The notes beneath the pieces are model-generated. The model did not search any database. It had not been told where the DNA came from and worked only from the letters and a program-made list of their open reading frames with translations. A stretch of DNA of 64,000 bases from a virus, in IMG/VR virus record IMGVR_UViG_3300024348_000014, positions 1 to 64,000 of that record. One strand, given 5' to 3'. A program made the position numbers and the translations under genes. Shown in pieces: positions 1-64,000 of this stretch (the stretch's first letter is position 1; every line of letters begins with the position of its first letter).

Positions 1-2
1 CC

Positions 3-233
3 TTTCGTTTTGCTGTTGAGTTGCTTGCTTGGGCTATTAGCATTGGTTGTGCGATCACTATGGCTGTCACAGTTCCCAATCCCCCTTTATTGGCTCTTTA
101 TCCTGTTTGGATCTCTGGTTGTGCCATGTACGCTTGGGCTGCTTATACTAGGAAATCATTTGGCATGCTTGTTAACTACCTCTTGTTAGTAGCAATTGAT
201 ATGTTTGGTTTGTTTCGGATGCTTACTCAGTGA
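3..233 (+). CDS. Small integral membrane protein, 5' end outside window
   Basis: The reading frame is open to the left edge (codons run from base 3), so the gene is probably truncated at its start; the first possible internal start is TTG at 21. The visible 77 residues are almost entirely hydrophobic, with three likely membrane segments (around AWAISIGCAITMAV, LYPVWISGCAMYAWAA and LVNYLLLVAIDMFGLF). The stop overlaps the GTG start of the next gene, so the two are translationally coupled. No family is recognised. An inner-membrane location is inferred from hydrophobicity only. Confidence 0.6.
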   Translation, partial: FRFAVELLAWAISIGCAITMAVTVPNPPLLALYPVWISGCAMYAWAAYTRKSFGMLVNYLLLVAIDMFGLFRMLTQ

Positions 234-841
234 ATATATTTTATCTTCACGAAGATACTAAAGAATGTGCAAAACAACATCTTGACAAACATGTCGTTAA
301 GATGATTCTAGAATACGCACAACTTTTGTCCACTGCTCATCGTCTTCTTGATGGGTATGAGTATGAAGGTAAGTCTATTTCTGGTCGCAAAGCAATGCGA
401 TGGAAATTAGATGATTCTCGTGAAGATAATTTGTATCTTGCATCGCATATGAAACACCCATCTGGTATTTGGTGTCGTCAATCACAAGATAATTATTGGT
501 GGTTATATAATCTGTGGCGAGATCTTATGAAAGAATATACATTTCGTTATGGTAAGCATCATGTCGCAGAAAGATTGATTCCATTCTTATCTTTTGCGCC
601 AACTAATATAACAGAAAGTATTGCAACTCCAATGCCACAGTGCATGCCAGAGCAATATAAAGTACCAACTGATTCTATTCAAGCATACCACAACTACTAT
701 ATTAATGACAAACAACCATTTGCTGTTTGGACAAATAGACCAATTCCAGAGTGGTATGTTTGTGAGTGGAAAAATAGAAACCACAAAGCAGTATATCAAA
801 AACAAAACGATAAAATAAAATTTAGAATGGTTCCTGCTTAA
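230..841 (+). CDS. Conserved phage protein of unknown function, HxDKHVVKM motif
   Basis: 203 aa starting with GTG, overlapping the previous stop (GTGA). The N-terminus, with YLHEDTKECAKQHLDKHVVKMILE near residues 4-27, resembles a protein family repeated in many T4-like and other large phages whose function I do not know. The protein is rich in Trp, His and Tyr (for example WCRQSQDNYWWLYNLW around residue 85) and has no signal peptide or membrane segment. It is followed without a gap by an oxygenase gene, so the two are probably co-transcribed. The conserved His/Asp cluster could bind metal or nucleic acid, but that is a guess. Confidence 0.75.
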   Translation: MNIFYLHEDTKECAKQHLDKHVVKMILEYAQLLSTAHRLLDGYEYEGKSISGRKAMRWKLDDSREDNLYLASHMKHPSGIWCRQSQDNYWWLYNLWRDLMKEYTFRYGKHHVAERLIPFLSFAPTNITESIATPMPQCMPEQYKVPTDSIQAYHNYYINDKQPFAVWTNRPIPEWYVCEWKNRNHKAVYQKQNDKIKFRMVPA

Positions 842-1444
842 ATGCAATACATAAATTTATTTCCAACACCATTGTTTATTGATGATCAATTAGTCCTTGC
901 AAAAGAAATTCTACCTGTCGCTGAAGATTATATAAACCAACATGGTATTAAATATCTTGGACAGGAATCGTACGATTCTACTTATAGCATTAACTCTGCA
1001 TCACTTTTGCAACAAAATGATTTTAGATTAAATAAACTTAATAATTATATAAGCACTGTCTCTAGAAAATACTTTGCAGATAATTGTATAGATTCTAGTA
1101 TGTGGACTCTTAAACCATATTATCTGTTTAATAAAATAAAAGCAGGTGGCACTCATCAAGCGCATACCCATCCAGGATCTATACTTTCTGGATGTTTTTA
1201 TTTAAAAGTCCCACAGAATTCTCCACCAATAATTTTTAATGATCCCAGAGTTTACTGGAAATTTATACATTATGCTATTAATTTCGGGAGACCCCGAGAA
1301 GATTATAAATTACTACCTGAGTATGTGATTAATCCGATCGAAGGAACATTTTTAATGTGGCCAAGTTGGTTAGAGCACCAAGTACCTACAAGTATTAGTT
1401 CTGAAGAGCGAATTTGTGTCGCTTTCAATCTTAATCCGAACTAA
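842..1444 (+). CDS. Putative 2OG-Fe(II) oxygenase (TIGR02466-like)
   Basis: 200 aa beginning MQYINLFPTPLFIDD, the typical FPTP-x-F opening of the phage and marine-bacterial 2-oxoglutarate/Fe(II) dioxygenase-like family. The iron-site pattern is visible as HQAHTHPGSILSGCFYL around residues 105-121 (the HxH plus a following strand), with a distal His in WPSWLEHQVP near residue 178 and an Arg in SSEERICVAFNL near the C-terminus that would bind 2OG. Such enzymes hydroxylate proteins, nucleic acids or small molecules; the substrate is unknown. It is one of three 2OG oxygenase-like genes in the window. ATG follows the previous stop directly. Confidence 0.8.
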   Translation: MQYINLFPTPLFIDDQLVLAKEILPVAEDYINQHGIKYLGQESYDSTYSINSASLLQQNDFRLNKLNNYISTVSRKYFADNCIDSSMWTLKPYYLFNKIKAGGTHQAHTHPGSILSGCFYLKVPQNSPPIIFNDPRVYWKFIHYAINFGRPREDYKLLPEYVINPIEGTFLMWPSWLEHQVPTSISSEERICVAFNLNPN

Positions 1445-1447
1445 ATA
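1441..1447 (+). promoter_or_regulatory. T4-like late promoter CTAAATA
   Basis: CTAAATA spans the TAA stop of the preceding oxygenase and lies 16 bases before the ATG of the next gene. T4 late promoters are TATAAATA and related marine phages use CTAAATA. The same word recurs before many virion genes here. Confidence 0.55.
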
Positions 1448-1463
1448 AAACGAAGGAGTTATT

Positions 1464-1712
1464 ATGCCAACTTATGTATTTCGTAATAAAGAAACTGGTG
1501 AACAGTTTGAAAAATTGATGAAGATCTCAGAACTCGACTCATTCAGAGCCGACAATCCCCAATTAGAAACAGTAATTCAAGCAGTGTCATTTGGAGATCC
1601 CACTAAATTAAGTTCAACACGTAAATTTGATACTGGATTTAAAGAAGTCCTACAAAGGATACATGAAAAAACTCCAGGAAGTCAATTAGATAAGTCATCT
1701 TCACAACTATAA
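1464..1712 (+). CDS. Small conserved phage protein, FmdB-like N-terminus
   Basis: 82 aa starting MPTYVFRNKETGEQFEKLMKI, which looks like the N-terminal strand of the FmdB/zinc-ribbon family (MPTYEF...), but the Cys residues of the ribbon are absent, so it is not a metal-binding FmdB protein. Similar short proteins occur in T4-like phages of marine bacteria. A good AAGGAG ribosome-binding site stands before the ATG. It lies between an oxygenase and phoH; function unknown. Confidence 0.7.
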   Translation: MPTYVFRNKETGEQFEKLMKISELDSFRADNPQLETVIQAVSFGDPTKLSSTRKFDTGFKEVLQRIHEKTPGSQLDKSSSQL

Positions 1713-1721
1713 GGAATTCTA

Positions 1722-2489
1722 ATGGCTCGTACCACAGCAGCAAAAAAAGTAATAGATCTACATAATGAAGAACGTGAGTCAAAGCCAGTTGCTAGTAATC
1801 AATTAAAATTACGATTAGATAATTTAAAAACATTTCAACCATTAACAGATAATCAAAAAAAATTCTTCGATGCTTATAAACTAGGTGACTACTTTATAGC
1901 ATTGCATGGTGTCGCAGGAACAGGTAAAACTTTTATCGCACTTTATAAAGCAATAGAAGAAGTTCTCGATAAAAATAATCCATTCAATAAAATTATTGTA
2001 GTTCGATCTGCAGTACAATCACGTGAGATGGGACATCTTCCAGGAGATGTAGGTGAGAAGATGGAAATCTATGAACAACCTTATCGTCAAATCTGTCACC
2101 AGTTTTTTGATCGCAAAGATGCATGGGATCGTTTAGAAGAACAGGGTCATATTAGTTTTATCTCTACATCTTTTATTCGTGGTATGTCATTTGATAATGC
2201 TATTATTATTGTTGATGAGATGCAGAACTTAACTTATGAAGAGATTGATACAGTTATGACTCGTGTGGGACATATGTCTAAAATTCTTTGGTGTGGTGAT
2301 TATCGTCAAACTGATCTAAATAAGAAACGTAATGATATGTCAGGTATTCTTAAATTCTTTGATATCGCTCAGCATATGAAAGCATTTACTCGTATTGAGT
2401 TTACTGTAGACGATATTGTTCGGTCATCCTTAGTCAAGGATTATATTTTGGCTAAACTAAAATACGAAGATTACGAGGACAGAAAATGA
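1722..2489 (+). CDS. phoH: PhoH-like P-loop ATPase
   Basis: 255 aa with the PhoH-family ATPase core: Walker A GVAGTGKT near residues 63-70, the segment VVRSAVQSREMGHLPGD after it, Walker B IIIVDEMQN near residue 165, and a sensor-like WCGDYRQTD further on. PhoH-like proteins are very common in marine T4-like phages. The bacterial relatives are linked to phosphate stress or RNA metabolism, but the phage role is unsettled. An AAGGA ribosome-binding site precedes the ATG, and the stop overlaps the endolysin start (ATGA). Confidence 0.95.
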   Translation: MARTTAAKKVIDLHNEERESKPVASNQLKLRLDNLKTFQPLTDNQKKFFDAYKLGDYFIALHGVAGTGKTFIALYKAIEEVLDKNNPFNKIIVVRSAVQSREMGHLPGDVGEKMEIYEQPYRQICHQFFDRKDAWDRLEEQGHISFISTSFIRGMSFDNAIIIVDEMQNLTYEEIDTVMTRVGHMSKILWCGDYRQTDLNKKRNDMSGILKFFDIAQHMKAFTRIEFTVDDIVRSSLVKDYILAKLKYEDYEDRK

Positions 2490-3106
2490 TAACATCAGAA
2501 CAATTTCACCATCTATTTCCAAGAGCACAAGACCCAACATCATGGGCAGAGTCTATGTGTAATGTATTTCCAACATATGATATAACAACACCAAAACGTG
2601 TGGCAGCATTCCTCGCTCAGTGCGGTCATGAGTCTGGTGGTTGGACAGTGTTTGAAGAAAACCTTAACTATTCAGCACAAGGATTAAATGGTATCTTCAA
2701 GAAGTATTTTCCTACACTTGAATCTGCACAACCTTATGCACGCAAACCAGAAATGATTGCCAATAAGATCTATGCTAATCGTATGGGTAATGGCGCACCA
2801 GAATCAGGTGATGGATATAGGTTTCGTGGTCGTGGACCAATTCAACTAACTGGTCGTGCAAACTATACAGCATTTGCTAAAGAGATGTTTGAAGACTGGC
2901 AGAATGTGGTAGATAATCCTGACTGGGTTACTGCTGATCGTGATTTTGCTCTTATGTCAGCTATTTGGTTCTGGAATAAAAATGGACTAAACAAAGAAGC
3001 AGACGCAGGTGATCTAAAATTAATGACCAAAAAGATTAATGGTGGTTACATTGGACTTGAAGATCGCATTAAACATTATAATGAGTGTATTGATTTACTT
3101 ACCTAA
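2486..3106 (+). CDS. GH19 chitinase-type endolysin
   Basis: 206 aa glycoside hydrolase family 19 domain, used by many phages to cut peptidoglycan glycan strands. The signature FLAQCGHESGGW gives catalytic Glu49 with a second acidic pair at Glu57/Glu58, followed by YANRMGNG and the strongly conserved GYRFRGRGPIQLTGRANY near residues 112-129. There is no signal peptide or membrane anchor, so release would need the holin (minus strand, 15449-15871). The start ATG overlaps the phoH stop. A second GH19 domain sits inside the tail spike gp5. Confidence 0.93.
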   Translation: MITSEQFHHLFPRAQDPTSWAESMCNVFPTYDITTPKRVAAFLAQCGHESGGWTVFEENLNYSAQGLNGIFKKYFPTLESAQPYARKPEMIANKIYANRMGNGAPESGDGYRFRGRGPIQLTGRANYTAFAKEMFEDWQNVVDNPDWVTADRDFALMSAIWFWNKNGLNKEADAGDLKLMTKKINGGYIGLEDRIKHYNECIDLLT

Positions 3107-3756
3107 TGCCAACATTTATACATCATGATCTTCCCAAATTGGAACGTACCGACTCTAACCAAGTTAGACTTTACAAAACCCCGTCGGGTCGAGCCTATCC
3201 AAGCATCACCACCATTACAGGACTCCACTCAAAACAAGGAATCCTCGAATGGCGAAAAAGAGTCGGAGAAGCAGAAGCAAATAGAATCTCCAGCCAAGCA
3301 AGTAAACGTGGAACAAAAGTCCATGGATATTGTGAATCATATCTCCGCAGTGAACTCTGTGAACCTGACACGTTCGATTCAGAGATATTTGGAAGAATTA
3401 GACCCTACCTCGAAAAAATAGATAACATACATGCATTAGAAACACCATTGTATTCTGATCATCTTGAGGTTGCTGGGACTGTTGATTGTATTGCTGAGTA
3501 TGAAGGTAAACTTTCAGTTATTGATTTTAAAACTTCAAGCAAACCAAAGACTAGAGATCACATCCATGGCTATTTTATGCAGACTGCAGCATATGCTGTG
3601 GCATTCGAAGAACTAACAGGAATTCCAGTAGGAAGACTGGTTATCATAATGGGTATAGACGATAATCCGACAAAAATATTTGTCGAAAAAAGAGATGACT
3701 GGATCGATGGATTTAAAAGTCTAAGATTAGAATATAAAAGTAAACATGGAATCTAA
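3106..3756 (+). CDS. RecB-like PD-(D/E)XK exonuclease
   Basis: 216 aa. The C-terminal half has the RecB-nuclease pattern: ALETPLYSDHLEVAGTVDCIAEY (conserved Glu, then GT-D), SVIDFKTSSKPK (the D-x-K catalytic pair, near residue 139) and the QTAAYAVAFEE helix typical of the Cas4/RecB family. The N-terminus (SGRAYPSITTITG) matches phage exonucleases that process or degrade DNA. It overlaps the previous stop (TAATG) and its last 11 bases overlap the next gene, so it belongs to one transcription unit with phoH and the endolysin. Confidence 0.88.
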   Translation: MPTFIHHDLPKLERTDSNQVRLYKTPSGRAYPSITTITGLHSKQGILEWRKRVGEAEANRISSQASKRGTKVHGYCESYLRSELCEPDTFDSEIFGRIRPYLEKIDNIHALETPLYSDHLEVAGTVDCIAEYEGKLSVIDFKTSSKPKTRDHIHGYFMQTAAYAVAFEELTGIPVGRLVIIMGIDDNPTKIFVEKRDDWIDGFKSLRLEYKSKHGI

Positions 3757-4213
3757 TATTAATTTTTTTGAGCATGTATTATCTAATGATGACTGTCAGA
3801 CATTAATAAATTATTTACTAAATGATACTCCATCAGCAGTTTCATTAGATTATAATAATTTAAAAAGAACACGAGTATTAGAGCATTACATTGTTATTGA
3901 TCTAAGTAAAAAATTAAATATCAATTTTGATCGAGCGTTTTTAATGCATTATAATGCAGGAATTGGTTCCGTATTACATAATGATAACTATTCGATTGAA
4001 GAATCACGAGAAGTATTTAATGCATGGAAATCTTCTGCTGTTGTGTTTTTAAATCAAGAATTCGATGGTGGAGAATTGATTTATCCAAATCAGGGGATTA
4101 CTATAAAACCAGTAACAGGTAATATGGTAATTGCACCAGCAGATGAAAGCGCACCACACTTCGTGAGTCCATCATCTTCAGATAGATATGTATTAGTATT
4201 AAGAATTATTTGA
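3746..4213 (+). CDS. 2OG-Fe(II) oxygenase (prolyl 4-hydroxylase-like)
   Basis: 155 aa. The dioxygenase core is visible: HYNAGIGSVLHNDNYS (H-x-D iron ligands near residues 77-79), VVFLNQEFDGGELIYPNQG (the FDGGEL strand typical of P4H-like enzymes), then APHFVSP (distal His, around residue 133) and SDRYVLVLRI (Arg that would hold 2OG). The protein is short, single-domain and cytoplasmic. Such enzymes are frequent in T4-like marine phages and their substrates are mostly unknown. The TGA stop lies inside the -35 box of the next promoter. Confidence 0.88.
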   Translation: MESNINFFEHVLSNDDCQTLINYLLNDTPSAVSLDYNNLKRTRVLEHYIVIDLSKKLNINFDRAFLMHYNAGIGSVLHNDNYSIEESREVFNAWKSSAVVFLNQEFDGGELIYPNQGITIKPVTGNMVIAPADESAPHFVSPSSSDRYVLVLRII

Positions 4214-4238
4214 CACGTAAGAATATATAATGTATAAT
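4210..4238 (+). promoter_or_regulatory. Perfect consensus sigma70 promoter for the tmRNA gene
   Basis: TTGACA at 4210-4215, exactly 17 bases, then TATAAT at 4233-4238. The -35 box overlaps the TGA stop (4211-4213) of the upstream gene. A second TATAAT lies at 4226-4231 but at wrong spacing. Transcription should begin near 4245, at the 5' edge of the tmRNA acceptor piece. Confidence 0.88.
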
Positions 4239-4319
4239 TGTGATATTGCTGTATGAAGCAAAGAGAAAAGTGTTCTGGACGGGAGTTCGATTCTCCCCAC
4301 CTCCACCAAAAAGATAATT

Positions 4320-4427
4320 ATGAAAAATAGATATACCGCATTGTGTCCAACTTGTTTTATTAGATTTCAGTGGATAAAGGACAATGGGTTATCGAAACAT
4401 AAGTGTCTTTCTGATGGGGGTGACTAG
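4320..4427 (+). CDS. 35-aa zinc-finger-like mini-protein in the tmRNA intervening segment
   Basis: ATG at 4320 opens a 35-codon frame that runs through the intervening segment and stops at TAG 4425-4427, inside the mature coding piece. It contains LCPTC (Cys9, Cys12) and KHKC (His27, Cys29), a CxxC-x14-HxC arrangement like a small zinc finger, with aromatic and basic residues between. The ribosome-binding site is weak (AAAGATAATT). If real, it would be made from the unprocessed tmRNA precursor. It could equally be a chance ORF; the Cys/His spacing is the only support. Confidence 0.4.
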   Translation: MKNRYTALCPTCFIRFQWIKDNGLSKHKCLSDGGD

Positions 4428-4500
4428 GTTTCGACAGGGCAACAAGTAAATGCGTGGACAGCACGAGACAGATACTCGTTAAAAGTAAAAAACCGTAAAC

Positions 4501-4533
4501 GCAAACGACGCACAGTTCGCATTAGCAGCCTAA
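4501..4533 (+). other. tmRNA tag reading frame (ANDAQFALAA)
   Basis: Codons GCA AAC GAC GCA CAG TTC GCA TTA GCA GCC TAA give ANDAQFALAA and stop. GCA is the resume codon, as in Escherichia coli, where the tag is ANDENYALAA. The C-terminal LAA is the known ClpX degron. The stop lies in the helix-5 region, where TTAGCAG pairs with CTGCTTA, as in classical tmRNAs. Confidence 0.92.
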
Positions 4534-4652
4534 ACACTGCTTAGGGTTTCGGTAGGTTTCCTCGTAACAGAATAACCTACCACTTTATTATGCCAGCCAC
4601 GTAGTGTGCCAGCCATATAATTTTAACCTTATTACAACTTATAGGAAAATAA

Positions 4653-5216
4653 ATGAAATTGAAACTTATCACTGCTGCTTCTCTAGTAGCATTCTCTGCA
4701 ATGGCAAGCGCACAGTCATCTGTAACTGCAACATATGGTGTTAAAGAAGCAAATGTTACAAGTGTGCAGAGCCATGTAACGAACATGTCTGTTAAGACTC
4801 GTGCATTTACCAATGTCGATCTTGATGCAGGTATCAATACTGAAACTGCTGACGTAGCACGCACTGTTACAAATCGTTATGAAATTGGTGTATCTACAGG
4901 AATGGATCTAACTTCATTTCTTCGTGGTGATGTTCGTCTTGGTACTGGTATGAAGCAAAAATCAGGTGTTCAAGACTTTGGTTACTACTCTGTAGAACCT
5001 GGAGTTACTGCAAAGTTTGGTGATATTAGCACACGTGTAGCATATCGCTATCGTACTGCATATGACTCAAATGTTAATGCTGATACTAGTCAAACTATGC
5101 GTTATAGCGTAGGTTATGCATTAACTAAGAAAGATGCTATCCGACTTGGATATGATGTTCAAAGTGGTGATGGTGCTAACAAGCAAACTACTATCGCTTA
5201 CACTCGCTCATTCTAA
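4653..5216 (+). CDS. Outer-membrane beta-barrel protein with signal peptide
   Basis: 187 aa. The N-terminus MKLKLITAASLVAFSAMASA followed by QS is a classic Sec signal peptide with an AxA cleavage site. The mature part alternates polar and hydrophobic residues in strand-like runs (YEIGVSTGMDL, RGDVRLGTGM, TRVAYRYRTAY, MRYSVGYALT, AIRLGYDVQ) and ends TTIAYTRSF with a C-terminal Phe, the outer-membrane assembly signal of beta-barrels. It resembles small OmpA/porin-like barrels rather than virion proteins. An AGGAAAA site precedes ATG. It is likely a moron expressed in the infected Gram-negative host, perhaps changing the surface to exclude other phages; that role is inference. Confidence 0.78.
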   Translation: MKLKLITAASLVAFSAMASAQSSVTATYGVKEANVTSVQSHVTNMSVKTRAFTNVDLDAGINTETADVARTVTNRYEIGVSTGMDLTSFLRGDVRLGTGMKQKSGVQDFGYYSVEPGVTAKFGDISTRVAYRYRTAYDSNVNADTSQTMRYSVGYALTKKDAIRLGYDVQSGDGANKQTTIAYTRSF

Positions 5217-5225
5217 TTTAAGAGT

Positions 5226-5248
5226 TGATGGTCTCTTTAAAACCATCA
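5226..5248 (+). other. Hairpin after the outer-membrane protein gene
   Basis: TGATGGT (5226-5232) and ACCATCA (5242-5248) form a 7-bp stem with a 9-base loop, ten bases after the stop. No U-tract follows, so it is more likely an mRNA-end or processing structure than an intrinsic terminator. The rest of the 5217-5363 gap shows nothing else convincing. Confidence 0.35.
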
Positions 5249-5363
5249 TGGATTAGTGAAGTCTTCGCTTGATGTTAGCAACCGATCACCCAATGGTATC
5301 TTGTACTAACTTATAGTGGCAACATTAATATTGTCAATTTATTTTTAATTGTTAGGATATGAT

Positions 5364-5600
5364 ATGAAATCACTTATCGCATTGGTAGCATTGGCATTCG
5401 CATCACTTTCTTTTGCAGCTGAACCTGTTAAGAAAGAAGAATCAAAGGCTCCAGCAAAAACTGAAGCAAACTGCGTAACTAAAGATAAATCTGGTAAGTG
5501 TCCACCTGCTCCAAAGTCTGAAAAGCCTACTCCTAAAAAAGTAGAACATAAAGACGAAAAGAAAGCAGACGCACCAAAAGCAGAAGCCGTAAAGAAGTAA
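5364..5600 (+). CDS. Exported Lys/Pro/Ala-rich small protein
   Basis: 78 aa from ATG 5364, chosen over an upstream TTG at 5349 because a GGA-type site precedes it and the signal peptide then starts correctly. MKSLIALVALAFASLSFAA is a Sec signal peptide. The mature part is low-complexity, very rich in Lys, Pro, Ala and Glu (KKEESKAPAKTE, KSEKPTPKKVEHK), with two Cys (NCVTKDKSGKCPP) that could form a disulfide in the periplasm. No family is recognised. It lies directly after the outer-membrane barrel, which suggests a small envelope-acting pair. Confidence 0.7.
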   Translation: MKSLIALVALAFASLSFAAEPVKKEESKAPAKTEANCVTKDKSGKCPPAPKSEKPTPKKVEHKDEKKADAPKAEAVKK

Positions 5601-5606
5601 CAATTC

Positions 5607-5613
5607 CTAAATA
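5607..5613 (+). promoter_or_regulatory. T4-like late promoter CTAAATA
   Basis: CTAAATA six bases after the preceding stop and 69 bases before the next ATG. Downstream, TGAAGG and CCTTCA (in 5630-5655) can pair as a hairpin near the expected transcript start, as at several other late promoters of this window. Confidence 0.5.
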
Positions 5614-5682
5614 ATTGTTACAGTGGGTTGAAGGATCCCAATAAAACCTTCATTTTACACACACAACACAAAGGAGTATTTT

Positions 5683-5958
5683 ATGTCAAATCTGACACCA
5701 TTCGAAATTCGTCTTGAACTATTAAAAATGGCCAAAGACATGTTAAATGATGATTATTATGGGAAGCGTGAGGTTATTAGCAATGTTTGGCAATCCAAAC
5801 TAGAAATTGCTAAAATCAATGGTGGTGAGTTGCCCGAACATCCAGGGTTTCCAACTTATCCATCAGAAGCTGAAATCATTTCAAAAGCACAAGTGCTTAA
5901 TGGTTTCGTTTCAAACATCCCAAATATAGATACAAAGACTAGCAAAAAGTCTGCCTGA
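5683..5958 (+). CDS. Conserved T4-like phage small protein
   Basis: 91 aa, MSNLTPFEIRLELLKMAKDML..., a short helical protein of a kind seen in T4-like phages of marine bacteria. There is a strong AAGGAG ribosome-binding site. The middle segment (GGELPEHPGFPTYPSEAEIISKAQ) is Pro-rich, and the last residues are polar and basic. No motif for a function. It stands alone between a late promoter and a hairpin, so it may form its own late transcript. Confidence 0.75.
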   Translation: MSNLTPFEIRLELLKMAKDMLNDDYYGKREVISNVWQSKLEIAKINGGELPEHPGFPTYPSEAEIISKAQVLNGFVSNIPNIDTKTSKKSA

Positions 5959-5967
5959 TCGGGATAG

Positions 5968-5990
5968 GAGAAGTGCATTTTGCACTTCTC
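5968..5990 (+). terminator. Perfect 10-bp hairpin between genes
   Basis: GAGAAGTGCA (5968-5977), loop TTT, TGCACTTCTC (5981-5990): a perfect 10-bp stem just after the stop of the 91-aa gene. The following bases TCTAACTTTA are only weakly T-rich, so termination may be partial; it could also stabilise the upstream mRNA end. Confidence 0.5.
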
Positions 5991-6011
5991 TCTAACTTTA
6001 AAAGGAGAACT

Positions 6012-6572
6012 ATGCGACAATATCGTTTATATGTTCCAATCATACTATTAATACTATGTTTAAGTTTTTATTTGAATTCAGTACTATCAAGTAAAGACAT
6101 TTATTTAAAGATTAACTATTCACAGTTAACACCAGAATCTCAAGAACAAGTGCGTTGTCTTGCAGACAACATTTATTATGAGGCTGGCTATGAGCCAGAT
6201 GATGGTAAACTTGCAGTCGCACTCGTCACAATGAATCGTTTACAAGATCCAAGATATCCAAAAGATATTTGCTCTGTAGTCAAACAAAAGGTAAGATCAA
6301 CATGTCAGTTTAGTTGGTTCTGCGAAAACGTAAAAGCCAAAAGAAATGAAGTATACAATAAAGCAATGGAAGTTGCTCTTGATGTCTATGCTAATTATGA
6401 GAAGCTGACAGACATCACGTATGGTGCATTATTTTATCATGCTGATTACGTCAATCCAAGATGGAAGTTAGAAAAGACGACTGTTATCGGTAGACATATT
6501 TTTTATAAAGAAAGTGAAGGAAAAGATGATGCAAAAAATGAACATTCAACTAAAGGAAGATCAGTCTTCTAA
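6012..6572 (+). CDS. Membrane-anchored SleB-like cell-wall hydrolase
   Basis: 186 aa from ATG 6012, which has an AAAGGAG site; an upstream in-frame GTG at 5973 lies inside the hairpin and is rejected. The N-terminal YVPIILLILCLSFYLNSVL is an uncleaved signal anchor. The rest matches the SleB-type hydrolase family (PF07486): LADNIYYEAGYEPDDGKLAVALVTMNRL with the conserved Glu in YYEAG, then DICSVVKQ...CQFSWFCE. The enzyme would face the periplasm and cut peptidoglycan during lysis or remodelling. Its 3' end overlaps the ClpP-like gene by about 44 bases. Confidence 0.85.
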   Translation: MRQYRLYVPIILLILCLSFYLNSVLSSKDIYLKINYSQLTPESQEQVRCLADNIYYEAGYEPDDGKLAVALVTMNRLQDPRYPKDICSVVKQKVRSTCQFSWFCENVKAKRNEVYNKAMEVALDVYANYEKLTDITYGALFYHADYVNPRWKLEKTTVIGRHIFYKESEGKDDAKNEHSTKGRSVF

Positions 6573-7086
6573 ACATTCCTTCTTCTTACTAATGGAAGAA
6601 GTTACGTTGACTAGTGTGAAACAAGCAGTTGAGTGGATATTCGAAGCCAACTTCTCTGAAGAACCACCTGAACTAATGAATTTAATCATTACAAGTCCAG
6701 GTGGTGATTTAAATGCTGCATTTGCATTGATTGATACTATTCGTGGTTCTTCAATTCCAGTTAGAACAATTGGACTTGGACAAGTTGCCTCAGCAGGATT
6801 GATGATCTTTATTGCAGGACATAAAGGACATCGTCTGCTGACACCAAATACATCAATACTCTCGCATCAATACTCTTGGGGTGCGTTTGGTAAAGAACAT
6901 GAACTGTTCGCTACTGTGAAAGAGTTTGATTTAACTACCAAGAAGATGATTTCCCATTACAAAAAATGTACTGGGTTATCAGAAACAAAAATTCGAGAAG
7001 TGCTATTGCCACCTCAGGATATCTGGCTTAGTGCTATCGAAGCAAAAAAGTTAGGACTCTGCGATGACATTAAAGAACTTTCTTAA
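6529..7086 (+). CDS. clpP-like: ClpP-like serine protease
   Basis: 185 aa from ATG 6529, seven bases after AAGGA; ATG 6526 and GTG 6514 are alternatives. The ClpP triad is in place: Ser88 in GQVASAG, His113 in ILSHQYSWG, Asp164 in PPQDIWLSA, with spacings of 25 and 51 residues, close to bacterial ClpP. ITSPGGDLNAAFALIDTI matches the ClpP strand/helix before the active site, and SAIEAKKLGLCDDI the C-terminal helix. No AAA+ partner is encoded here, so it would have to use host ClpX/ClpA or act alone. T4-like phages mature heads with gp21, so a role outside the capsid is likely. Confidence 0.88.
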   Translation: MQKMNIQLKEDQSSKHSFFLLMEEVTLTSVKQAVEWIFEANFSEEPPELMNLIITSPGGDLNAAFALIDTIRGSSIPVRTIGLGQVASAGLMIFIAGHKGHRLLTPNTSILSHQYSWGAFGKEHELFATVKEFDLTTKKMISHYKKCTGLSETKIREVLLPPQDIWLSAIEAKKLGLCDDIKELS

Positions 7087-7255
7087 TTATTGTAAGTATT
7101 CTGGTGTATGGATTTCTCTCACATTAAATCCATATCACTGGAGATTATCATTTGACTACACAAAACCAGATGATATGGATCCAAGTTTATATTCTATCCA
7201 TATCAGCATTGCGCCATTATCAATAAAATTTGTATTGGATGATGGATCATGGTAA
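7064..7255 (+). CDS. Small conserved hypothetical protein
   Basis: 63 aa, MTLKNFLNYCKYSGVWISLTLNPYHWRLSF..., ending LSIKFVLDDGSW. It overlaps the clpP-like gene by 23 bases and the next reading frame near its end, typical of coupled phage genes. It is rich in aromatic residues and beta-prone. I recall similar short proteins ending in DDGSW in marine T4-like phages but know no function. Confidence 0.6.
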   Translation: MTLKNFLNYCKYSGVWISLTLNPYHWRLSFDYTKPDDMDPSLYSIHISIAPLSIKFVLDDGSW

Positions 7256-7305
7256 CAGGAATTTTTACAAAACTTAAACCACCTTCTTTTTTAAAGGAAC
7301 TTATT

Positions 7306-7545
7306 ATGTCAGATAATGTTTTTATCATTTCAATTGCACTTGCTGTTTTGACTGCGATTTGCGCACTTGGTCATGATTCATATGTTTCAACAAAATCTAT
7401 TGAAAGAAACATTGAATCCGCTATCGTTAAAGGTATCGATCCATTAGCTGTTCGTTGTGCTTATGCTAAACGAGATGACACTATTTGTATCGTTTATGCA
7501 TCTTCACACAACTCACCCTCCAGTTTGTCTAGTTCTAAAAAGTAA
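7306..7545 (+). CDS. Small membrane-anchored protein
   Basis: 79 aa from ATG 7306, chosen for its strong AAAGGAAC site eight bases upstream; an upstream in-frame ATG at 7249 lacks one. MSDNVFIISIALAVLTAICALGHDSYV is a single N-terminal membrane segment, followed by a soluble tail with two Cys (AVRCAYAKRDDTICIVY) and a Ser-rich end. No family is recognised. It is the last gene before a strong terminator. Confidence 0.65.
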   Translation: MSDNVFIISIALAVLTAICALGHDSYVSTKSIERNIESAIVKGIDPLAVRCAYAKRDDTICIVYASSHNSPSSLSSSKK

Positions 7546-7564
7546 TACTTTAGGATTCTAGCCG

Positions 7565-7593
7565 ATACCCCTCATCTTTTGAGGGGTATTTTT
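7565..7593 (+). terminator. Rho-independent terminator
   Basis: ATACCCCTCA (7565-7574), loop TCTTT, TGAGGGGTAT (7580-7589), then TTTT. A perfect 10-bp stem with a U-tract, 19 bases after the last stop. It ends the 4245-7545 region. Confidence 0.9.
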
Positions 7594-7604
7594 CCTTGTA
7601 GAAT

Positions 7605-7636
7605 CAACAACTTACCCTCTCTCCAGAAAGTTGTTG
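7605..7636 (+). other. Second inverted repeat in the 7546-7692 gap
   Basis: CAACAACTT (7605-7613) and AAGTTGTTG (7628-7636) form a 9-bp stem with a 14-base loop, followed by TCTTTAAT. It could be a weak back-up terminator, an operator or a leader hairpin. It partly overlaps the proposed promoter at 7634-7662. Confidence 0.4.
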
Positions 7637-7662
7637 TCTTTAATCGACCTTTGGAGCATAAT
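7634..7662 (+). promoter_or_regulatory. Likely sigma70 promoter
   Basis: TTGTCT (7634-7639), 17 bases, CATAAT (7657-7662): 4/6 and 5/6 matches with ideal spacing, placed between a strong terminator and the next gene. Transcription would begin near 7669. Confidence 0.5.
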
Positions 7663-7692
7663 ATATCTTATAGTGAATGAGAAAGGTTTATT

Positions 7693-7866
7693 ATGAGTCG
7701 AATGGCTGAATTAGACATGGAAATAAACGATGCGTTAGATGCACATCGTGGTCCAGAAAATTGGATGTCCTGCGAGGAAATTGCATTTCAATTGGAAATT
7801 CCAGTTGAGTTGGTGCATCAGGTTGTTGAAAACAGATGGAACATTTTGATTGGAGAATCAGTATGA
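7693..7866 (+). CDS. 57-aa small protein, possible helix-turn-helix
   Basis: ATG 7693 preceded by GAAAGG, stop TGA 7864-7866 overlapping the next ATG by four bases (ATGA). The protein opens MSRMAELDMEINDALDAHRG and continues with WMSCEEIAFQLEIPVELVHQVVENRW. The two helices around EEIAFQLEIPVELVHQVV look like the helix-turn-helix of small DNA-binding or recruitment proteins. Translational coupling and a good ribosome-binding site support it as real. It could be a small early regulator, which is inference. Confidence 0.65.
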   Translation: MSRMAELDMEINDALDAHRGPENWMSCEEIAFQLEIPVELVHQVVENRWNILIGESV

Positions 7867-8564
7867 GTTTACTTACAGTCGGCAACCCAAAATTGCTTAA
7901 AGGTGAGAAGAAAGGCTATTTGTCTTCTGTTCTACACTTTGCGCCAGCAACTCTTTCTGGTAAAGAAGTCTGCCCCAAGCGCACAGCTGGATGTACTGCT
8001 GCATGTTTGAATACTGCTGGTCGTGGTGGCATCTTCAAGAAAGGTGAAACCACCAATGTGATTCAAAAAGCACGGATCCGTAAGACCAAAGCATTCTTCG
8101 AAAATCGTCAAGCATTTCTCAATGAGTTGACTGTTGAGATTATCAAAACAAAAACCAAAGCAGAAAAACAAGGACTGATTCCAGTCTTTCGTTTGAATGG
8201 CACTTCAGATCTCGCATGGGAAAAGTATGAAGTTGCAAATGGTAAAAACATTTTCCAAATGTTTCCAGAAGTGCAATTTTACGATTACACCAAAATCAAC
8301 AATCGCAAAGTTGCACACATTCCAAACTACCACCTGACTTTCTCTAAAGCAGATGGAAACGATATGGATACTCGACTTGCAATTTCAAATGGTATGAATG
8401 TCGCAGTTGTATTCCACAAAGTGCCAGAGAACTATCTTGGTCGTCCAGTTATCAATGGCGATGAGACTGATCTTCGTTTCTTGGATCCTAAAGGTGTTAT
8501 CGTTGGTCTCAAAGCCAAAGGTAAAGCCAAGAAGGATCTTTCTGGATTCGTAGTTACTGCTTGA
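7863..8564 (+). CDS. GP88-like conserved phage protein
   Basis: 233 aa from ATG 7863 (ATGA overlap with the upstream stop); an earlier in-frame ATG at 7836 lies inside the upstream gene and is rejected. The whole protein fits a widespread phage family I know as Gene product 88: opening VGNPKLLKGEKKGYLSSVLHFAP, CPKRTAGCTAACLNTAGRGG with three Cys, FRLNGTSDLAWE, FYDYTK, NVAVVFH, a GDETDLRFLDPKG segment and a C-terminal GFVV. The conserved Cys and Asp/His residues suggest metal binding or a nuclease-like role, but the function is not established. The stop overlaps the next promoter. Confidence 0.8.
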   Translation: MSLLTVGNPKLLKGEKKGYLSSVLHFAPATLSGKEVCPKRTAGCTAACLNTAGRGGIFKKGETTNVIQKARIRKTKAFFENRQAFLNELTVEIIKTKTKAEKQGLIPVFRLNGTSDLAWEKYEVANGKNIFQMFPEVQFYDYTKINNRKVAHIPNYHLTFSKADGNDMDTRLAISNGMNVAVVFHKVPENYLGRPVINGDETDLRFLDPKGVIVGLKAKGKAKKDLSGFVVTA

Positions 8565-8589
8565 CATTAATTCATAATTAGAGTATAAT
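8561..8589 (+). promoter_or_regulatory. Perfect consensus sigma70 promoter
   Basis: TTGACA (8561-8566), 17 bases, TATAAT (8584-8589). The -35 box overlaps the TGA stop (8562-8564) of the GP88-like gene, as at 4210-4238. Only seven bases separate the -10 box from the next ATG. Confidence 0.88.
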
Positions 8590-8596
8590 AGAACTT

Positions 8597-8941
8597 ATGC
8601 AGATGCTACATACATCACTTGGTAAAACCAAGAAGAAGAAACCGACTGCCAAACAACGAGAGTTGCAGTCGTCGTGGGAAACCATGTTAAAGAAGTATGC
8701 CACAAAGACGATTGCACCTAAACAACAATCACTCAGTGAAGTATACTCGCTCGGGAGACCTGCTGGTCGGGAGACCCCTAAGATTCCGAGTCTTCCATTC
8801 AGTGGTGCACCATGCACTAAAAAAGACTCACCAGTCTACACTGGATCTCTAATTAAGGGTATTGGTACTATGCACAAATCAAATGCCATACCAATTTTTA
8901 GTGATGAACAAGCAGTTGAAATTGCAACAATGAGGAGATGA
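8597..8941 (+). CDS. Conserved T4-like phage protein, probably from a leaderless mRNA
   Basis: 114 aa. The N-terminal half is basic (GKTKKKKPTAKQRELQ); the C-terminal half (FSGAPCTKKDSPVYTGSLI, GIGTMHKSNAIPIFSDEQA) is a well-conserved block in T4-like phages of marine bacteria. Function unknown. No ribosome-binding site can exist upstream: the -10 box ends at 8589, so transcription starts at about 8596, next to ATG 8597. A second ATG lies at 8603. An in-frame stop at 8579 excludes a longer form. Confidence 0.8.
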   Translation: MQMLHTSLGKTKKKKPTAKQRELQSSWETMLKKYATKTIAPKQQSLSEVYSLGRPAGRETPKIPSLPFSGAPCTKKDSPVYTGSLIKGIGTMHKSNAIPIFSDEQAVEIATMRR

Positions 8942-8942
8942 T

Positions 8943-9581
8943 ATGAAAGTGTTCTCTGCATTCCCAACTCCGATATATATTAATAATATTGAATACGATA
9001 ATGATCTACTTAATACTGTGAAAACCTATGACTATGAATCATTTCACTCTAAAGAACTATCTGGTCGTTACACAGTATCTAAAAATATATTAGATAAATC
9101 TGAGTTGAAATTTTTAAGAACAATTATTGAACAAAATTATAATACACTTTTTTATGATATACTTGGCTTTAATAAAGAAATTGAATTTAGAATAGCAACA
9201 TCTTGGGTAGTTAAATTAGAACCACAAGATTTTGGACACAAGCACTATCATTGCAATAGTTTTTTTAGTGGAGTGCTCTATTTGGAAGTTGATGAGACCA
9301 CTAGTCCCATCGTCTTTTATAGAAATACATCAAACATAAATGAAATGGGTAATCCAGTTATAATTGAAATTCCATTTGATGAAGACTTCTATTATAATGA
9401 ATTTAATTCGCCATCTTGGAAATATCAACCAAAGAAGGGTGATTTGATTTTATTTCCATCTAATTTGGCTCATATGATGCCAGAAAATAGTTCTAACATC
9501 ACAAGATATTCACTGGCATTTAATATATTTCCTTATGGAATATTCGGTAAAAATACTGAAAACGCATTGGAGTTAAAATGA
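8943..9581 (+). CDS. Putative 2OG-Fe(II) oxygenase (TIGR02466-like)
   Basis: 212 aa, MKVFSAFPTPIYINNI opening as in the 842-1444 gene. The iron-site block is GHKHYHCNSFFSGVLYLE around residues 99-116, with the HxH and the following strand conserved. The distal His is in LFPSNLAHMMPENS and the Arg in ITRYSLAFNIFP. It appears to be a diverged paralogue of the 842-1444 protein. GGAGATGAT precedes ATG. The stop overlaps the next gene (ATGA). Substrate unknown. Confidence 0.8.
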   Translation: MKVFSAFPTPIYINNIEYDNDLLNTVKTYDYESFHSKELSGRYTVSKNILDKSELKFLRTIIEQNYNTLFYDILGFNKEIEFRIATSWVVKLEPQDFGHKHYHCNSFFSGVLYLEVDETTSPIVFYRNTSNINEMGNPVIIEIPFDEDFYYNEFNSPSWKYQPKKGDLILFPSNLAHMMPENSSNITRYSLAFNIFPYGIFGKNTENALELK

Positions 9582-9766
9582 AAACTTTACAACAACAAGA
9601 AACTGAAGCAGTCTTAGCAATGGGCGAGCAGTTAAAAATTTATGAACAACAAATTGATGTTCTCAAGAAACGAATCGAGAAACTTGAGTCTGATAATGAA
9701 GCCTTAGTTATGGATGTTGCATTCTATGGTGGTAACTTGCTTAACTTGTCTTGCAATAATAAATAA
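9578..9766 (+). CDS. 62-aa coiled-coil protein
   Basis: MKTLQQQETEAVLAMGEQLK followed by a heptad-like run (IYEQQIDVLKKRIEKLESDN), so a short parallel coiled coil is likely, then a hydrophobic tail. Coupled to the oxygenase by an ATGA overlap. The stop overlaps an ATAAATA late-promoter word. No known function. Confidence 0.65.
   Translation: MKTLQQQETEAVLAMGEQLKIYEQQIDVLKKRIEKLESDNEALVMDVAFYGGNLLNLSCNNK
9759..9765 (+). promoter_or_regulatory. Possible T4-like late promoter ATAAATA
   Basis: ATAAATA overlapping the preceding stop, ten bases before ATG 9776. It would place the transcript start almost at the ATG, so it is less sure than the others; the run is AT-rich. Confidence 0.3.
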
Positions 9767-9775
9767 GGTATAATT

Positions 9776-10012
9776 ATGAATAACTTTGAACTGGCTAACC
9801 TACACTTCAAATATCAAGATCTGCAATTAGAGGTTATGAAATTGGATAAATTTTTCACGATGTACTTAGATAAATTTTCTAAAAAATTAGATCCTGAAAA
9901 ACCAAATACTCCAATCTGGAAATTATACAAACAAAAAACGAAAGAATATCATGATCTTTGCAGAGAACTTCGAATCACCGACTACTACATTAAAAGAAAA
10001 ACCAATGTTTAA
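9776..10012 (+). CDS. Small helical hypothetical protein
   Basis: 78 aa, MNNFELANLHFKYQDLQLEVMKLDKFF..., predominantly helical and basic toward the end (YYIKRKTNV). It ends inside the start of the gp33 gene (8-base overlap). No family is recognised; its place just before gp33-gp59-gp32 suggests a replication/transcription neighbourhood. Confidence 0.65.
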   Translation: MNNFELANLHFKYQDLQLEVMKLDKFFTMYLDKFSKKLDPEKPNTPIWKLYKQKTKEYHDLCRELRITDYYIKRKTNV

Positions 10013-10220
10013 AACAGCCAACGAATTTTCAATGCATATTGAAGAAATTGTTCGTGATAAGAGATTGTCTTATATGGATGCTGTCTTGGAATACTGCAAA
10101 GAAAATTATTTGGAACCAGCAGATGTTGCATCTCTGATAAATAAATCTCTAAAGGATAAGATTGAAATGGATTTTAGAGAGTTGAACTATCTACCTAAAC
10201 AGGCAAAATTGGATGTGTGA
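10005..10220 (+). CDS. gp33: gp33-like late-transcription coactivator
   Basis: 71 aa from ATG 10005; upstream in-frame codons lie within the previous gene. MFKTANEFSMHIEEIVRDKRLSYMDAVLEYC and the end ELNYLPKQAKLDV match the short gp33 of marine T4-like phages (T4 gp33 is 112 aa). In T4, gp33 binds the RNA polymerase flap and links the gp45 clamp to the gp55 sigma factor at late promoters; the hydrophobic/acidic C-terminus is the clamp-binding part. The gene order gp33-gp59-gp32 is as in T4, which strengthens the call. Confidence 0.78.
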   Translation: MFKTANEFSMHIEEIVRDKRLSYMDAVLEYCKENYLEPADVASLINKSLKDKIEMDFRELNYLPKQAKLDV

Positions 10221-10831
10221 TGGATGGCTTTAAAGCGTATCGTTATTACCTAGCGATTAAACTTCATTTCACTTCTGAAAAATTTAACGTCTTCGAAAAT
10301 CGAGGTAATGTTAAAGGTACACGTGAAGCATTCACCGCCAGAAATGATAGATATATATTCGAGAAACTTGCCAACAAGTACAACGATGATAGAGAAATTA
10401 TTCAGTTCTTTGTTGCAAATTTTGCTTATGGTAATGAGTCTGCGATATATGAAGGACAACAGGCAGAAGAAAATCTTGTCGAATGGATTAAACGAAAACA
10501 GTCAATCACACAAAGGTTCATTGATGACTTAGCTACTATATTAACACACACTGAGGTAAATAGGTTACCACAAACATCTATCTTCAACTTTATTGATTCT
10601 GCATATCCAGTTACATTAGAGTTGTTTGTTGGAGGTAAGGTATCGATAGAAACTCTTAGGATTATAGATGATTTTTATCCGATAATTGCAAAATGGCAAG
10701 ATAATACCTCTATTAAATATATTTGGAATCAAGAATTGTTGAGAATTAAAAAGTTGACTGGCTTCGTTAAATACGATAGAATTAAGGCTGAAAAGATCTT
10801 TAGTCACTTCATGGAAGAAATCGAGATTTGA
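10220..10831 (+). CDS. gp59: gp59-like DNA helicase loader
   Basis: 203 aa from ATG 10220, overlapping the gp33 stop by one base; GTG 10217 is one codon upstream. MDGFKAYRYYLAIKLHF near the start, NVKGTREAFTARNDRYIFEKLANKY and FFVANFAYGNESAIYEGQQAEENLVEWI correspond to the all-helical T4 gp59 (217 aa), which loads gp41 helicase on gp32-covered forks. The neighbour gp32 supports the assignment. The TGA stop lies in the -35 box of an internal promoter, as for two other genes here. Confidence 0.85.
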   Translation: MDGFKAYRYYLAIKLHFTSEKFNVFENRGNVKGTREAFTARNDRYIFEKLANKYNDDREIIQFFVANFAYGNESAIYEGQQAEENLVEWIKRKQSITQRFIDDLATILTHTEVNRLPQTSIFNFIDSAYPVTLELFVGGKVSIETLRIIDDFYPIIAKWQDNTSIKYIWNQELLRIKKLTGFVKYDRIKAEKIFSHFMEEIEI

Positions 10832-10856
10832 CATCATGGGCAAGACATATTATAAG
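10828..10856 (+). promoter_or_regulatory. Near-consensus sigma70 promoter upstream of gp32
   Basis: TTGACA (10828-10833), 17 bases, TATAAG (10851-10856). The -35 box overlaps the TGA stop of gp59. The -10 box is inside the next gene's first codons, so the transcript would begin near 10863 and serve mainly gp32. Confidence 0.6.
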
Positions 10857-11054
10857 TCATCGAAATCAGATGATGATAGTTTTGGTGGTCGTTCAGGGAA
10901 ACCTGCCAAACATGCTAGTGGTCGAAAGACTGGTGGTATGAGAACGATAAATAGTTATGTTGAAGAAGATTATGATTTAAACAATGAAGACTTTGATGAC
11001 GACATTGAACTAGATGATAAAATACAAATCGACCATACTAAAAATAAACCGTAA
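10836..11054 (+). CDS. Small charged protein between gp59 and gp32
   Basis: 72 aa. The N-terminal half is basic and Ser/Gly-rich (KTYYKSSKSDD, GRSGKPAKHASGRKTGG), and the C-terminal half strongly acidic (EEDYDLNNEDFDDDIELDDK). It is probably disordered. ATG 10836 is four bases after the gp59 stop. Similar short linkers occur at this place in marine T4-like phages. It may bind DNA or replication proteins through its charged halves, which is only inference. Confidence 0.65.
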   Translation: MGKTYYKSSKSDDDSFGGRSGKPAKHASGRKTGGMRTINSYVEEDYDLNNEDFDDDIELDDKIQIDHTKNKP

Positions 11055-11075
11055 TATTAATATAAAGGAAATACG

Positions 11076-11978
11076 ATGGACATTCAAACACTCCGCAAAA
11101 TGCGCAATCAAGACTTCGGAAAAATCTCTGGAGAATTCGATAAGATTGCTAATCCCCAAACCGAAAAGAAATCATATTCAGACGATCGCTTCTGGCGTCT
11201 CGAAGGTGACAAAGCTGGCAATGGCACAGCAACTTTCCGATTCCTACCACGTGTAGAAGGTGATGAACTCCCATGGGTTCGAATCTTTTCTCATGGCTTC
11301 CAAGGTCCAACTGGAAAGTGGTACATCGAAAATTCTCTAACCACTCTTGGTGAGAATGACCCTGTTGGTGAGTTGAACACAACTCTTTGGAACTCTGGTT
11401 CTGAAGCCAACAAAGAAATCGCTCGTAAACAAAAACGTAAGTTGTCATTTATTGCCAACATTCTCATTGTGTCTGATCCAAAGCATCCAGAGAATGAAGG
11501 TAAGGTATTCTTGTTTAAATTTGGCAAGAAAATCTTTGATAAGATCATGGACAAAGCACGTCCAACTTTCGAAGACGAAAAGCCTGTAAACGTGTTTGAT
11601 TTGTGGGAAGGTTCTAACTTCAAATTGCGTATGCGTAAGAAAGATGGCTACGCAAACTATGACGAATCTTCTTTTGCAGATCCAGCACCTGCTGCTTCTG
11701 ATGAAGACTTGGTTCGTATCGTAAATGGTCAGTACAAGTTGTCTGAGTTTACTGATCGTAGTAACTTCAAGTCTTATGATGAGTTGAAGAAGAAACTAGA
11801 TGCAGTTCTTTCTGGTGATTCTTTTGCTGGTAAGTCTGCTGCACAAATGGCTGAAGAAGAAGATCGTCCTGTTGCATCTGCACCAAAGATGGCTTCTAAA
11901 CCAGCACCTGTGTCAAAGTCGATGGATGACGATGAAGATGTTATGTCTTATTTTCAGAAGATCGCTAAAGAAGACTAA
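11076..11978 (+). CDS. gp32: gp32 single-stranded DNA-binding protein
   Basis: 300 aa (T4: 301). The basic N-terminus (MDIQTLRKMRNQ) is the cooperativity domain. The core has FRFLPRVEGDELPWVRIFSHGF, KWYIENS, SFIANILIVSDPKHPENEGKVFLFKFGKKIFDKI, and VFDLWEGSNFKLRMRKKDGY, all lining up with the T4 OB-fold core. The T4 zinc ligands Cys77/87/90 are replaced (ENSLTTLGENDPVGEL), though His in FSHGF is kept. The acidic C-terminus (MDDDEDVMSYFQKI) is the protein-interaction tail. There is a good AAAGGA site and a strong terminator after the stop. Confidence 0.96.
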   Translation: MDIQTLRKMRNQDFGKISGEFDKIANPQTEKKSYSDDRFWRLEGDKAGNGTATFRFLPRVEGDELPWVRIFSHGFQGPTGKWYIENSLTTLGENDPVGELNTTLWNSGSEANKEIARKQKRKLSFIANILIVSDPKHPENEGKVFLFKFGKKIFDKIMDKARPTFEDEKPVNVFDLWEGSNFKLRMRKKDGYANYDESSFADPAPAASDEDLVRIVNGQYKLSEFTDRSNFKSYDELKKKLDAVLSGDSFAGKSAAQMAEEEDRPVASAPKMASKPAPVSKSMDDDEDVMSYFQKIAKED

Positions 11979-11999
11979 TTAGTTTTTACCAAAAAGAAA

Positions 12000-12021
12000 G
12001 GGGACGAAAGTCCCCTTTTTT
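12000..12021 (+). terminator. Bidirectional terminator between convergent genes
   Basis: GGGGAC (12000-12005), loop GAAA, GTCCCC (12010-12015), then TTTTTT on the plus strand. On the minus strand the same stem is followed by TTTCTTTTT. It serves gp32 and the minus-strand tape-measure operon, which meet here. Confidence 0.92.
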
Positions 12022-12022
12022 A

Positions 12023-14113
12023 TTATGCGAATTTAGATCGTAACCAACTACTTGCTGATGATTCAGGATTTCTTATCGCTGGTCTTGTTACTTGCGTTAC
12101 ATTAGAGTTGTTTGTTACTGGTGCATTTACTGCGACAGTGCCACCACCCTTAGCATTTTGTCCCTTAACTTCGGCAGAAGTATCTGCATTCATTTTAGAA
12201 GCATTGGCTACTTTAGTACCATCCACTTGCATGGCACCACCAGCTGCAACGAATGCTGTTGCTTTTAGCCATGGGAAGTCATTGACAGCATCCATTCCAC
12301 CTTTTGGAATTTTACCGAATGCTACCATAGCACCACTCAACTTATCGAGTCCCATTGCTGCTTTCATCACACCTTCGCCATTTTGACCAATTTTAATCAA
12401 TTGTTCAACAGGACTATCAGTGCCAATAGTCAATAGTCTACCAACTAAGTTTCCGATACCAGCAACTGCCTGACCAGCACCAAATGCTGCCATAGCAAGA
12501 CCCAATGCAGCTACACCTGCTGCTACTGATAGTAAATTACTACCATCCATCTTTCCTATTCGTTCGAGACCATCGGTCATGTCAGAAAAACCTTTTCCAA
12601 CTGCCTGCATGGCTTCACCGATTACATACAACGCACCACCCATTAATCCTAATGCCACTGCGCCAGCAATAATTAAAGGTGCTGCTGTACCAGCAATTGC
12701 ACCGATTATTCCAAGTCCTGCCACTGCTGCTAATCCTTTACCGATTGTTTCCCAATCTAATCCTTGGAAATTTTGCATAGCATCACCAGTGATCCATAGA
12801 GCACCAGCAAGTATTACTAATGCAGCACTGCCAATTAACATAGATGGAGAAGATTTTCCAAGCAACATAGCAATGCCAGCAAGTCCTAACAATGCCACCC
12901 CACCCATAGCGATACTTTCCCATTCGACATCAGCGAATTCTTGAAGTGCTTTTGCCGTTACGTATAATGCGCCAGCAAGTATCACCATCGATGCAGCACC
13001 TTTGATTACATTTGCATTACCAAATGAACCAATACCTTTAGCGATTCCAGTTAACAAACCTTGTATACCTGATCCAATACCTTTACCTAGTCCAGCGATA
13101 CCACCACCAAGTGCTTTAAGACCAGCACCAATTCCAGCCATTATACCGCCACCACCTTCTCCACCAGATGCAGCCTGTGCTTTAACTGGTGTAGAATCAC
13201 CTCTGGTATTTTCCTCAATCTTTTCCAGAAGATCAGTTTGAGAACCCATCATTCGATTATTTTCTAATTCAGTTTCTTCAGACTTACCTGCATTTGCTGC
13301 AGCTGTGGTAGCAGTTGGTGGTTTTAATCCAGCCGAGTTACCACTAAGATTACTAAGTATCGCTCTGTTCACTGGAGTTGGACTTTTCACATCAGTACTA
13401 TAATCGTACTTTGCATATTCATCTGCACTGGCTTGTCGTTTATCTAATAAAGCACGACCTGCTTTAGATTTACCCATCTCGTCATCACTATGACCCGTAA
13501 TAGATTTAAACTTTTCTATAGCAGCTTCATTTTTCTTTATTTCTTTTGACGCATTGTGCGCACCCTCATAATCTTTTTTCAGCTGTTCACGTGTTCCTGG
13601 ATTACCGAGTGCTTTTTGTTTTTCAATAAACTTTTCTCTTTCCATACTTTTATTGAATACACCACCGATGTTAAGTGCACCCATTACCTTCTGTTTCACA
13701 TTACTAACAGATAGAGATTGTTTTAAGTTGTCTTTTTTATCTTGAATCTTTTCGCCGAGTGTTTTGAATGTTGTCATACCTTTAGCAATTTCAGATATTG
13801 CTTTGGCTTCTTTGTCCCATTCTTTTTGGAAATCTTCGTCAGACTTCCCCATTCGTTTCGTAGTTTTTAACTGATCAGATAGAGTATCTCTAATTTTAGC
13901 GAGGATAGCAGTATCGCTTGCCTGTCCTCCACCAAGTTTAGCAGCAGTGGCAGATTGAACCTTATTCGATAATTCCATTAGTTGTTTAATGGAAGTCAAC
14001 TCACCTAATGTAGCAGATTGAACTGCTAAAATTTGTGAGAATCCTTCAGTAGTAGTACTGGTCTGTTCTCTAATACTAGAATTTACCGAACTGTTGCTGG
14101 TTCTCTTTGCCAT
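12023..14113 (-). CDS. gp29: Tape-measure protein (gp29-like)
   Basis: 696 aa. The N-terminal half is helical and polar; residues about 315-605 hold long Gly/Ala-rich hydrophobic stretches in three imperfect repeats of about 50 residues (VILAGALYVTAKALQEF, VILAGALWITGDAMQNF, ALGLMGGALYVIGEAMQAV). This is the usual make-up of tail tape-measure proteins, which set tail length and enter the host membrane at ejection. Place and strand agree: directly downstream of the gp26 chaperone pair. T4 gp29 is 590 aa, so a longer tail is possible. Sequence identity to T4 gp29 is not obvious. Confidence 0.85.
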   Translation of the reverse strand: MAKRTSNSSVNSSIREQTSTTTEGFSQILAVQSATLGELTSIKQLMELSNKVQSATAAKLGGGQASDTAILAKIRDTLSDQLKTTKRMGKSDEDFQKEWDKEAKAISEIAKGMTTFKTLGEKIQDKKDNLKQSLSVSNVKQKVMGALNIGGVFNKSMEREKFIEKQKALGNPGTREQLKKDYEGAHNASKEIKKNEAAIEKFKSITGHSDDEMGKSKAGRALLDKRQASADEYAKYDYSTDVKSPTPVNRAILSNLSGNSAGLKPPTATTAAANAGKSEETELENNRMMGSQTDLLEKIEENTRGDSTPVKAQAASGGEGGGGIMAGIGAGLKALGGGIAGLGKGIGSGIQGLLTGIAKGIGSFGNANVIKGAASMVILAGALYVTAKALQEFADVEWESIAMGGVALLGLAGIAMLLGKSSPSMLIGSAALVILAGALWITGDAMQNFQGLDWETIGKGLAAVAGLGIIGAIAGTAAPLIIAGAVALGLMGGALYVIGEAMQAVGKGFSDMTDGLERIGKMDGSNLLSVAAGVAALGLAMAAFGAGQAVAGIGNLVGRLLTIGTDSPVEQLIKIGQNGEGVMKAAMGLDKLSGAMVAFGKIPKGGMDAVNDFPWLKATAFVAAGGAMQVDGTKVANASKMNADTSAEVKGQNAKGGGTVAVNAPVTNNSNVTQVTRPAIRNPESSASSWLRSKFA

Positions 14114-14114
14114 T

Positions 14115-14264
14115 TTATCTTACTCTCTTTTGTGATTCTAATCTACGTTTTTCTTCTTCTAAATACTGAATCAACATATGCACATATATTTCTCGTTCAA
14201 ACGGTATCATTTCCTCAATTTCCGTAAGCGAGTACTTGTGGTATTGCATTAAAGCAAAATTCAT
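14115..14264 (-). CDS. Tail-assembly chaperone C-terminal domain, likely expressed by frameshift from gp26
   Basis: A 49-codon minus-strand frame from ATG 14264, MNFALMQYHKYSLTEIEEMI with helical acidic/basic sequence to SQKRVR, ending one base before the tape-measure ATG. Its pattern (YHKYSLTEIEEMIPFEREIYVHML) resembles the second domain of tail-assembly chaperones such as lambda T. There are 14 further open codons upstream of this ATG, reaching exactly to the T-run at the end of gp26, so it need not start independently. It may be made as a gp26 fusion, alone, or both. Confidence 0.75.
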   Translation of the reverse strand: MNFALMQYHKYSLTEIEEMIPFEREIYVHMLIQYLEEEKRRLESQKRVR

Positions 14265-14302
14265 CTTATAATAATTGTGCAATGTCTCATGACAAAGGTT
14301 TA

Positions 14303-14314
14303 TTAAAAAAAACT
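14303..14314 (-). promoter_or_regulatory. Putative -1 ribosomal frameshift site at the end of gp26
   Basis: Minus strand reads AGT TTT TTT TAA in the gp26 frame: eight T in a row just before the stop. Slipping back one base gives TTA ATA AAC CTT... and stays open for 63 codons into the 14115-14264 frame. U-runs are known slippery sequences; the stop at the slip site itself would favour pausing. Confidence 0.7.
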
Positions 14315-15025
14315 TTGGAGTCCCTCCAATGTCTTCTTATGTTCTTTACTACAAAGGGGACATGTGTACTCAATATCTTTTTTAATCTTAGGCATTGTAG
14401 TAAAGAATTTTTGTACTTTCAGAAACTGTTCTGAAGTTAAATTCTCAACGAATGCTAAAAGTTCTTTTTCTGTTTGTTCATGACCATGGAAAATTTCATC
14501 GCCTTGATAGATATAATCTATTGAATTTGCGATAATCTTAAAGATATTGTCGATATTTTCTGTATCTGCAAGTTCTAGTTTCTTGGACATTTCTACTGTT
14601 GGATATTTCATCACAACACCAACATCTCCAAACAACTCAATCTTTTTATTATGGTCTGCATCTTTTTCTACGGACAGTTTTGTTAAGTCAATACTAATCT
14701 TAACTTTGGCTTTGTCGTTTTCTTCACCATGATCTACATCACATGGGACTAAAATTTCAATAATTTCTCCAACAGACTTAGCACGAATCTGAGTAAACAT
14801 ATACTCAAGATCAAATGTTGCCAGTTTGTTAATATCAATCTTATCAAGAACACAAGAGCCGATAACACCCTTCAGACTATCTACCATCACAGATAAATCT
14901 TCACTTTGTTGGGCAATCAGCAGAGCCTTTTCTTCTTTAATAAGAAATGGACGGTATTTAATCGATTCATTAGTTGAGGGAACCACCATACTGTATGTTG
15001 GTGTACTCATCATTGGTAAAGACAT
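14303..15025 (-). CDS. gp26: gp26-like baseplate-hub / tail-assembly chaperone
   Basis: 240 aa. MSLPMMSTPTYSMVVPSTNESIKYRPFLIKEEKALLIAQQSED matches the T4 base-plate protein family (gp26, PF12322); the C-terminus has CPLCSKEHKKTLEG, a CxxC that could bind zinc. T4 gp26 is 208 aa. It stands directly upstream of the tape-measure gene, the usual position of G/GT-type tail chaperones. The gene ends in a U8 run from which a -1 shift gives a 303-aa fusion. An AAAGGAG site stands before ATG on the minus strand. Confidence 0.88.
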   Translation of the reverse strand: MSLPMMSTPTYSMVVPSTNESIKYRPFLIKEEKALLIAQQSEDLSVMVDSLKGVIGSCVLDKIDINKLATFDLEYMFTQIRAKSVGEIIEILVPCDVDHGEENDKAKVKISIDLTKLSVEKDADHNKKIELFGDVGVVMKYPTVEMSKKLELADTENIDNIFKIIANSIDYIYQGDEIFHGHEQTEKELLAFVENLTSEQFLKVQKFFTTMPKIKKDIEYTCPLCSKEHKKTLEGLQSFF

Positions 15026-15026
15026 A

Positions 15027-15443
15027 TTATTCTCCTTTAGACATATTCTTAATTAACTTATTCAACTCACTTGTGCTACCTACAAAGATAGCATTGTTTG
15101 TCACCTTCTTACTCGTTTCTGATTTAGAAGGTGCATCAAGTTTGGCTTTTTGCTGATGTATATCCATAAGTTGTTGGTTAACATCGGCTAACTGTTTCAT
15201 CAAATTACCCACGACTTCAAAAGCACGTGGGTGTTCACTAGATTTTGCTACTTCCAAAGCATGCATTAAAGCATTTTGTCCTGTAGTAAGTAACTCACGA
15301 AGATTATCTCTGGCTGTATCATAGTCAGATTCAATTCTTTCATTTGGTGGAGTTACTATTTCTCCTGTTTCAGCAACAATCATTTCATTCTTTGGTATTG
15401 AAGGGATATCAAAGACTTGTGACAAAGAATCATCAATTTTCAT
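15027..15443 (-). CDS. gp16: gp16 small terminase subunit
   Basis: 138 aa (T4: 164). The central block IESDYDTARDNLRELLTTGQNALMHALEVAKSSEHPRAFEVVGNLMKQLADVNQQLMDIHQQK is the helical terminase small-subunit signature, and VTNNAIFVGSTSELNKLIK is the conserved C-terminus. gp16 forms rings that recognise DNA and stimulate gp17. Unlike T4 it lies far from gp17 and on the other strand, among tail genes. The start ATG is preceded by a short AT-rich region. Confidence 0.92.
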   Translation of the reverse strand: MKIDDSLSQVFDIPSIPKNEMIVAETGEIVTPPNERIESDYDTARDNLRELLTTGQNALMHALEVAKSSEHPRAFEVVGNLMKQLADVNQQLMDIHQQKAKLDAPSKSETSKKVTNNAIFVGSTSELNKLIKNMSKGE

Positions 15444-15448
15444 ATTTA

Positions 15449-15871
15449 TTAATCGTTTCTAGTGTTTCTTGTTGGTGGGTCACCTGGAAATCCTGCACCA
15501 AAACTTGCTGCTGGCGCAGGGGTTGGGAATGCTGGCGCAGGTACACCAGCAACTGGGAATGCTGGAGTTGTTGGTGTGATAGTAGGTGTAGCATTTGTTG
15601 CTGTTCCTGCAATCTTTTCTTGAGTTCTTCCGAATGCTGCGATACCTAATACCGCACCCATGGCTAAGTGAAACAAACCAGCACCTTGTAGTGTCAGTGG
15701 ATTCCATTGAGTGACTGGCTGTTTCATTGTTGCCTGTAGTAATGCCCACAGAACTGGAAATATAACCATGTCACACATACACACAATCATGTACATCCAA
15801 CCCATAGCTGGACGCCACTTTTTCTGCATCCAGTCTTCGTCTTTTTTAACTTCTTTAATTTCATCAGCCAT
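15449..15871 (-). CDS. Holin-like membrane protein
   Basis: 140 aa. DWMQKKWRPAMGWMYMIVCMCDMVIFPVLWALLQ holds the KWRPxMxWxY motif seen in a widespread phage holin family (3-TM holins), followed by a second hydrophobic segment (GAGLFHLAMGAVLGIAAFG). The C-terminal 55 residues are Pro/Ala-rich and probably disordered. It would open the inner membrane for the GH19 endolysin at 2486-3106, which is encoded far away. It lies among late tail genes, consistent with late expression. Confidence 0.82.
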   Translation of the reverse strand: MADEIKEVKKDEDWMQKKWRPAMGWMYMIVCMCDMVIFPVLWALLQATMKQPVTQWNPLTLQGAGLFHLAMGAVLGIAAFGRTQEKIAGTATNATPTITPTTPAFPVAGVPAPAFPTPAPAASFGAGFPGDPPTRNTRND

Positions 15872-15881
15872 CTTTATCTCC

Positions 15882-16610
15882 TTAACGTCTTCTTAACAGA
15901 CTTGGTATTTTTGTAACTAATTTTGCACCAATTGCACCTATAGCAAAATTCTTCAATTTGTCCACTAATGTATTTTGTTGTTTTGGACTAACTGAATCAA
16001 CAGTTGTTGTAAAGTCTGGACTATATCTGCTCGCTGAATCTGGAATCACCCCATAAGTCTGGGATATGTGTTCATCAGATAATTTAAATCCATCTGCAAC
16101 TCTTTCCGTAATATAGTATTTGTAGACAAAGTTCACTGACATCTTCATGACATCTTTTGAAGTTGTATCTAATTGTATAGCACCTACACTTTTTGGGTAT
16201 GCTTCAAACATAGTGACTTTATATCTAACATTATTTTCTAGATCTTCCACGAATACTGTAATGTCTGTAATGTATTCTTTATAGTAGCTGAACAGACGAG
16301 TATCTGGATTTTGAATAGAGATTGTCCATGTATCAAACAATTCTTTAACTGCCATTGCTCTGTCTACATAAAATGACATTGATATTGGTTCGTAAAGTCT
16401 TTCATATGGTGTTTCTCTAAATTCACCGAATGCTCTATTCTGTGTTGTTGAATAATTAGTACCTGGAATTTGTACTTGGTCACAAAGTAATCCAACTAAT
16501 CCTATCACTTCTGGATCCAGAAAAGGTGGTTGGAACATAACATGGAATCTATTAGTTCTAGATAATCCACCTCTTTTTATTTGAGCAACAAATTCGTTTA
16601 GTTCAGCCAT
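15882..16610 (-). CDS. gp54: Tail-tube-like baseplate protein (gp54-like initiator)
   Basis: 242 aa with the phage tail-tube fold pattern: FVAQIKRGGLSRTNRFHVMFQPP, VQIPGTN, ERLYEPISMSFYVDRAMAVKELFDTWTISIQNPDTRLFSYYKEYITDITVFVED, VRYKVTMFEAYPKSVGAIQLD. It resembles gp19 (60870-61457) but is a separate gene located with gp4/gp48/gp53, so gp54, the tube initiator on the baseplate, is the best match (T4 gp54: 320 aa). The basic C-terminus is IPSLLRRR. The distinction from other tube-like baseplate proteins is by context. Confidence 0.75.
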   Translation of the reverse strand: MAELNEFVAQIKRGGLSRTNRFHVMFQPPFLDPEVIGLVGLLCDQVQIPGTNYSTTQNRAFGEFRETPYERLYEPISMSFYVDRAMAVKELFDTWTISIQNPDTRLFSYYKEYITDITVFVEDLENNVRYKVTMFEAYPKSVGAIQLDTTSKDVMKMSVNFVYKYYITERVADGFKLSDEHISQTYGVIPDSASRYSPDFTTTVDSVSPKQQNTLVDKLKNFAIGAIGAKLVTKIPSLLRRR

Positions 16611-17209
16611 TATAGTTTTCTTATTTTCTTTCTGGAGTCAGACCAGACTTGTTGTTTAGATGCGCCAACAAATCGTTCTACAGGAAGCAACATAGCAGTT
16701 GCCCAGTCAGCAGAACTAACTCTTCTAAATTGGCTTCTTACATGACTATTTAAATATTGTTTAACACATGGATGGGCTGCTTTGTATTTCGAAACACCAT
16801 CTATAAGAGCCCATGAATATTTCAACTTTGTAGTTTCATCCCAACGACTATTGTTCTTAAAGGTTAGCAGAGCATCTAATAAATAGATTCGAAGGTCGTA
16901 TGGAAGATAATGCATATTAAGACCATAGAATCCATCTGCAGTTTTTCTAAATGGAAACACTAGAGGGAATCTATCATAGTATGGAAGATCCTCTTTTGTT
17001 TTTGGATCATAAGCATACATATACAAACTTCCAGGTTGTATAGTAGTTGTATTCTGTGAAGGATCACCTTTTATCACTTGATTTGGGGTGATGTTTTGCT
17101 GGGCGAGAGAACTCACCTGTTTGTTGAACCAACTAGTAGATCGTTTAACTGATGTTAATAGATCGTACTGATTACGTTCAAATACGTCTTGCATTGGTTT
17201 TTTAGCCAT
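16610..17209 (-). CDS. Conserved T4-like virion-region protein, unknown role
   Basis: 199 aa. PGSLYMYAYDPKTKEDLPYYDRFPLVFPF, GFYGLNMHYLPYDLRIYLLDALLTF and FVGASKQQVWSDSRKKIRKL are strongly patterned blocks that I recall from T4-like phages of marine bacteria, next to gp54 and gp4. I cannot assign a T4 gene name. It is soluble and rich in Tyr, with no membrane segment. A late-promoter word lies five bases before its ATG on the minus strand. A small structural or assembly protein is likely from context. Confidence 0.75.
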   Translation of the reverse strand: MAKKPMQDVFERNQYDLLTSVKRSTSWFNKQVSSLAQQNITPNQVIKGDPSQNTTTIQPGSLYMYAYDPKTKEDLPYYDRFPLVFPFRKTADGFYGLNMHYLPYDLRIYLLDALLTFKNNSRWDETTKLKYSWALIDGVSKYKAAHPCVKQYLNSHVRSQFRRVSSADWATAMLLPVERFVGASKQQVWSDSRKKIRKL

Positions 17210-17213
17210 AATG

Positions 17214-17220
17214 TTATTTA
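17214..17220 (-). promoter_or_regulatory. T4-like late promoter CTAAATA (minus strand)
   Basis: CTAAATA on the minus strand, directly before the 199-aa gene, in the short gap after gp4. It is so close to the ATG that it may rather serve the genes further down. Confidence 0.45.
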
Positions 17221-17222
17221 GG

Positions 17223-17660
17223 TTACTTCAAACCAAGTTCGTGTTCTGTTATTATTTTAAATTCCCATCCACGATCTTTAGCGTATGCTCTTGCAGCAGC
17301 CCATTTGGCTTGATTTTTGATATACATAAACGATTCTTGTAGATAACGCTGGGTTTGTTTCCCAGGATATTGTGGAGGATTGGTTTGTTTCTCTGGCTTA
17401 ACTTCAATTAAGTATGTTTTCAACTTACCGTCATTAGAATTAACCTGTATTTTAAAGTCTACAAAGTAACGATGGATCAGGTTATCTGTTGGACAACGAT
17501 ATGGAACAACAGTTTCTTCTGAACTCCATTTAATAACACTAGGGTTCTTATCGCACCACATGGCAAAGCGTGTTTCCCAGCTAGATCTCATAATTATATT
17601 TGTAGGATCCCCTGCATATTTTTCTGCAAAAACTGGCTTGAACGATCTTTTATGGAACAT
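17223..17660 (-). CDS. gp4: gp4 head-completion protein
   Basis: 145 aa (T4: 150). FAEKYAGDPTNIIMRSSWETRFAMWCDKNPSVIKWSSEETVVPYRCPTDNLIHRYFVDFKIQ and TYLIEVKPEKQTNPP follow the gp4/gp50 head-completion pattern, with a nuclease-like (PD-(D/E)XK, TnsA-type) arrangement: E in SSWE, D in YFVDFKI and E-x-K in IEVKP. In T4 it acts on filled heads before tail joining. It is transcribed away from gp48. Confidence 0.88.
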   Translation of the reverse strand: MFHKRSFKPVFAEKYAGDPTNIIMRSSWETRFAMWCDKNPSVIKWSSEETVVPYRCPTDNLIHRYFVDFKIQVNSNDGKLKTYLIEVKPEKQTNPPQYPGKQTQRYLQESFMYIKNQAKWAAARAYAKDRGWEFKIITEHELGLK

Positions 17661-17676
17661 AAATAACTAATTAGAA

Positions 17677-17683
17677 ATAAATA
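17677..17683 (+). promoter_or_regulatory. T4-like late promoter ATAAATA for the gp48 operon
   Basis: ATAAATA 26 bases before the gp48 ATG on the plus strand, in the 49-base space between the divergent gp4 and gp48 genes. Confidence 0.65.
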
Positions 17684-17693
17684 ACATCCCCTT

Positions 17694-17700
17694 TATTTAG
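17694..17700 (-). promoter_or_regulatory. T4-like late promoter CTAAATA for the gp4 operon
   Basis: Minus-strand CTAAATA, 33 bases before the gp4 ATG. With the plus-strand ATAAATA at 17677-17683 it makes a crossed, divergent pair of late promoters. Confidence 0.65.
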
Positions 17701-17709
17701 AGAAACCAA

Positions 17710-18912
17710 ATGGCACTACAATATAACGACGATGGCGAACCAGAAGATCAGCCAGTAGAAACACCTGATAATCAGGCAGAGGTTCAAGCGCAAACACGTG
17801 CCGTACCTGTTTCTAAGAGAGAAACTTATCCAGAAAAACAAGCAACTAAATTTGAACAATTTGGTAAAGAAACTGGTAAGTATGACATCGGTAATTATCA
17901 GTATCCTGATGATTTAACTACTGATTTTAGGTATGGTGGTAACTATGTTATTTTTTACATTAACGTAGCAGAAGATTCGAAGTTAATATCAAAATATAAA
18001 GCAGATACGGTAGATGATTTCCCAGCCAGAGATGTTGGAGATAATCGTGCCATGAATTGGGATCAAAAGAGTCTTATCGGAGCAAATGCTGGGGTTAATA
18101 CTATTACTGGTATTGCAGGTGGAACCATCGGATTCGGTCCAGCTAAAAGTGTTGCTGAGGGTGTTGGTAATGCAGCTAAAGGTGCAGCTGTAGCAAATAT
18201 TGGAACTGTTGGTATTGCAGTAGCATCTACAATGACTACTGATCAGTTAAGATCTCAGAAAAGATTAAAGACTGCTATTGCTTTACATATACCAAACAAA
18301 CTTGGTATAAAGTATGGAGTTACATATGACTCCACTGATACTGCTGGGCTTGGTATGGTAAAAGCACTTGGTGGAGAAACAGCTGATGCTATTATGAATG
18401 CGCTTGGAAAATCTAGTAAAGAAAGTAATGTTACTGGTGTGGCTCAGGCAGTTATCACAAACCTAGCATTATCAAAAGGACCAAATGCCGAAGCAAATTC
18501 ACAGATGCTTGGCATGGCAGCAAATCCTAAGAAAGAACAAGTATTTAAGGGTGTTGACTTTAGATCGTTCTCTTTTGAATATCAATTCTTTCCAAGAGAT
18601 TATAGCGAAGCACAAAATGTACTTAGGATCATTGAAGAATTTAAGTTTCATATGCATCCAGAATTTAAAGATGACAATAACTTCGTTTATCTCTATCCTT
18701 CTGAATTTGATATTTTTTACTATCAGGGTGGAGAAGAGAATTTAAATTTACATCGTCATACGTCATGTGTTCTTACAGATTTAGATATTGATTATACTCC
18801 AAATGGACAATTTACTACATTTGCTGATGGCATGCCAACTCAAATTAATGTTACTTTAGCATTTAGAGAATTGGCTCTGTTGACAAAAGATAAGATTAAG
18901 GCAGGTCTATAA
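17710..18912 (+). CDS. gp48: gp48 baseplate tail-tube cap
   Basis: 400 aa (T4: 364). The C-terminal third carries VDFRSFSFEYQFFPRDYSEAQNVLRIIEEFKFHMHPEF, YLYPSEFDIFYYQGGEENLNLHRHTSCVLTDLDIDYTPNG and PTQINVTLAFRELALLTK, matching the T4 tail-cap family. The middle is a Gly/Ala-rich segment (GANAGVNTITGIAGGTIGFG) likely to form long helices. gp48 sits on the baseplate hub and starts the tail tube together with gp54. Overlaps gp53 (TAATG). Confidence 0.9.
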   Translation: MALQYNDDGEPEDQPVETPDNQAEVQAQTRAVPVSKRETYPEKQATKFEQFGKETGKYDIGNYQYPDDLTTDFRYGGNYVIFYINVAEDSKLISKYKADTVDDFPARDVGDNRAMNWDQKSLIGANAGVNTITGIAGGTIGFGPAKSVAEGVGNAAKGAAVANIGTVGIAVASTMTTDQLRSQKRLKTAIALHIPNKLGIKYGVTYDSTDTAGLGMVKALGGETADAIMNALGKSSKESNVTGVAQAVITNLALSKGPNAEANSQMLGMAANPKKEQVFKGVDFRSFSFEYQFFPRDYSEAQNVLRIIEEFKFHMHPEFKDDNNFVYLYPSEFDIFYYQGGEENLNLHRHTSCVLTDLDIDYTPNGQFTTFADGMPTQINVTLAFRELALLTKDKIKAGL

Positions 18913-19661
18913 TGTACTTCGAAAATTTTCAAAAAATATTATATGATTTTGACATAGAAGCAAAGGCTGGCACTGGCACTCAGGCATATGCAATCTGTGA
19001 TTTGGCTGGTGGTGGTGTGAATGCAATTACTGTAACGAACGTGGGTTCTGGATATACTTCAGCAACTTGTATATTTGGACCACCCGATAATGGTGAAGCT
19101 GGTGTATCTGCAACTGGAAGAGTAGTAGTTATTGGTGGACAGATATCATCTATAGTTGTAACAAATCCAGGAACTGGATATACTACTATACCAGATGTAA
19201 CAATTTCTAATCCATATGGTATCACTAGAAAATTTCATAAACTTATTGCCATGACGGATATTACTACAAATATTCGTTTTAGAAAAGAAATTCTATCTAA
19301 TGTAACTACATATGACTCATATGATATTAAAGATGGAGATACTCCAGAAATTCTTGCTGAGAAAATATATGGTAGTCCAGAATATCATTGGGTTATAATG
19401 TTAGCAAATAATCGTTATGATTATTTGGCTGACTGGCCACTAACGTATGGTGCTCTTCAAGAATATGTAGATTCAAAATATGGAGCCACTGCAGATAGCA
19501 TTCGTCATTATGAAGATGCCAATGGTCATGTAGTTATGGGTGGTGTTTCAGTATCTAATAGAGAATATGAAGAACGAATAAATGAAAGAAAGAGAAGAAT
19601 AAAAATAATTTCTCCTTCTTTAATTAGCACTATTCTGGCGAATTACAAAGATTTGATTTAA
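18912..19661 (+). CDS. gp53: gp53 baseplate wedge with an inserted GxGYT-repeat domain
   Basis: 249 aa (T4: 196). Start (MYFENFQKILYDF) and C-terminal part (MTDITTNIRFRKEILSNVTTYDSYDIKDGDTPEILAEKIYGSPEYHWVIMLANN, DWPLTYGALQEYV) match gp53, including the LysM-like region. Residues about 18-105 are an insertion with two repeats, NVGSGYTSATCIFGPP and NPGTGYTTIPDVTI. The same repeat occurs in gp7, gp8, gp14 and gp18 of this phage. gp53 joins neighbouring wedges in the baseplate. Confidence 0.88.
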   Translation: MYFENFQKILYDFDIEAKAGTGTQAYAICDLAGGGVNAITVTNVGSGYTSATCIFGPPDNGEAGVSATGRVVVIGGQISSIVVTNPGTGYTTIPDVTISNPYGITRKFHKLIAMTDITTNIRFRKEILSNVTTYDSYDIKDGDTPEILAEKIYGSPEYHWVIMLANNRYDYLADWPLTYGALQEYVDSKYGATADSIRHYEDANGHVVMGGVSVSNREYEERINERKRRIKIISPSLISTILANYKDLI

Positions 19662-20939
19662 ATGACAGCCAAAACAATAAGATTCGCTGGTGATGTAAAC
19701 GTAAATTCTATTAAGATTGTTACCAGATCTGGTAACTCTCAGAATATTACTGCTCAGGTTATTAACATCCAAATATTCGAAGACTTATTTTCTCCATTTA
19801 TCACAGGCTCTCTTGTACTTAAAGAATCATTAGATTATGTTAATTTATTACCATTCACTGGTGAGGAACAAGTAGAAATTGATATTAGTACTCCAACCTT
19901 ATCCAAGGGTAATATTAAAGGTACATTTTATATTTACAAATTAACTGATAGAGAACTGCTTGGAGATAAGTCTGTTACATATCAGTTACATTTTATATCA
20001 ATGGAAGCCATTGTTGATTTAAATAAAAAGATTAGCAGAGTTTATACTGGTAAAGTTAATGATGTTATTGCAGATATACTAACAAATAAAACTGATGGTC
20101 TTCAATCTACTAAAAGATTTATATCAGAAGAATCATCTCGTTCAGTTAAATTCATATCTAATTTTTGGTCTCCTGTTAAGTCCATTAATTATGCTGCACA
20201 GTTTGCAGAAAATAACAATAACTCTCCAAGTTTTTTATTCTTCGAAAATAGAGATGGATTTTATTTCACTAGTTTAGAATCTATGTATGAATCTCAATCG
20301 GTGCAGAAGTTTACTTATGACAGATATACACGTGATAAAAAGCCTAATGGAGAAGATGCTAGAAATGTAACTGAAGATTTCAAACGAATAAACCTAATAA
20401 GTATACCAATAGGGTTTGATTATATTGATAGAATAAGAAGTGGTATGTTTGCTTCTAAAGCAACTTCGTATGATCTAACTAAAAAGTCTTATAGAGTTAA
20501 GACATATAATATGTTTGATAAATTTGATACATCTAAACATCTCAACAAATATAACGTGGCTTCTTTAAATTCTATTTTTAGAACAAATTCTTCCATGATG
20601 ATTATACCAAGATACACTGACGGATTTAGTGGTGGTGGTGATCTTAGTTATTTTAAATCAATTCAACAAAGAATTTCTTTATTGAAAGCAGCAGAGGCGA
20701 ACAAGATTCACATTTCTGTTCCTGGAAGATTAGATTATACAGTCGGGCAAAAAGTAGAAGTTAGATTGAATAAAGTAGAACCATTAAGAAGCAGTGATAG
20801 AGATATCGAAGATAAAATGTTTTCAGGTTTTTATATAATTTCTGCTATCAATCATAATGTAGATAAAGAAATGCATGAGTGTCATATGGAATTGATTAAA
20901 GATAGTTTGTTAATGAGTGTAGATAAGGCGAAAAAATAA
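19662..20939 (+). CDS. gp27: gp27-like baseplate hub protein
   Basis: 425 aa (T4: 391). It lies between gp53 and gp5, where a hub protein is expected, and has a hub-type pattern: NITAQVINIQIFEDLFSPFITGSLVLKESLDYVNLLPFTGEEQVEIDI and a YIYKLTDRELLGDKSVTYQLHFIS strand block near the N-terminus, then ISVPGRLDYTVGQKVEVRL and FSGFYIISAINHNVDK near the end. These match the gpD/gp27-type tube-like domains that hold the gp5 spike. Sequence identity to T4 gp27 is low, so the name rests partly on gene order. Confidence 0.85.
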   Translation: MTAKTIRFAGDVNVNSIKIVTRSGNSQNITAQVINIQIFEDLFSPFITGSLVLKESLDYVNLLPFTGEEQVEIDISTPTLSKGNIKGTFYIYKLTDRELLGDKSVTYQLHFISMEAIVDLNKKISRVYTGKVNDVIADILTNKTDGLQSTKRFISEESSRSVKFISNFWSPVKSINYAAQFAENNNNSPSFLFFENRDGFYFTSLESMYESQSVQKFTYDRYTRDKKPNGEDARNVTEDFKRINLISIPIGFDYIDRIRSGMFASKATSYDLTKKSYRVKTYNMFDKFDTSKHLNKYNVASLNSIFRTNSSMMIIPRYTDGFSGGGDLSYFKSIQQRISLLKAAEANKIHISVPGRLDYTVGQKVEVRLNKVEPLRSSDRDIEDKMFSGFYIISAINHNVDKEMHECHMELIKDSLLMSVDKAKK

Positions 20940-23900
20940 TGTTTTATTCAGGTATTGTAGAAAACAGATCAGATCCACTTCAACTTGGTCGTTGTCAGGT
21001 TCGTATTGTGGGATTACACACCCATGATAAAACTCAATTACCGACTAATGAATTACCATGGGCACTTCCAGTACAACAAATTGGTTCTGCTGCAATGAAT
21101 GGTATTGGTTATACTCCAGTTGGTCCAGTTGAAGGTACTACTGTTATTATTATGTTTGCTGATGAAGATCAACAACAACCAATTATACTTGGTACTATTG
21201 GTGGTATACCACAAGCACCAACTGCTATTGATGATGATGACAACTCTAGTCCTGTAGAAGATAGCACAGAAGTTTCTAAGATAGAGTTGAGAACTATTGT
21301 TGGTCCAGTTAATGGAAAGAAATTAACATTCATAGACAAAGCAACAGGAAGAACTGATTTAACTAAAGATCTAAAAGCCAATATGAAAGTTATTGGCTTT
21401 CAGTTACCTGAAGATACATTTATTGTTAGTGTAGATAGTGGCACTCAGATAACTATTAATAATGTAGTTGCAGGTTATGGTGAAAATATCATAACATTTA
21501 AAGATGCACCCACTAATCTTGCAGAAGTTAATGCAAGTAAAGCACAAAATTATTTGACAGATGGCTCAGGAAAACCAGTTACTTCTGGAGATGGAACACC
21601 AATTACCGTTGGAGAATCTCCAGTTCAACCAACGAAAACTAATCTTGCAATACCTACAAAACCACCAAAAGGTGCATCTCTAAATCCTGCTAAAGCGGAG
21701 GAAGGCATCAAAGCACTTATTGCTGCATGTGATAAAGTTGGATTAACTACCAGAGAACAGAAGTGTGCGCTGCTTGGTATTGCTGGTGGTGAGTCTGGTT
21801 GGATCCCACAATTAGAAAGTTATAATTACAGTAAAGATCGTCTGAAACAAATATTTTCTTTTGCGACTGATGCTACTGCTGAACAATATTCACAAGCATC
21901 AAAAAAGGGAATGACTAGAGCACAATTTTTCTCTTGGGTTTATGGACCAACTACACGTGGTAAAAACTTTCTTGGTAATCAAACAGATGAAGATGGTGGT
22001 AAGTATTTCGGTCGTGGATTTATTCAGTTAACTGGTAAAGCAAACTATAAAAAGTATCAGGACATGTCAAACAAGATGGGTCTAAATTTAGATCTTATCA
22101 ATAATCCTGACTCACTTGATACTGATATTAATACATCTGCTTTAGTTGCTGCTCTCTATATTAAAGACAGAGTGCCATCTTCTGCAAAAACAACAGATCA
22201 TCCTGGATATTTTTATGCTGCTAAAAAAGCAGTTGGTGTTAACTCACCAGATATCGCAGCACGTAAATTATCTTATTATGAATATTTTTATGGAGAAGTA
22301 GCAGGTGGTGTAGTAGAAAAAGACGCAGGAACAAAAGCAGCAACACCACCAAAAGATGGATCTTCTCCAACTCCTGGACCATCTGCAGAATCTAAAAAAC
22401 GAGGTTCAGATAATACTGGATTTAGAGATCCAAATAATAAGTATCCTTTAAAATCATATATTAATGAGCCAGACACAAATCGTTTGGCACGTGGTATAAT
22501 TACTGGAACTGTTATAGAGAAAAAAGATTCTAATATAAAAAAGGGTGTGCCGAAAGCAGTAGATCAAGGATCATGGGATCAACCAAATAATGGCTTTGGC
22601 TCAAAATATCCTTTCAATAAAGTTATGGAAACTGAGTCTGGTCACATTCAAGAATTTGATGATAGTCCTGGACATGAGAGAATACATACGTATCATCGCT
22701 CTGGTACATTTACTGAGATTGATCCAAATGGAACTCAGGTAAATTATATCATTGGTGATAATTTCACACTAATGGAACGAAATGGTTCTATCCATGTGGC
22801 TGGTGAATATAATCTAACTGCTGATGGAAACGCAAATATATTCTGCAGATCAGATGCAAACATTGAAGTCTCGTCTAATGCAAATGTTCGAGTTGGAAAT
22901 AATGTATCACTTGCAGTGGCAAACGATGTAGATATTGCAGTTGGTGGTCATTTTAATGTTAAGGCAGTTGGTGATTTTAATGTTCAGGCTGCAAATATTA
23001 ATCAGTTAGCTGACAGTGCTATGAAAATAGGATCGAGTGGAACTGTTGATATTAATTCTTCTGGTGTTATGAATGTTAATTATAGTCGAGGTAATTTTGG
23101 TGTTAGCGCAACAGCACCTTCTACTGTAGCAGGTACACCACCACCAGCAGGGCAACCTTTAAATCCAACTATTCCTTATTTAATTCCTCCAGAAAGAGAA
23201 CTCGAACAACAGGCTGCAGTAGAAACCCCAGAAGATTTTAATACACCAGAAGGTCGTAAGCAATCACAAATACAAACACAAAAGGGCGAGCCTAATGCTC
23301 CAGCACCTGTTGCAACAGAAGAAGCACCAACACCAACTGGTGGAGCACAATCTAAACCAGTTGCTGCTGATTGTAAGATAATCTATACTACTAAGAATTT
23401 CACTAATGACTATACGATATCTAAGAATTTTACATTGGGTATGTTAATGGATGGTGGTGTTAATGGAAAACATAAACTTGTTGACCAAATGCTTCAACCA
23501 ACGGCTAATACACCATTAAGATTATATACTGTTCAAGAAATTGTTTGTAATTTAGCGATGAGTGCTCAGAATCTACTTGAAAATTATCTAGCTGTTCTTC
23601 CAAACGGCATAAGTGGATATAAGAAACAATGGACTATTTCTTCTGGTTATAGATTAAAGGGTGTTGTTAGTTATGAGAGCGCAACATCAGATCACTGTAA
23701 GGGACACTGTTTTGATGTTTGTTTACTAGGTGCAGATGTGAGTAATAAAACATATGATCTCGTTCAGAAGATGGAACCACTAGTAACATATGATCAGATG
23801 ATTTTAGAATATAGAAATCCGACTTCAGTGTGGATTCATTCTAGCTACAAAGCCCCAGGATCACCAGCAGGTGGTAATCGTAAGATGGCATTCACTATGG

Positions 23901-23989
23901 TAAATGACACAACTTATAAACGAAATGCTAAAGGGATACCTGAGGGATTCGTCTTAATTAATCCAATACCTCCAAAGAATAAAGCATAA
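20939..23989 (+). CDS. gp5: gp5-like tail spike with GH19 and M15-peptidase-like domains
   Basis: 1016 aa, far longer than T4 gp5 (575). Order: OB-fold about 1-95 (SGIVENRSDPLQLGRCQVRIVG...PWALPVQ); Gly/Thr linker; GH19 domain about 250-460 with catalytic Glu285 in GGESGW and FGRGFIQLTGKANY; linker; gp5C-type beta-helix about 550-725 (repeats such as IEVSSNANVRVGNNVSLAV); Pro/Gln-rich linker; C-terminal domain about 815-1016 resembling peptidase M15 (SDHCKGHCFDV, His919 and Asp926; WIHSSY, His967). T4 gp5 uses a lysozyme in the same middle place. The second peptidase-like domain is unusual. It pierces the host envelope and opens peptidoglycan at injection. Confidence 0.9.
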   Translation: MFYSGIVENRSDPLQLGRCQVRIVGLHTHDKTQLPTNELPWALPVQQIGSAAMNGIGYTPVGPVEGTTVIIMFADEDQQQPIILGTIGGIPQAPTAIDDDDNSSPVEDSTEVSKIELRTIVGPVNGKKLTFIDKATGRTDLTKDLKANMKVIGFQLPEDTFIVSVDSGTQITINNVVAGYGENIITFKDAPTNLAEVNASKAQNYLTDGSGKPVTSGDGTPITVGESPVQPTKTNLAIPTKPPKGASLNPAKAEEGIKALIAACDKVGLTTREQKCALLGIAGGESGWIPQLESYNYSKDRLKQIFSFATDATAEQYSQASKKGMTRAQFFSWVYGPTTRGKNFLGNQTDEDGGKYFGRGFIQLTGKANYKKYQDMSNKMGLNLDLINNPDSLDTDINTSALVAALYIKDRVPSSAKTTDHPGYFYAAKKAVGVNSPDIAARKLSYYEYFYGEVAGGVVEKDAGTKAATPPKDGSSPTPGPSAESKKRGSDNTGFRDPNNKYPLKSYINEPDTNRLARGIITGTVIEKKDSNIKKGVPKAVDQGSWDQPNNGFGSKYPFNKVMETESGHIQEFDDSPGHERIHTYHRSGTFTEIDPNGTQVNYIIGDNFTLMERNGSIHVAGEYNLTADGNANIFCRSDANIEVSSNANVRVGNNVSLAVANDVDIAVGGHFNVKAVGDFNVQAANINQLADSAMKIGSSGTVDINSSGVMNVNYSRGNFGVSATAPSTVAGTPPPAGQPLNPTIPYLIPPERELEQQAAVETPEDFNTPEGRKQSQIQTQKGEPNAPAPVATEEAPTPTGGAQSKPVAADCKIIYTTKNFTNDYTISKNFTLGMLMDGGVNGKHKLVDQMLQPTANTPLRLYTVQEIVCNLAMSAQNLLENYLAVLPNGISGYKKQWTISSGYRLKGVVSYESATSDHCKGHCFDVCLLGADVSNKTYDLVQKMEPLVTYDQMILEYRNPTSVWIHSSYKAPGSPAGGNRKMAFTMVNDTTYKRNAKGIPEGFVLINPIPPKNKA

Positions 23990-24285
23990 TGGCTAAGGTA
24001 ACGTATAAGGGAGCTATGTCAGATGCATCTTGTGGTTTACCTGCAAATGCATTGACTACTGAAGTATGTACCAAAAGTTTTGTAGCAGAGGGTGCTATAG
24101 GACTAGTTGGTTCTAAATTCACACAACAGCAGGTGGGAAGTAGTATACATCCTATTAGTGCTAGAAATATAAGTTCTGGTGCATCTAAAACTTTCTTTGA
24201 AGGTAAGGCTGCAGCAAGAATTGGAGATTCAATTTCTTGTGGTGATAAAGTAAAAGATGGATCTGCAAAAACGAACGTAGAGTAA
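23989..24285 (+). CDS. PAAR-like spike-tip protein
   Basis: 98 aa. ISSGASKTFFEGKAAARIGDSISCGDKVKDGSAKT is the PAAR repeat pattern; metal ligands would include His in SSIHPIS and Cys in SISCGD. The protein sharpens the tip of the gp5 needle, the role of gp5.4 in T4. TAATG coupling to gp5 fits a complex of the two. No extension domains are present. Confidence 0.9.
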   Translation: MAKVTYKGAMSDASCGLPANALTTEVCTKSFVAEGAIGLVGSKFTQQQVGSSIHPISARNISSGASKTFFEGKAAARIGDSISCGDKVKDGSAKTNVE

Positions 24286-24286
24286 C

Positions 24287-24293
24287 CTAAATA
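24287..24293 (+). promoter_or_regulatory. Possible late promoter CTAAATA before gp25
   Basis: CTAAATA just after the PAAR stop, only five bases before the gp25 ATG. If used, transcription would begin at or inside the gp25 start codon, giving a leaderless gp25 message or serving gp6 onward. Confidence 0.4.
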
Positions 24294-24298
24294 AGAAT

Positions 24299-24691
24299 AT
24301 GGCAAGAAATACAAGAATCTTCTCTGATCTAGACTTCAATTTCACGGCTCACCCAGTGACTAAGGATTTGACACGTCGATATGGCGACAATGCCATAAAG
24401 ACTGCGCTAAAAAATCTTATCCTAACCAACAACTTTGAACGACCATTTCATAGTGAAATTGGTAGTCCTATTAGACGTTTACTGTTCGAGCCAGCAACTC
24501 CTCTACTTGCAGCTTCCCTAAAACAGGCTATTATTAATACTATTAATAACTTCGAGCCAAGAGTAGAGCTAATTAATGTAATAGTTAGCGTAGATGAAGA
24601 TTCTTATTCAGTTGGAGTTTCTATAGAATTTCAAGTTATTAATACAACAAGACCACTAACTCTTGACCTAACGCTAGAGAGAACACGATAA
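24299..24691 (+). CDS. gp25: gp25 baseplate wedge protein
   Basis: 130 aa (T4: 132). DLDFNFTAHPVTKDLTRRYGDNAIKTALKNLILTNNFERPFHSEIGSPIRRLLFEP and NTINNFEPRVELINVIVSV follow the gp25 family, including the EPR motif. gp25 is part of the conserved core bundle with gp6 and gp7 and nucleates sheath polymerisation. One base separates its stop from gp6. Confidence 0.97.
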   Translation: MARNTRIFSDLDFNFTAHPVTKDLTRRYGDNAIKTALKNLILTNNFERPFHSEIGSPIRRLLFEPATPLLAASLKQAIINTINNFEPRVELINVIVSVDEDSYSVGVSIEFQVINTTRPLTLDLTLERTR

Positions 24692-24692
24692 A

Positions 24693-26522
24693 ATGGCAAA
24701 TAAAAGAATCACCGTAACAGAGTTAGACTTTGATGGTATCAAAGGAAACTTAAAGAATTTTTTAAAAGGACAGACAGAATTTCAAGATTACGATTTTGAA
24801 GGTTCTGCTATGTCAGTTTTAATAGATGTTTTAGCATACAACACGCATTATAATGCTTTGTACAATAACATGTCTATTAATGAGATGTTTCTTGATTCTG
24901 CTAGAAAACGTAACAGTGTAGTTTCTATTTCTAAGATGCTTGGTTATTCTCCAAGATCAGCAACATGTTCTCAAGCAACAGTCAATATAGTAGTTTCTGG
25001 TGGAACTTCTTCTCCTGGAAATTTATCGTTACCTTCATATAGTCCATTCACAAGTAGTATAAATGGAAAGACATATACTTTCTATACACAGGGAACTATA
25101 ACTGTGAATAGAGTAGCCAATTCATACACATTTGCTGATGTTTCTATCATTGAAGGTACTCCTCTTTCTTATCAATATAATGTTTCTGCTGGAACACGTT
25201 ATGTTATACCAAACCTTGGTATTGATCTTGCTACATTAAAGGTTAGAGTACAAGAAAATTCTTCTTCCAACGTCTATGAGACATGGTATAAAGCAGGAGA
25301 ACTTGTAGATATTGATAATAGCACTCTTGCATATTGGACGAAAGAAATTGATGATGGTTTATATGAACTAACATTCGGAGATGATAATCTTGGTAAAGCA
25401 CTAGAAGCTGGTAACGTAGTTCACTTAGATTATTTTGTATCTAGTTTAGAAGCACCAAATGGTGCACGATCATTCACATATAATGGATCAACTTTAATTT
25501 CTGGTGCTACTGTTGCTATTACAACAAACGATCCTGCCAATAATGGTGCTGATCGTGAAGACACAGAAAGTATTCGTTTTAATGCGCCAAGATCATATGC
25601 AGCACAAAATCGTGCAGTAACTCCAGATGACTACAAAGCATTGATTTATTCTGCTGTTCCAGAAGCACAATCAGTAACAGTTTGGGGTGGTGAGGATAAT
25701 GATCCTCCAGTATATGGCAAAACATACATTTGTGTTAAACCTAGAAATGCTAGTAAGTTAACATCAATCCAAAAGGCTAATATTATTAGTACGGTTTTGG
25801 GCAAACGTGGTGTTGTTTCAGTTATACCAGAAATTGTAGATCCAGAATATATTAATATTGCTTTACATGTAACTGTTTATTATAACGAACAAACAACAAC
25901 AAAAACATCAGATGAAATTGCTAGTCGAGTTAGAACAGCAGTCATGGAATATAATAATACAGATCTCCAAACTTTCGATGGTGTTTTTAGATTCTCTAAA
26001 TTGAGTAAACTTATAGATGAAACAGATACATCTATCGTAAATAATATTACAACTGTTCTTCTTCGTAGACAACTAACTCCAAGATATAATGTACGTGCTC
26101 AGTATATTCTTAATATGATTAACCCTATTTTGAGTACTGGGCTTCCAGAAAATGCTTTTAGTAGTACTGGTTTTTATATTTCTGGTTCGGATCAAATTCA
26201 CTATCTTGACGATGATGGTGTTAAATATGTTCGTCTTTGGAGATATGGCGATAATGGTATTAAAATTATTGTAGACAATCAATTGGGAACTATTGATTAT
26301 GCCAAAGGATATGTTGATATACGCAATCTAAATATTGTTGCACTAGCAGATATTGATTTAGAAATTTCAATTCGTCCGCTATCCAATGATGTAGTTTCAG
26401 CACTTACACAAATTGCAGAAATTGCAACTGACCACTTATACATAACAGCTATTGCGGATAAAACTGCTTCTGGGGATTTACGTGGTGGTTATAACTATAC
26501 ATTCGCTTCAAGTAGATCATAA
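24693..26522 (+). CDS. gp6: gp6 baseplate wedge protein
   Basis: 609 aa (T4: 660). The N-terminus (ITVTELDFDGIKGNLKNFLKGQTEFQDYDFEGSAMSVLIDVLAYNTHYNALYNN) is diagnostic of gp6, and the middle (RSYAAQNRAVTPDDYKALIYSAVPEAQSVTVWGG) is the typical J-like baseplate region. gp6 makes the ring that holds the baseplate together and triggers its shape change. It follows gp25, as in most T4-like phages. Confidence 0.96.
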   Translation: MANKRITVTELDFDGIKGNLKNFLKGQTEFQDYDFEGSAMSVLIDVLAYNTHYNALYNNMSINEMFLDSARKRNSVVSISKMLGYSPRSATCSQATVNIVVSGGTSSPGNLSLPSYSPFTSSINGKTYTFYTQGTITVNRVANSYTFADVSIIEGTPLSYQYNVSAGTRYVIPNLGIDLATLKVRVQENSSSNVYETWYKAGELVDIDNSTLAYWTKEIDDGLYELTFGDDNLGKALEAGNVVHLDYFVSSLEAPNGARSFTYNGSTLISGATVAITTNDPANNGADREDTESIRFNAPRSYAAQNRAVTPDDYKALIYSAVPEAQSVTVWGGEDNDPPVYGKTYICVKPRNASKLTSIQKANIISTVLGKRGVVSVIPEIVDPEYINIALHVTVYYNEQTTTKTSDEIASRVRTAVMEYNNTDLQTFDGVFRFSKLSKLIDETDTSIVNNITTVLLRRQLTPRYNVRAQYILNMINPILSTGLPENAFSSTGFYISGSDQIHYLDDDGVKYVRLWRYGDNGIKIIVDNQLGTIDYAKGYVDIRNLNIVALADIDLEISIRPLSNDVVSALTQIAEIATDHLYITAIADKTASGDLRGGYNYTFASSRS

Positions 26523-26534
26523 TTAGTTAATAAA

Positions 26535-28856
26535 ATGGCAATCACAAAACCGCAGTTAAAGTCGCTGGTCAAATCCCAGCTACCAGAATTCGTAAGAGAA
26601 GAGTACGACACATTCGTACAATTCCTACAAGCATATTATGAATTTCTTGAAACGACTCAGGTAAATTTAAATACGACACGTGATTTAGATAACACATTAG
26701 AAAGTTTTGTTAGTTATTTTAAAAATGAGTTAGCTGCTAAACTTCCTTATTCTACTATAGATGAGAGATTTTTATTACAACATATTAAAGATCATTATCG
26801 TGCTAAAGGTTCTGAGAACTCATTTAAACTTTTATTCAGGATTCTTTTCAATAAGGAAGTTACACTAGACTATCCATCGAAACAGATGCTACGTGCATCA
26901 GATGGTAAATGGAATCAAGATGTATCAGTATTCGTTAGAATCATTCAAGGAAACCCAAACGATATCGTCGGTAAACTTGTTGATGTTGTAACAACTACTA
27001 AAATCATTCGTGTCTTAGTTGATCGTCGTCAGTATGTTGAGGTAGAAGTAGATCGTGCAATTCGAATCTCTGATGATGTTTATGAGTTTATCATAGATCG
27101 TCGTTTCTTCGGTAATATTTCTGTCGGTGATAGATTACGTTATCGAGATGATGCCAATGGCATTTTCTTTAATGGTACGATCTTAACTACAACAGCTAGC
27201 CTTATAATTCAACAACCTGGAACTGGATTTAAAGTAGGTGATTTATATAATGTTAAAAACTTTGATGGTTATGGATCTATATTAAAAGTTTCAGGTGTAA
27301 CATCAACAGGTGGTATGGCATCTGCTGTTTTTATTAAATATGGTATTGGATATACCACTGACTTTACTACTACAATTTCTTCTACAAGTGGTCAGGATGT
27401 AGCTGGTACTGCAGGAACAATTATTCAGCGTGTAGATTCTATAGTTGGTGGGGTTAATACATTAAGTACATTAACCATATCAGAAGGTATGGATGGCTTC
27501 TCTGAGAGTGGAACATTCAGTGTGGCAGACTATAACCAACAGGTACCAGCAGATTCTAACTATGCGACTGGACCAGCAATAGATGGAACTTATGCTGGTC
27601 TTGTTGTTCGTGAATTTGGTATTAGTTCTGTAGATTCTCAAGCATCTACAACTGAACCAGCTATTCTTAAAGTTACTCTTGGACCACTTGCAAAATATCC
27701 AGGTTATTATATTAATAATGATGGATTCTTGGATGATGCAATTTATATCCAAGATAGTCGTTACTATCAATCATACTCTTATGTTATTAAGATTGATGAA
27801 GCATTAGACAGTTACAAAACCGCTGTTAAGAATTTAATTCACCCCGCTGGTATGGCAATTTTCGGTGAATATGATATTCGAAATGAATTTAATGTCGGTA
27901 TTACTTTGGAGTCTATGTTAAAGATTCTAAACGTAACTGTGAACGATTCGTTCATGCTTGGCGATACTACTGGAACATTATTCACTAGAACTGTCCCGTA
28001 TTTAAATTTATCAAAACCGATTGATGATACTACATTAAATTATGATAATTACGCTGATGGACATTCTGTAACTATAACAGAAATTGGATATGCGAGTGAT
28101 TTAACGAGAACACTTCCGTATCTTGATTTATCAAAACCAATTAATAGTACTACATTAAATTATGGTTTAGTCACAGAATCGCAGGATGTAACTCCAAGCG
28201 AACTTACATCTACATATGCTGATGCTAGCACTCGTTTGGGTGCAAATATATTTGACTTCTCCAAGAGTTTAAGTCTTGGACACTTTATTAACAATGGAAC
28301 TACGACAGACGATGAATCTGTTATAATGACTGAAACTGGTTATACTGCAGATCTTGGTAGAACTCTACCAATTTTAAATGTTTCTAAGTTACTTTATAAC
28401 AACACATTTAACTATGATAATGTATTAGACGATAATACAGCGACTATGACAGAAGTTGATTATGCTGGTATTCTAGGAACCAGACTTGGCATTTCAGCAA
28501 TTGATAGTAATAAAGTACTAAGTGCTGGACATTATTTACTTGATGGTTCATCTACAGATACTGAAACTGCCACTATGCTGGATACAGATGCCTCAAGCGC
28601 ATCTGACCTAAATAGAACAAACCCTGCATTCTCTTTAACAACTACCCTAAATAGTCAGTACTACATTGTTGGTACTGCTACATATGCTGGCGATAATAGT
28701 ATTACTTTACCCACTGGTGGTGAGAGTGGTGTTTTAGATCTTAACCCATATGCTGCAGGAGATTATTTCTTGCATGACGATGGTTTATACGTTGGAGTTC
28801 TATATGTTGCAGGGCAAGGATACGGATATCAGACCTTTACTGGGGCTGGTGTATAA
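26535..28856 (+). CDS. gp7: gp7-like baseplate wedge with C-terminal repeats
   Basis: 773 aa (T4 gp7: 1032). The N-terminal 130 residues (LPEFVREEYDTFVQFLQAYYEFLETTQ, LLQHIKDHYRAKGSENSFKLLFRILF, MLRASDGKWNQDVSVFVRI) match the gp7-type wedge of marine T4-like phages. The middle has one GxGYT-like segment (KYGIGYTTDFTTT). Residues about 475-690 hold four or five imperfect repeats such as LNLSKPIDDTTLNYDN and LDLSKPINSTTLNYG separated by VTITEIGYASDLTRT-like strands. The repeats may form an extended fibre-like arm. Confidence 0.85.
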   Translation: MAITKPQLKSLVKSQLPEFVREEYDTFVQFLQAYYEFLETTQVNLNTTRDLDNTLESFVSYFKNELAAKLPYSTIDERFLLQHIKDHYRAKGSENSFKLLFRILFNKEVTLDYPSKQMLRASDGKWNQDVSVFVRIIQGNPNDIVGKLVDVVTTTKIIRVLVDRRQYVEVEVDRAIRISDDVYEFIIDRRFFGNISVGDRLRYRDDANGIFFNGTILTTTASLIIQQPGTGFKVGDLYNVKNFDGYGSILKVSGVTSTGGMASAVFIKYGIGYTTDFTTTISSTSGQDVAGTAGTIIQRVDSIVGGVNTLSTLTISEGMDGFSESGTFSVADYNQQVPADSNYATGPAIDGTYAGLVVREFGISSVDSQASTTEPAILKVTLGPLAKYPGYYINNDGFLDDAIYIQDSRYYQSYSYVIKIDEALDSYKTAVKNLIHPAGMAIFGEYDIRNEFNVGITLESMLKILNVTVNDSFMLGDTTGTLFTRTVPYLNLSKPIDDTTLNYDNYADGHSVTITEIGYASDLTRTLPYLDLSKPINSTTLNYGLVTESQDVTPSELTSTYADASTRLGANIFDFSKSLSLGHFINNGTTTDDESVIMTETGYTADLGRTLPILNVSKLLYNNTFNYDNVLDDNTATMTEVDYAGILGTRLGISAIDSNKVLSAGHYLLDGSSTDTETATMLDTDASSASDLNRTNPAFSLTTTLNSQYYIVGTATYAGDNSITLPTGGESGVLDLNPYAAGDYFLHDDGLYVGVLYVAGQGYGYQTFTGAGV

Positions 28857-28880
28857 TAAATCACTCAATAGGAGATTCTT

Positions 28881-29348
28881 ATGAATTTAAACGAACAAGA
28901 TATAAAAGCAACAGGACATGTAGAAATTGTTGTTACCGATAAACAAGGCAAGATTAAAGAAACACGTAGTGTAAAGAATCTCGTTATGACTGTTGGTAAA
29001 GCATATATTGCACAACGTATGACTTCTGGTTCTACGCAGATTATGAACACAATGGCCATTGGTGTTGGAACTACAACCCCAGCTGCTACTCAGACTGCTT
29101 TGTCATCTGAGGCTGGTCGTGTTGCGACTTCTTCTTTCTCTGCAGGTGGTACTTCTGGTAATGAAGTTACTGCGACTGCTACATTTCCAGCTGGTACTGG
29201 TACTGGATCTATTACTGAAGCGGGAATTTTTAACCCATCTTCAGCTGGTGCAGCTGCTGGTACTATGATGTGTCGTACAACCTTCCCAGTTGTTAGTAAA
29301 GCTGCTGGTGATTCTATCGCCATCACATGGAAAGTTACTGTATCCTAA
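28881..29348 (+). CDS. Conserved virion-region protein between gp7 and gp8
   Basis: 155 aa, MNLNEQDIKATGHVEIVVTDKQGKIKETRSVKNLVM..., then a Thr/Ala/Gly-rich beta region (ITEAGIFNPSSAGAAAGTMMCRTTFP) and the end ITWKVTVS. The pattern of EAGIFN and LxRTxF is shared with small tail-fibre or baseplate decoration proteins of many phages. There is a good AGGAG site. It probably sits on the baseplate or a fibre; no T4 gene name can be given. Confidence 0.7.
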   Translation: MNLNEQDIKATGHVEIVVTDKQGKIKETRSVKNLVMTVGKAYIAQRMTSGSTQIMNTMAIGVGTTTPAATQTALSSEAGRVATSSFSAGGTSGNEVTATATFPAGTGTGSITEAGIFNPSSAGAAAGTMMCRTTFPVVSKAAGDSIAITWKVTVS

Positions 29349-29363
29349 ACTAGGAAAATCTAA

Positions 29364-31940
29364 ATGGCATCACTACTGAAATCACCATTACACAATTCGA
29401 TTGCAGAAGGGTTGTATAATGAACTTCAGAATCGTACATCACGATACTATTATTTCTTAGGAAAATCTCTCAGTTGGACAGATTCGGATACACCTCCACT
29501 GCCTATTGATAGTTTTGACTATGAGTTACAAACACGTAACGAAATAATTACAATGAAGGAGATAAAGTCCACAGACGTGGCTTTCGTCATTCTACGCAGA
29601 GACTGGATTTCTGGTACAATCTATGATATGTATGATGATCAATATAGTGATGAACTGCAAGGTATTAATTTAATCTCTGGTGGATATGGTTATTCAGATA
29701 CACCAAGTGTAACTATTACTGGTGGTGGTGGTACAGGTGCTACAGCAACAGCACAACTAACAGATGGATTCGTTACATCAATAATTTTATCTTCTCGTGG
29801 CAGAGGTTATACAACTGCTCCAACAGTTAATATTTTAGGTGGTGGTGGAGAAGGTGCTGCTGCACTTGGTGTTATCACTAAAGCACCTTCTGGAACTCAA
29901 AAATTAGAAGACACTAACTGTTATGTAATGACAGATGAATACAACGTATATAAATGTCTCGATAACAACAATAATGCGATTTCTACTTACAAACCAATTG
30001 GTACTGTTGTAGATCCTGTTATCATGCCAGACGGATATATGTGGAAATATTTGTATAGTATTCCAATTGCATTGCGCAATAAATTCTTGACTGATGTCTA
30101 TATGCCTGTTGTTAATGCATTAAGATCTCAGTTTTATTCTGATGGCGAAATCCTAAACATAGTTGTTGAGAATGGTGGGCAGAATTATACCACAGCAAGC
30201 ATTTCAGTTGCTGGTGATGGATATAGAGCATCAGATCCTCTATTACTAACTGGTGTTAATATAACTACTGGAGGTACTGGATATAGTGGTGGAGCCACAT
30301 GTTTAATGACTCCTCCTTTCAATGGTGCAAATAACTGGGTTGCTAACATAGGTATTCTTCTTGGACAATTGGTGGAGCATGATAATAACATTTATATTGC
30401 AACTCTTACTGGCACCACAGCAACTCCTGCCCCATCTCATAAATCTGGAATTGTTGCCAATGGAACTGCAGCACTAAAATATATTGGTTCAAGAGTAACT
30501 GGTACACCAATAGTTTCTAGTGGTGTAATAACTGGTGTTACTCTTAATGGTAGTATTTATGATATTACTATGGCGACTTCTGGATCAGGATATACATCTG
30601 CTCCAGCTGTAACATTAATTGGTGGAGGTGGTTCTGGATTTGTTGGTTCTTCAATTATGAGTGGTACTTCTGTACAAAGAGTATACATAACTAATTCTGG
30701 AATAAATTTTACTAGCGTTCCAACTGTAAGATTTGGAACTTTATTTACAAATTCTACTGTATATACTGTTGGACAACAGGTATACTTTTCAACTAGATTA
30801 TATACTGTGACTGGTGCAGGAACATCCCATGCATCTACTACACCGAGCCACACTTCTGGAGCAGTTGTTAATGGAACTGCTACATTAACATATGTTGGCT
30901 CTCCTGCAACTGGTACTGCTACTCTAAAATATGGTGCTGGTTATTCTACACTACCATCTATATCGTTCTCTCCGATTTCAGGTGGGGCTGGTGGAACAGG
31001 TTATTTTGCAGGTATAAAATCTGAAGCCAAACTAATTCCTATATTAAACAATGGACAGATTTATGGTGTGCAGATTGACGATGGTGGTGTTGGATATACA
31101 TATGCTAACTTAACTGTTACTGGTAATGGTACTCTTGCTTCTCTAACTGCAGATCTATCTCCAGGTGATATTAATACACTTCAAGCGAATACTGAATTGT
31201 TGACACCTGATGGTCGTATTATGGCTTACCCAGTTATTTCTGGGGGTTTTGGATACGGTGGTGCTCCTACTGTTACTGTTACTGGTGATGGTACAGGGGC
31301 TAGTGCAACAGCTACTGTTGTAAATGGGGCTGTTAAAAAGTTAATTGTTGTTGATTATGGTACTGGTTATCGTTGGGCAAATGTTTCTATAACAGGTTCT
31401 GGATATGGAGCATCAGCTAGAGCAGTTCGTGCGCCATATGGTGGCCATGGTAAAGATCCAATTACTGGTATGTTTGCCAATACATTGATGTTTTATACTA
31501 ATATTTCTAAAGATAAAAATCAAGGATTTGATGTTAATAATGACTTCAGACAACTTGGTATAATTAAAAACCCCAGACAGTTTGGTTCTTATGGAAACCT
31601 AAAAAGTGCGCTAGCATCTGCATGCTATGTTGTAACTGCTTCTATGAACACTACATATTTTACACAAGATATGCAAGTAAGACTTGGTACTCTAACTGGA
31701 CCAAGATTTACAATTGTTGCACTAACAACAACTTCTTGTTTACTTCAATCTATAGATAATGCTGTTCCTGCTGTTGGGTCTGTATTTCTAAATTCTGTGG
31801 CACAAACATTTAGTGCAGCTGGTGTCACTACTCCAACGGCAGATAAATACTCAGGACACATCTTGTTTATTGATAATAAACAAGCATTTACTCCTACAGC
31901 AGACCAGACTGTTACTTTGAGAACTGTTATAAAATTCTAA
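29364..31940 (+). CDS. gp8: gp8-like baseplate wedge, expanded with repeat domains
   Basis: 858 aa, over twice T4 gp8 (334). The first 105 residues (SRYYYFLGKSLSWTDSDTPPLPIDSFDYELQTRNEIITMKEIKSTDVAFVILRRDWISGTIYDMYDD) and the last 150 (MFANTLMFYTNISKDKNQGFDVNNDFRQLGIIKNP) fit gp8. Between them lie several GxGYT repeats (SGGYGYSDTPSVTITGGGGTG, GRGYTTAPTVNILGGGGEG and others) and two CBM5/12-like segments (around 30330-30500 and 30735-30910, with VYFSTRLYTVTGAGT and PSHTSGAVVNGTATLTYVG). The extra domains probably project from the baseplate. Confidence 0.87.
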   Translation: MASLLKSPLHNSIAEGLYNELQNRTSRYYYFLGKSLSWTDSDTPPLPIDSFDYELQTRNEIITMKEIKSTDVAFVILRRDWISGTIYDMYDDQYSDELQGINLISGGYGYSDTPSVTITGGGGTGATATAQLTDGFVTSIILSSRGRGYTTAPTVNILGGGGEGAAALGVITKAPSGTQKLEDTNCYVMTDEYNVYKCLDNNNNAISTYKPIGTVVDPVIMPDGYMWKYLYSIPIALRNKFLTDVYMPVVNALRSQFYSDGEILNIVVENGGQNYTTASISVAGDGYRASDPLLLTGVNITTGGTGYSGGATCLMTPPFNGANNWVANIGILLGQLVEHDNNIYIATLTGTTATPAPSHKSGIVANGTAALKYIGSRVTGTPIVSSGVITGVTLNGSIYDITMATSGSGYTSAPAVTLIGGGGSGFVGSSIMSGTSVQRVYITNSGINFTSVPTVRFGTLFTNSTVYTVGQQVYFSTRLYTVTGAGTSHASTTPSHTSGAVVNGTATLTYVGSPATGTATLKYGAGYSTLPSISFSPISGGAGGTGYFAGIKSEAKLIPILNNGQIYGVQIDDGGVGYTYANLTVTGNGTLASLTADLSPGDINTLQANTELLTPDGRIMAYPVISGGFGYGGAPTVTVTGDGTGASATATVVNGAVKKLIVVDYGTGYRWANVSITGSGYGASARAVRAPYGGHGKDPITGMFANTLMFYTNISKDKNQGFDVNNDFRQLGIIKNPRQFGSYGNLKSALASACYVVTASMNTTYFTQDMQVRLGTLTGPRFTIVALTTTSCLLQSIDNAVPAVGSVFLNSVAQTFSAAGVTTPTADKYSGHILFIDNKQAFTPTADQTVTLRTVIKF

Positions 31941-31946
31941 TAAATA
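31940..31946 (+). promoter_or_regulatory. T4-like late promoter ATAAATA
   Basis: ATAAATA immediately at the gp8 stop, 28 bases before the start of the giant structural gene. Confidence 0.6.
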
Positions 31947-31974
31947 ATAGTAACTAACATAAAGAAGAAAAAGA

Positions 31975-34900
31975 ATGCTAGATTTTAATACCGAACCGTA
32001 TAATGATGATTTCGATGAAGAAAAAAAATTCTATCGAATTTTGTTTCGCCCTTCTTTTGCTGTTCAGGCACGTGAACTAACACAACTCCAGACAATCCTT
32101 CAGAATCAGATTACTCGCCATGGCGATAATATTTTCAAACAAGGTGCCATGGTTATACCTGGACAGGTATCTGCTGAAACTATTACTAATACTACAAAAG
32201 GTATTGATTATGTTAAACTACAGGCATTGTATAATGGTGTAGCCGTTGCTACATTTATTGATTCTTTGCAGGGTTTAGTTATCACAGGTTCAAGTGGATT
32301 AAAAGCACAGGTTATCAAGGCACAACGAGCAGAAGATACAGATCCAACAACTCTTTATGTTCGCTATTTAAATTCTGCAACTGATACTACGCAAAAAGTT
32401 TTTGCTGGTAATGAAGTTCTTCATACTGATACTGGTTTTTATTTTCAAGCACAAGCAAGTTCAGCTACAGGTAAAGGATCTTTGGCTACAATTGAGAGAG
32501 GTGTCTATTACATTAATGGACATTTTGTTCTTTGCGATACACAAGCAATTACACTAAACAAATATGACCCTTCTCCATCATATCGTGTTGGATTGAATGT
32601 ATCAGAAAATATCACTACTGCAGAAGATGATGAAACTCTTTTAGATAATGCGCAGAATAGTTATAACTTTGCTGCTCCAGGTGCTCATCGTTACTTTATT
32701 GATTTAACACTATCTAAAAGATCTTTGGAGTCAACTGATGATCAGAACTTCGTAGAATTGATTCGTGTAACTGGTGGTGTTGTTAATACCATTGTTAAAG
32801 AAACTGCATATAATATAATCTATACTCAGATTCAAAATGAGATGGAAAGAAGAACATTCGATACTAATGGTGATTACACTGTTAATGGATGGTCTGTAGA
32901 TGTTCGTGAATCACGTAATAATAATCGTGGAGCATGGGCTCAAAATAGTGCATATCTAATTAATGATATTGTTACATATGGTGGTTATACATATACTGCT
33001 AAAAATAGTGCATCTTCAGTAACTACTCCTCCAACTCATAATTCTGGCTCAGCATATGATGGTGCAGGTAATAGCGGTGTTAACTGGCAATATGATGAAA
33101 ATCCAGTATACAATCGTGGTATAAAATTAACTGGTAATGAAGGTGATCTTGCTATCGGTATTGATGCTGGAAGAGCATATGTTTCTGGAGCAGAACTTGA
33201 AAATCCTGCTACTGCATACATAACAGTACCAAAGGCTAGAGATTATGATCAAGCGATCGATTCTGTAATAACTCCAGTTGTTGGAAATTATGTTATTGTA
33301 ACTAACTTAAATTATGTACCAACTATCGATACAGGTACGTTAGTTAATATCTATGACGGTATCACTGGATCTTCTAATCGAGGTAATGCGTCAGCAGTTT
33401 CTAATGCACAATTAATCGGAACTGCCCGTGCTCGTTTTATTGAGTGGCACAATATTCTTCCTTATGGATCTACTTCACAATATAAATTAGGTCTATGGGA
33501 TATCCAGATGAAATCTGGATTTGATTTCAACAGAAATGCTAAGTCTTTCTATACTGTTGGCAGTGGTGTTGGGACTTCTTTCTCAGCCGACATACAACCA
33601 GCATTAGTTAATTTAACTGGTTCAGTTACTGCAGTTGCAACTAATACTGTAACTGGTGTTGGGACTTCTTTCCTAACAGATTTAAAAGTTGGTGATTACA
33701 TCCTTATTAACGATTCTCTGTATAGAAGAATCTCAGCCATTACTTCTCAAAATTCTTTAACAGTTGATAGCTCAATATCATCAGTGACTGGTGTAAAATA
33801 TCAACTAGTAACAACTGTTCTACAAGAAGCCATAGCAAATAATTTAGTGTTCCCTCTTGCATATAGTTCTGTTCGTTCTATGAGAACATCTGGCAATAGT
33901 GGAGTTAACAATTTAAACTATACAGCTTATGTTAAGTTTAATAGTGTAAATACTGCTACTACTACTCTTGCATTAAATACATCAGGTAATTTTGCTTCTG
34001 CTGCAGATAATGATAGTTATCTTGTAGTTAAAGATTCTGATGGATCTGTTGTGAACATCACAGCATCTAATATTAGTGGTACTGGTACTTCTAACGTAAG
34101 TATCACTGTTCCGACATCTGGAACATATACTGTAATTGCTGCAGTTATTCGTTCTGGATCTGGTTTCGAAAAATCAAAAACACTAACACAAGTCACTGAA
34201 ACATTCATTAGTGCTACTGCTGCTCAACAAGCATCAATCGTTCTAGATAAAGCAGATATATTCAGAATCATAAGCATTAAGATGGCTCCAGGAACTGCCT
34301 TTGATAGCACTCCAGGATCTTATACTCAAGATATTTCAGAGAGATATTCTTTCGATAATGGTCAGCGTTTGACACATTATGATTATGGTAAATTAAATTT
34401 ACTACCATCTTATACTCAACCATCTAATCCAGTTCAAGTTGTATATGAATACTTTGAACATGGTGCTGGTGACTATTTTGATGTTAACTCTTATAGTGGT
34501 ATTGATTACAAACAGATTCCTGCCAATCTACGAGACTCTATTGATTTTAGACCAAGAGTTGCTAATAAAACAACTGGTAGTGGAGTGAAGAACTTTACTA
34601 GCACAGGCTCTTCTATGACTTCTATACCAAAACGTGGTGAATATGTCAAAGCAGATTACAGTTACTATCTTGCTAGAAAAGATAAAATTATTTTAGAGCC
34701 AACTGGTAAATTAGTTGATATACAAGGCGTTCCATCTACTGTTCCTGGAGAACCAGTAACACCAGCACTTGGAATGGTATTGTATAATCTATCTCTAGAA
34801 CCATATACTTTTGGTACTGCATCAACTAATGTGAGCGTTTCAAAAGTTGATAATAAACGCTACACAATGCGTGACATCGGTAAGTTAGAAAATAGAATTA

Positions 34901-37900
34901 ATAATTTAGAGTACTACACATCATTATCTCTGTTGGAATCAGAAACATCTAGTTTAAAAATTCCAGATAGTAATGGTATGGATAGAATGAAGAATGGTTT
35001 TGTTGTTGATAACTTCGGTAGCAGTGCTCTTGTAGCTGATCCAAAAACTTCTGATCTTAGCTGTTCTATTGATATGGGGGCTAACTTACTGCGCCCAGCG
35101 CACACAATGCATAATGTAGATTTAATCGAACAAGCCTCTACTACTTCTGCAAGAACTAATGCTAATTATCAGCTAACTGGTGATATTATAACTTTACCTT
35201 ATACTACTACACCTCTGGTCACACAGGCATATGCGTCTAGACTAGAATATGTTAATCCATTTGCCATCTATACATTCTTAGGAAGTGTTCAGATAACCCC
35301 AGCATCAGATGATTGGTTTGACACTGACAGAGTACCTGATCTTATTCAGCAGGTAGAGGGGAATTATAATTCTCTTAAGAATATGATAGATTTAAATAAT
35401 GGTTGGCCAATTTATGGCGCATGGACTACAGATTGGTCTGGAACTCCTCAACATACTGTTACTACTAATAACTACATAAGTGGTAATCTTTTGATGGAAA
35501 CAACTACTGATTCATGGTCTCAGACTGGTATTAAGTCAAGAAATGGTACTAAAACTTCTATAGTAGCAAAAACAGATTATGAGTCAGTTGGTGACAGAAC
35601 AGTATCAACTTCTATCGTTCCTTATGTACGATCACGTTTTGTATTAGTTCAATCTAAACAATTAAAGCCATCTACTCGCTTTTATGCTTATTTTAATGAA
35701 GTTGATATAAATTCATATTGTACTCCAACGACTAAACTGGTGTATACTCCAACAGGTTCTACTGAAATTCTAAAAGCAGCAAACCATAAACTTTGGAATA
35801 CTTCAACTAATGTCGGTGGATCTAGCACAGACATTAAAAGAAGAATCGGTACAGACGTACAAGTTTGTTTAACACGTGGTGACGTAATAACAAAATCAGA
35901 CAATTCTGCATCAGCAGTAGTTGTTGGTAAATATTTAATACATAATGATGATGGTACTACATCTTATGCGCTTGATTTAGTTAATATTATCGGAACATTT
36001 AGTTCAGGTAATACATTTACTGGATCTATTAGTAATCAAACAGGAACTGTAGTTTCGGTAACAACTAATACTACATTAACTACAAATCAATCAGGTGAAG
36101 TAAACTTCTTGTTTAATATACCAAATACTGAATCTGTTCGTTTCCGTACTGGTAAATCTACATTAAAACTAATGGATTCTGCAACTTCTACAGGAAATTA
36201 TACTTCTCGTGGAATCGGCACTTATGAAGCCACTGGAACACTTCAAACTGTTCAAGGTATAGTTAATGCTGTTAGAAATTCTACTATTGTTCAAGAACAG
36301 ATTAATCCTCGTGCTGGTGATCCTAATACTTATGAGGTCGTTAATAGAAATGGTAGTTCTACTTCTACCAGAGTTATTGCTGATTTAACACCAGCATGGA
36401 CAGATCCACTTGCACAATCATTTTATGTAGAATCAAGAGGTGGTGCATTCTTAACAAGTATTGATTTATTCTTTGCAACTAAATCTGCAAATGTCCCAGT
36501 AACTGTACATATTCGTGAGATGGTCAACGGTAATCCGACACATCAGGTTCTTCCATTCAGTAGTGTAACTTTAAATCCAGATTTGGTTAATGCTCCTGTT
36601 TCTGGAACTACTGCAGAAGCATCAGGATATACATCTGTTGCTCTGCCTGATGGTAATTCTTATGCAGACTATAACACAGCAACGAAATTCACATTCGAAT
36701 CTCCTGTCTTTGTAGAAGACAGTAAAGAGTATGCATTTGTTATTCAGTCTGATTCAAATGATTACAGAGTTTGGATTTCTAATATGGGTGATGTCATCCC
36801 AGGAACAAGTAGAACTATTTCTGAACAACCATATGCTGGTGTAATGTTCAAATCTCAGAATGCTTCTACATGGACACCAGATCAAAATCAAGATATTAAA
36901 TTTACAATACATCGTGCTGTATTTGCTACAAATACGGTTGGTGCTATTGTTATGACGAATAATGTTTTACCTCATGACCAATTGAAAAATAACCCAATCC
37001 AAACTGTTACTGGATCTAATGTTATTAGAATTTGGCATCCTAATCATGGTATGTCTTCTGGTTCTAGTGTTCAACTTAGTGGATTGACTTCTAATATTAA
37101 TGGAATCCCAGTCGGTGAAATCAATACGACTAAAGTTATTGCTAACGTAGATGCTCATTGTTATACAATAACTACTAGCACAGTTGCTACTTCTACTGGT
37201 TATTCTGGTGGTAACTTACTAAAGGCTTCTAGAAATATTGCATATGATTTAATTAAACCAACTTTGCAGATGCAAACTTTCGGTGAATCATTAGCAAAAT
37301 TCTCTATGAAAACAACATCAGGAACATCACCTGATGGAGCACAAACATCATATGTTATAGATACTTCTTATTCTCCAGTTGTAGTTGATATTGACAACAT
37401 TTGGGACAAAACAAGAGTTGTTGCTTCTGAGGTTAATGAAAACACTTATATGAGTGGAGAAAAATCTCTACAATTGTTGTGTCAGATTTCTACTACAAAC
37501 AATGCAGTTTCTCCTGTTATTGATACTGCTCGTTCTAGTGCAGTATTAGTTTCAAATAAATTAAATTATCCTACTGAATCTAATACAAATGTGGCTTCTT
37601 TAGATACAAAAATAATGTTTGCTGGAGCAGCTGGAACTATTACTGGTGTTCCAAATAGTGGTGTGGCAGTAGCAGTTACTGGTGGATCATATAACTATGC
37701 TATTACTGGAACTCTATTAACTTTATCAGGCTCTCAATCCTTAACTCAAGGAACACAGTACTATTATGGAAATAAACTTTACCTATGTACTGTAGGAGGA
37801 ACTGCTAGTGTCAGCGCACCTACTCACACATATGGTGTAGCAACAAATGGCACAGCAACTTTACAGTGGGTTGGAAGTGCATCTTCTATAACTTCTACTA

Positions 37901-38493
37901 ATGCGACTGTTAGAGGATTAATGGCTGGACTTGGAATTGGTAGATATCTAACTACTGGTGGTTCTTCAAACACAGCAAATAATAGTACATGGATAGTTAC
38001 TGGCTATGGTGATAATGGTACTACTGGAACTGTTTATGTAGATTCTGTTTCTGGGGCTGTATTCACTGCAGAGACAGTTACTTCTTCTGCAATTTATGTT
38101 GCAGTCAGAGAATTATTCTACGATGAAATCGCCCCACGTGGAGGAAGTTCGCTAAGTAAGTATGTAACAACACCTATTAAATTTGCGAATTCTTCTAGTT
38201 TCGTGAGAATTAAACTTGGAGCTAATTGCCCGAATGAGGCTGATATCAAAGTTTACTATAAGACTTGTCTGGGTGATAGCAAACAGTTAGATACTATTAG
38301 ATATACGCTAGCCTCCGCTGATAATAATGGAATAATTAAAGTCGACAATGGAAACTATGCATTCTCTGATGTAGACTATACTATGAACAATATGACACCA
38401 TTCGATACTATTGCGATTAAAATCGTTATGCAGTCCACTAATAGTTCTGCTACTCCAATCATCAAAGACTTTAGGGTTATTGCCTGCGCATAA
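31975..38493 (+). CDS. Giant DUF4815-type baseplate/tail-fibre protein
   Basis: 2172 aa, the largest protein here. The N-terminal 200 residues (FYRILFRPSFAVQARELTQLQTILQNQITRHGDNIFKQGAMVIPGQ) match the DUF4815 domain found in large virion proteins next to gp8 in marine T4-like phages. Two CBM5/12-like segments occur at about 32935-33110 (AWAQNSAYLINDIVTYGGYTYTA) and 37735-37890 (YYYGNKLYLCTVGGT). The rest is Ser/Thr/Asn/Gly-rich beta sequence. It probably takes the place of T4 gp9/gp10-type proteins that link baseplate and fibres; that role is by position. Confidence 0.82.
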   Translation: MLDFNTEPYNDDFDEEKKFYRILFRPSFAVQARELTQLQTILQNQITRHGDNIFKQGAMVIPGQVSAETITNTTKGIDYVKLQALYNGVAVATFIDSLQGLVITGSSGLKAQVIKAQRAEDTDPTTLYVRYLNSATDTTQKVFAGNEVLHTDTGFYFQAQASSATGKGSLATIERGVYYINGHFVLCDTQAITLNKYDPSPSYRVGLNVSENITTAEDDETLLDNAQNSYNFAAPGAHRYFIDLTLSKRSLESTDDQNFVELIRVTGGVVNTIVKETAYNIIYTQIQNEMERRTFDTNGDYTVNGWSVDVRESRNNNRGAWAQNSAYLINDIVTYGGYTYTAKNSASSVTTPPTHNSGSAYDGAGNSGVNWQYDENPVYNRGIKLTGNEGDLAIGIDAGRAYVSGAELENPATAYITVPKARDYDQAIDSVITPVVGNYVIVTNLNYVPTIDTGTLVNIYDGITGSSNRGNASAVSNAQLIGTARARFIEWHNILPYGSTSQYKLGLWDIQMKSGFDFNRNAKSFYTVGSGVGTSFSADIQPALVNLTGSVTAVATNTVTGVGTSFLTDLKVGDYILINDSLYRRISAITSQNSLTVDSSISSVTGVKYQLVTTVLQEAIANNLVFPLAYSSVRSMRTSGNSGVNNLNYTAYVKFNSVNTATTTLALNTSGNFASAADNDSYLVVKDSDGSVVNITASNISGTGTSNVSITVPTSGTYTVIAAVIRSGSGFEKSKTLTQVTETFISATAAQQASIVLDKADIFRIISIKMAPGTAFDSTPGSYTQDISERYSFDNGQRLTHYDYGKLNLLPSYTQPSNPVQVVYEYFEHGAGDYFDVNSYSGIDYKQIPANLRDSIDFRPRVANKTTGSGVKNFTSTGSSMTSIPKRGEYVKADYSYYLARKDKIILEPTGKLVDIQGVPSTVPGEPVTPALGMVLYNLSLEPYTFGTASTNVSVSKVDNKRYTMRDIGKLENRINNLEYYTSLSLLESETSSLKIPDSNGMDRMKNGFVVDNFGSSALVADPKTSDLSCSIDMGANLLRPAHTMHNVDLIEQASTTSARTNANYQLTGDIITLPYTTTPLVTQAYASRLEYVNPFAIYTFLGSVQITPASDDWFDTDRVPDLIQQVEGNYNSLKNMIDLNNGWPIYGAWTTDWSGTPQHTVTTNNYISGNLLMETTTDSWSQTGIKSRNGTKTSIVAKTDYESVGDRTVSTSIVPYVRSRFVLVQSKQLKPSTRFYAYFNEVDINSYCTPTTKLVYTPTGSTEILKAANHKLWNTSTNVGGSSTDIKRRIGTDVQVCLTRGDVITKSDNSASAVVVGKYLIHNDDGTTSYALDLVNIIGTFSSGNTFTGSISNQTGTVVSVTTNTTLTTNQSGEVNFLFNIPNTESVRFRTGKSTLKLMDSATSTGNYTSRGIGTYEATGTLQTVQGIVNAVRNSTIVQEQINPRAGDPNTYEVVNRNGSSTSTRVIADLTPAWTDPLAQSFYVESRGGAFLTSIDLFFATKSANVPVTVHIREMVNGNPTHQVLPFSSVTLNPDLVNAPVSGTTAEASGYTSVALPDGNSYADYNTATKFTFESPVFVEDSKEYAFVIQSDSNDYRVWISNMGDVIPGTSRTISEQPYAGVMFKSQNASTWTPDQNQDIKFTIHRAVFATNTVGAIVMTNNVLPHDQLKNNPIQTVTGSNVIRIWHPNHGMSSGSSVQLSGLTSNINGIPVGEINTTKVIANVDAHCYTITTSTVATSTGYSGGNLLKASRNIAYDLIKPTLQMQTFGESLAKFSMKTTSGTSPDGAQTSYVIDTSYSPVVVDIDNIWDKTRVVASEVNENTYMSGEKSLQLLCQISTTNNAVSPVIDTARSSAVLVSNKLNYPTESNTNVASLDTKIMFAGAAGTITGVPNSGVAVAVTGGSYNYAITGTLLTLSGSQSLTQGTQYYYGNKLYLCTVGGTASVSAPTHTYGVATNGTATLQWVGSASSITSTNATVRGLMAGLGIGRYLTTGGSSNTANNSTWIVTGYGDNGTTGTVYVDSVSGAVFTAETVTSSAIYVAVRELFYDEIAPRGGSSLSKYVTTPIKFANSSSFVRIKLGANCPNEADIKVYYKTCLGDSKQLDTIRYTLASADNNGIIKVDNGNYAFSDVDYTMNNMTPFDTIAIKIVMQSTNSSATPIIKDFRVIACA

Positions 38494-38494
38494 A

Positions 38495-38722
38495 ATGGAT
38501 TATTTGAAAGTTCAAGGACATGATGGCTTAGTTAGAGATACCTCTACTGGAGCCATTATAAATACTAATAGAACAGAATATGAAACCTATATGAGCAGAA
38601 AAAAGATGGCTGAGCAGAGAGAGTTAGAGATTTCTCAACATACAGAAGACATAAATATATTGAAGAACGAACTGCAAGACATAAAATCTCTTATTTTACA
38701 GCTTTTGCACAAAAAAGATTGA
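38495..38722 (+). CDS. Small coiled-coil protein after the giant structural gene
   Basis: 75 aa from ATG 38495, two bases after the upstream stop; the longer frame to 38411 lies inside the preceding gene. MDYLKVQGHDGLVRDTSTGAIINTNRTEYETYMSRKK followed by a coiled coil (EDINILKNELQDIKSLILQLLHK). The opening KVxGHxGLVRDxxTGAIxNTN is conserved in T4-like phages at this position. Likely a small virion or assembly protein; function unknown. Confidence 0.8.
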   Translation: MDYLKVQGHDGLVRDTSTGAIINTNRTEYETYMSRKKMAEQRELEISQHTEDINILKNELQDIKSLILQLLHKKD

Positions 38723-38736
38723 CTAAGGAAACTTAA

Positions 38737-39942
38737 ATGCCAAATATTACATCCGCATCTATTACGCTAAGATCGACTAAGGGTAGTCCTCTTACGAATA
38801 CAGAAGTCGATAATAACTTTAATAACTTAAACACAGCCATTGCGACTGGTTTAACTGCAGCCAGCTATACCGCAGCTGATGTTCTAGCCAAACTAGTTAC
38901 TGTTGATGGTGCTGGATCTGGTCTAGACGCTGACTTACTTGATGGACTGACTACTGCTTCAGCAAATACAGCATCTACTGTTGTTGTTCGTGACGCTTCT
39001 GGTAACTTCTCTGCTGGTACTATTACTGCAGCGTTAACTGGCACAGCGACTATCGCTTCCAGCTTGAATTATACAGTGGCTATCTCTGGTGGTGGTACTG
39101 GTGCTACTACTGCATCATCTGCTAGATCTAACTTAGGTTTGGCAATCGGCTCTGATGTTCAGGCTTATGATGGTGAACTAGCTGCGTTGGCTTCTACCAC
39201 TTCTTCAGCAAATGCACTACCTTACTTTACTGGCGCAGGTACTGCTTCTACTACAACTCTTTCTGCATATGGTCGCACTCTTATCGATGATGCAGATGCA
39301 TCTACTGCTCGTGGTACACTTGGTTTAACGATTGGTTCTGATGTTCAGGCTTATGCGGCAAACTTAGCTGCACTTGCAGGTGTTTCTGGTAATGGTCTTT
39401 ATATTCGTACTGGTGCAGGTACTGCTGTTAATAGATCAATTGCAGCTGGTTCTGGTATTACTGTCTCCAATGGTGATGGTGTTTCTGGTAATCCAACGAT
39501 TAATGCAAACGTATTGTCTGTTCAGGGTAATACTGGTAACGTAATCGTTTCAGTTCCTGTTACTTCTGTTCAGGGTAATACTGGTGCGGTTATTGTTTCT
39601 AACATTGCTGGTAATGCTGCCACTGCCACCAACGCACATGCTGCACATACTTCTCAGTTCTCACACCATGCTCAGTATACTCCATGGTCTCAGGTTCAAG
39701 GTCGTCCACACCACTTATCTCAATTTGCCAACGACTTAGGTAACTATGGTGGTTGGGTTCCACATAATACTAAACATACTAACCCAGATGTCAGCTCTAC
39801 CATTGGGCGAAATGCTGGTGGTGTAGGAAATTGTGGTAATATCGTATCTAGAAACGTATCGAGAATGCACTTAGATACAAACCACCATTTTGATCCTCAC
39901 CATCACCACAATAATTGTACCAATTGTAACTGTAACTGTTAA
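38737..39942 (+). CDS. Tail fibre with His/Cys-rich C-terminal tip
   Basis: 401 aa. The opening [29 protein letters not shown] is the usual start of fibre proteins in these phages; the middle is repetitive Gly/Ala/Thr sequence (two copies of [19 protein letters not shown]). The last 100 residues are quite different, with [24 protein letters not shown] and NTKHTNPD, ending [19 protein letters not shown]. In T4 the fibre tip gp37 holds iron through HxH motifs, so a metal-binding receptor tip is plausible. The Cys repeat at the very end is unusual. It is the fibre nearest upstream of the radical SAM cassette. Confidence 0.82.
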
Positions 39943-39959
39943 TAGGTAATAGGAAAACT

Positions 39960-40895
39960 ATGCAATATATAACTAAACTCCAACATCGTGCTAGATATTT
40001 GGGATACCCAAATGCAGTATTACCAAAACATTTCGATGATTCGGTAGGTTTAACTGGTATCACTGATCCTGTAGAATACGATAGAATATCAGCTGCTGCT
40101 GACCCAACTATTTTCGAACAGATGGAATTTGATTTTAAGTGGGATTTAAATTTAACTGGTAATATTTTAAAAGCAAAATTTATTAATGTTACCGAAAATA
40201 ATAGAATTATTAATAATTTTTCTATTGATATGTCATATTTAAGTAATGCAGACGCATGTACTCTTTGGTATATTAAAGATGATATTATTTTAAGTAATAT
40301 ATCCAAAGTACTTGATGCAGATGCAGAAGAACTAACTATAGTAGATACAGATCTAGTTAATTCTTTCGCAAATACTTTACCAACCAAAAATTTTAATATT
40401 TATGGAACCCATGGTTTAATAGTATTTTATGTGACTAAAGATAATCCAACTCCTGCTGATATTATCACTTGTATTATTAGACCTATAGTTAGCACAGATA
40501 CGGACTATAATACAGTTTTACCAGAAATGTTAAGAAATAATATCGAAATTAAACCACTAGGTGATTATAGAGTTACTGTTACAGGTAATTTGACTAAGCA
40601 TCCTGCTGATCCTACTACATTACTGATTATTGATACACTTTTACCAGAAATAACAGTGACATCTTCAACAGTATCTGGTGATATTGTTACAGTTAATTTT
40701 ACAACAGATTCGAAAATCAATAACATTTATCTGGTCCAATCTGAAGGTTATTTACCAAAATTAAAAATCCCAGTTACTAATGGAACTGGTTCTTTTAAAG
40801 TAGTCACAACTGGTATGGATGCAGGTGATACTATTAAAGTTAAAATGGGTTTTAAATATTGGGTTAACAGAACTGAGTTCACTAAAATATTATAA
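39960..40895 (+). CDS. Fibre-associated protein with Ig-like C-terminus, unknown function
   Basis: 311 aa starting MQYITKLQHRARYLGYPNAVLPKHFDD. The first 30 residues are basic and aromatic; the rest is beta-rich. The last 90 residues (LLPEITVTSSTVSGDIVTVNFTTDSKINNIYLVQSEGYLPKLKIPV) look like an Ig-like sandwich. AGGAAAA precedes ATG. It follows the His/Cys-tipped fibre by 17 bases, so it may be its partner, adhesin or chaperone. No family is recognised. Confidence 0.6.
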   Translation: MQYITKLQHRARYLGYPNAVLPKHFDDSVGLTGITDPVEYDRISAAADPTIFEQMEFDFKWDLNLTGNILKAKFINVTENNRIINNFSIDMSYLSNADACTLWYIKDDIILSNISKVLDADAEELTIVDTDLVNSFANTLPTKNFNIYGTHGLIVFYVTKDNPTPADIITCIIRPIVSTDTDYNTVLPEMLRNNIEIKPLGDYRVTVTGNLTKHPADPTTLLIIDTLLPEITVTSSTVSGDIVTVNFTTDSKINNIYLVQSEGYLPKLKIPVTNGTGSFKVVTTGMDAGDTIKVKMGFKYWVNRTEFTKIL

Positions 40896-40912
40896 AATTT
40901 ATATTTTGAACA

Positions 40913-40954
40913 TATCCTATCGGAGATAAATACTCTGATAGGATAATTTATTTT
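40913..40954 (+). terminator. 13-bp hairpin with U-rich tail
   Basis: TATCCTATCGGAG (40913-40925) pairs with CTCTGATAGGATA (40933-40945), one G-U pair, loop ATAAATA, followed by ATTTATTTT. It is a good intrinsic terminator for the fibre operon, and its loop is itself a late-promoter word. Confidence 0.75.
40926..40932 (+). promoter_or_regulatory. Late promoter ATAAATA in a hairpin loop
   Basis: ATAAATA makes up exactly the 7-base loop of the 40913-40945 hairpin and lies 32 bases before the radical SAM ATG. Distance and sequence fit the other late promoters of this phage. Confidence 0.6.
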
Positions 40955-40964
40955 GAGGGATAGT

Positions 40965-42356
40965 ATGGCAACTTTTGAAATTTCAGCATGGAGTCCAGCA
41001 GAAAAGGTTACTAAGAAATTATTTTACAATAGTTCTCTTAGCACATTAAAGTGGGAAGATGGTTCCAATGTTATTGCAGATGTTAGAACACAACCTGATG
41101 TTGTTTCTCCTGCAAAGATTGAACATGGTAAAAAAGATTTAAAAACTGTTAAGATTCAACTAGGTCTTTCTTGTAACTTTGAATGTGATTATTGCAATCA
41201 AAGATTCGTACCACATGCAGATGAAACTAATCCAAACGATGTAGATCCATTTGTATTGAATATGGACTCATGGTATGAAGGTGGGTCTGATGGATTTGGT
41301 AAAGATACAAACTTCGAGTTTTGGGGTGGTGAACCATTTGTTTATTGGAAAACAATGAAGCCTCTTGCAGAAGCACTTAATAAAAAATACCCAAATGCTC
41401 GTATGTCAGTAATTACAAATGGTAGTTTATTAGACATAGAAAAAAATGAGTGGTTAGAACGATATAATTTTGGTGTGGCGGTTTCACATGATGGTCCAGG
41501 ACAACCAGTTCGTGGACCAGATCCTTTAGATGATCCAAAATCTAAAGAAGGTATTATAGATCTTTATAAAAGACTTGCACCAAAGCGTATGTTTAGTTTT
41601 AATTCTATGATTAACTCTAAGAATACTAGTCGTGCTGAGATTGAAAAATTCTTCTTCAATTTTGTTGATACTGAAATCGGTGAGAAATATAAACAGTTCT
41701 TAACAATAGGCGAAGGTGCTTTCGTTGATGCTTATGATGAGGGTGGATTAGCAAATTCTTTAGTTGATGGTGAAGAAGATATTTCTTATAGAAATCAAGC
41801 ATTAGAAGAATTGCGTGCTGGTAAGGTAACAAGATTTGATGTTATCGGGCAGAAAGTCGGTGGGTTTATTGACTCATTAGCGAATGGTGTTAGAATCGAA
41901 TCACTACCCCAAAAGTGTGGTATGGATAAATCTAATTCTATTGCTCTTGACTTAAATGGTAATGTTTTAACCTGCCAAAATGTAAGTCCAGTTTCTACAA
42001 ATCCCGCAGGTATATCTCATAAACTTGGACATATATCTGATCTTTCTTCAACTAGATTAGATTCAGCTACTCATTGGAGTGATAGAAAAGAATGCCCAAA
42101 CTGCCCAGTAGTACATATTTGCAAGGGTGCTTGTATGTTTCTTTCTGGTCCACTATGGGATGCTTCTTGTGATAATGCATTTAGTGATAATATCATCCCA
42201 TTTTGTATCGCAATTGAAGAGATAACAGGATGTATCCCTGAGTATATCGAGGGTCCATTAAGAGAAGATCGTAAAGATATTTTCTGGTGGGTTAAGGGTA
42301 AACCAGAAAAGGTTAGAAAACCTAAAAAGATTATACCGATTGTGATGGCATCATGA
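40965..42356 (+). CDS. Radical SAM enzyme with C-terminal SPASM domain
   Basis: 463 aa from ATG 40965, preceded by GAGGGA; an in-frame TTG at 40953 is less likely. The SAM-cluster motif is LSCNFECDYCNQ with Cys70, Cys74 and Cys77 (CxxxCxxC). EFWGGEPFVYW follows as the GGEP motif, then a TIM-barrel core. The C-terminus has the SPASM pattern: KCGMDKSNSIALDLNGNVLTCQN, then ECPNC-x5-C-x3-C (Cys377, 380, 386, 390) and later Cys residues for auxiliary iron-sulfur clusters. Such enzymes (anSME, sactisynthase and RiPP maturases) modify side chains of proteins or peptides. It heads a late cassette within fibre genes, so a virion-protein target is inferred. Confidence 0.9.
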   Translation: MATFEISAWSPAEKVTKKLFYNSSLSTLKWEDGSNVIADVRTQPDVVSPAKIEHGKKDLKTVKIQLGLSCNFECDYCNQRFVPHADETNPNDVDPFVLNMDSWYEGGSDGFGKDTNFEFWGGEPFVYWKTMKPLAEALNKKYPNARMSVITNGSLLDIEKNEWLERYNFGVAVSHDGPGQPVRGPDPLDDPKSKEGIIDLYKRLAPKRMFSFNSMINSKNTSRAEIEKFFFNFVDTEIGEKYKQFLTIGEGAFVDAYDEGGLANSLVDGEEDISYRNQALEELRAGKVTRFDVIGQKVGGFIDSLANGVRIESLPQKCGMDKSNSIALDLNGNVLTCQNVSPVSTNPAGISHKLGHISDLSSTRLDSATHWSDRKECPNCPVVHICKGACMFLSGPLWDASCDNAFSDNIIPFCIAIEEITGCIPEYIEGPLREDRKDIFWWVKGKPEKVRKPKKIIPIVMAS

Positions 42357-42667
42357 GTAGTTTCTTTAAAGGATACGTATTAGAGATTAATCAATTCCCT
42401 AGAATTGTAGGAAACATTGGAACTATCGAACACTATACAGTCAAAGAAGTATTTGAATTTGATAGTGATACTAAAGAATATGGGTACAGAGATAGCCTAA
42501 TTCCACTACAATCTGTTATAAATAAAGATGAGATTGACCTAAATACAATTAAAGATCTTATAAATAATAAGGTGGCTTTCTTGAGAAGAACCTTAAATTT
42601 TCAGAACCAAACACAAGTCTGGTCTTTTGATACCAGCAAATTAGGAGAACTAAAAAATGACAGTTAA
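42353..42667 (+). CDS. Small protein of the radical SAM cassette
   Basis: 104 aa, ATGA overlap with the radical SAM stop and an 11-base overlap with the next gene, so tightly coupled. MSSFFKGYVLEINQFPRIVG..., with EVFEFDSDTKEYGYRDSLIPLQ and a helical segment NLNTIKDLINNKV-like around residue 65. No Cys at all, so it is not a Cys-rich precursor peptide. It could be a recognition (adaptor) protein or a substrate carrier for the enzyme. No family recognised. Confidence 0.7.
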   Translation: MSSFFKGYVLEINQFPRIVGNIGTIEHYTVKEVFEFDSDTKEYGYRDSLIPLQSVINKDEIDLNTIKDLINNKVAFLRRTLNFQNQTQVWSFDTSKLGELKNDS

Positions 42668-43604
42668 AAATGTAAAATGGGTTATCGCTCATGAGCCTAT
42701 TGGTTTATTTTTGAAGGTAGCCGAAGCATTTTCCAAAGAAGTTAACGAAAGAACTAATGGGAAATTTAATGTTGAGATTCTCTCATTGACTGAGTATTCT
42801 CAAAAGTACAATTTCGGTAAACAACTAACAAAACGATCTATGATGGATTTAGTTGGTTCTGGACAAGTTGAGATGGGTCACATCTATACAACTTGGCTCG
42901 CAGATATCAATCCAGATCTTAATGTTTTAGATTTACCATTCTTGTTTAGAGATCACGATCATGCTGATGCTATTCTTGATGGTCCAATCGGTGCTGATTT
43001 GTTAGCTGGTGTTGAGAAGAACTCTCAGATCAAAGCAATGGCATTTACATATTCTGGTGGATATCGTGTGGTTCCTGCTAATTTTAAAGCAGATACGATT
43101 GAATCTTGGAAAGGTAAAAAAGTTAGAATTAGTTCTAGCCCAGTTGCCCAAGCAACTTTCGAAACACTCGGTGCAATTGCAAATCCTAATATCGAATTAG
43201 AACAAATGAATGAACAAGCCGATCGTGGAAACATCGATGCAGGTGAATCAACTTATGTTCGCATTTTCCCACTACAGCAAAACAAATCTTTCAAGTATGT
43301 TAATGATACTGCACACAGTTTGTTCTTGACTTCTATTATTGTCAATGAGGCTTTCTTCAATCAGTTTGACGATGAAACTAAACAGATCATGTCTGAAGCA
43401 GCATTTAATGCAGCAAAGGCAGAACGTAAAGAATCTGTTGCAGATATTCCAAATATTTTAGATCAATGTAAAGCTGAAAAAGTTGAAGTTATCTCTATGT
43501 CTAAATCTGAACAGAAAAAGATGCAAGATCTATTGACCCCTCTCCATGATAGATTTGAGGCTTCCTTTAGTGATGGATTAGTCAAGAGCATTAAGTCTCA
43601 TTAA
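42657..43604 (+). CDS. TRAP-type (DctP-like) solute-binding protein without signal peptide
   Basis: 315 aa. The family pattern of TRAP-transporter periplasmic binding proteins is clear: FSKEVNERTNGKFNVEILSL, GSGQVEMGHIYTTW, LNVLDLPFLFRDHDHADAILDGPIG, SGGYRVVPANF, SWKGKKVRISSSPVAQATFETLGAIANP (the Arg in VRISS is at the ligand-carboxylate position) and GNIDAGESTYVRIFP. But MTVKNVKWVIAHEP is not a signal peptide, so the protein stays in the cytoplasm or joins the virion. No transporter subunits are encoded. In this place it may bind a small acid for an enzyme or act as a receptor-like module. Confidence 0.85.
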   Translation: MTVKNVKWVIAHEPIGLFLKVAEAFSKEVNERTNGKFNVEILSLTEYSQKYNFGKQLTKRSMMDLVGSGQVEMGHIYTTWLADINPDLNVLDLPFLFRDHDHADAILDGPIGADLLAGVEKNSQIKAMAFTYSGGYRVVPANFKADTIESWKGKKVRISSSPVAQATFETLGAIANPNIELEQMNEQADRGNIDAGESTYVRIFPLQQNKSFKYVNDTAHSLFLTSIIVNEAFFNQFDDETKQIMSEAAFNAAKAERKESVADIPNILDQCKAEKVEVISMSKSEQKKMQDLLTPLHDRFEASFSDGLVKSIKSH

Positions 43605-43610
43605 TCTAAA

Positions 43611-43617
43611 CTAAATA
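43611..43617 (+). promoter_or_regulatory. T4-like late promoter CTAAATA
   Basis: CTAAATA just after the TRAP-like gene. The expected start near 43624 is directly in front of the terminator hairpin, so the hairpin would form the 5' end of the PP-loop gene transcript. Confidence 0.6.
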
Positions 43618-43625
43618 TATTATAC

Positions 43626-43650
43626 AGGGGATGTTTAGCATCCCCTTTTT
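43626..43650 (+). terminator. Intrinsic terminator after the TRAP-like gene
   Basis: GGGGATG (43627-43633), loop TTTAG, CATCCCC (43639-43645) and TTTTT. Strong stem and U-tract, ending the radical SAM unit. It may also protect the 5' end of a transcript from the late promoter just upstream. Confidence 0.88.
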
Positions 43651-43667
43651 ATTTTATGGAAAATATA

Positions 43668-44711
43668 ATGAAACCTAGAATTTTATATTATAACAAAAAA
43701 CAAGCACCTTTCTTAATTAATAGAGATGCTTCTTCAATGTCACCATTTTTATCTAAAACGTATACATATAAAATTTTTAATTCATATGAGACACTTGGAT
43801 TAAATAAACATAATATGGTATATGATAGATCTGGTTCTGTACCACATTATTTAAATATTGCAGAAGATGCCCACCCAATACCAGAGGTGGGTATTTCTTT
43901 TAATAAATCATTTTATCAAGCATGTGAAGAACGTGCAAAGCACCTCCTAAGTCTTAATAAAGTAGTACATGTACTTTGGTCTGGTGGAATTGATAGCACT
44001 TTTGTTTTATTCATGTTAAAGAAATTCTCCAACGATCCCGATCAGGTTAGAGTTTGGGGTACATTAAATTCTATCTTAGAATCTGGTGATATGTTTGATA
44101 GAAGATTAAAGAATGAATTTCCTTACACTATCCTAGAACCAACAGATAATGAGTTTTCCTTTAATGTAAATGAATGTATTTTTGTCAGTGGGATGGGTGG
44201 GAATCAGTTATTTGGACCAACAGATGATATGTTCGCCACTGGTGGAACTGCTATGTTCCACCACACTCTTGGTACTCCAGAAACTATATACGAATCTTAC
44301 GAGAATAACATAGACCCTAAACTATTAGAATTTCTGGATCCAATGATAAAGAATTCTTATAGGAAAATTGAAACAGTCGCCGATCTAAGATGGTATTGTA
44401 TTTTTAATCTAGACTGGTACACTGGCTTATATGAACATAGAACAATGCTTCAGATAGAAAAGACTAAAAAGATGCATGCGTTTTTTGATTCTGACGATCT
44501 ACAACGCTGGGCTATGACTACTAAAGAACCATTCACCAAAGTTCGTGGGAATGCCAATACACATCGTTGGCAAATGAGGCAAATTCTGTCCGAAGAATTC
44601 GGAGAACGAGATTATGCTTTAAACAAATCAAAGAAAATATCAAACCTAAACGTCCAACGTCCTCAGTGGCTATTTTTACTAGACGATTTCCATAATGTCC
44701 TGATCGACTAA
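43668..44711 (+). CDS. AsnB-like PP-loop ATPase (no glutaminase domain)
   Basis: 347 aa from ATG 43668 with GGAAAA eight bases upstream; ATG 43656 is the alternative. LWSGGIDSTFVLFML (Ser105-Thr111) is the PP-loop that binds ATP in asparagine synthetase-type enzymes; FVSGMGGNQLFGP matches AsnB LSGEGGDELFGG, and YEHRTMLQIEKTKKMHAFFDSDDLQRWAM the C-terminal part. The N-terminal glutamine amidotransferase of AsnB is missing, replaced by about 100 unrelated residues. Stand-alone AsnB-like enzymes include lasso-peptide cyclases and amide-bond formers. It would adenylate a carboxylate; the substrate is unknown. Confidence 0.85.
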   Translation: MKPRILYYNKKQAPFLINRDASSMSPFLSKTYTYKIFNSYETLGLNKHNMVYDRSGSVPHYLNIAEDAHPIPEVGISFNKSFYQACEERAKHLLSLNKVVHVLWSGGIDSTFVLFMLKKFSNDPDQVRVWGTLNSILESGDMFDRRLKNEFPYTILEPTDNEFSFNVNECIFVSGMGGNQLFGPTDDMFATGGTAMFHHTLGTPETIYESYENNIDPKLLEFLDPMIKNSYRKIETVADLRWYCIFNLDWYTGLYEHRTMLQIEKTKKMHAFFDSDDLQRWAMTTKEPFTKVRGNANTHRWQMRQILSEEFGERDYALNKSKKISNLNVQRPQWLFLLDDFHNVLID

Positions 44712-44736
44712 GTTGCAAATACAAAAATCCCTCGCT

Positions 44737-44744
44737 TATAAATA
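44737..44744 (+). promoter_or_regulatory. T4 late promoter, full consensus TATAAATA
   Basis: TATAAATA, identical to the T4 late consensus, 29 bases before ATG 44774. It begins the fibre-attachment unit. Confidence 0.75.
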
Positions 44745-44773
44745 AAGAGGTAAAAGCAATTTAGGATCAGAAA

Positions 44774-45109
44774 ATGGCGACTGTTAGTAATCTATTCGTT
44801 GACGCTGGGGCTAACTACAGCAATATAATTACTGTATCCGCATCCAATGGTCAAGCACTCGATTTGACTGGATATACTGTGGCTTCTCAAATGAGAAAGT
44901 CATATCAGTCCAGCACATCCTATAATTTCACATCAAGTATATACTTAGCAGCTTCTGGTAAGGTTAGACTTCAATTAACAGATGTACAATCTGCTAGTAT
45001 TCCAGCTGGACGCTGGCTTTATGATGTAGAGATAACTTCTCCATCTGGTACAAAAACCAGAGTAGTCGAGGGAGTTGTCACAGTTAACCCACAAATTACA
45101 CAGATTTAA
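44774..45109 (+). CDS. BppU-like fibre/baseplate attachment protein
   Basis: 111 aa beta protein: MATVSNLFVDAGANYSNIITVSASNGQALDLTGYTVASQMRKSY..., ending SGTKTRVVEGVVTVNPQIT. The pattern (GANYSxxIxV...NGxxLDLTGYTV...GRWLYDVEITS...VxEGxVTVxP) matches the BppU N-terminal-like fold that attaches fibres in several phages and occurs in T4-like marine phages. AGGATCAG lies before ATG. It is probably part of the fibre base. Confidence 0.75.
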   Translation: MATVSNLFVDAGANYSNIITVSASNGQALDLTGYTVASQMRKSYQSSTSYNFTSSIYLAASGKVRLQLTDVQSASIPAGRWLYDVEITSPSGTKTRVVEGVVTVNPQITQI

Positions 45110-45111
45110 TT

Positions 45112-45363
45112 ATGACAGATACAATAGCAATTGTTACCCCAGATGAAGCGTTAACTGTTGCAGTTTCCGAAGGTGTTCTTACACTTTCACAATCAAACTT
45201 AGCTGCACCAGCTGTAGTCGAATCTATGTCAAACATCGCCGATGTCGATGTTACTACGAATGGTAAGTTAAATGGATCGCTTTTAGTATACAGAACAATA
45301 ACAAATAAATGGACTGCTTCTACTACGCTTGATGCGCAGAATTTAGAAGGTGGCGAATTTTAA
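45112..45363 (+). CDS. Small fibre-region protein
   Basis: 83 aa, MTDTIAIVTPDEALTVAVSEGVLTLSQSN..., with SMSNIADVDVTTNGKLNGSLLVYRTITNKWTAS, the phrase xxIxDVxxxxxxxGxxLxYxxxxxKWxxS commonly found in phage fibres. Two bases from the previous stop. A short structural part next to a large fibre, function unknown. Confidence 0.7.
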   Translation: MTDTIAIVTPDEALTVAVSEGVLTLSQSNLAAPAVVESMSNIADVDVTTNGKLNGSLLVYRTITNKWTASTTLDAQNLEGGEF

Positions 45364-45377
45364 TCGGAGAATAAAAG

Positions 45378-48053
45378 ATGGCATCAATAATTAGAATAAA
45401 ACGCTCATCGGTTTCAGGGAATCCAGCTACACTGGGTGCTGGTGAATTAGCGTATTCAGCACTTAATGGGGCTGGTGGTAATCGTCTATACATTGGTATG
45501 GGCACAGAGACCTCAGGTAATGCTGCTAACCACTTAGTAATCGGTGGTACTTACTACACTGGTTTAATTGACGCATCAGTTGCTGGCACATTAACTACTA
45601 GTGCATCCTCAATTCCAGTTCTTTCTGCAACTGGTACGATCGATACTTGGAAAGTTGGTAATACTCAATTAACTGGTAACACATTATCATCTACTGACAC
45701 CAATGGTAACATTAACCTTACACCAAATGGTACTGGTAAATTAGTTCTTAATAATCCGTACATTAATGGTACGACTGATACTCTTGCTGAGTATATCTTT
45801 GATACAGTTGGTGGAGCAGTAACTGCTGGTACAGGTATTACTGTAACACCAAGTGATGTTGGTAATACTACTACCATTTCAATAACTAATACTGCGGTAA
45901 CTCCTGGAACTTATGGCTCTGCTACTTCGATTCCAACATTCACTGTTAATCAACAAGGTCAATTAACTGCTGCAGGTAGTGCTTCTTTAGCAACTACTTT
46001 AAATATCGCTGGTGATACTGGTACGTCAGCATTTGCTCTACTAACAGACACCATGACTTTTGTTGGTGGTACTGGTATTACTTCTGTTGTCGCAAAAGTT
46101 GGTGCTGCTACTAGTGTAACTTTTGATATTGATTCAACTGTTACTACTTTAACTGGTACTCAGACACTTACTAATAAGACTTTAACTAGCCCAATAATCA
46201 ATGGTGCAACCATTGGTGCTACAGGTGCTACATTTAATGGTTCTACTTCTGGTACAATTACTGTACTTGCATCAGCTGTTGCTGGAACAAATTCATTAAC
46301 TCTACCAGCTGCAACTGATACTTTAGTCGGTAAAGCAACAACTGATACACTTACTAACAAGTCTATCAACTTAGCAAACAATACACTAACTACTACTTCT
46401 GCTCAGTTAGCAACTGCTATCTCTGATGAGACTGGTACTGGTGTTGTTGTATTCTCTAATACTCCAACTCTTGTTACTCCTATTCTTGGTGTTGCTTCTG
46501 CTACTTCTATTAATAAAGTAGCAATTACTGCTCCTGCCACTGGTTCTACTTTAACTATTGCTGATGGTAAAACCTTTACTGCAAGCAATACTTTAACTCT
46601 AACTGGTACTGATACTTCATCTATTGCTTTCGGTGCTGGTGGTACTGTTGCTTATGTAGCAAACAAACTAAGCGTATTTGCTGCCACTACTTCTGCTGAA
46701 CTTGCTGGCGTTATCTCTGATGAGACTGGTACTGGTGTTCTAGTATTCTCTAACAGCCCAACTCTAGTTACTCCAACTCTTGGTGCTGCTTTAGCAACTA
46801 GCATTACTGCCACTTCTGGCAATATGACTGTTAATGCTGCAGCTGGTAATAACAGTGTAAACTTAGTTGCAACTGGTACTGGTACTGTTGACGTTGCCAA
46901 CAAGCGTATTACTTCTGTTGCTGAGCCTACTCAGTCTAGCGATGCTGCTACTAAGAACTACGTTGATGCTGTTAAGACTGGTCTAAAAGTTAAAGATGCT
47001 GTTCGTGCTGCAACTACTGCAAACCTAGCTGCAACATATGCTAACGGATCTTCTGGTGTTGGTGCTACATTAACTAACTCTGGATCTCAAGCTGCCTTTA
47101 CAATTGATTCGATCGTATTAACTGCTGGACAACGAGTTCTTGTTAAAGATCAATCAACTGCCTTCCAAAATGGTATCTATACAGTAACAACTGTTGGTAC
47201 TGTTTCTACAAACTGGGTTCTTACTCGTGCTATTGACAATGATAGTAATGTCACTGTTCTAGAAGTTGAAGGTGGAGATTTCTGTTTCGTTCAAGAAGGT
47301 ACAGTAAACGCTGATAATGGTTTCGTTGTAACTACTAATGGATCTATTACAATTGGTACTACTGGAATTGACTATGTTCAATTCTCTGGTGCTGGACAAG
47401 TTATCGCTGGTGATGGTTTAACTAAGACTGGCAATACTCTAAACGCAGTTGGTACTAATAACCGTATCTCTATTTCTGCTGATGCGATTGACATCTCTTC
47501 AAGTTATGTTGGTCAAGCAACTATTACTACTCTTGGTACTATCGCAACTGGTACTTGGCAAGGTACTATCGTTGGTTCAACTTATGGTGGTACTGGTGTT
47601 AATAATGGATCTAGCACTATTACACTTGGTGGTAGTTTAAGCACTATCGGTGCGTTTACTACTGCGTTAACTGCAACTGCTAATACTACATTAACACTAC
47701 CTGTTACTGGCACTCTTGCTACACTAGCTGGTACTGAAACATTTACTAACAAAACTTTAACTGCTCCAGTTATCGCAACTATTGTTAATACTGGTACTTT
47801 AACACTACCAACTTCAACTGATACTTTAGTTGGTCGTGCCACTACTGATACACTTACTAATAAAACAATCACTGGTGCGATAATCACTACTGGTAGTATT
47901 AACAATACTCCAATCGGTGCCACTACTACAAACACTGGTGCGTTCACTACATTAAATGCAAGTGGTACTATTACTGCTCAAGGTAATATTACTGGTGCTG
48001 GTGCTGGTACTTCTACTCTCGATGGATTCAATATCGATGGTGGTACGTACTAA
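45378..48053 (+). CDS. Large tail fibre, Mtd-N-like start and repeats
   Basis: 891 aa. The start (IIRIKRSSVSGNPATLGAGELAYSALNGAGGNRLYIGMG) resembles the N-terminal domain of major tropism determinant-like fibres. The body has repeated units: TGTQTLTNKTLTSPIINGA, ISDETGTGVVVFSNTPTLVTP and ISDETGTGVLVFSNSPTLVTP, which are widespread in phage long fibres. Residues about 520-640 form a non-repetitive domain (AATTANLAATY, VLVKDQSTAFQNGIYTVTTVG). It ends in Gly/Thr repeats without an obvious receptor tip, so the tip is perhaps another protein. Host range is likely decided here. Confidence 0.85.
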   Translation: MASIIRIKRSSVSGNPATLGAGELAYSALNGAGGNRLYIGMGTETSGNAANHLVIGGTYYTGLIDASVAGTLTTSASSIPVLSATGTIDTWKVGNTQLTGNTLSSTDTNGNINLTPNGTGKLVLNNPYINGTTDTLAEYIFDTVGGAVTAGTGITVTPSDVGNTTTISITNTAVTPGTYGSATSIPTFTVNQQGQLTAAGSASLATTLNIAGDTGTSAFALLTDTMTFVGGTGITSVVAKVGAATSVTFDIDSTVTTLTGTQTLTNKTLTSPIINGATIGATGATFNGSTSGTITVLASAVAGTNSLTLPAATDTLVGKATTDTLTNKSINLANNTLTTTSAQLATAISDETGTGVVVFSNTPTLVTPILGVASATSINKVAITAPATGSTLTIADGKTFTASNTLTLTGTDTSSIAFGAGGTVAYVANKLSVFAATTSAELAGVISDETGTGVLVFSNSPTLVTPTLGAALATSITATSGNMTVNAAAGNNSVNLVATGTGTVDVANKRITSVAEPTQSSDAATKNYVDAVKTGLKVKDAVRAATTANLAATYANGSSGVGATLTNSGSQAAFTIDSIVLTAGQRVLVKDQSTAFQNGIYTVTTVGTVSTNWVLTRAIDNDSNVTVLEVEGGDFCFVQEGTVNADNGFVVTTNGSITIGTTGIDYVQFSGAGQVIAGDGLTKTGNTLNAVGTNNRISISADAIDISSSYVGQATITTLGTIATGTWQGTIVGSTYGGTGVNNGSSTITLGGSLSTIGAFTTALTATANTTLTLPVTGTLATLAGTETFTNKTLTAPVIATIVNTGTLTLPTSTDTLVGRATTDTLTNKTITGAIITTGSINNTPIGATTTNTGAFTTLNASGTITAQGNITGAGAGTSTLDGFNIDGGTY

Positions 48054-48090
48054 CTAAATATAGTATAATACTGGGGATTCTTATCCCCAG
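48054..48090 (+). promoter_or_regulatory. Late promoter CTAAATA with 5' hairpin
   Basis: CTAAATA (48054-48060) followed by an 8-bp hairpin CTGGGGAT / TCTT / ATCCCCAG (48071-48090). The expected start is about 48067, so the hairpin would sit at the very 5' end of the transcript. The downstream ATAACCTTTTT is a poor U-tract, so termination is less likely. Confidence 0.6.
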
Positions 48091-48111
48091 ATAACCTTTT
48101 TAGGAAGATGA

Positions 48112-48888
48112 ATGAGTAATCAAATCATACTCAAGAAATCATCTGTTGGAGCAAAAGTTCCAGTTGCAGGTGATTTGGCATACGGTGAATTGGCATTAAA
48201 CTATGCTGATGGTAAACTGTATTTCAAAAACTCTTCCAATGCAATTCAATCGTTCTCAAACGATTCGAATAATGCATCAAATGTTACCTTAACTGGTACA
48301 CAAACCCTAACAAACAAAACAATCGCTTTTGGTAGTAATACTATTAGTGGAACAACAGCACAGTTTAATACAGCATTAACTGATGGCGATTTTGCTACGT
48401 TAGCTGGCACTGAAACCCTAACAAATAAAACTTTAACATCTCCAAGTCTTAGTGGTACAGTTGCATTAACTTCTACTACGCTACTTTCTATTAATGGTAG
48501 TACTGGAAGTTCTGGACAATTCCTTGCACGTGGACCAACTGGTCTTACTTGGACAGCAGCACCCAGTCCAGCACTATCAACATTAAGTGATGTTGCGATT
48601 AGTGGACCAACAGCACAACAAGTTTTAACATATACAGGTTCCGCATGGATTAACGCTGATTCAAATGCAGTTGTTGCTTCTGCGGTTTTTGCCACTTCTC
48701 AATCAGATCTTGGATACGTCTATGATGGTAACGTAACTATCACAGAAGAGTTAGGTACAATTACTGAAATTGCCAACAGTATTTACGATTTGGGTGTACT
48801 AAGTTTTACAGGTATTATCTCATTAAACAACATAGACCAATCGATCAAATCAGATTATCTTGGTTACTCTATTATTTTCGGATTCTAA
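48112..48888 (+). CDS. Short tail fibre-like protein
   Basis: 258 aa. Opening QIILKKSSVGAKVPVAGDLAYGELALNYADGKLYFKNSSN is again the Mtd-N-like start, followed by two TLTNKT repeats (TGTQTLTNKTIAFGS, AGTETLTNKTLTSPS) and a C-terminal domain (GYVYDGNVTITEELGTITEIANSIYDLG...) that is not repetitive. It may be a partner or shorter version of the 45378-48053 fibre. AGGAAG before ATG. Confidence 0.8.
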   Translation: MSNQIILKKSSVGAKVPVAGDLAYGELALNYADGKLYFKNSSNAIQSFSNDSNNASNVTLTGTQTLTNKTIAFGSNTISGTTAQFNTALTDGDFATLAGTETLTNKTLTSPSLSGTVALTSTTLLSINGSTGSSGQFLARGPTGLTWTAAPSPALSTLSDVAISGPTAQQVLTYTGSAWINADSNAVVASAVFATSQSDLGYVYDGNVTITEELGTITEIANSIYDLGVLSFTGIISLNNIDQSIKSDYLGYSIIFGF

Positions 48889-48897
48889 GGATATACA

Positions 48898-51774
48898 ATG
48901 GCACGTCAGTTAATTGAAAAATACATCTTCTCTCCAAATGCAGCAGGATATGGTACAGTAAAATTTCCTGGTAAAGTTGATTTAACTCAACTTTTGATTA
49001 TTGCAAATAAAACTCAACAAACAAACGTCTATGCGATTGGTGACCCTACTAAGAATGGTACAATCGTATATGATCCAGATGATGTTACTTTTATGGGTAG
49101 CACAGCACAGTATTCTGAACAGGTTGGTGCAAGTACTGTAACATTCGCAGCTGATACTGCTTCAATGTTATCTACTGATAAAATTGCTATCTATACTGAT
49201 GCGCCAAAACAAATTGGTAACATCGTTCGTCCTTACGCATTCGGTGTTGATGCTATTGAACGCCAGAGGGTGGCAATGCCCCAAGCGTTAATTGACGCTG
49301 ACTTTGAGTATGGATTACAACCAACTAAATGGCAGAACTATTCTGACATTCGTGGTATTCCAGGTATTTACGAAAAACCTGGACTTGACTTGTTCATGAC
49401 TAACATTACTTCAGATGGTGGTAATCCATCTGTTATGACAGTTACATGTTCACAGGCGCATGGACTTTCTGTGGCTCAGCCAGTTATTATCTTCGGTACT
49501 GCTGGTGTATCAAATGCTGCTCGTGCTGAAGGTGCTTTCGTTGTAACAGCTGTGCCAACTTCTACTACCTTTACATTCTTTGCTAAAGGTATTGTTGGAA
49601 CTAATGGATCTTCTATTTGGAATCAGTCTACATATGCTCGTCGTGGTGGCTTTTATGCTGGTGCTGGTCTACCAATCACTGGATATGTTTCTAATGCAGC
49701 ATCTCCTTCTATCATTACTGTAACATGTTCTGCCAACCATGGTTTAGTGGCTGGTGCTCCAATCGTTAACATTGTTACTTCTTCTGGAGTATATCATGAC
49801 CTAATGGGTGGTAACTTCTTCGTTGAATCAGTTCCCACTGGAAATACATTTACATTTACTGCTCGAGTTGGTGGAGCAGTAGCAAATGCGTCTATCGTAG
49901 CTACAACATATACTCGTTCTGATGCTTATGTTCAACACAGACCATTCGATGGTGGTGTTAACATTGGTACATTCTTACCGTCTCATGGTGCATCTGTTTC
50001 TCGTCAAACTAAAAAATATATGCGTTACCAATCTGGTAAAGGTATGCTCTGGACTTCAGGTGTTCTGTTTAATCCAGTTATGAACTTAGACCAAATTTCT
50101 GCAGCAGCAACTTCTGTTGGTTCATTAATTACAGTATCCACTGAAATTGACCATGGTCTACAGGCTGGCGCAACTATTCAAATTGCTGGTGTTGTTACTT
50201 CTGGTTATAATGGTACATATGGTGTAGGAACTATTGTTAATGAATCGTCATTTACAGTTAATGCTATTCAGACTCTTGGTTCTACTTCTGCTGTTATTAC
50301 TAATCTACCACGTGTTACTGTTAAAAATTGGATTGGTGCTTCTACTCGATGCGGTCCATTTGATGATCAAAATGGATTATTCTGGGAATTTGATGGTCAA
50401 GAATTAGCAGTCGTTAAGAGATCTGCGACTTATCAGTTATCAGGATTCGTTGCTGTAACTGCTGGTTCACAATCTGTTGCTGGAACTAACTGTCGTTTTA
50501 CTCAACAATTAAAAGTTGGTGATTCTATCGTTATTCGTGGTATGACATATCGTGTTGGTTCTATTACTGATGATAACACTATGTCTATCAATCCAGAATA
50601 CCGTGGTGTTAATAATTCATCTGGTATTAAAATTGCTCACGTAATTGATACTCGCATTCCACAATCACAATTTAATTTTGATAAGATCGATGGTACTGGT
50701 ATCTCTGGTTACAATATTAACCTAAACAAAATGCAGATGTTGGGGATTTCATTCTCATGGTATGGTGCTGGTTTTATTGACTTTATAGTTCGTGGTGGTG
50801 ATGGTAATATGATTCAAGTTCATCGCATGAAACAGAATAACGTAAATGATGAAGCATATATGCGCACAGGTAATACTACTGTTCGTTATCAAGCGATTAA
50901 CGAATCTGCTAGAGATCGTTTGGCTGCAACTATGACAAACAGTCAAACAAGCATGACATTAGTAGATGCATCAAGATTTCCATCTACTGGTGGCATTGTA
51001 TTAGTTGATAGTGAATACATTTCATTTACTGGTAAAGCAGGTAATGTATTAACTGGACTAACTCGAGCAGCAACATTCTCTATGTTCGTTGGTGGATCTA
51101 CTAAAACATTCTCTGGTGGTGCAGCTGCAGTTCATGCTGTTGGTAATGGATTTAACTCAGTGACTCTTATTAGTTGCACTTGCTCTCCAATTATCAATCA
51201 CTGGGGTTCTTCATATATTATGGATGGTAACTTTGATACAGATCGTGGTTATTATTTTAACTACGCTGCAACTGGAATTGCATTAACATCTGGTCAAACT
51301 AAAACTGCATTCTTCTTAAGACTTGCACCGTCCGTATCAAACTCAATTGCTGGTCAATTTGGAGATCGAGATCTTATTAATCGTTCACAATTATTACTAC
51401 AGCAATTACAAATTCAATCAGATCAGTCAGTACAGGTTTACGGCATTTTAAATCCAGGTAATATTGATGCGTCATCATTAACTTGGACAGCGGTTAATAC
51501 TACTGCTCTTGGTTCTCAACCTTCGTTCGCTCAAGTTTCTACAAGTAGTTCAACTACTGCATCTCCAGGAGAACAAAACTTTAGTACGTTGGGTCAACCA
51601 GCTGGATTTGCGCAGATTGACTTATCAAACCTTAAAGAATTAACAAACTCAGCAATTGGTGGTTACTCAAATTATCCAGATGGTCCAGACGTCTTAGCAG
51701 TTGTTGTTAAAAATCTAACTACCAATACTGCTACTGCCAATATTAACCTATTCTGGTCAGAAGCACAAGCCTAA
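48898..51774 (+). CDS. Large virion structural protein with three HGL repeats
   Basis: 958 aa. The start MARQLIEKYIFSPNAAGYGTVKFPGKVDLTQLLII is conserved in structural proteins of marine T4-like phages. Three similar domains of about 70 residues follow: VMTVTCSQAHGLSVAQPVIIFGT...FTFFAKG, IITVTCSANHGLVAGAPIVNIVT...FTFTARV, and ITVSTEIDHGLQAGATIQIAGV...FTVNAIQ. The C-terminal half has DRDLINRSQLLLQQLQIQSDQSVQVYGILNPG. Probably a fibre-connecting or baseplate-peripheral protein. Confidence 0.75.
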   Translation: MARQLIEKYIFSPNAAGYGTVKFPGKVDLTQLLIIANKTQQTNVYAIGDPTKNGTIVYDPDDVTFMGSTAQYSEQVGASTVTFAADTASMLSTDKIAIYTDAPKQIGNIVRPYAFGVDAIERQRVAMPQALIDADFEYGLQPTKWQNYSDIRGIPGIYEKPGLDLFMTNITSDGGNPSVMTVTCSQAHGLSVAQPVIIFGTAGVSNAARAEGAFVVTAVPTSTTFTFFAKGIVGTNGSSIWNQSTYARRGGFYAGAGLPITGYVSNAASPSIITVTCSANHGLVAGAPIVNIVTSSGVYHDLMGGNFFVESVPTGNTFTFTARVGGAVANASIVATTYTRSDAYVQHRPFDGGVNIGTFLPSHGASVSRQTKKYMRYQSGKGMLWTSGVLFNPVMNLDQISAAATSVGSLITVSTEIDHGLQAGATIQIAGVVTSGYNGTYGVGTIVNESSFTVNAIQTLGSTSAVITNLPRVTVKNWIGASTRCGPFDDQNGLFWEFDGQELAVVKRSATYQLSGFVAVTAGSQSVAGTNCRFTQQLKVGDSIVIRGMTYRVGSITDDNTMSINPEYRGVNNSSGIKIAHVIDTRIPQSQFNFDKIDGTGISGYNINLNKMQMLGISFSWYGAGFIDFIVRGGDGNMIQVHRMKQNNVNDEAYMRTGNTTVRYQAINESARDRLAATMTNSQTSMTLVDASRFPSTGGIVLVDSEYISFTGKAGNVLTGLTRAATFSMFVGGSTKTFSGGAAAVHAVGNGFNSVTLISCTCSPIINHWGSSYIMDGNFDTDRGYYFNYAATGIALTSGQTKTAFFLRLAPSVSNSIAGQFGDRDLINRSQLLLQQLQIQSDQSVQVYGILNPGNIDASSLTWTAVNTTALGSQPSFAQVSTSSSTTASPGEQNFSTLGQPAGFAQIDLSNLKELTNSAIGGYSNYPDGPDVLAVVVKNLTTNTATANINLFWSEAQA

Positions 51775-51777
51775 ATA
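51771..51777 (+). promoter_or_regulatory. T4-like late promoter CTAAATA
   Basis: CTAAATA overlapping the preceding stop, 20 bases before ATG 51798, with a GAGGAAAA ribosome-binding site between. Confidence 0.6.
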
Positions 51778-51797
51778 TATCGAATTAGAGGAAAACT

Positions 51798-54197
51798 ATG
51801 TCAACACAAGTACAATTTAGACGAGGTACAACTACACAAAATAATGCGTTCACTGGAGCGCAGGGTGAATTGTCTGTTGACACCGATCTTAAAACGATTC
51901 GTCTACACGATGGAACTACCGCAGGTGGTGGTTCCACTATGCTTAATAACATCTCTGCACAAACTGCTTTAAATAAAACATTTAGTACTGGTTCTGTTTG
52001 GCAGGGTAATGCTGTTGGTTTAGGTTATGGTGGTACAGGTTCTGCTCTCAGCCCAGCAGCTGGTGCTGTTCTGTATTCTACTGCCAGTGGTCTTGCTCTT
52101 TCTGCAGCTGGTACTTCTGGTCAAATTCTAGTTTCTGGTGGTGCTGGTGCTCCGACATTCGTTGCTGCTTCTTCTATCGCAGCTGGTACTTCTACTACAG
52201 CTGCTACTGCTACTAACATCGCTGGCGGTTCTGCTGGTCAGTTAGTTATTCAAGCAGATACAAGTTTATCTACATTCATTACTGCTGGTGCATCAGGTAC
52301 ATTCTTGCGCTCTGCTGGTGCTGGTTATGCACCTACTTGGGCGACTGCAGACGTAACAATTGGTTCTACTGTTATTGCTCTGGGTAGTTCTTCTACTAGT
52401 TTAGCTGGTATGAATATTATTGCAGCTACTGGTACTAGCCATTGGACACTTCCAGTGGGTACAACTGGTAATCGTCCAGTTTCTCCTGCTGCTGGTATGG
52501 TTCGTTACAACTCTACAATCACTTCGTTCGAGGGTTATTCATCTGGTGCATGGTCTTCTCTTGGTGGTGTATCTTCTGTAGATAAGTTTACATACATTCA
52601 AGCAGAAACTTCTGCCAATGCTTCTAATGGTGATCTAGATTTCTTTGCTGAAGATGCAGCTGGCACTGCTGCCACTCAAGTTGGTCAGTGGAATAGAACT
52701 AACCTTAAAGATTATACTGGTACTTTAGTTGGAACACAAACTACTCAGAATGTCTTTAACGCTACTGCAACAACTGTTAATGCTTTTGGCGCAGCGACTA
52801 CACTTTCTCTTGGTGCTGCAAGTGGTACAGCGACTGTTAATAACTCAACAGTAACATTAGCCAATGCTACTGCTCTTAACATTAATGGTGCGTCTCCAGC
52901 AATTGCTACAACTAGTACTACTGCTTCCCTATTCAACTCAACAGTTACTACATTAAATATCGGTGGTGCAGCAACTACTATTTCTATAGGTGCTGCAACT
53001 GGCACACTAACAATCAATAATGCAAATACAGTTATTACTGGTAACTTAACTGTAAACGGCACAACTACAACAATTAACTCAACAGTAACTTCTGTTGATG
53101 ATATTGAATTTGAATTAGGTTCTGTTGCATCTCCAACTAATGTTACTGCCAATGGCGGTGGTATTCGTCTTAAAGGTACTACCGATAAGACTATTACTTG
53201 GGATAGCACTAATGCTAACTGGACTTCTAGTGAAAACTGGAATCTTGCTACTGGTAAGACATTTAAGATCAACAACGTATCAGTTCTAACTGCTAATGCT
53301 GTTCTTAATGATTCTACTCAAACATCTATTACTGTTGGTGGTTCTGCCACTGCGATTACTCTAGGTGCTAATAGTGGAACATTAACTATTGGTAACCCAA
53401 CTGTTGTTGGAACACAAACAACACAAAACTTATTTAATACAGTAGCAACTACTTTAAATATTGGTGGTGCATCGACTGCACTAAACTTAGGTGCATCTAC
53501 AGGTACAGCGACTATCGCTAACCAAACTGTTACATTAAGTAATGCCACTGCATTGAATTTGAATGGCGCTTCTCCTGTAATTGCTACAACTAGTACTACT
53601 GCTTCAGTTTTTAACTCATCAGTTACTACTCTCCATATTGGTAGTGCAGCAACTACACTAGCGATTGGTAATGCCACTTCTGCTACCTTGACTCTTCGTC
53701 CAGGAACTGTTGTTGGATCTAATACCACTCAGAACTTATATAATACAGTTGCCACTACTTTAAACTTAGGTGGTGCAGCAACTGCACTAAACTTAGGTGC
53801 ATCTACTGGTACTACAACAGTTAACAATGATTTAACAGTTGCCTCTGGTAAAAAGATAGTAATGACTAACATCTACGATATCGTAGCATTTAGTGGTTCA
53901 ACTTCTGGAACTGGTGCCACAGCAATAACTACTTTATCTTCTTCTGTGTATCGTTCTGGTAAAGTTGTACTGTCAATCACTAATGGTTCTGTTTATAGAA
54001 TTATGGAAATGTTGTTTATGCATGATGGTACTACTGTAACATTTAACGAAAACTACACAGTTGCCAATGAAATGCAAAGTGCAACTACTAATACTACATT
54101 TAGTGGATCTATCTCTGCTGGAACTTTAACGATCTTTGCTACTTGTTCTTCTGGAACTTCTGCAATAAAAGGTCAAGCAACTTTATTCAAGGTATAA
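51798..54197 (+). CDS. Tail fibre with Mtd-N-like start and repeats
   Basis: 799 aa. MSTQVQFRRGTTTQNNAFTGAQGELSVDTDLKTIRLHDGTTAGGG is the third Mtd-N-like opening in the region. The body has repeated strands (ATTLNIGGAATTISIGAATGTLTINN and variants, at least six copies) and TTQNVFN/TTQNLFN units. The end (VYRIMEMLFMHDGTTVTFNENYTVANEMQS...FSGSISAGTLTIFATCSSG) is a compact C-terminal domain. Probably the third host-contact fibre, directly upstream of the neck genes. Confidence 0.83.
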   Translation: MSTQVQFRRGTTTQNNAFTGAQGELSVDTDLKTIRLHDGTTAGGGSTMLNNISAQTALNKTFSTGSVWQGNAVGLGYGGTGSALSPAAGAVLYSTASGLALSAAGTSGQILVSGGAGAPTFVAASSIAAGTSTTAATATNIAGGSAGQLVIQADTSLSTFITAGASGTFLRSAGAGYAPTWATADVTIGSTVIALGSSSTSLAGMNIIAATGTSHWTLPVGTTGNRPVSPAAGMVRYNSTITSFEGYSSGAWSSLGGVSSVDKFTYIQAETSANASNGDLDFFAEDAAGTAATQVGQWNRTNLKDYTGTLVGTQTTQNVFNATATTVNAFGAATTLSLGAASGTATVNNSTVTLANATALNINGASPAIATTSTTASLFNSTVTTLNIGGAATTISIGAATGTLTINNANTVITGNLTVNGTTTTINSTVTSVDDIEFELGSVASPTNVTANGGGIRLKGTTDKTITWDSTNANWTSSENWNLATGKTFKINNVSVLTANAVLNDSTQTSITVGGSATAITLGANSGTLTIGNPTVVGTQTTQNLFNTVATTLNIGGASTALNLGASTGTATIANQTVTLSNATALNLNGASPVIATTSTTASVFNSSVTTLHIGSAATTLAIGNATSATLTLRPGTVVGSNTTQNLYNTVATTLNLGGAATALNLGASTGTTTVNNDLTVASGKKIVMTNIYDIVAFSGSTSGTGATAITTLSSSVYRSGKVVLSITNGSVYRIMEMLFMHDGTTVTFNENYTVANEMQSATTNTTFSGSISAGTLTIFATCSSGTSAIKGQATLFKV

Positions 54198-54200
54198 TAT

Positions 54201-55160
54201 ATGGCAATCCCAACAACTAGAGAAGGTTTAAAACAATACTGTCTCCGTGACTTGGGTGCACCTGTACTCGAAATTAACGTAGATGATGATCAACTAGAAG
54301 ATCGTATTGATGAATCGTTAGATTATTGGAGACAATATCACTATGATGGTATTGAAGAAATTTATTTAAAACAACTTATACGTGCTTCTGAGATCACTCT
54401 AACAGCTAGCGTGGCTGGTACATTTGATACTGGTGAAATAATTACAGGTGTTTCTTCTGGAGCAAAAGCAACAGTTTGTGTAGAATCTCAAAGAAAATCT
54501 AATGGAACATTACTATTAGTTAAAAAGGTCACTGGAACATTTACTGCAGGTGAAGCAATTACTGGTTCTGCTGGACATAATGCTACTCTTAGTTCTATCA
54601 CTCTAAGAGAGTACGATAACAAATACATAATTGTCCCAGATTATGTTTGGGGTATAACAGGTATTCTTAACATTGGGCAAGCATCTTCTTCTAAGAATAT
54701 GTTCGACTTGCAATACCAGTTGCGTTTAAATGACTTGTATGATTTAACTTCTACATCAATCATTTATTATACAACTGTGATGCAGCATTTAGACTTACTT
54801 GATTGGACTCTAAATGGTAAAGCAGATTTTAGATTCAATAGACTCCAAGATCGCATGTACTTAGACATTAACTGGGACTCAGATTTATTTCTTGGTGATT
54901 ACATAATCATTAAAGGATATCGTGCAATGGATCCTACCACTTGGTCTAAAGTTTGGAACGAGACTTGGCTAAAGAAATATACATCTGCATTGTTTAAGAA
55001 ACAATGGGGAACAAACCTTAAGAAATTCAAAGGTATTCAACTTCCAGGTGGAGTTGTTTTAGATGGCGATACACTATACCAAGAAGCAATTGCAGAAATA
55101 CAGATGTTAGAACAAGATTTAATTACCAAGTCTGCGCCACTAAACTTCATAATGGGCTAA
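54201..55160 (+). CDS. gp13: gp13 neck protein
   Basis: 319 aa (T4: 309). MAIPTTREGLKQYCLRDLGAPVLEINVDDDQLEDRIDESLDYWRQYHYDGIE is diagnostic of gp13, and IIVPDYVWGITGILNIGQ..., WDSDLFLGDYIIIKGYRAMDP...WKKYTSALFKKQWGTNLKKFKGIQLPGGV complete the match. A short insertion (residues about 65-130, FDTGEIITGVSSGAKATVCVES) carries another repeat unit. It forms the head-tail connector with gp14. Confidence 0.95.
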   Translation: MAIPTTREGLKQYCLRDLGAPVLEINVDDDQLEDRIDESLDYWRQYHYDGIEEIYLKQLIRASEITLTASVAGTFDTGEIITGVSSGAKATVCVESQRKSNGTLLLVKKVTGTFTAGEAITGSAGHNATLSSITLREYDNKYIIVPDYVWGITGILNIGQASSSKNMFDLQYQLRLNDLYDLTSTSIIYYTTVMQHLDLLDWTLNGKADFRFNRLQDRMYLDINWDSDLFLGDYIIIKGYRAMDPTTWSKVWNETWLKKYTSALFKKQWGTNLKKFKGIQLPGGVVLDGDTLYQEAIAEIQMLEQDLITKSAPLNFIMG

Positions 55161-55161
55161 A

Positions 55162-56091
55162 ATGTCAACAACAAATGTTTATTTCTCTCAGGGAACTAAA
55201 AACGAACAGTTCCTAATTGAGGATTTGATCATAGAATCGTTACGTATTTACGGTAACGAAGTTATGTACATCCCTAGAACTTTGGTTTCTAAGGATAATA
55301 TTCTTGGTGAAGATCGTCTCTCTCAATTTAAGTCTGCATTTCCTATTGAAATGTACTTCGAGAACGTAGACTCGTTTGCAGGACAAGGTGCTTTTATTCA
55401 GAAGTTTGGTTTAATGATTGAACAATCTGCCACTCTGGTATGCGCACGTAGAAGATGGGAACAGTTTGTTGGGCGCTATGGAGTAACTACAATTCCAAGT
55501 CGCCCAAACGAAGGTGATTTGATTTACTTCCCACTATCAAAGGGGTTGTTTGAAATCAAATTTGTTCAACATCAAGATCCATTTTATCAACTTGGTAAAC
55601 TTTATGTTTACAAACTGCAAATTGAATTGTTTCAATATGCTTCTGAGTTTATCGATACTGGTATACCTGCTGTAGATGCATTCGAATCTCTAAAATCATT
55701 CACAACTAATACTACCAGAAGTTCTCGTGGTGAGGTTGTTAGTATCACTATGACCAATCTTGGATCTGGATATACTTCTGTTCCGACAGTTTCATTTGTT
55801 AGTGGAAGTGGTTCTGGTGCTACTGCTACAGCAATTAGGGGAACCTCTGGAGCAAACCTTAATAAAATTACAGGTGTGACTATTACAAATGGTGGTACTG
55901 GTTATCAAAGTGCTCCAGTCGTACAATTTACTGGAGGTGGTGGAATTGGTGCTCAAGCAACTGCTACTATCGAGACTAATATAGACAAAGCAGCAGACTC
56001 TTTCGCTGACAATAATTCATTCAAGAAAGAATCTGTTAATGTTATTAATTTTGATGAATCAAATCCATTCGGTGAAATAAACAATGCTTAA
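55162..56091 (+). CDS. gp14: gp14 neck protein with GxGYT-repeat insertion
   Basis: 309 aa (T4: 256). NEQFLIEDLIIESLRIYGNEVMYIPRTLVSKDNILGEDRLSQFKSAFPIEMYFENVDSFAGQGAFIQKFG and DPFYQLGKLYVYKLQIELFQY match gp14. After residue 190 two GxGYT repeats are inserted (NLGSGYTSVPTVSFVSGSG, NGGTGYQSAPVVQFTGGGG), then the normal C-terminus resumes (ADSFADNNSFKKESVNVINFDESNPFGEI). An 8-base overlap couples it to gp15. Confidence 0.94.
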   Translation: MSTTNVYFSQGTKNEQFLIEDLIIESLRIYGNEVMYIPRTLVSKDNILGEDRLSQFKSAFPIEMYFENVDSFAGQGAFIQKFGLMIEQSATLVCARRRWEQFVGRYGVTTIPSRPNEGDLIYFPLSKGLFEIKFVQHQDPFYQLGKLYVYKLQIELFQYASEFIDTGIPAVDAFESLKSFTTNTTRSSRGEVVSITMTNLGSGYTSVPTVSFVSGSGSGATATAIRGTSGANLNKITGVTITNGGTGYQSAPVVQFTGGGGIGAQATATIETNIDKAADSFADNNSFKKESVNVINFDESNPFGEINNA

Positions 56092-56827
56092 CGATAACGT
56101 ATACTATCATGGAATAATTCGAAAAAGCATTGTTGCTTTTGGTCGTTTATTCAGCGACATCTATATTGATCGCAAACAAGGTGACTCTGTTACTGGAACT
56201 ACACTACAGCGTTTGCAGATTCCTCTTGCCTATGCACCAAAAGAAAAATGGTTAGTTAGAATTGATGGAGATCCAACTTTAGAAAATAACGTAAACACTG
56301 TTCTCCCAAGAATGTCTTTTGAGATCACTGGTTACAATTATGATGCTGCTCGTAAGACTAATCGTATGCAGCAGATTAAATCTGGTAATAGTCTTAACAA
56401 ATCAGTTATGTACACACCAGTCCCATACAACTTAGATATTTCTTTGTATGTGTTAACTAAAACACAAGAAGATGGTCTTCAAATTATCGAACAGATTCTC
56501 CCAACATTCACACCAGAGTATACATTAAGTGTTAATGCTGTGCCAGATATGGGTGTTGTTATTGATGTTCCCATTGTATTAAATTCTATTCAAGTACAAG
56601 ATGAATACGATGGCGATTTTCAAACTAGAAGATCAGTGGTTCATACATTAAATTTCCAAATGAAATTAAACCTATTTGGACCAATGTCAAATCAAGCAGT
56701 TATTGGTACTGTGTATGCCAATGTTGGTCAAAATGAAAACTTCGCAAATGCAAATAGAGTTTATACTGCAGAAGGTGATGTTACCACAGCTACTGTAACA
56801 ACAGAAGACTGGACTTCGAATTTCTAA
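56084..56827 (+). CDS. gp15: gp15 tail-completion / sheath-stabiliser protein
   Basis: 247 aa (T4: 272). VYYHGIIRKSIVAFGRLFSDIYIDRKQGD, RLQIPLAYAPKEKWLVRIDGDPTLENNVNTVLPRMSFEITGYNYDAARKTNRMQQI and TPVPYNLDISLYVLTKTQEDGLQIIEQILPTFTPEYTLSVN are the gp15 signature. It caps the finished tail and joins it to the neck. gp13-gp14-gp15 are in the T4 order. Confidence 0.95.
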   Translation: MLNDNVYYHGIIRKSIVAFGRLFSDIYIDRKQGDSVTGTTLQRLQIPLAYAPKEKWLVRIDGDPTLENNVNTVLPRMSFEITGYNYDAARKTNRMQQIKSGNSLNKSVMYTPVPYNLDISLYVLTKTQEDGLQIIEQILPTFTPEYTLSVNAVPDMGVVIDVPIVLNSIQVQDEYDGDFQTRRSVVHTLNFQMKLNLFGPMSNQAVIGTVYANVGQNENFANANRVYTAEGDVTTATVTTEDWTSNF

Positions 56828-56829
56828 AC

Positions 56830-58407
56830 ATGGCTGAAATTTATAATTCGAATTCGAACTTAAAAGCTGCTGGTGTAACTGTACAATTTACTCCAGAAAA
56901 TATTCAAGAGTACATTAAGTGTTCTCAAGATTACGTTTACTTTATTGAAAACTATTGCTATATCGTTACACTTGACCATGGTCTTCAGTTGTTTAAACTG
57001 TATGATTGTCAGAAAAATAAACTACATATAATCCATCAGAATCGTCGTGTGATTTTAATGGAAGGTCGTCAGCAGGGTAAGACAACTACATCAGCTGCAT
57101 ACATTTTATGGTATACCTTATTCCAAGCAAACAAAACTGTAGCGATTTTGGCTAACAAAGCTACATCTGCTCGTGAAGTTTTAAATCGTTATCAAACTAT
57201 GTATGAATTGCTTCCTCAATGGATGCAACAAGGTGTCACTACTTGGAATAAAGGTGATATTGAACTAGAGAATGGATCTAAAGTATTCACTTCAGCAACT
57301 TCTGCTTCTGGTATTCGTGGTAAATCTGTTAACTTACTTTATGTTGACGAAGCTGCGATTATCCCAAATCAAGTTGCCGAGGAATTCTTTACATCTGTTT
57401 ATCCAACGATTTCTGCTGGACAGACTACTAAGATTCTTTTATCTTCTACACCACTCGGCTATAACCATTTCTGGAAGTTTTGGAATGATGCTGAAAATGG
57501 TCGCAATGGGTTTACACCATTGTTCATTCCTTATTGGGAAATTCCAGGTCGTGATGATAAGTGGGCAGCTGAACAGAAAGCCATGCTTGGTGAACTTAAA
57601 TATAACCAAGAGGTTGCTTGTAAATTCCTTGGTTCTAGTTTAACTTTAATCTCTGCAGATGTTATCGCCAAGATGCCAGTCGATCCTATCATCTATACAA
57701 AAGATGGATTGGATGTTTATGTTAAGCCACAGGCTGGACATACTTATTGTATGGTCTGTGACGTAGCAAAAGGTGTTGGTGGTGACTATTCAGCATTCCA
57801 ATTAATAGATATAACAGAAGTTCCATATAGAACAGTCGCAAAATACAGAAAGAATGATATTAGTCCTCTCTTATATCCCAATGTGATATACAAAGTGGGT
57901 AAAGAATACAACGAAGCATACGTATTAATAGAAATTAACTCGAGTGAACAGGTCGCCCATATCTTATACTCAGAATTAGAATATGAAAATCTTCTATTCG
58001 TTAATCGCCATAATATGGGTCAGTATATCGGTGGAGGATTTGGTGGAGGTAAAACTCAACTAGGTGTCAATACTGATAAAAAGATCAAAAGAATTGGATG
58101 TCACAACTTCAAATCATTGATCGAAGAAAACAAGTTACTTGTAACCGATGCAGATACGATTTCTGAAATTTCAACATTTATAGAAATTAAAGGATCATAT
58201 GCTGCTGATGAAGGATATCACGATGATTTGGTAATGCCTTTGGTGCTCTTTGGATGGGTCACAACTCAGCCGTATTTCAAAGACCTAAATAATGTTAACC
58301 TTAGAGAAATTATGTACAAAAAGCAAATACAAGCTATTGAAGAGGAATTGACACCATTCGGATTCTATGACGATGGAAGTCCTGAAAAGGCTCCACTGAA
58401 TTTTTGA
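56830..58407 (+). CDS. gp17: gp17 large terminase subunit
   Basis: 525 aa (T4: 610). ATPase: Walker A GRQQGKTT (79-86) after RVILMEG, Walker B LLYVDEAA (about 170-177), coupling motif LLSSTPLGYNHFW. Nuclease: YCMVCDVAKGVGGDYSAF (first Asp about 310), VLIEINSSEQVAHIL with Glu, and YHDDLVMPLVLFGWV near the end. It packages and cuts DNA with gp16, which here is encoded 41 kb away on the minus strand. The N-terminal domain seems shorter than in T4. Confidence 0.97.
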   Translation: MAEIYNSNSNLKAAGVTVQFTPENIQEYIKCSQDYVYFIENYCYIVTLDHGLQLFKLYDCQKNKLHIIHQNRRVILMEGRQQGKTTTSAAYILWYTLFQANKTVAILANKATSAREVLNRYQTMYELLPQWMQQGVTTWNKGDIELENGSKVFTSATSASGIRGKSVNLLYVDEAAIIPNQVAEEFFTSVYPTISAGQTTKILLSSTPLGYNHFWKFWNDAENGRNGFTPLFIPYWEIPGRDDKWAAEQKAMLGELKYNQEVACKFLGSSLTLISADVIAKMPVDPIIYTKDGLDVYVKPQAGHTYCMVCDVAKGVGGDYSAFQLIDITEVPYRTVAKYRKNDISPLLYPNVIYKVGKEYNEAYVLIEINSSEQVAHILYSELEYENLLFVNRHNMGQYIGGGFGGGKTQLGVNTDKKIKRIGCHNFKSLIEENKLLVTDADTISEISTFIEIKGSYAADEGYHDDLVMPLVLFGWVTTQPYFKDLNNVNLREIMYKKQIQAIEEELTPFGFYDDGSPEKAPLNF

Positions 58408-58425
58408 ATTGAAAACTTGTAAAAA

Positions 58426-58458
58426 CTAAATAAAATGTAGACAAGAAATTTCTGTCTA
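58426..58458 (+). promoter_or_regulatory. Late promoter CTAAATA with 5' hairpin before gp18
   Basis: CTAAATA (58426-58432), then TAGAC-A-AGA...TCT-GTCTA (58438-58458), a stem with one bulged A. The transcript start is expected at about 58439, so the hairpin is at its 5' end, before the AAGGAG site of the very abundant sheath protein. Confidence 0.65.
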
Positions 58459-58489
58459 AAGTAAAAACTTATTAACAAGGAGAATTACA

Positions 58490-60832
58490 ATGCCTTTCCA
58501 ATTATCTCCAGGCGTTGCAGTCGTAGAAAAAGATTACACATCGATCGTTCCAGCTGTATCTAGCTCTCGTGGAGCGTTTGCTGGTGCTTTCCAATGGGGT
58601 CCAGTTTTGGCTCCTACTCAGGTTAGTTCCGAGAACGAATTAGTTCGTTACTTCGGTAAACCAACTGATGCGAATGCGCAAGCCTTTTTTACTGCAGCGA
58701 ACTTCCTGTCATACACAAATGCTCTCTTAATTTCTCGTGCAGACGTAACTGCAGCTAGAAATGCAGTTGCTACTCAAACTGGTACAGTTACATCAGTCAC
58801 TATGGTGACTGGTGGTACTGGTTACGATGCAACTCTTTTACCTGCTGTTACATTTAGCGCACCTCAAATTACAGGTGGTGCAGCTGCAACTGGTACTGCA
58901 ATTTCTTCTGGTGCTTCTGTTACTGGTGTCACTCTTTCAAATGGTGGTACAGGTTATAGTGCAGCAACCCTAACATTTAGCGCACCACAAGTTGCGGGTG
59001 GTGTTACTGCTACAGGTACTGCTACTATCGTTGGTGGTTCAATTACTGGTATTATTGTTACTAATGGTGGATCTGGTTACACAACTGCCCCAACTATTAA
59101 CATTACTGCTAATGGTACTAATGCAGCGATCGGTACAGTTTCTCTAGGAACTGCCACTATTACTGGTATCACAGTAACTTCTGCTGGATCTGGTTATACC
59201 GCTGCTCCAAATATATCAGTCGCTTTTGCTGGTTCTGATCAGGGAACTGCATGGTCAGCTACTACAGCATTGGCTCAAAATGTTTACGTTTCTTTTGCTG
59301 GTAGATTATATACAGTTACAGTAGCTGGAACAACAGGTTCTACTGGTCCATCTCATACAACTGGTAGTGTGGCTAACGGCTCTGCTACGTTATTGTTTGT
59401 TAGTACTGCTGCTGCCGCAACTGCAGCTATTACTGTCGGTGGTTTAAAGATCAATAACAATAATGATTACTTGGCTGCTTATGGTAGTGGACAAGCTGTT
59501 GTTGGTGAATTTGCTGCACGTTGCCCTGGAACTTTAGGAAACTCACTATTAGTTTCTCTGGCTGACTCTGCATCTTTTGCTGGTTGGACTTATGCAGCAA
59601 ATTTTGATGCTGCTCCTTCTACTTCAACATATGCAGCAAACAATAATGCTTCTTTAGATGAAGTTCATATTGTTGTTATTGATCAACTTGGTTACTTCAC
59701 TGGAGTTCCAGGTTATGTATTAGAAAAATTTGCGTTTGCTTCTAAAGCATCTGATGCGAAAAAGTCTGATGGTACTAATAACTACTACAAAAATGTAATC
59801 AATACAAACTCAGAATATATCTACTGGATGGATCATACAGCATCAGGTACAGATTGGGGAAGTACTGCAGTTGTTGGAGGTGCTTTTGTTACTGTTGGTA
59901 CAGCTATCACTCGTCAATTGTCTGGTGGTATTGATGGATTGACTGCTACTGCTGGTCAACTACAAACTGCTTATGCATTGTTTGCCGATGATGCTGCTTA
60001 TGATATCTCATTAGTTATGATGGGTAAAGCAGATGCAGCTACAACTGCTGCTGTTATTGGATCGGTTGCAGAAACTCGTCTTGATTGCGTAGTGTTTGCA
60101 TCTCCACAGAACACTTCTACTGGTGATCCAATTATTGGTTCTGGTTCTGGTTCTACAAATGCCATCATTGCTTACCGTAATGCACTTCCAAGTACTTCTT
60201 ATGCAGTACTAGATTCTGGTTGCAAATATCAGTATGATCGCTACAATGACGTATATCGTTGGGTTCCATTGAATGGTGACATTGCTGGTCTATGTGCTCG
60301 CACTGATTACCAACAAGATCCATGGTTCTCTCCAGGTGGTCTAAATCGTGGTCAGATTAAGAGTGTTGTTAAATTAGCACACAATCCTACTAAAGCAGAT
60401 CGTGATCTACTGTACAAAGCTGGTGTAAACCCAGTTGTTACTTTCCCAGGAGAAGGTACAGTTCTATTCGGTGACAAGACTCTCTTGGCTAAACCAAGTG
60501 CGTTCGATCGTATTAACGTGCGTCGTTTGTTTATCGTTATGGAAAAGGCGATTGCTACAGCTGCTAAATTCCAGTTGTTTGAATTCAATGATCCTTTCAC
60601 TCGTGCTCAGTTTAAGAACTTGATCGAGCCATTCCTGCGTGATGTCCAAGGTCGTCGTGGTATTACAGACTTTAGAGTTAAGTGTGATGATTCGAACAAC
60701 ACAGGACAAGTTATTGACGCAAATGAATTTGTTGCTGATATTTTCGTTAAGCCAAATCGTTCTATCAACTACATTACTTTGAACTTTGTTGCTGCTCGCT
60801 CTGGAATTAACTTCAGCGAAGTCGGTGCGTAA
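58490..60832 (+). CDS. gp18: gp18 tail sheath with inserted repeat domains
   Basis: 780 aa (T4: 659). The start (LSPGVAVVEKDYTSIVPAVSSSRGAFAGAFQWGP...PTQVSSENELVRYFGKP) and the last 170 residues (YDRYNDVYRWVPLNGDIAGLCARTDYQQDPWFSPGGLNRGQIKSVVKLA...) are clear gp18. Residues about 95-245 hold four GxGYT-type repeats (GGTGYDATLLPAVTFSAP, GGTGYSAATLTFSAP, GGSGYTTAPTINI, AGSGYTAAPNISV), and about 250-310 a CBM5/12-like unit (VYVSFAGRLYTVTVAGTTG...PSHTTGSVANGSATLLFV). These would stand on the outside of the contractile sheath. Confidence 0.96.
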   Translation: MPFQLSPGVAVVEKDYTSIVPAVSSSRGAFAGAFQWGPVLAPTQVSSENELVRYFGKPTDANAQAFFTAANFLSYTNALLISRADVTAARNAVATQTGTVTSVTMVTGGTGYDATLLPAVTFSAPQITGGAAATGTAISSGASVTGVTLSNGGTGYSAATLTFSAPQVAGGVTATGTATIVGGSITGIIVTNGGSGYTTAPTINITANGTNAAIGTVSLGTATITGITVTSAGSGYTAAPNISVAFAGSDQGTAWSATTALAQNVYVSFAGRLYTVTVAGTTGSTGPSHTTGSVANGSATLLFVSTAAAATAAITVGGLKINNNNDYLAAYGSGQAVVGEFAARCPGTLGNSLLVSLADSASFAGWTYAANFDAAPSTSTYAANNNASLDEVHIVVIDQLGYFTGVPGYVLEKFAFASKASDAKKSDGTNNYYKNVINTNSEYIYWMDHTASGTDWGSTAVVGGAFVTVGTAITRQLSGGIDGLTATAGQLQTAYALFADDAAYDISLVMMGKADAATTAAVIGSVAETRLDCVVFASPQNTSTGDPIIGSGSGSTNAIIAYRNALPSTSYAVLDSGCKYQYDRYNDVYRWVPLNGDIAGLCARTDYQQDPWFSPGGLNRGQIKSVVKLAHNPTKADRDLLYKAGVNPVVTFPGEGTVLFGDKTLLAKPSAFDRINVRRLFIVMEKAIATAAKFQLFEFNDPFTRAQFKNLIEPFLRDVQGRRGITDFRVKCDDSNNTGQVIDANEFVADIFVKPNRSINYITLNFVAARSGINFSEVGA

Positions 60833-60838
60833 TTCAGA

Positions 60839-60845
60839 ATAAATA
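60839..60845 (+). promoter_or_regulatory. T4-like late promoter ATAAATA
   Basis: ATAAATA shortly after the gp18 stop and 24 bases before gp19, with an AAAGGAG site following. Confidence 0.6.
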
Positions 60846-60869
60846 AAGAAAAGAACAAAGGAGAATTAA

Positions 60870-61457
60870 ATGGCAAATATTGCTGATTTCAAATCACAGA
60901 TGATCGGGGGCGGTGCTCGTCCCAATCAGTTTAGAGTTGAATTATCTTTTCCATCATTTGTTACACTTGGTCCAGTAGCTGGTCAGCGTGCACAGTTTTT
61001 GTGTAAGGCTGCTCAGTTACCTGCTTCTACTTTAGAGAACATCTCTGTTCTCTTCAAAGGTCGCCCAGTTAACTTTGCTGGTGAGCGTACATTCCAACCA
61101 TGGACTGTAACAATTTACAACGATACTACTTTCGGTATTCGTAATGCACTAGAACAGTGGCAATCTGGTATCCAGAATTATGACACTACTCTTGGTCGCA
61201 CAAACCCAACAGACTATCAAGTTGATATGCAAGTGCATCAATTAGATCGTTCTGGTTCTATCATCAAGACTTATAAGTTTGTTGATGCTTATCCTACTAA
61301 CATTTCTGCTATTGGTTTAGATTACGAACAGCAAAATGCTATTGAACAGTTTGATGTAGAGTTCCAATACAACTTCTTTACATCTGCTACAGGTGCATCT
61401 GGTGGCTTTGGAGTTAATGTTTCTATCGACACACCAGTTGGATCTATTCCTCTATAA
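60870..61457 (+). CDS. gp19: gp19 tail tube protein
   Basis: 195 aa (T4: 163). IADFKSQMIGGGARPNQFRVELSFPSFV, AAQLPASTLENISVLFKGRPVNFAGERTFQPWTVTIYNDTTFGIRNALEQWQSGIQNYDTTLGRTNPTDYQVDMQVHQLDRSG and YKFVDAYPTNISAIGLDYEQQNAIEQFDVEFQYNFF are typical for the tube fold. Follows gp18 as in T4. The C-terminal tail (GGFGVNVSIDTPVGSIPL) is an extra stretch. Confidence 0.96.
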   Translation: MANIADFKSQMIGGGARPNQFRVELSFPSFVTLGPVAGQRAQFLCKAAQLPASTLENISVLFKGRPVNFAGERTFQPWTVTIYNDTTFGIRNALEQWQSGIQNYDTTLGRTNPTDYQVDMQVHQLDRSGSIIKTYKFVDAYPTNISAIGLDYEQQNAIEQFDVEFQYNFFTSATGASGGFGVNVSIDTPVGSIPL

Positions 61458-61477
61458 TTTAACCGAAGGTTTATATA

Positions 61478-63076
61478 ATGCAATTTTTTGGCTTCGAGAT
61501 AAGTCGTAAAAAAGAGAAAGAACTTGGAAGTGTAGTACCTCCGAGTCCTCAAGATGGCGCAACCGTAATAAATACTGGCGTAAATGCTGGTGGTTATTAC
61601 GGTATGGTCATGGATCTGGATGGGGTCGTTAAGAATGAAAATGATCTTATTCGTCGTTATCGTGAAGTTGCTTCATACAGCGACTGCGATATGGCGATTG
61701 AAGATATTATTAATGAAGCAATTGTTACTGATGAACACAAACCATCAGTAGAGATCAACTTAGATGATCTAACTGTTTCAGAAAGTATTAAGAAAAAAAT
61801 TCGTGAAGAGTTTAGGAATATTTTACGTGTTCTAAAATTTGAAGATTGTGGTCATGACACTTTTAGAACTTGGTATATTGATGGTCGTTTATACTATCAT
61901 ATCTTAATAGATGAGAAGAATTTAAAACAAGGTATTGTTGAATTACGTTACATTGATCCTCGCAAAATTCGTCGTATCAAAAACGTAGTTAAAGAAAAAA
62001 CACCACAAGGTGTTGAAGTTATAAAGAACATCGAAGAATACTATCTTTATAACGACAAGGGTATTACTGAAAGTACTACTCAGGGTATTAAGTTATCCTT
62101 AGATTCAGTAGTCTATGTACCATCAGGTTACTTAGATTCAAATACTGGAATGATGATGTCTTATTTACATAAGGCAATCAAACCAGTAAATCAGTTAAAG
62201 ATGATTGAGGATTCTCTAGTCATCTATCGTATTAGTCGTGCACCTGAACGCAGAATTTTTTACATTGATGTAGGTAACTTACCTAAAGTAAAAGCTGAAC
62301 AATATGTTCAGGACATCATGAATAAATTCCGTAACAAGATTGTGTATGATGCCACTACTGGCGAAACTCGTGATGATAGAAAACATCTTTCAATGATGGA
62401 AGATTTCTGGATGCCTCGTCGTGAAGGTGGTAAGGGTACTGAAATTACTACACTTCCAGGTGGTCAGAATCTTGGTGAGATTCAAGACATTGAGTATTTC
62501 CAAAATAAATTATTCCATGCTTTAAATGTTCCAATTGGTCGTTTACAGGAACAAGCAGGATTTAGTATTGGACGAGCAACTGAGATCTCTCGTGACGAGA
62601 TTAAGTTTCATAAATTTGTTGGTCGTCTTCGTAAGAAGTTTTCTAATATATTTACTGATGCATTATATGTTCAGTTAGTAGCTAAAAATATTATTCGTCC
62701 CGATGAATGGGAAGATTTAAAACATGAAATTAGATATGACTACATCGAAGACAATCATTATTCTGAATTAAAAGATAATGAAATTCTTAATGCTAGACTC
62801 GCCACTCTACAATTAGTAGAACCATACATCGGTAAGTTTTATTCTATGGACTGGATTCGTAAAAATATTCTTCAGATGAATGAACAAGAAATGGAAGAGA
62901 TGAGCAAACAGATGGAATCAGATGGTGAGATTCAGATGCAGCATGCTGAGATGGATGGAACTGTTGCAGCTGCGGCACAAGCAGCACAGCAGAACTTTTT
63001 ACAGGCAAATGCACCACAAGCAGATGAAGCACCAACTGACCAAGGTAAACAAGATAATCAAGGAGTGAATAAATGA
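61478..63076 (+). CDS. gp20: gp20 portal protein
   Basis: 532 aa (T4: 524). RRYREVASYSDCDMAIEDIINEAIVTDE, RELYYHILID-like strand FRTWYIDGRLYYHILIDEKNLKQGIVELRYIDPRKIRRI, YRISRAPERRIFYIDVGNLPKVKAEQYVQDIMNKFRNKIVYDATTGE and FWMPRREGGKGTEITTLPGGQNLGEIQDIEYFQNKLFHALNVPIGRL are diagnostic. It forms the 12-fold portal ring that starts head assembly and docks the gp16-gp17 motor. Ends with a Gln/Ala-rich tail. Overlaps the next start by 4 bases. Confidence 0.97.
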   Translation: MQFFGFEISRKKEKELGSVVPPSPQDGATVINTGVNAGGYYGMVMDLDGVVKNENDLIRRYREVASYSDCDMAIEDIINEAIVTDEHKPSVEINLDDLTVSESIKKKIREEFRNILRVLKFEDCGHDTFRTWYIDGRLYYHILIDEKNLKQGIVELRYIDPRKIRRIKNVVKEKTPQGVEVIKNIEEYYLYNDKGITESTTQGIKLSLDSVVYVPSGYLDSNTGMMMSYLHKAIKPVNQLKMIEDSLVIYRISRAPERRIFYIDVGNLPKVKAEQYVQDIMNKFRNKIVYDATTGETRDDRKHLSMMEDFWMPRREGGKGTEITTLPGGQNLGEIQDIEYFQNKLFHALNVPIGRLQEQAGFSIGRATEISRDEIKFHKFVGRLRKKFSNIFTDALYVQLVAKNIIRPDEWEDLKHEIRYDYIEDNHYSELKDNEILNARLATLQLVEPYIGKFYSMDWIRKNILQMNEQEMEEMSKQMESDGEIQMQHAEMDGTVAAAAQAAQQNFLQANAPQADEAPTDQGKQDNQGVNK

Positions 63077-63276
63077 GTGAAACAGTGAAAAATTTAGTAG
63101 ATGCGATTCAAGCCAAAGATGCAATTGGAACAGAGGCTGCATTTCAAGCAGCAATGGCAGAAAAGATTTCTGCTAGATTAGACAGTATGCGTCAAGACGT
63201 TGCACAGAGTATGTTTAAAACTCAAGAGGTAGAAGTATCTACTGAAGAGCCAAACGCAGAAACAGAAGTAGAATAA
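63073..63276 (+). CDS. gp67: gp67-like prohead core protein
   Basis: 67 aa (T4: 80). MSETVKNLVDAIQAKDAIGTEAAFQAAMAEKISARLDSMRQDVAQSMF followed by an acidic tail (EVEVSTEEPNAETEVE). Size, acidic tail and place after the portal fit gp67, an internal scaffold protein cut by the prohead protease gp21. The stop overlaps the next ATG (TAATG). Confidence 0.85.
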   Translation: MSETVKNLVDAIQAKDAIGTEAAFQAAMAEKISARLDSMRQDVAQSMFKTQEVEVSTEEPNAETEVE

Positions 63277-63821
63277 TGCGTTACTACCAATTAACAAAAT
63301 CTTTAAAGAGATCTGATGTTGTCGAAAGCATCAGATCTTACTCACATCTGATTGAAAGAACATCAGAAAATAAGATTTTGATTAATGGCGTAGAGTCAAA
63401 GTATAAAAGTTTGGAAGAAGCAAAAGATTTTATCAAACAAGAATATATCTCGCAAAAATTAGAAGAACAAGTATCAAAAGAATCATACGACGAATTATCA
63501 GACGAAAAAGTCGCTAGTATTATCAAAGAATACCATGATGTAAAAGTTACAGATACGTTAATAGAAACATATATTAAACTTGCTTCTTCCAACATTTTTA
63601 ACGTAGACCCTGTTGTTCAGAATATTCGTTCTTTGAATAAACTTGACAGAATCGTTGAAGGTAAATTACACTACGTGCTTGCTGATGAAACTATTGTTGC
63701 AATTAATCAGCAAACGCAAGATCACCTAAATAAGTTATTAGGTAATCAACCAGAGATTATCGAGTACATGAGAGAGTCAAAAGAGAACTTCTGTCATGTG
63801 CTTGAACAAATAGAGGAATAA
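63276..63821 (+). CDS. Conserved prohead-region protein (gp68 position)
   Basis: 181 aa. MRYYQLTKSLKRSDVVESIRSYSHLIERTSENKILINGVESKYKSLEEAKDFIKQEY..., mostly helical with alternating charges (LEEQVSKESYDELSDEKVASIIKEYHDVKVTDTLIETYIKLASSNIF). It takes the place of T4 gp68 between gp67 and gp21, and similar proteins occur here in marine T4-like phages. A prohead core or scaffold role is likely from position; sequence does not prove it. Confidence 0.75.
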   Translation: MRYYQLTKSLKRSDVVESIRSYSHLIERTSENKILINGVESKYKSLEEAKDFIKQEYISQKLEEQVSKESYDELSDEKVASIIKEYHDVKVTDTLIETYIKLASSNIFNVDPVVQNIRSLNKLDRIVEGKLHYVLADETIVAINQQTQDHLNKLLGNQPEIIEYMRESKENFCHVLEQIEE

Positions 63822-63824
63822 CAA

Positions 63825-64000
63825 ATGGCTGTCACCAAGACTATTTTAAAGAACACTAATTTAGAGACTGTTGTCAAAATTAGTGGTACTGCAGCATCTG
63901 CTACTATTAGTTTAGCAACTGATTGTTTAGCATCTACACAAGCACTTTCTGGTGGAACACAGACTGTTGACATCATTACTTCTCAAGTAACTGGTCTATT
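63825..64000 (+). CDS. Virion-region protein, 3' end outside window
   Basis: ATG 63825 after GAGGAATAACAA. The visible 58 residues begin MAVTKTILKNTNLETVVKISG and continue with Ala/Ser/Thr-rich sequence and LSGGTQTVDIITSQVTGL. The frame is open to the right edge. The start resembles a small structural protein found near gp20/gp21 in marine T4-like phages; function unknown. Confidence 0.65.
   Translation, partial: MAVTKTILKNTNLETVVKISGTAASATISLATDCLASTQALSGGTQTVDIITSQVTGL

Follow-up and report, generated by a model that had tools for sequence, protein, structure and literature searches.

A beta-type permuted tmRNA gene in a T4-like phage and the probable use of its intervening sequence as a slot for small protein-coding cassettes

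The sequence that is removed from a two-piece tmRNA is usually regarded as a waste spacer. A tmRNA locus in the genome of an aquatic T4-like phage raised the question of whether this sequence can carry a gene of its own. The locus lies in a stretch of 64,000 nt (the window), which comprises the first 64,000 bases of a source record of 110,195 bp. The proposal that this DNA belongs to a T4-like phage was borne out by genes for TerL, the portal (PHROG 213), the sheath (PHROG 23) and a baseplate/gp5-like hub (PHROG 430). The phage falls in the vicinity of the Kyanoviridae, and its closest cultured relative is the Methylophilales phage Melnitz (TerL 51%, portal 57%). A PhoH gene (1722-2489) and an exonuclease gene (3106-3756, plus strand; PHROG 298, E=4e-71) mark a conserved phage tmRNA locus, as a homologue of the exonuclease is found upstream of tmRNAs of either type, alpha or beta, in relatives (Melnitz among them), and PhoH in most of these. 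A 2OG-Fe(II) oxygenase-like gene (3746-4213, plus strand), which is kept only in the close relatives L125 and L128, abuts the tmRNA promoter on its upstream side.

The original prediction placed a circularly permuted, two-piece tmRNA gene at this locus and proposed covariance models or ARAGORN as a check. These programs matched a complete permuted tmRNA at ~4247-4587. ARAGORN identified a single tmRNA gene in the window, of the permuted form (tmRNA*), at 4216-4624 with the tag ANDAQFALAA. Two Rfam models were matched from end to end with scores above their gathering scores, RF01850 beta_tmRNA at 4196-4587 (127.2 bits, E=2.2e-38, model 1-331/331) and RF04321 tmRNA_permuted at 4247-4533 (131.8 bits, model 1-213/213).

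Direct reading of the sequence agreed with the proposed layout, in which the CCA-ending half precedes the coding half on the plus strand. The acceptor piece (4247-4308), as delimited by the RF04321 and RF01850 alignments and by covariation, consists of one strand of a closing helix (4247-4252), one strand of a second helix (4271-4277), the T-arm, the acceptor strand CACCTCC (4298-4304), a discriminator A (4305) and the CCA (4306-4308). It is followed by an intervening sequence (IVS) of 107 nt (4309-4415), which is not part of the mature tmRNA. The coding piece (4416-4587, ending where the RF01850 match ends) begins with the acceptor strand GGGGGTG (4416-4422), which forms the 7-bp acceptor stem, and continues with the partner strands of the second helix (4435-4441) and the closing helix (4458-4463), the mRNA-like part and a 3' stem-loop. 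The mature pieces are thus predicted to span ~4245/4247-4308 and 4416-~4587. The tag frame, ANDAQFALAA followed by TAA, was found at 4501-4533 and has the protease-signal ending ALAA. The perfect sigma-70 promoter was also present, TTGACA-N17-TATAAT at 4210-4238 on the plus strand (score 12/12; predicted start ~4245), and relative L125 has the identical pattern. Since the promoter ends at 4238, the 5' end of the acceptor piece is the expected transcription start.

Comparison of 88 distinct phage sequences supported these structures. Every position of the helix 4271-4277/4435-4441 was paired in 94-100% of the sequences, with compensatory changes at 6 of its 7 pairs. The acceptor stem was 100% paired yet invariant, and it contained the G3-U70 alanine identity pair (G4418-U4302 in the window) in 88/88 sequences. 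The predicted fold of the precursor, in which the acceptor stem is carried on into the IVS, was better than that of 100/100 shuffles (z = -2.96). These data bear on the reading that the tmRNA parts serve as a decoy or represent a relic, acting for example on host AlaRS or SmpB, and that only a small gene within the IVS matters. Although phage tmRNA forms that lack a CDS or are inhibitory are known (DS6A, cited in PMC11915505), the full-length model match, the intact tag frame ending in ALAA, the G3-U70 pair, the covarying helix and the consensus promoter make this reading very improbable. The gene instead has the appearance of a working beta-type permuted ssrA gene. No SmpB gene was found in the 110-kb record, which may be incomplete.

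The tmRNA gene as such is another example of the known phage permuted tmRNAs. The original prediction regarded a permuted tmRNA in a T4-like phage as undescribed; this was wrong because PMC9004378, published in 2022, reports one in the T4-like myophage Melnitz, together with 53 two-piece structures among phage genomes, and because the matches listed in an IMG/VR pattern scan included well over 50 distinct permuted tmRNAs from phages. A 2025 tmRNA database contains 79 phage sequences of all forms. Melnitz (EXVC044M) resembles the window in being a T4-like member of the Kyanoviridae with a permuted tmRNA at the PhoH-exonuclease locus. However, Melnitz has an alpha-type tmRNA (RF01849, 106.7 bits) with a glutamine riboswitch after it, whereas the tmRNA of the window is of the beta type and has no such riboswitch match, and the downstream genes differ. 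As alpha and beta types share the PhoH-exonuclease locus, the sequences would be consistent either with replacement of the tmRNA type at a fixed phage locus or with an old divergence from which both types derive.

The tmRNA had also been proposed as possibly the best clue to the host lineage. This proved useful with regard to type, as the window sequence scored 127.2 bits with the beta model versus 67.6 with the alpha and 40.9 with the cyano model. It resembles the permuted tmRNA of betaproteobacteria (RF01850) in gene order, helices, tag type (ANDxxxALAA) and full-length model match, but differs from it in residing in a phage and in having a 107-nt IVS with an ORF. The clue was weak with regard to lineage, as the comparison with bacteria identified no donor. 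When 84,980 genomes of bacteria and archaea were scanned with the phage T-arm pattern, four matches were obtained, in Patescibacteria and Kiritimatiellota MAGs, and these were rejected as donors: none of the four had a permuted tmRNA over the cut-off, one having a sub-threshold partial match of 30.2 bits. That scan thus gave no permuted tmRNA with the exact T-arm variant of the window. In separate observations, orphan tmRNA-like T-arm/acceptor segments, with no coding half found nearby, were seen in H5-H7 Achromobacter phages and at many loci of the IMG/VR scan; these are perhaps integration-site fragments or tRNAs.

The unusual and apparently undescribed part of the locus is the IVS, which the original prediction had not considered and which appears to be protein-coding. 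A search of the open-access literature (subscription papers being outside it) found IVSs with a tRNA gene or a repeat and no report of one that encodes a protein. The IVS of the window contains an ORF of 35 codons (4320-4427, plus strand) with the translation MKNRYTALCPTCFIRFQWIKDNGLSKHKCLSDGGD, which includes a CPTC...HKC motif. Its ATG lies 11 nt past the CCA and its TAG stop 12 nt into the coding piece. The Shine-Dalgarno sequence is weak (AAAAGAT), a degenerate form also seen in L245, whose IVS ORF belongs to a different family. Ten copies of the tmRNA locus of the window that were compared, duplicates included, came from several metagenomes and were identical over 707 nt. The only diverged homologue of the ORF, in L269, has four nucleotide changes, two synonymous and two nonsynonymous (conservative), and keeps the frame open. 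No relatives of the 35-residue peptide were identified by tblastn in phage records, and searches against Pfam and PHROG gave no or sub-threshold matches only (DUF7752, E=0.018). A structure model had three short strands with moderate confidence (pLDDT 73). Because the model is of that confidence and had no match in the PDB, it is only the CPTC...HKC motif that suggests a zinc ribbon.

An IVS ORF was also found in Melnitz, led by a Shine-Dalgarno sequence and different from that of the window (MFKWLSKTRLVVITRDYF...; L357:10985-11437, corresponding to MZ577097 45984-46436). The GenBank record has no annotation of this ORF, nor is it mentioned in the passages of PMC9004378 found by keyword. Homologues of the Melnitz ORF occur in the viral contigs L393, L395 and L409.

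To determine how often such ORFs occur, we used the IMG/VR pattern scan as an unbiased sample; among the matches listed there were some 69 distinct IVSs, and 57 distinct IVSs of at least 60 nt were compared with shuffles. An ATG 7-17 nt after the CCA with a frame open to the IVS end was found in 16 of those 57 IVSs, versus 5.1 in dinucleotide shuffles (maximum 11 in 500 runs). With a Shine-Dalgarno sequence as well, the count was 7/57, versus 0.39 in the shuffles (maximum 4). Manual reading identified about nine true-looking small genes among the 69 distinct IVSs listed (~13%). The phage IVS ORFs share a common plan, with a start codon 9-16 nt past the CCA and a frame that fills the IVS, and they form at least 15 mutually unrelated families. 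Many matches of a separate scan with a Shine-Dalgarno pattern were set aside, the second tmRNA piece being absent. Start-to-end frames in IVSs of 60-61 nt (L034, L060, L076 and others) are probably due to chance, because these IVSs have strong end helices and no Shine-Dalgarno sequence, and the pair L060/L076 has a pN/pS of 0.99.

Substitutions between homologous IVSs showed protein-coding constraint, that is purifying selection, on the IVS ORFs as a class. In six beta-type pairs, including that of the window and L269, pN/pS was 0.22 (p=7.5e-5), as compared to 0.51 and 1.45 in the two other frames, which contained 51 and 40 stops. Five alpha-type pairs gave a comparable picture (pN/pS 0.24, p=3e-4; other frames 1.04 and 1.06), with 5, 6 and 18 changes at codon positions 1, 2 and 3, respectively.

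For the window itself, the alternative is that this is an ordinary two-piece phage tmRNA, as in Melnitz, with a spacer that is open by chance and discarded. The absence of an ORF from most phage IVSs would fit such a reading, as would the roughly five frames in 57 that reach the IVS end in shuffles of the matches listed, the weak Shine-Dalgarno sequence and the single diverged homologue. However, the frame is open for 35 codons and its start offset (+11) matches that of IVS ORFs that have a Shine-Dalgarno sequence and are conserved within families. In addition, L269 retains the frame with silent and conservative changes only, the CPTC...HKC motif is present, and clear protein genes occupy the same slot in related phages. 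We consider a chance ORF unlikely; the shared start offset and the open frame in one homologue support the window ORF in particular as a gene. Since most phage IVSs, including that of the close relative L125, have no such ORF, the tmRNA does not require the peptide.

One of those protein genes encodes a 146-aa staphylococcal nuclease (SNase; Pfam E=2e-11, PHROG 452 E=1e-33), the longest cargo seen, which fills the 454-nt IVS of L108. Homologous IVSs in L279, L280 and L309 likewise contain SNase genes, and there a single tmRNA model match extends over 634-637 nt and both pieces. The same nuclease gene occurs in L284 and L286 with the same neighbours, the exonuclease gene before it and the downstream gene after it, but tmRNA pieces are absent, so that the tmRNA may have been gained around the nuclease gene or lost from it. 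The other cargoes are smaller. Four IVS variants (L044, L242, L244 and L245) have an ORF for a 41-aa membrane peptide, and other predicted membrane peptides of 22-38 aa were found in L016, L058, L104, L257 and L096. Soluble frames of 50-78 aa were found in L079, L086, L148, L240, L246, L274 and L275; that of L275 matches the C-terminus of PHROG 4098 (E=1e-10). Two IVSs had a more complex organization. The 192-nt IVS of L217 contains two overlapping candidate ORFs, the second for a 47-aa membrane-like peptide. The 237-nt IVS of L090 ends like the non-coding 134-nt IVS of L248 and has GTGGTGCTCCACCA in its middle, which points to the insertion of a unit that is tRNA-like or a second IVS.

Comparisons between loci showed that the IVS is an exchangeable cassette slot, with swapping between near-identical tmRNAs. 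Between the window and L125, identity is 94% for the upstream DNA, 94% for the acceptor piece, 89% for the coding piece and 94% for the downstream DNA, while the two IVSs (107 vs 74 nt) are unrelated. Conversely, the window and L269 have IVSs that are 96% identical and upstream DNA that is unrelated. The IVSs of L274 and L276 are 98% identical, versus 78-81% for their tmRNA pieces, and those of L044 and L245 94%, versus 82% and 75%. The simplest mechanism would be homologous recombination in the conserved tRNA-like flanks. Based on these sequence comparisons, we think it likely that the PhoH-exonuclease-tmRNA locus of the window carries a beta-type tmRNA with an IVS cassette slot that here encodes a 35-residue cysteine-rich peptide.

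Such a gene would have to be expressed from an RNA that is also processed. We propose that the tmRNA is transcribed from its own sigma-70 promoter and that the precursor is processed by one cut at 4308 and another, made by RNase P, at 4415/4416. The host would charge the RNA with alanine and is assumed to supply SmpB, and the phage tmRNA would then tag stalled chains with ANDAQFALAA. Either the precursor or the excised IVS may serve as the message for the 35-residue peptide. The ends of the IVSs as a class pair with one another, extending the acceptor stem: the mean energy was -10.0 kcal/mol for own ends versus -3.8 for mismatched ends (79 distinct IVSs). The pairing in the window (-6.4 kcal/mol) was equalled by 17% of mismatched ends and is not significant alone. 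ORF-bearing IVSs pair more weakly, mostly at ~-5 to -10 kcal/mol, and the 5' strand of the IVS-end helix is formed by the Shine-Dalgarno sequence AAGGA or a relic of it. The start region of the peptide thus forms part of a helix that prolongs the acceptor stem, which makes a coupling of translation to the maturation of the tmRNA probable; with the Shine-Dalgarno sequence in that helix, maturation cuts or opening of the helix could expose the ribosome site.

In the window, in L246, L096 and L275, and in Melnitz and the Melnitz-like alpha-type families, the frame crosses the RNase P site as GAT/GGG, and the excised IVS would therefore be a non-stop message. This led to the hypothesis, rated as unproven, that the ORF is a built-in sensor, whose peptide would be tagged and destroyed as long as trans-translation works and would accumulate when it is saturated. 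However, most other beta-type IVS ORFs, including the 41-aa family and SNase, stop before the cut, and translation may come before cutting, and we judge such a sensor to be unlikely, slightly more so than a chance ORF. The message of Escherichia coli arfA, which encodes a small protein, is likewise non-stop and controlled by tmRNA, and is not linked to ssrA. The likeness is one of analogy only; the protein is different and the phage regulation conjectural. In its broadest form, in which permuted phage tmRNA genes are platforms for mobile cassettes, the excised IVS is an mRNA that in the class of the window becomes non-stop once the tmRNA matures, and the rescue RNA both carries and polices its own messenger as a self-contained sensor of rescue capacity during infection, the proposal is equally doubtful.

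The preferred reading, an IVS that serves as a cassette slot, has partial precedents. PMC11915505 reports single cases of permuted tmRNAs whose IVS contains a repetitive element or a gene for tRNA-Ala; these likewise have an IVS content beyond a spacer, but it is an RNA gene or repeat, as compared to the protein-coding cassettes of many phages here. The same paper describes self-splicing group I introns with homing endonuclease genes in the T-loop of tmRNAs, where a protein gene likewise lies inside a tmRNA gene and is excised from the transcript. In the window the T-loop is intact (4286-4292) and Rfam intron families were not matched; the slot corresponds to the IVS of a permuted gene, and its removal would be by ordinary tRNA processing. 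If phages do carry small genes in the IVS, tmRNA precursors would be bifunctional RNAs that join ribosome rescue, RNA processing and translation in a single transcript, and many very small phage proteins would have been overlooked by annotation. The permuted order would also gain an advantage, in that the slot can be filled without altering either mature piece. A cultured phage-host pair exists for this system, Melnitz on H5P1 (Methylophilales).

Just 3' of the tmRNA gene of the window is a gene for a 187-aa protein (4653-5216, plus strand) with a signal-peptide-like start and weak similarity to outer-membrane beta-barrels (Pfam OMP_b-brl, E=0.054), possibly an envelope or superinfection protein. 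It has 97% identity to its counterpart in L125 and 42-48% to those in L128 and L242.
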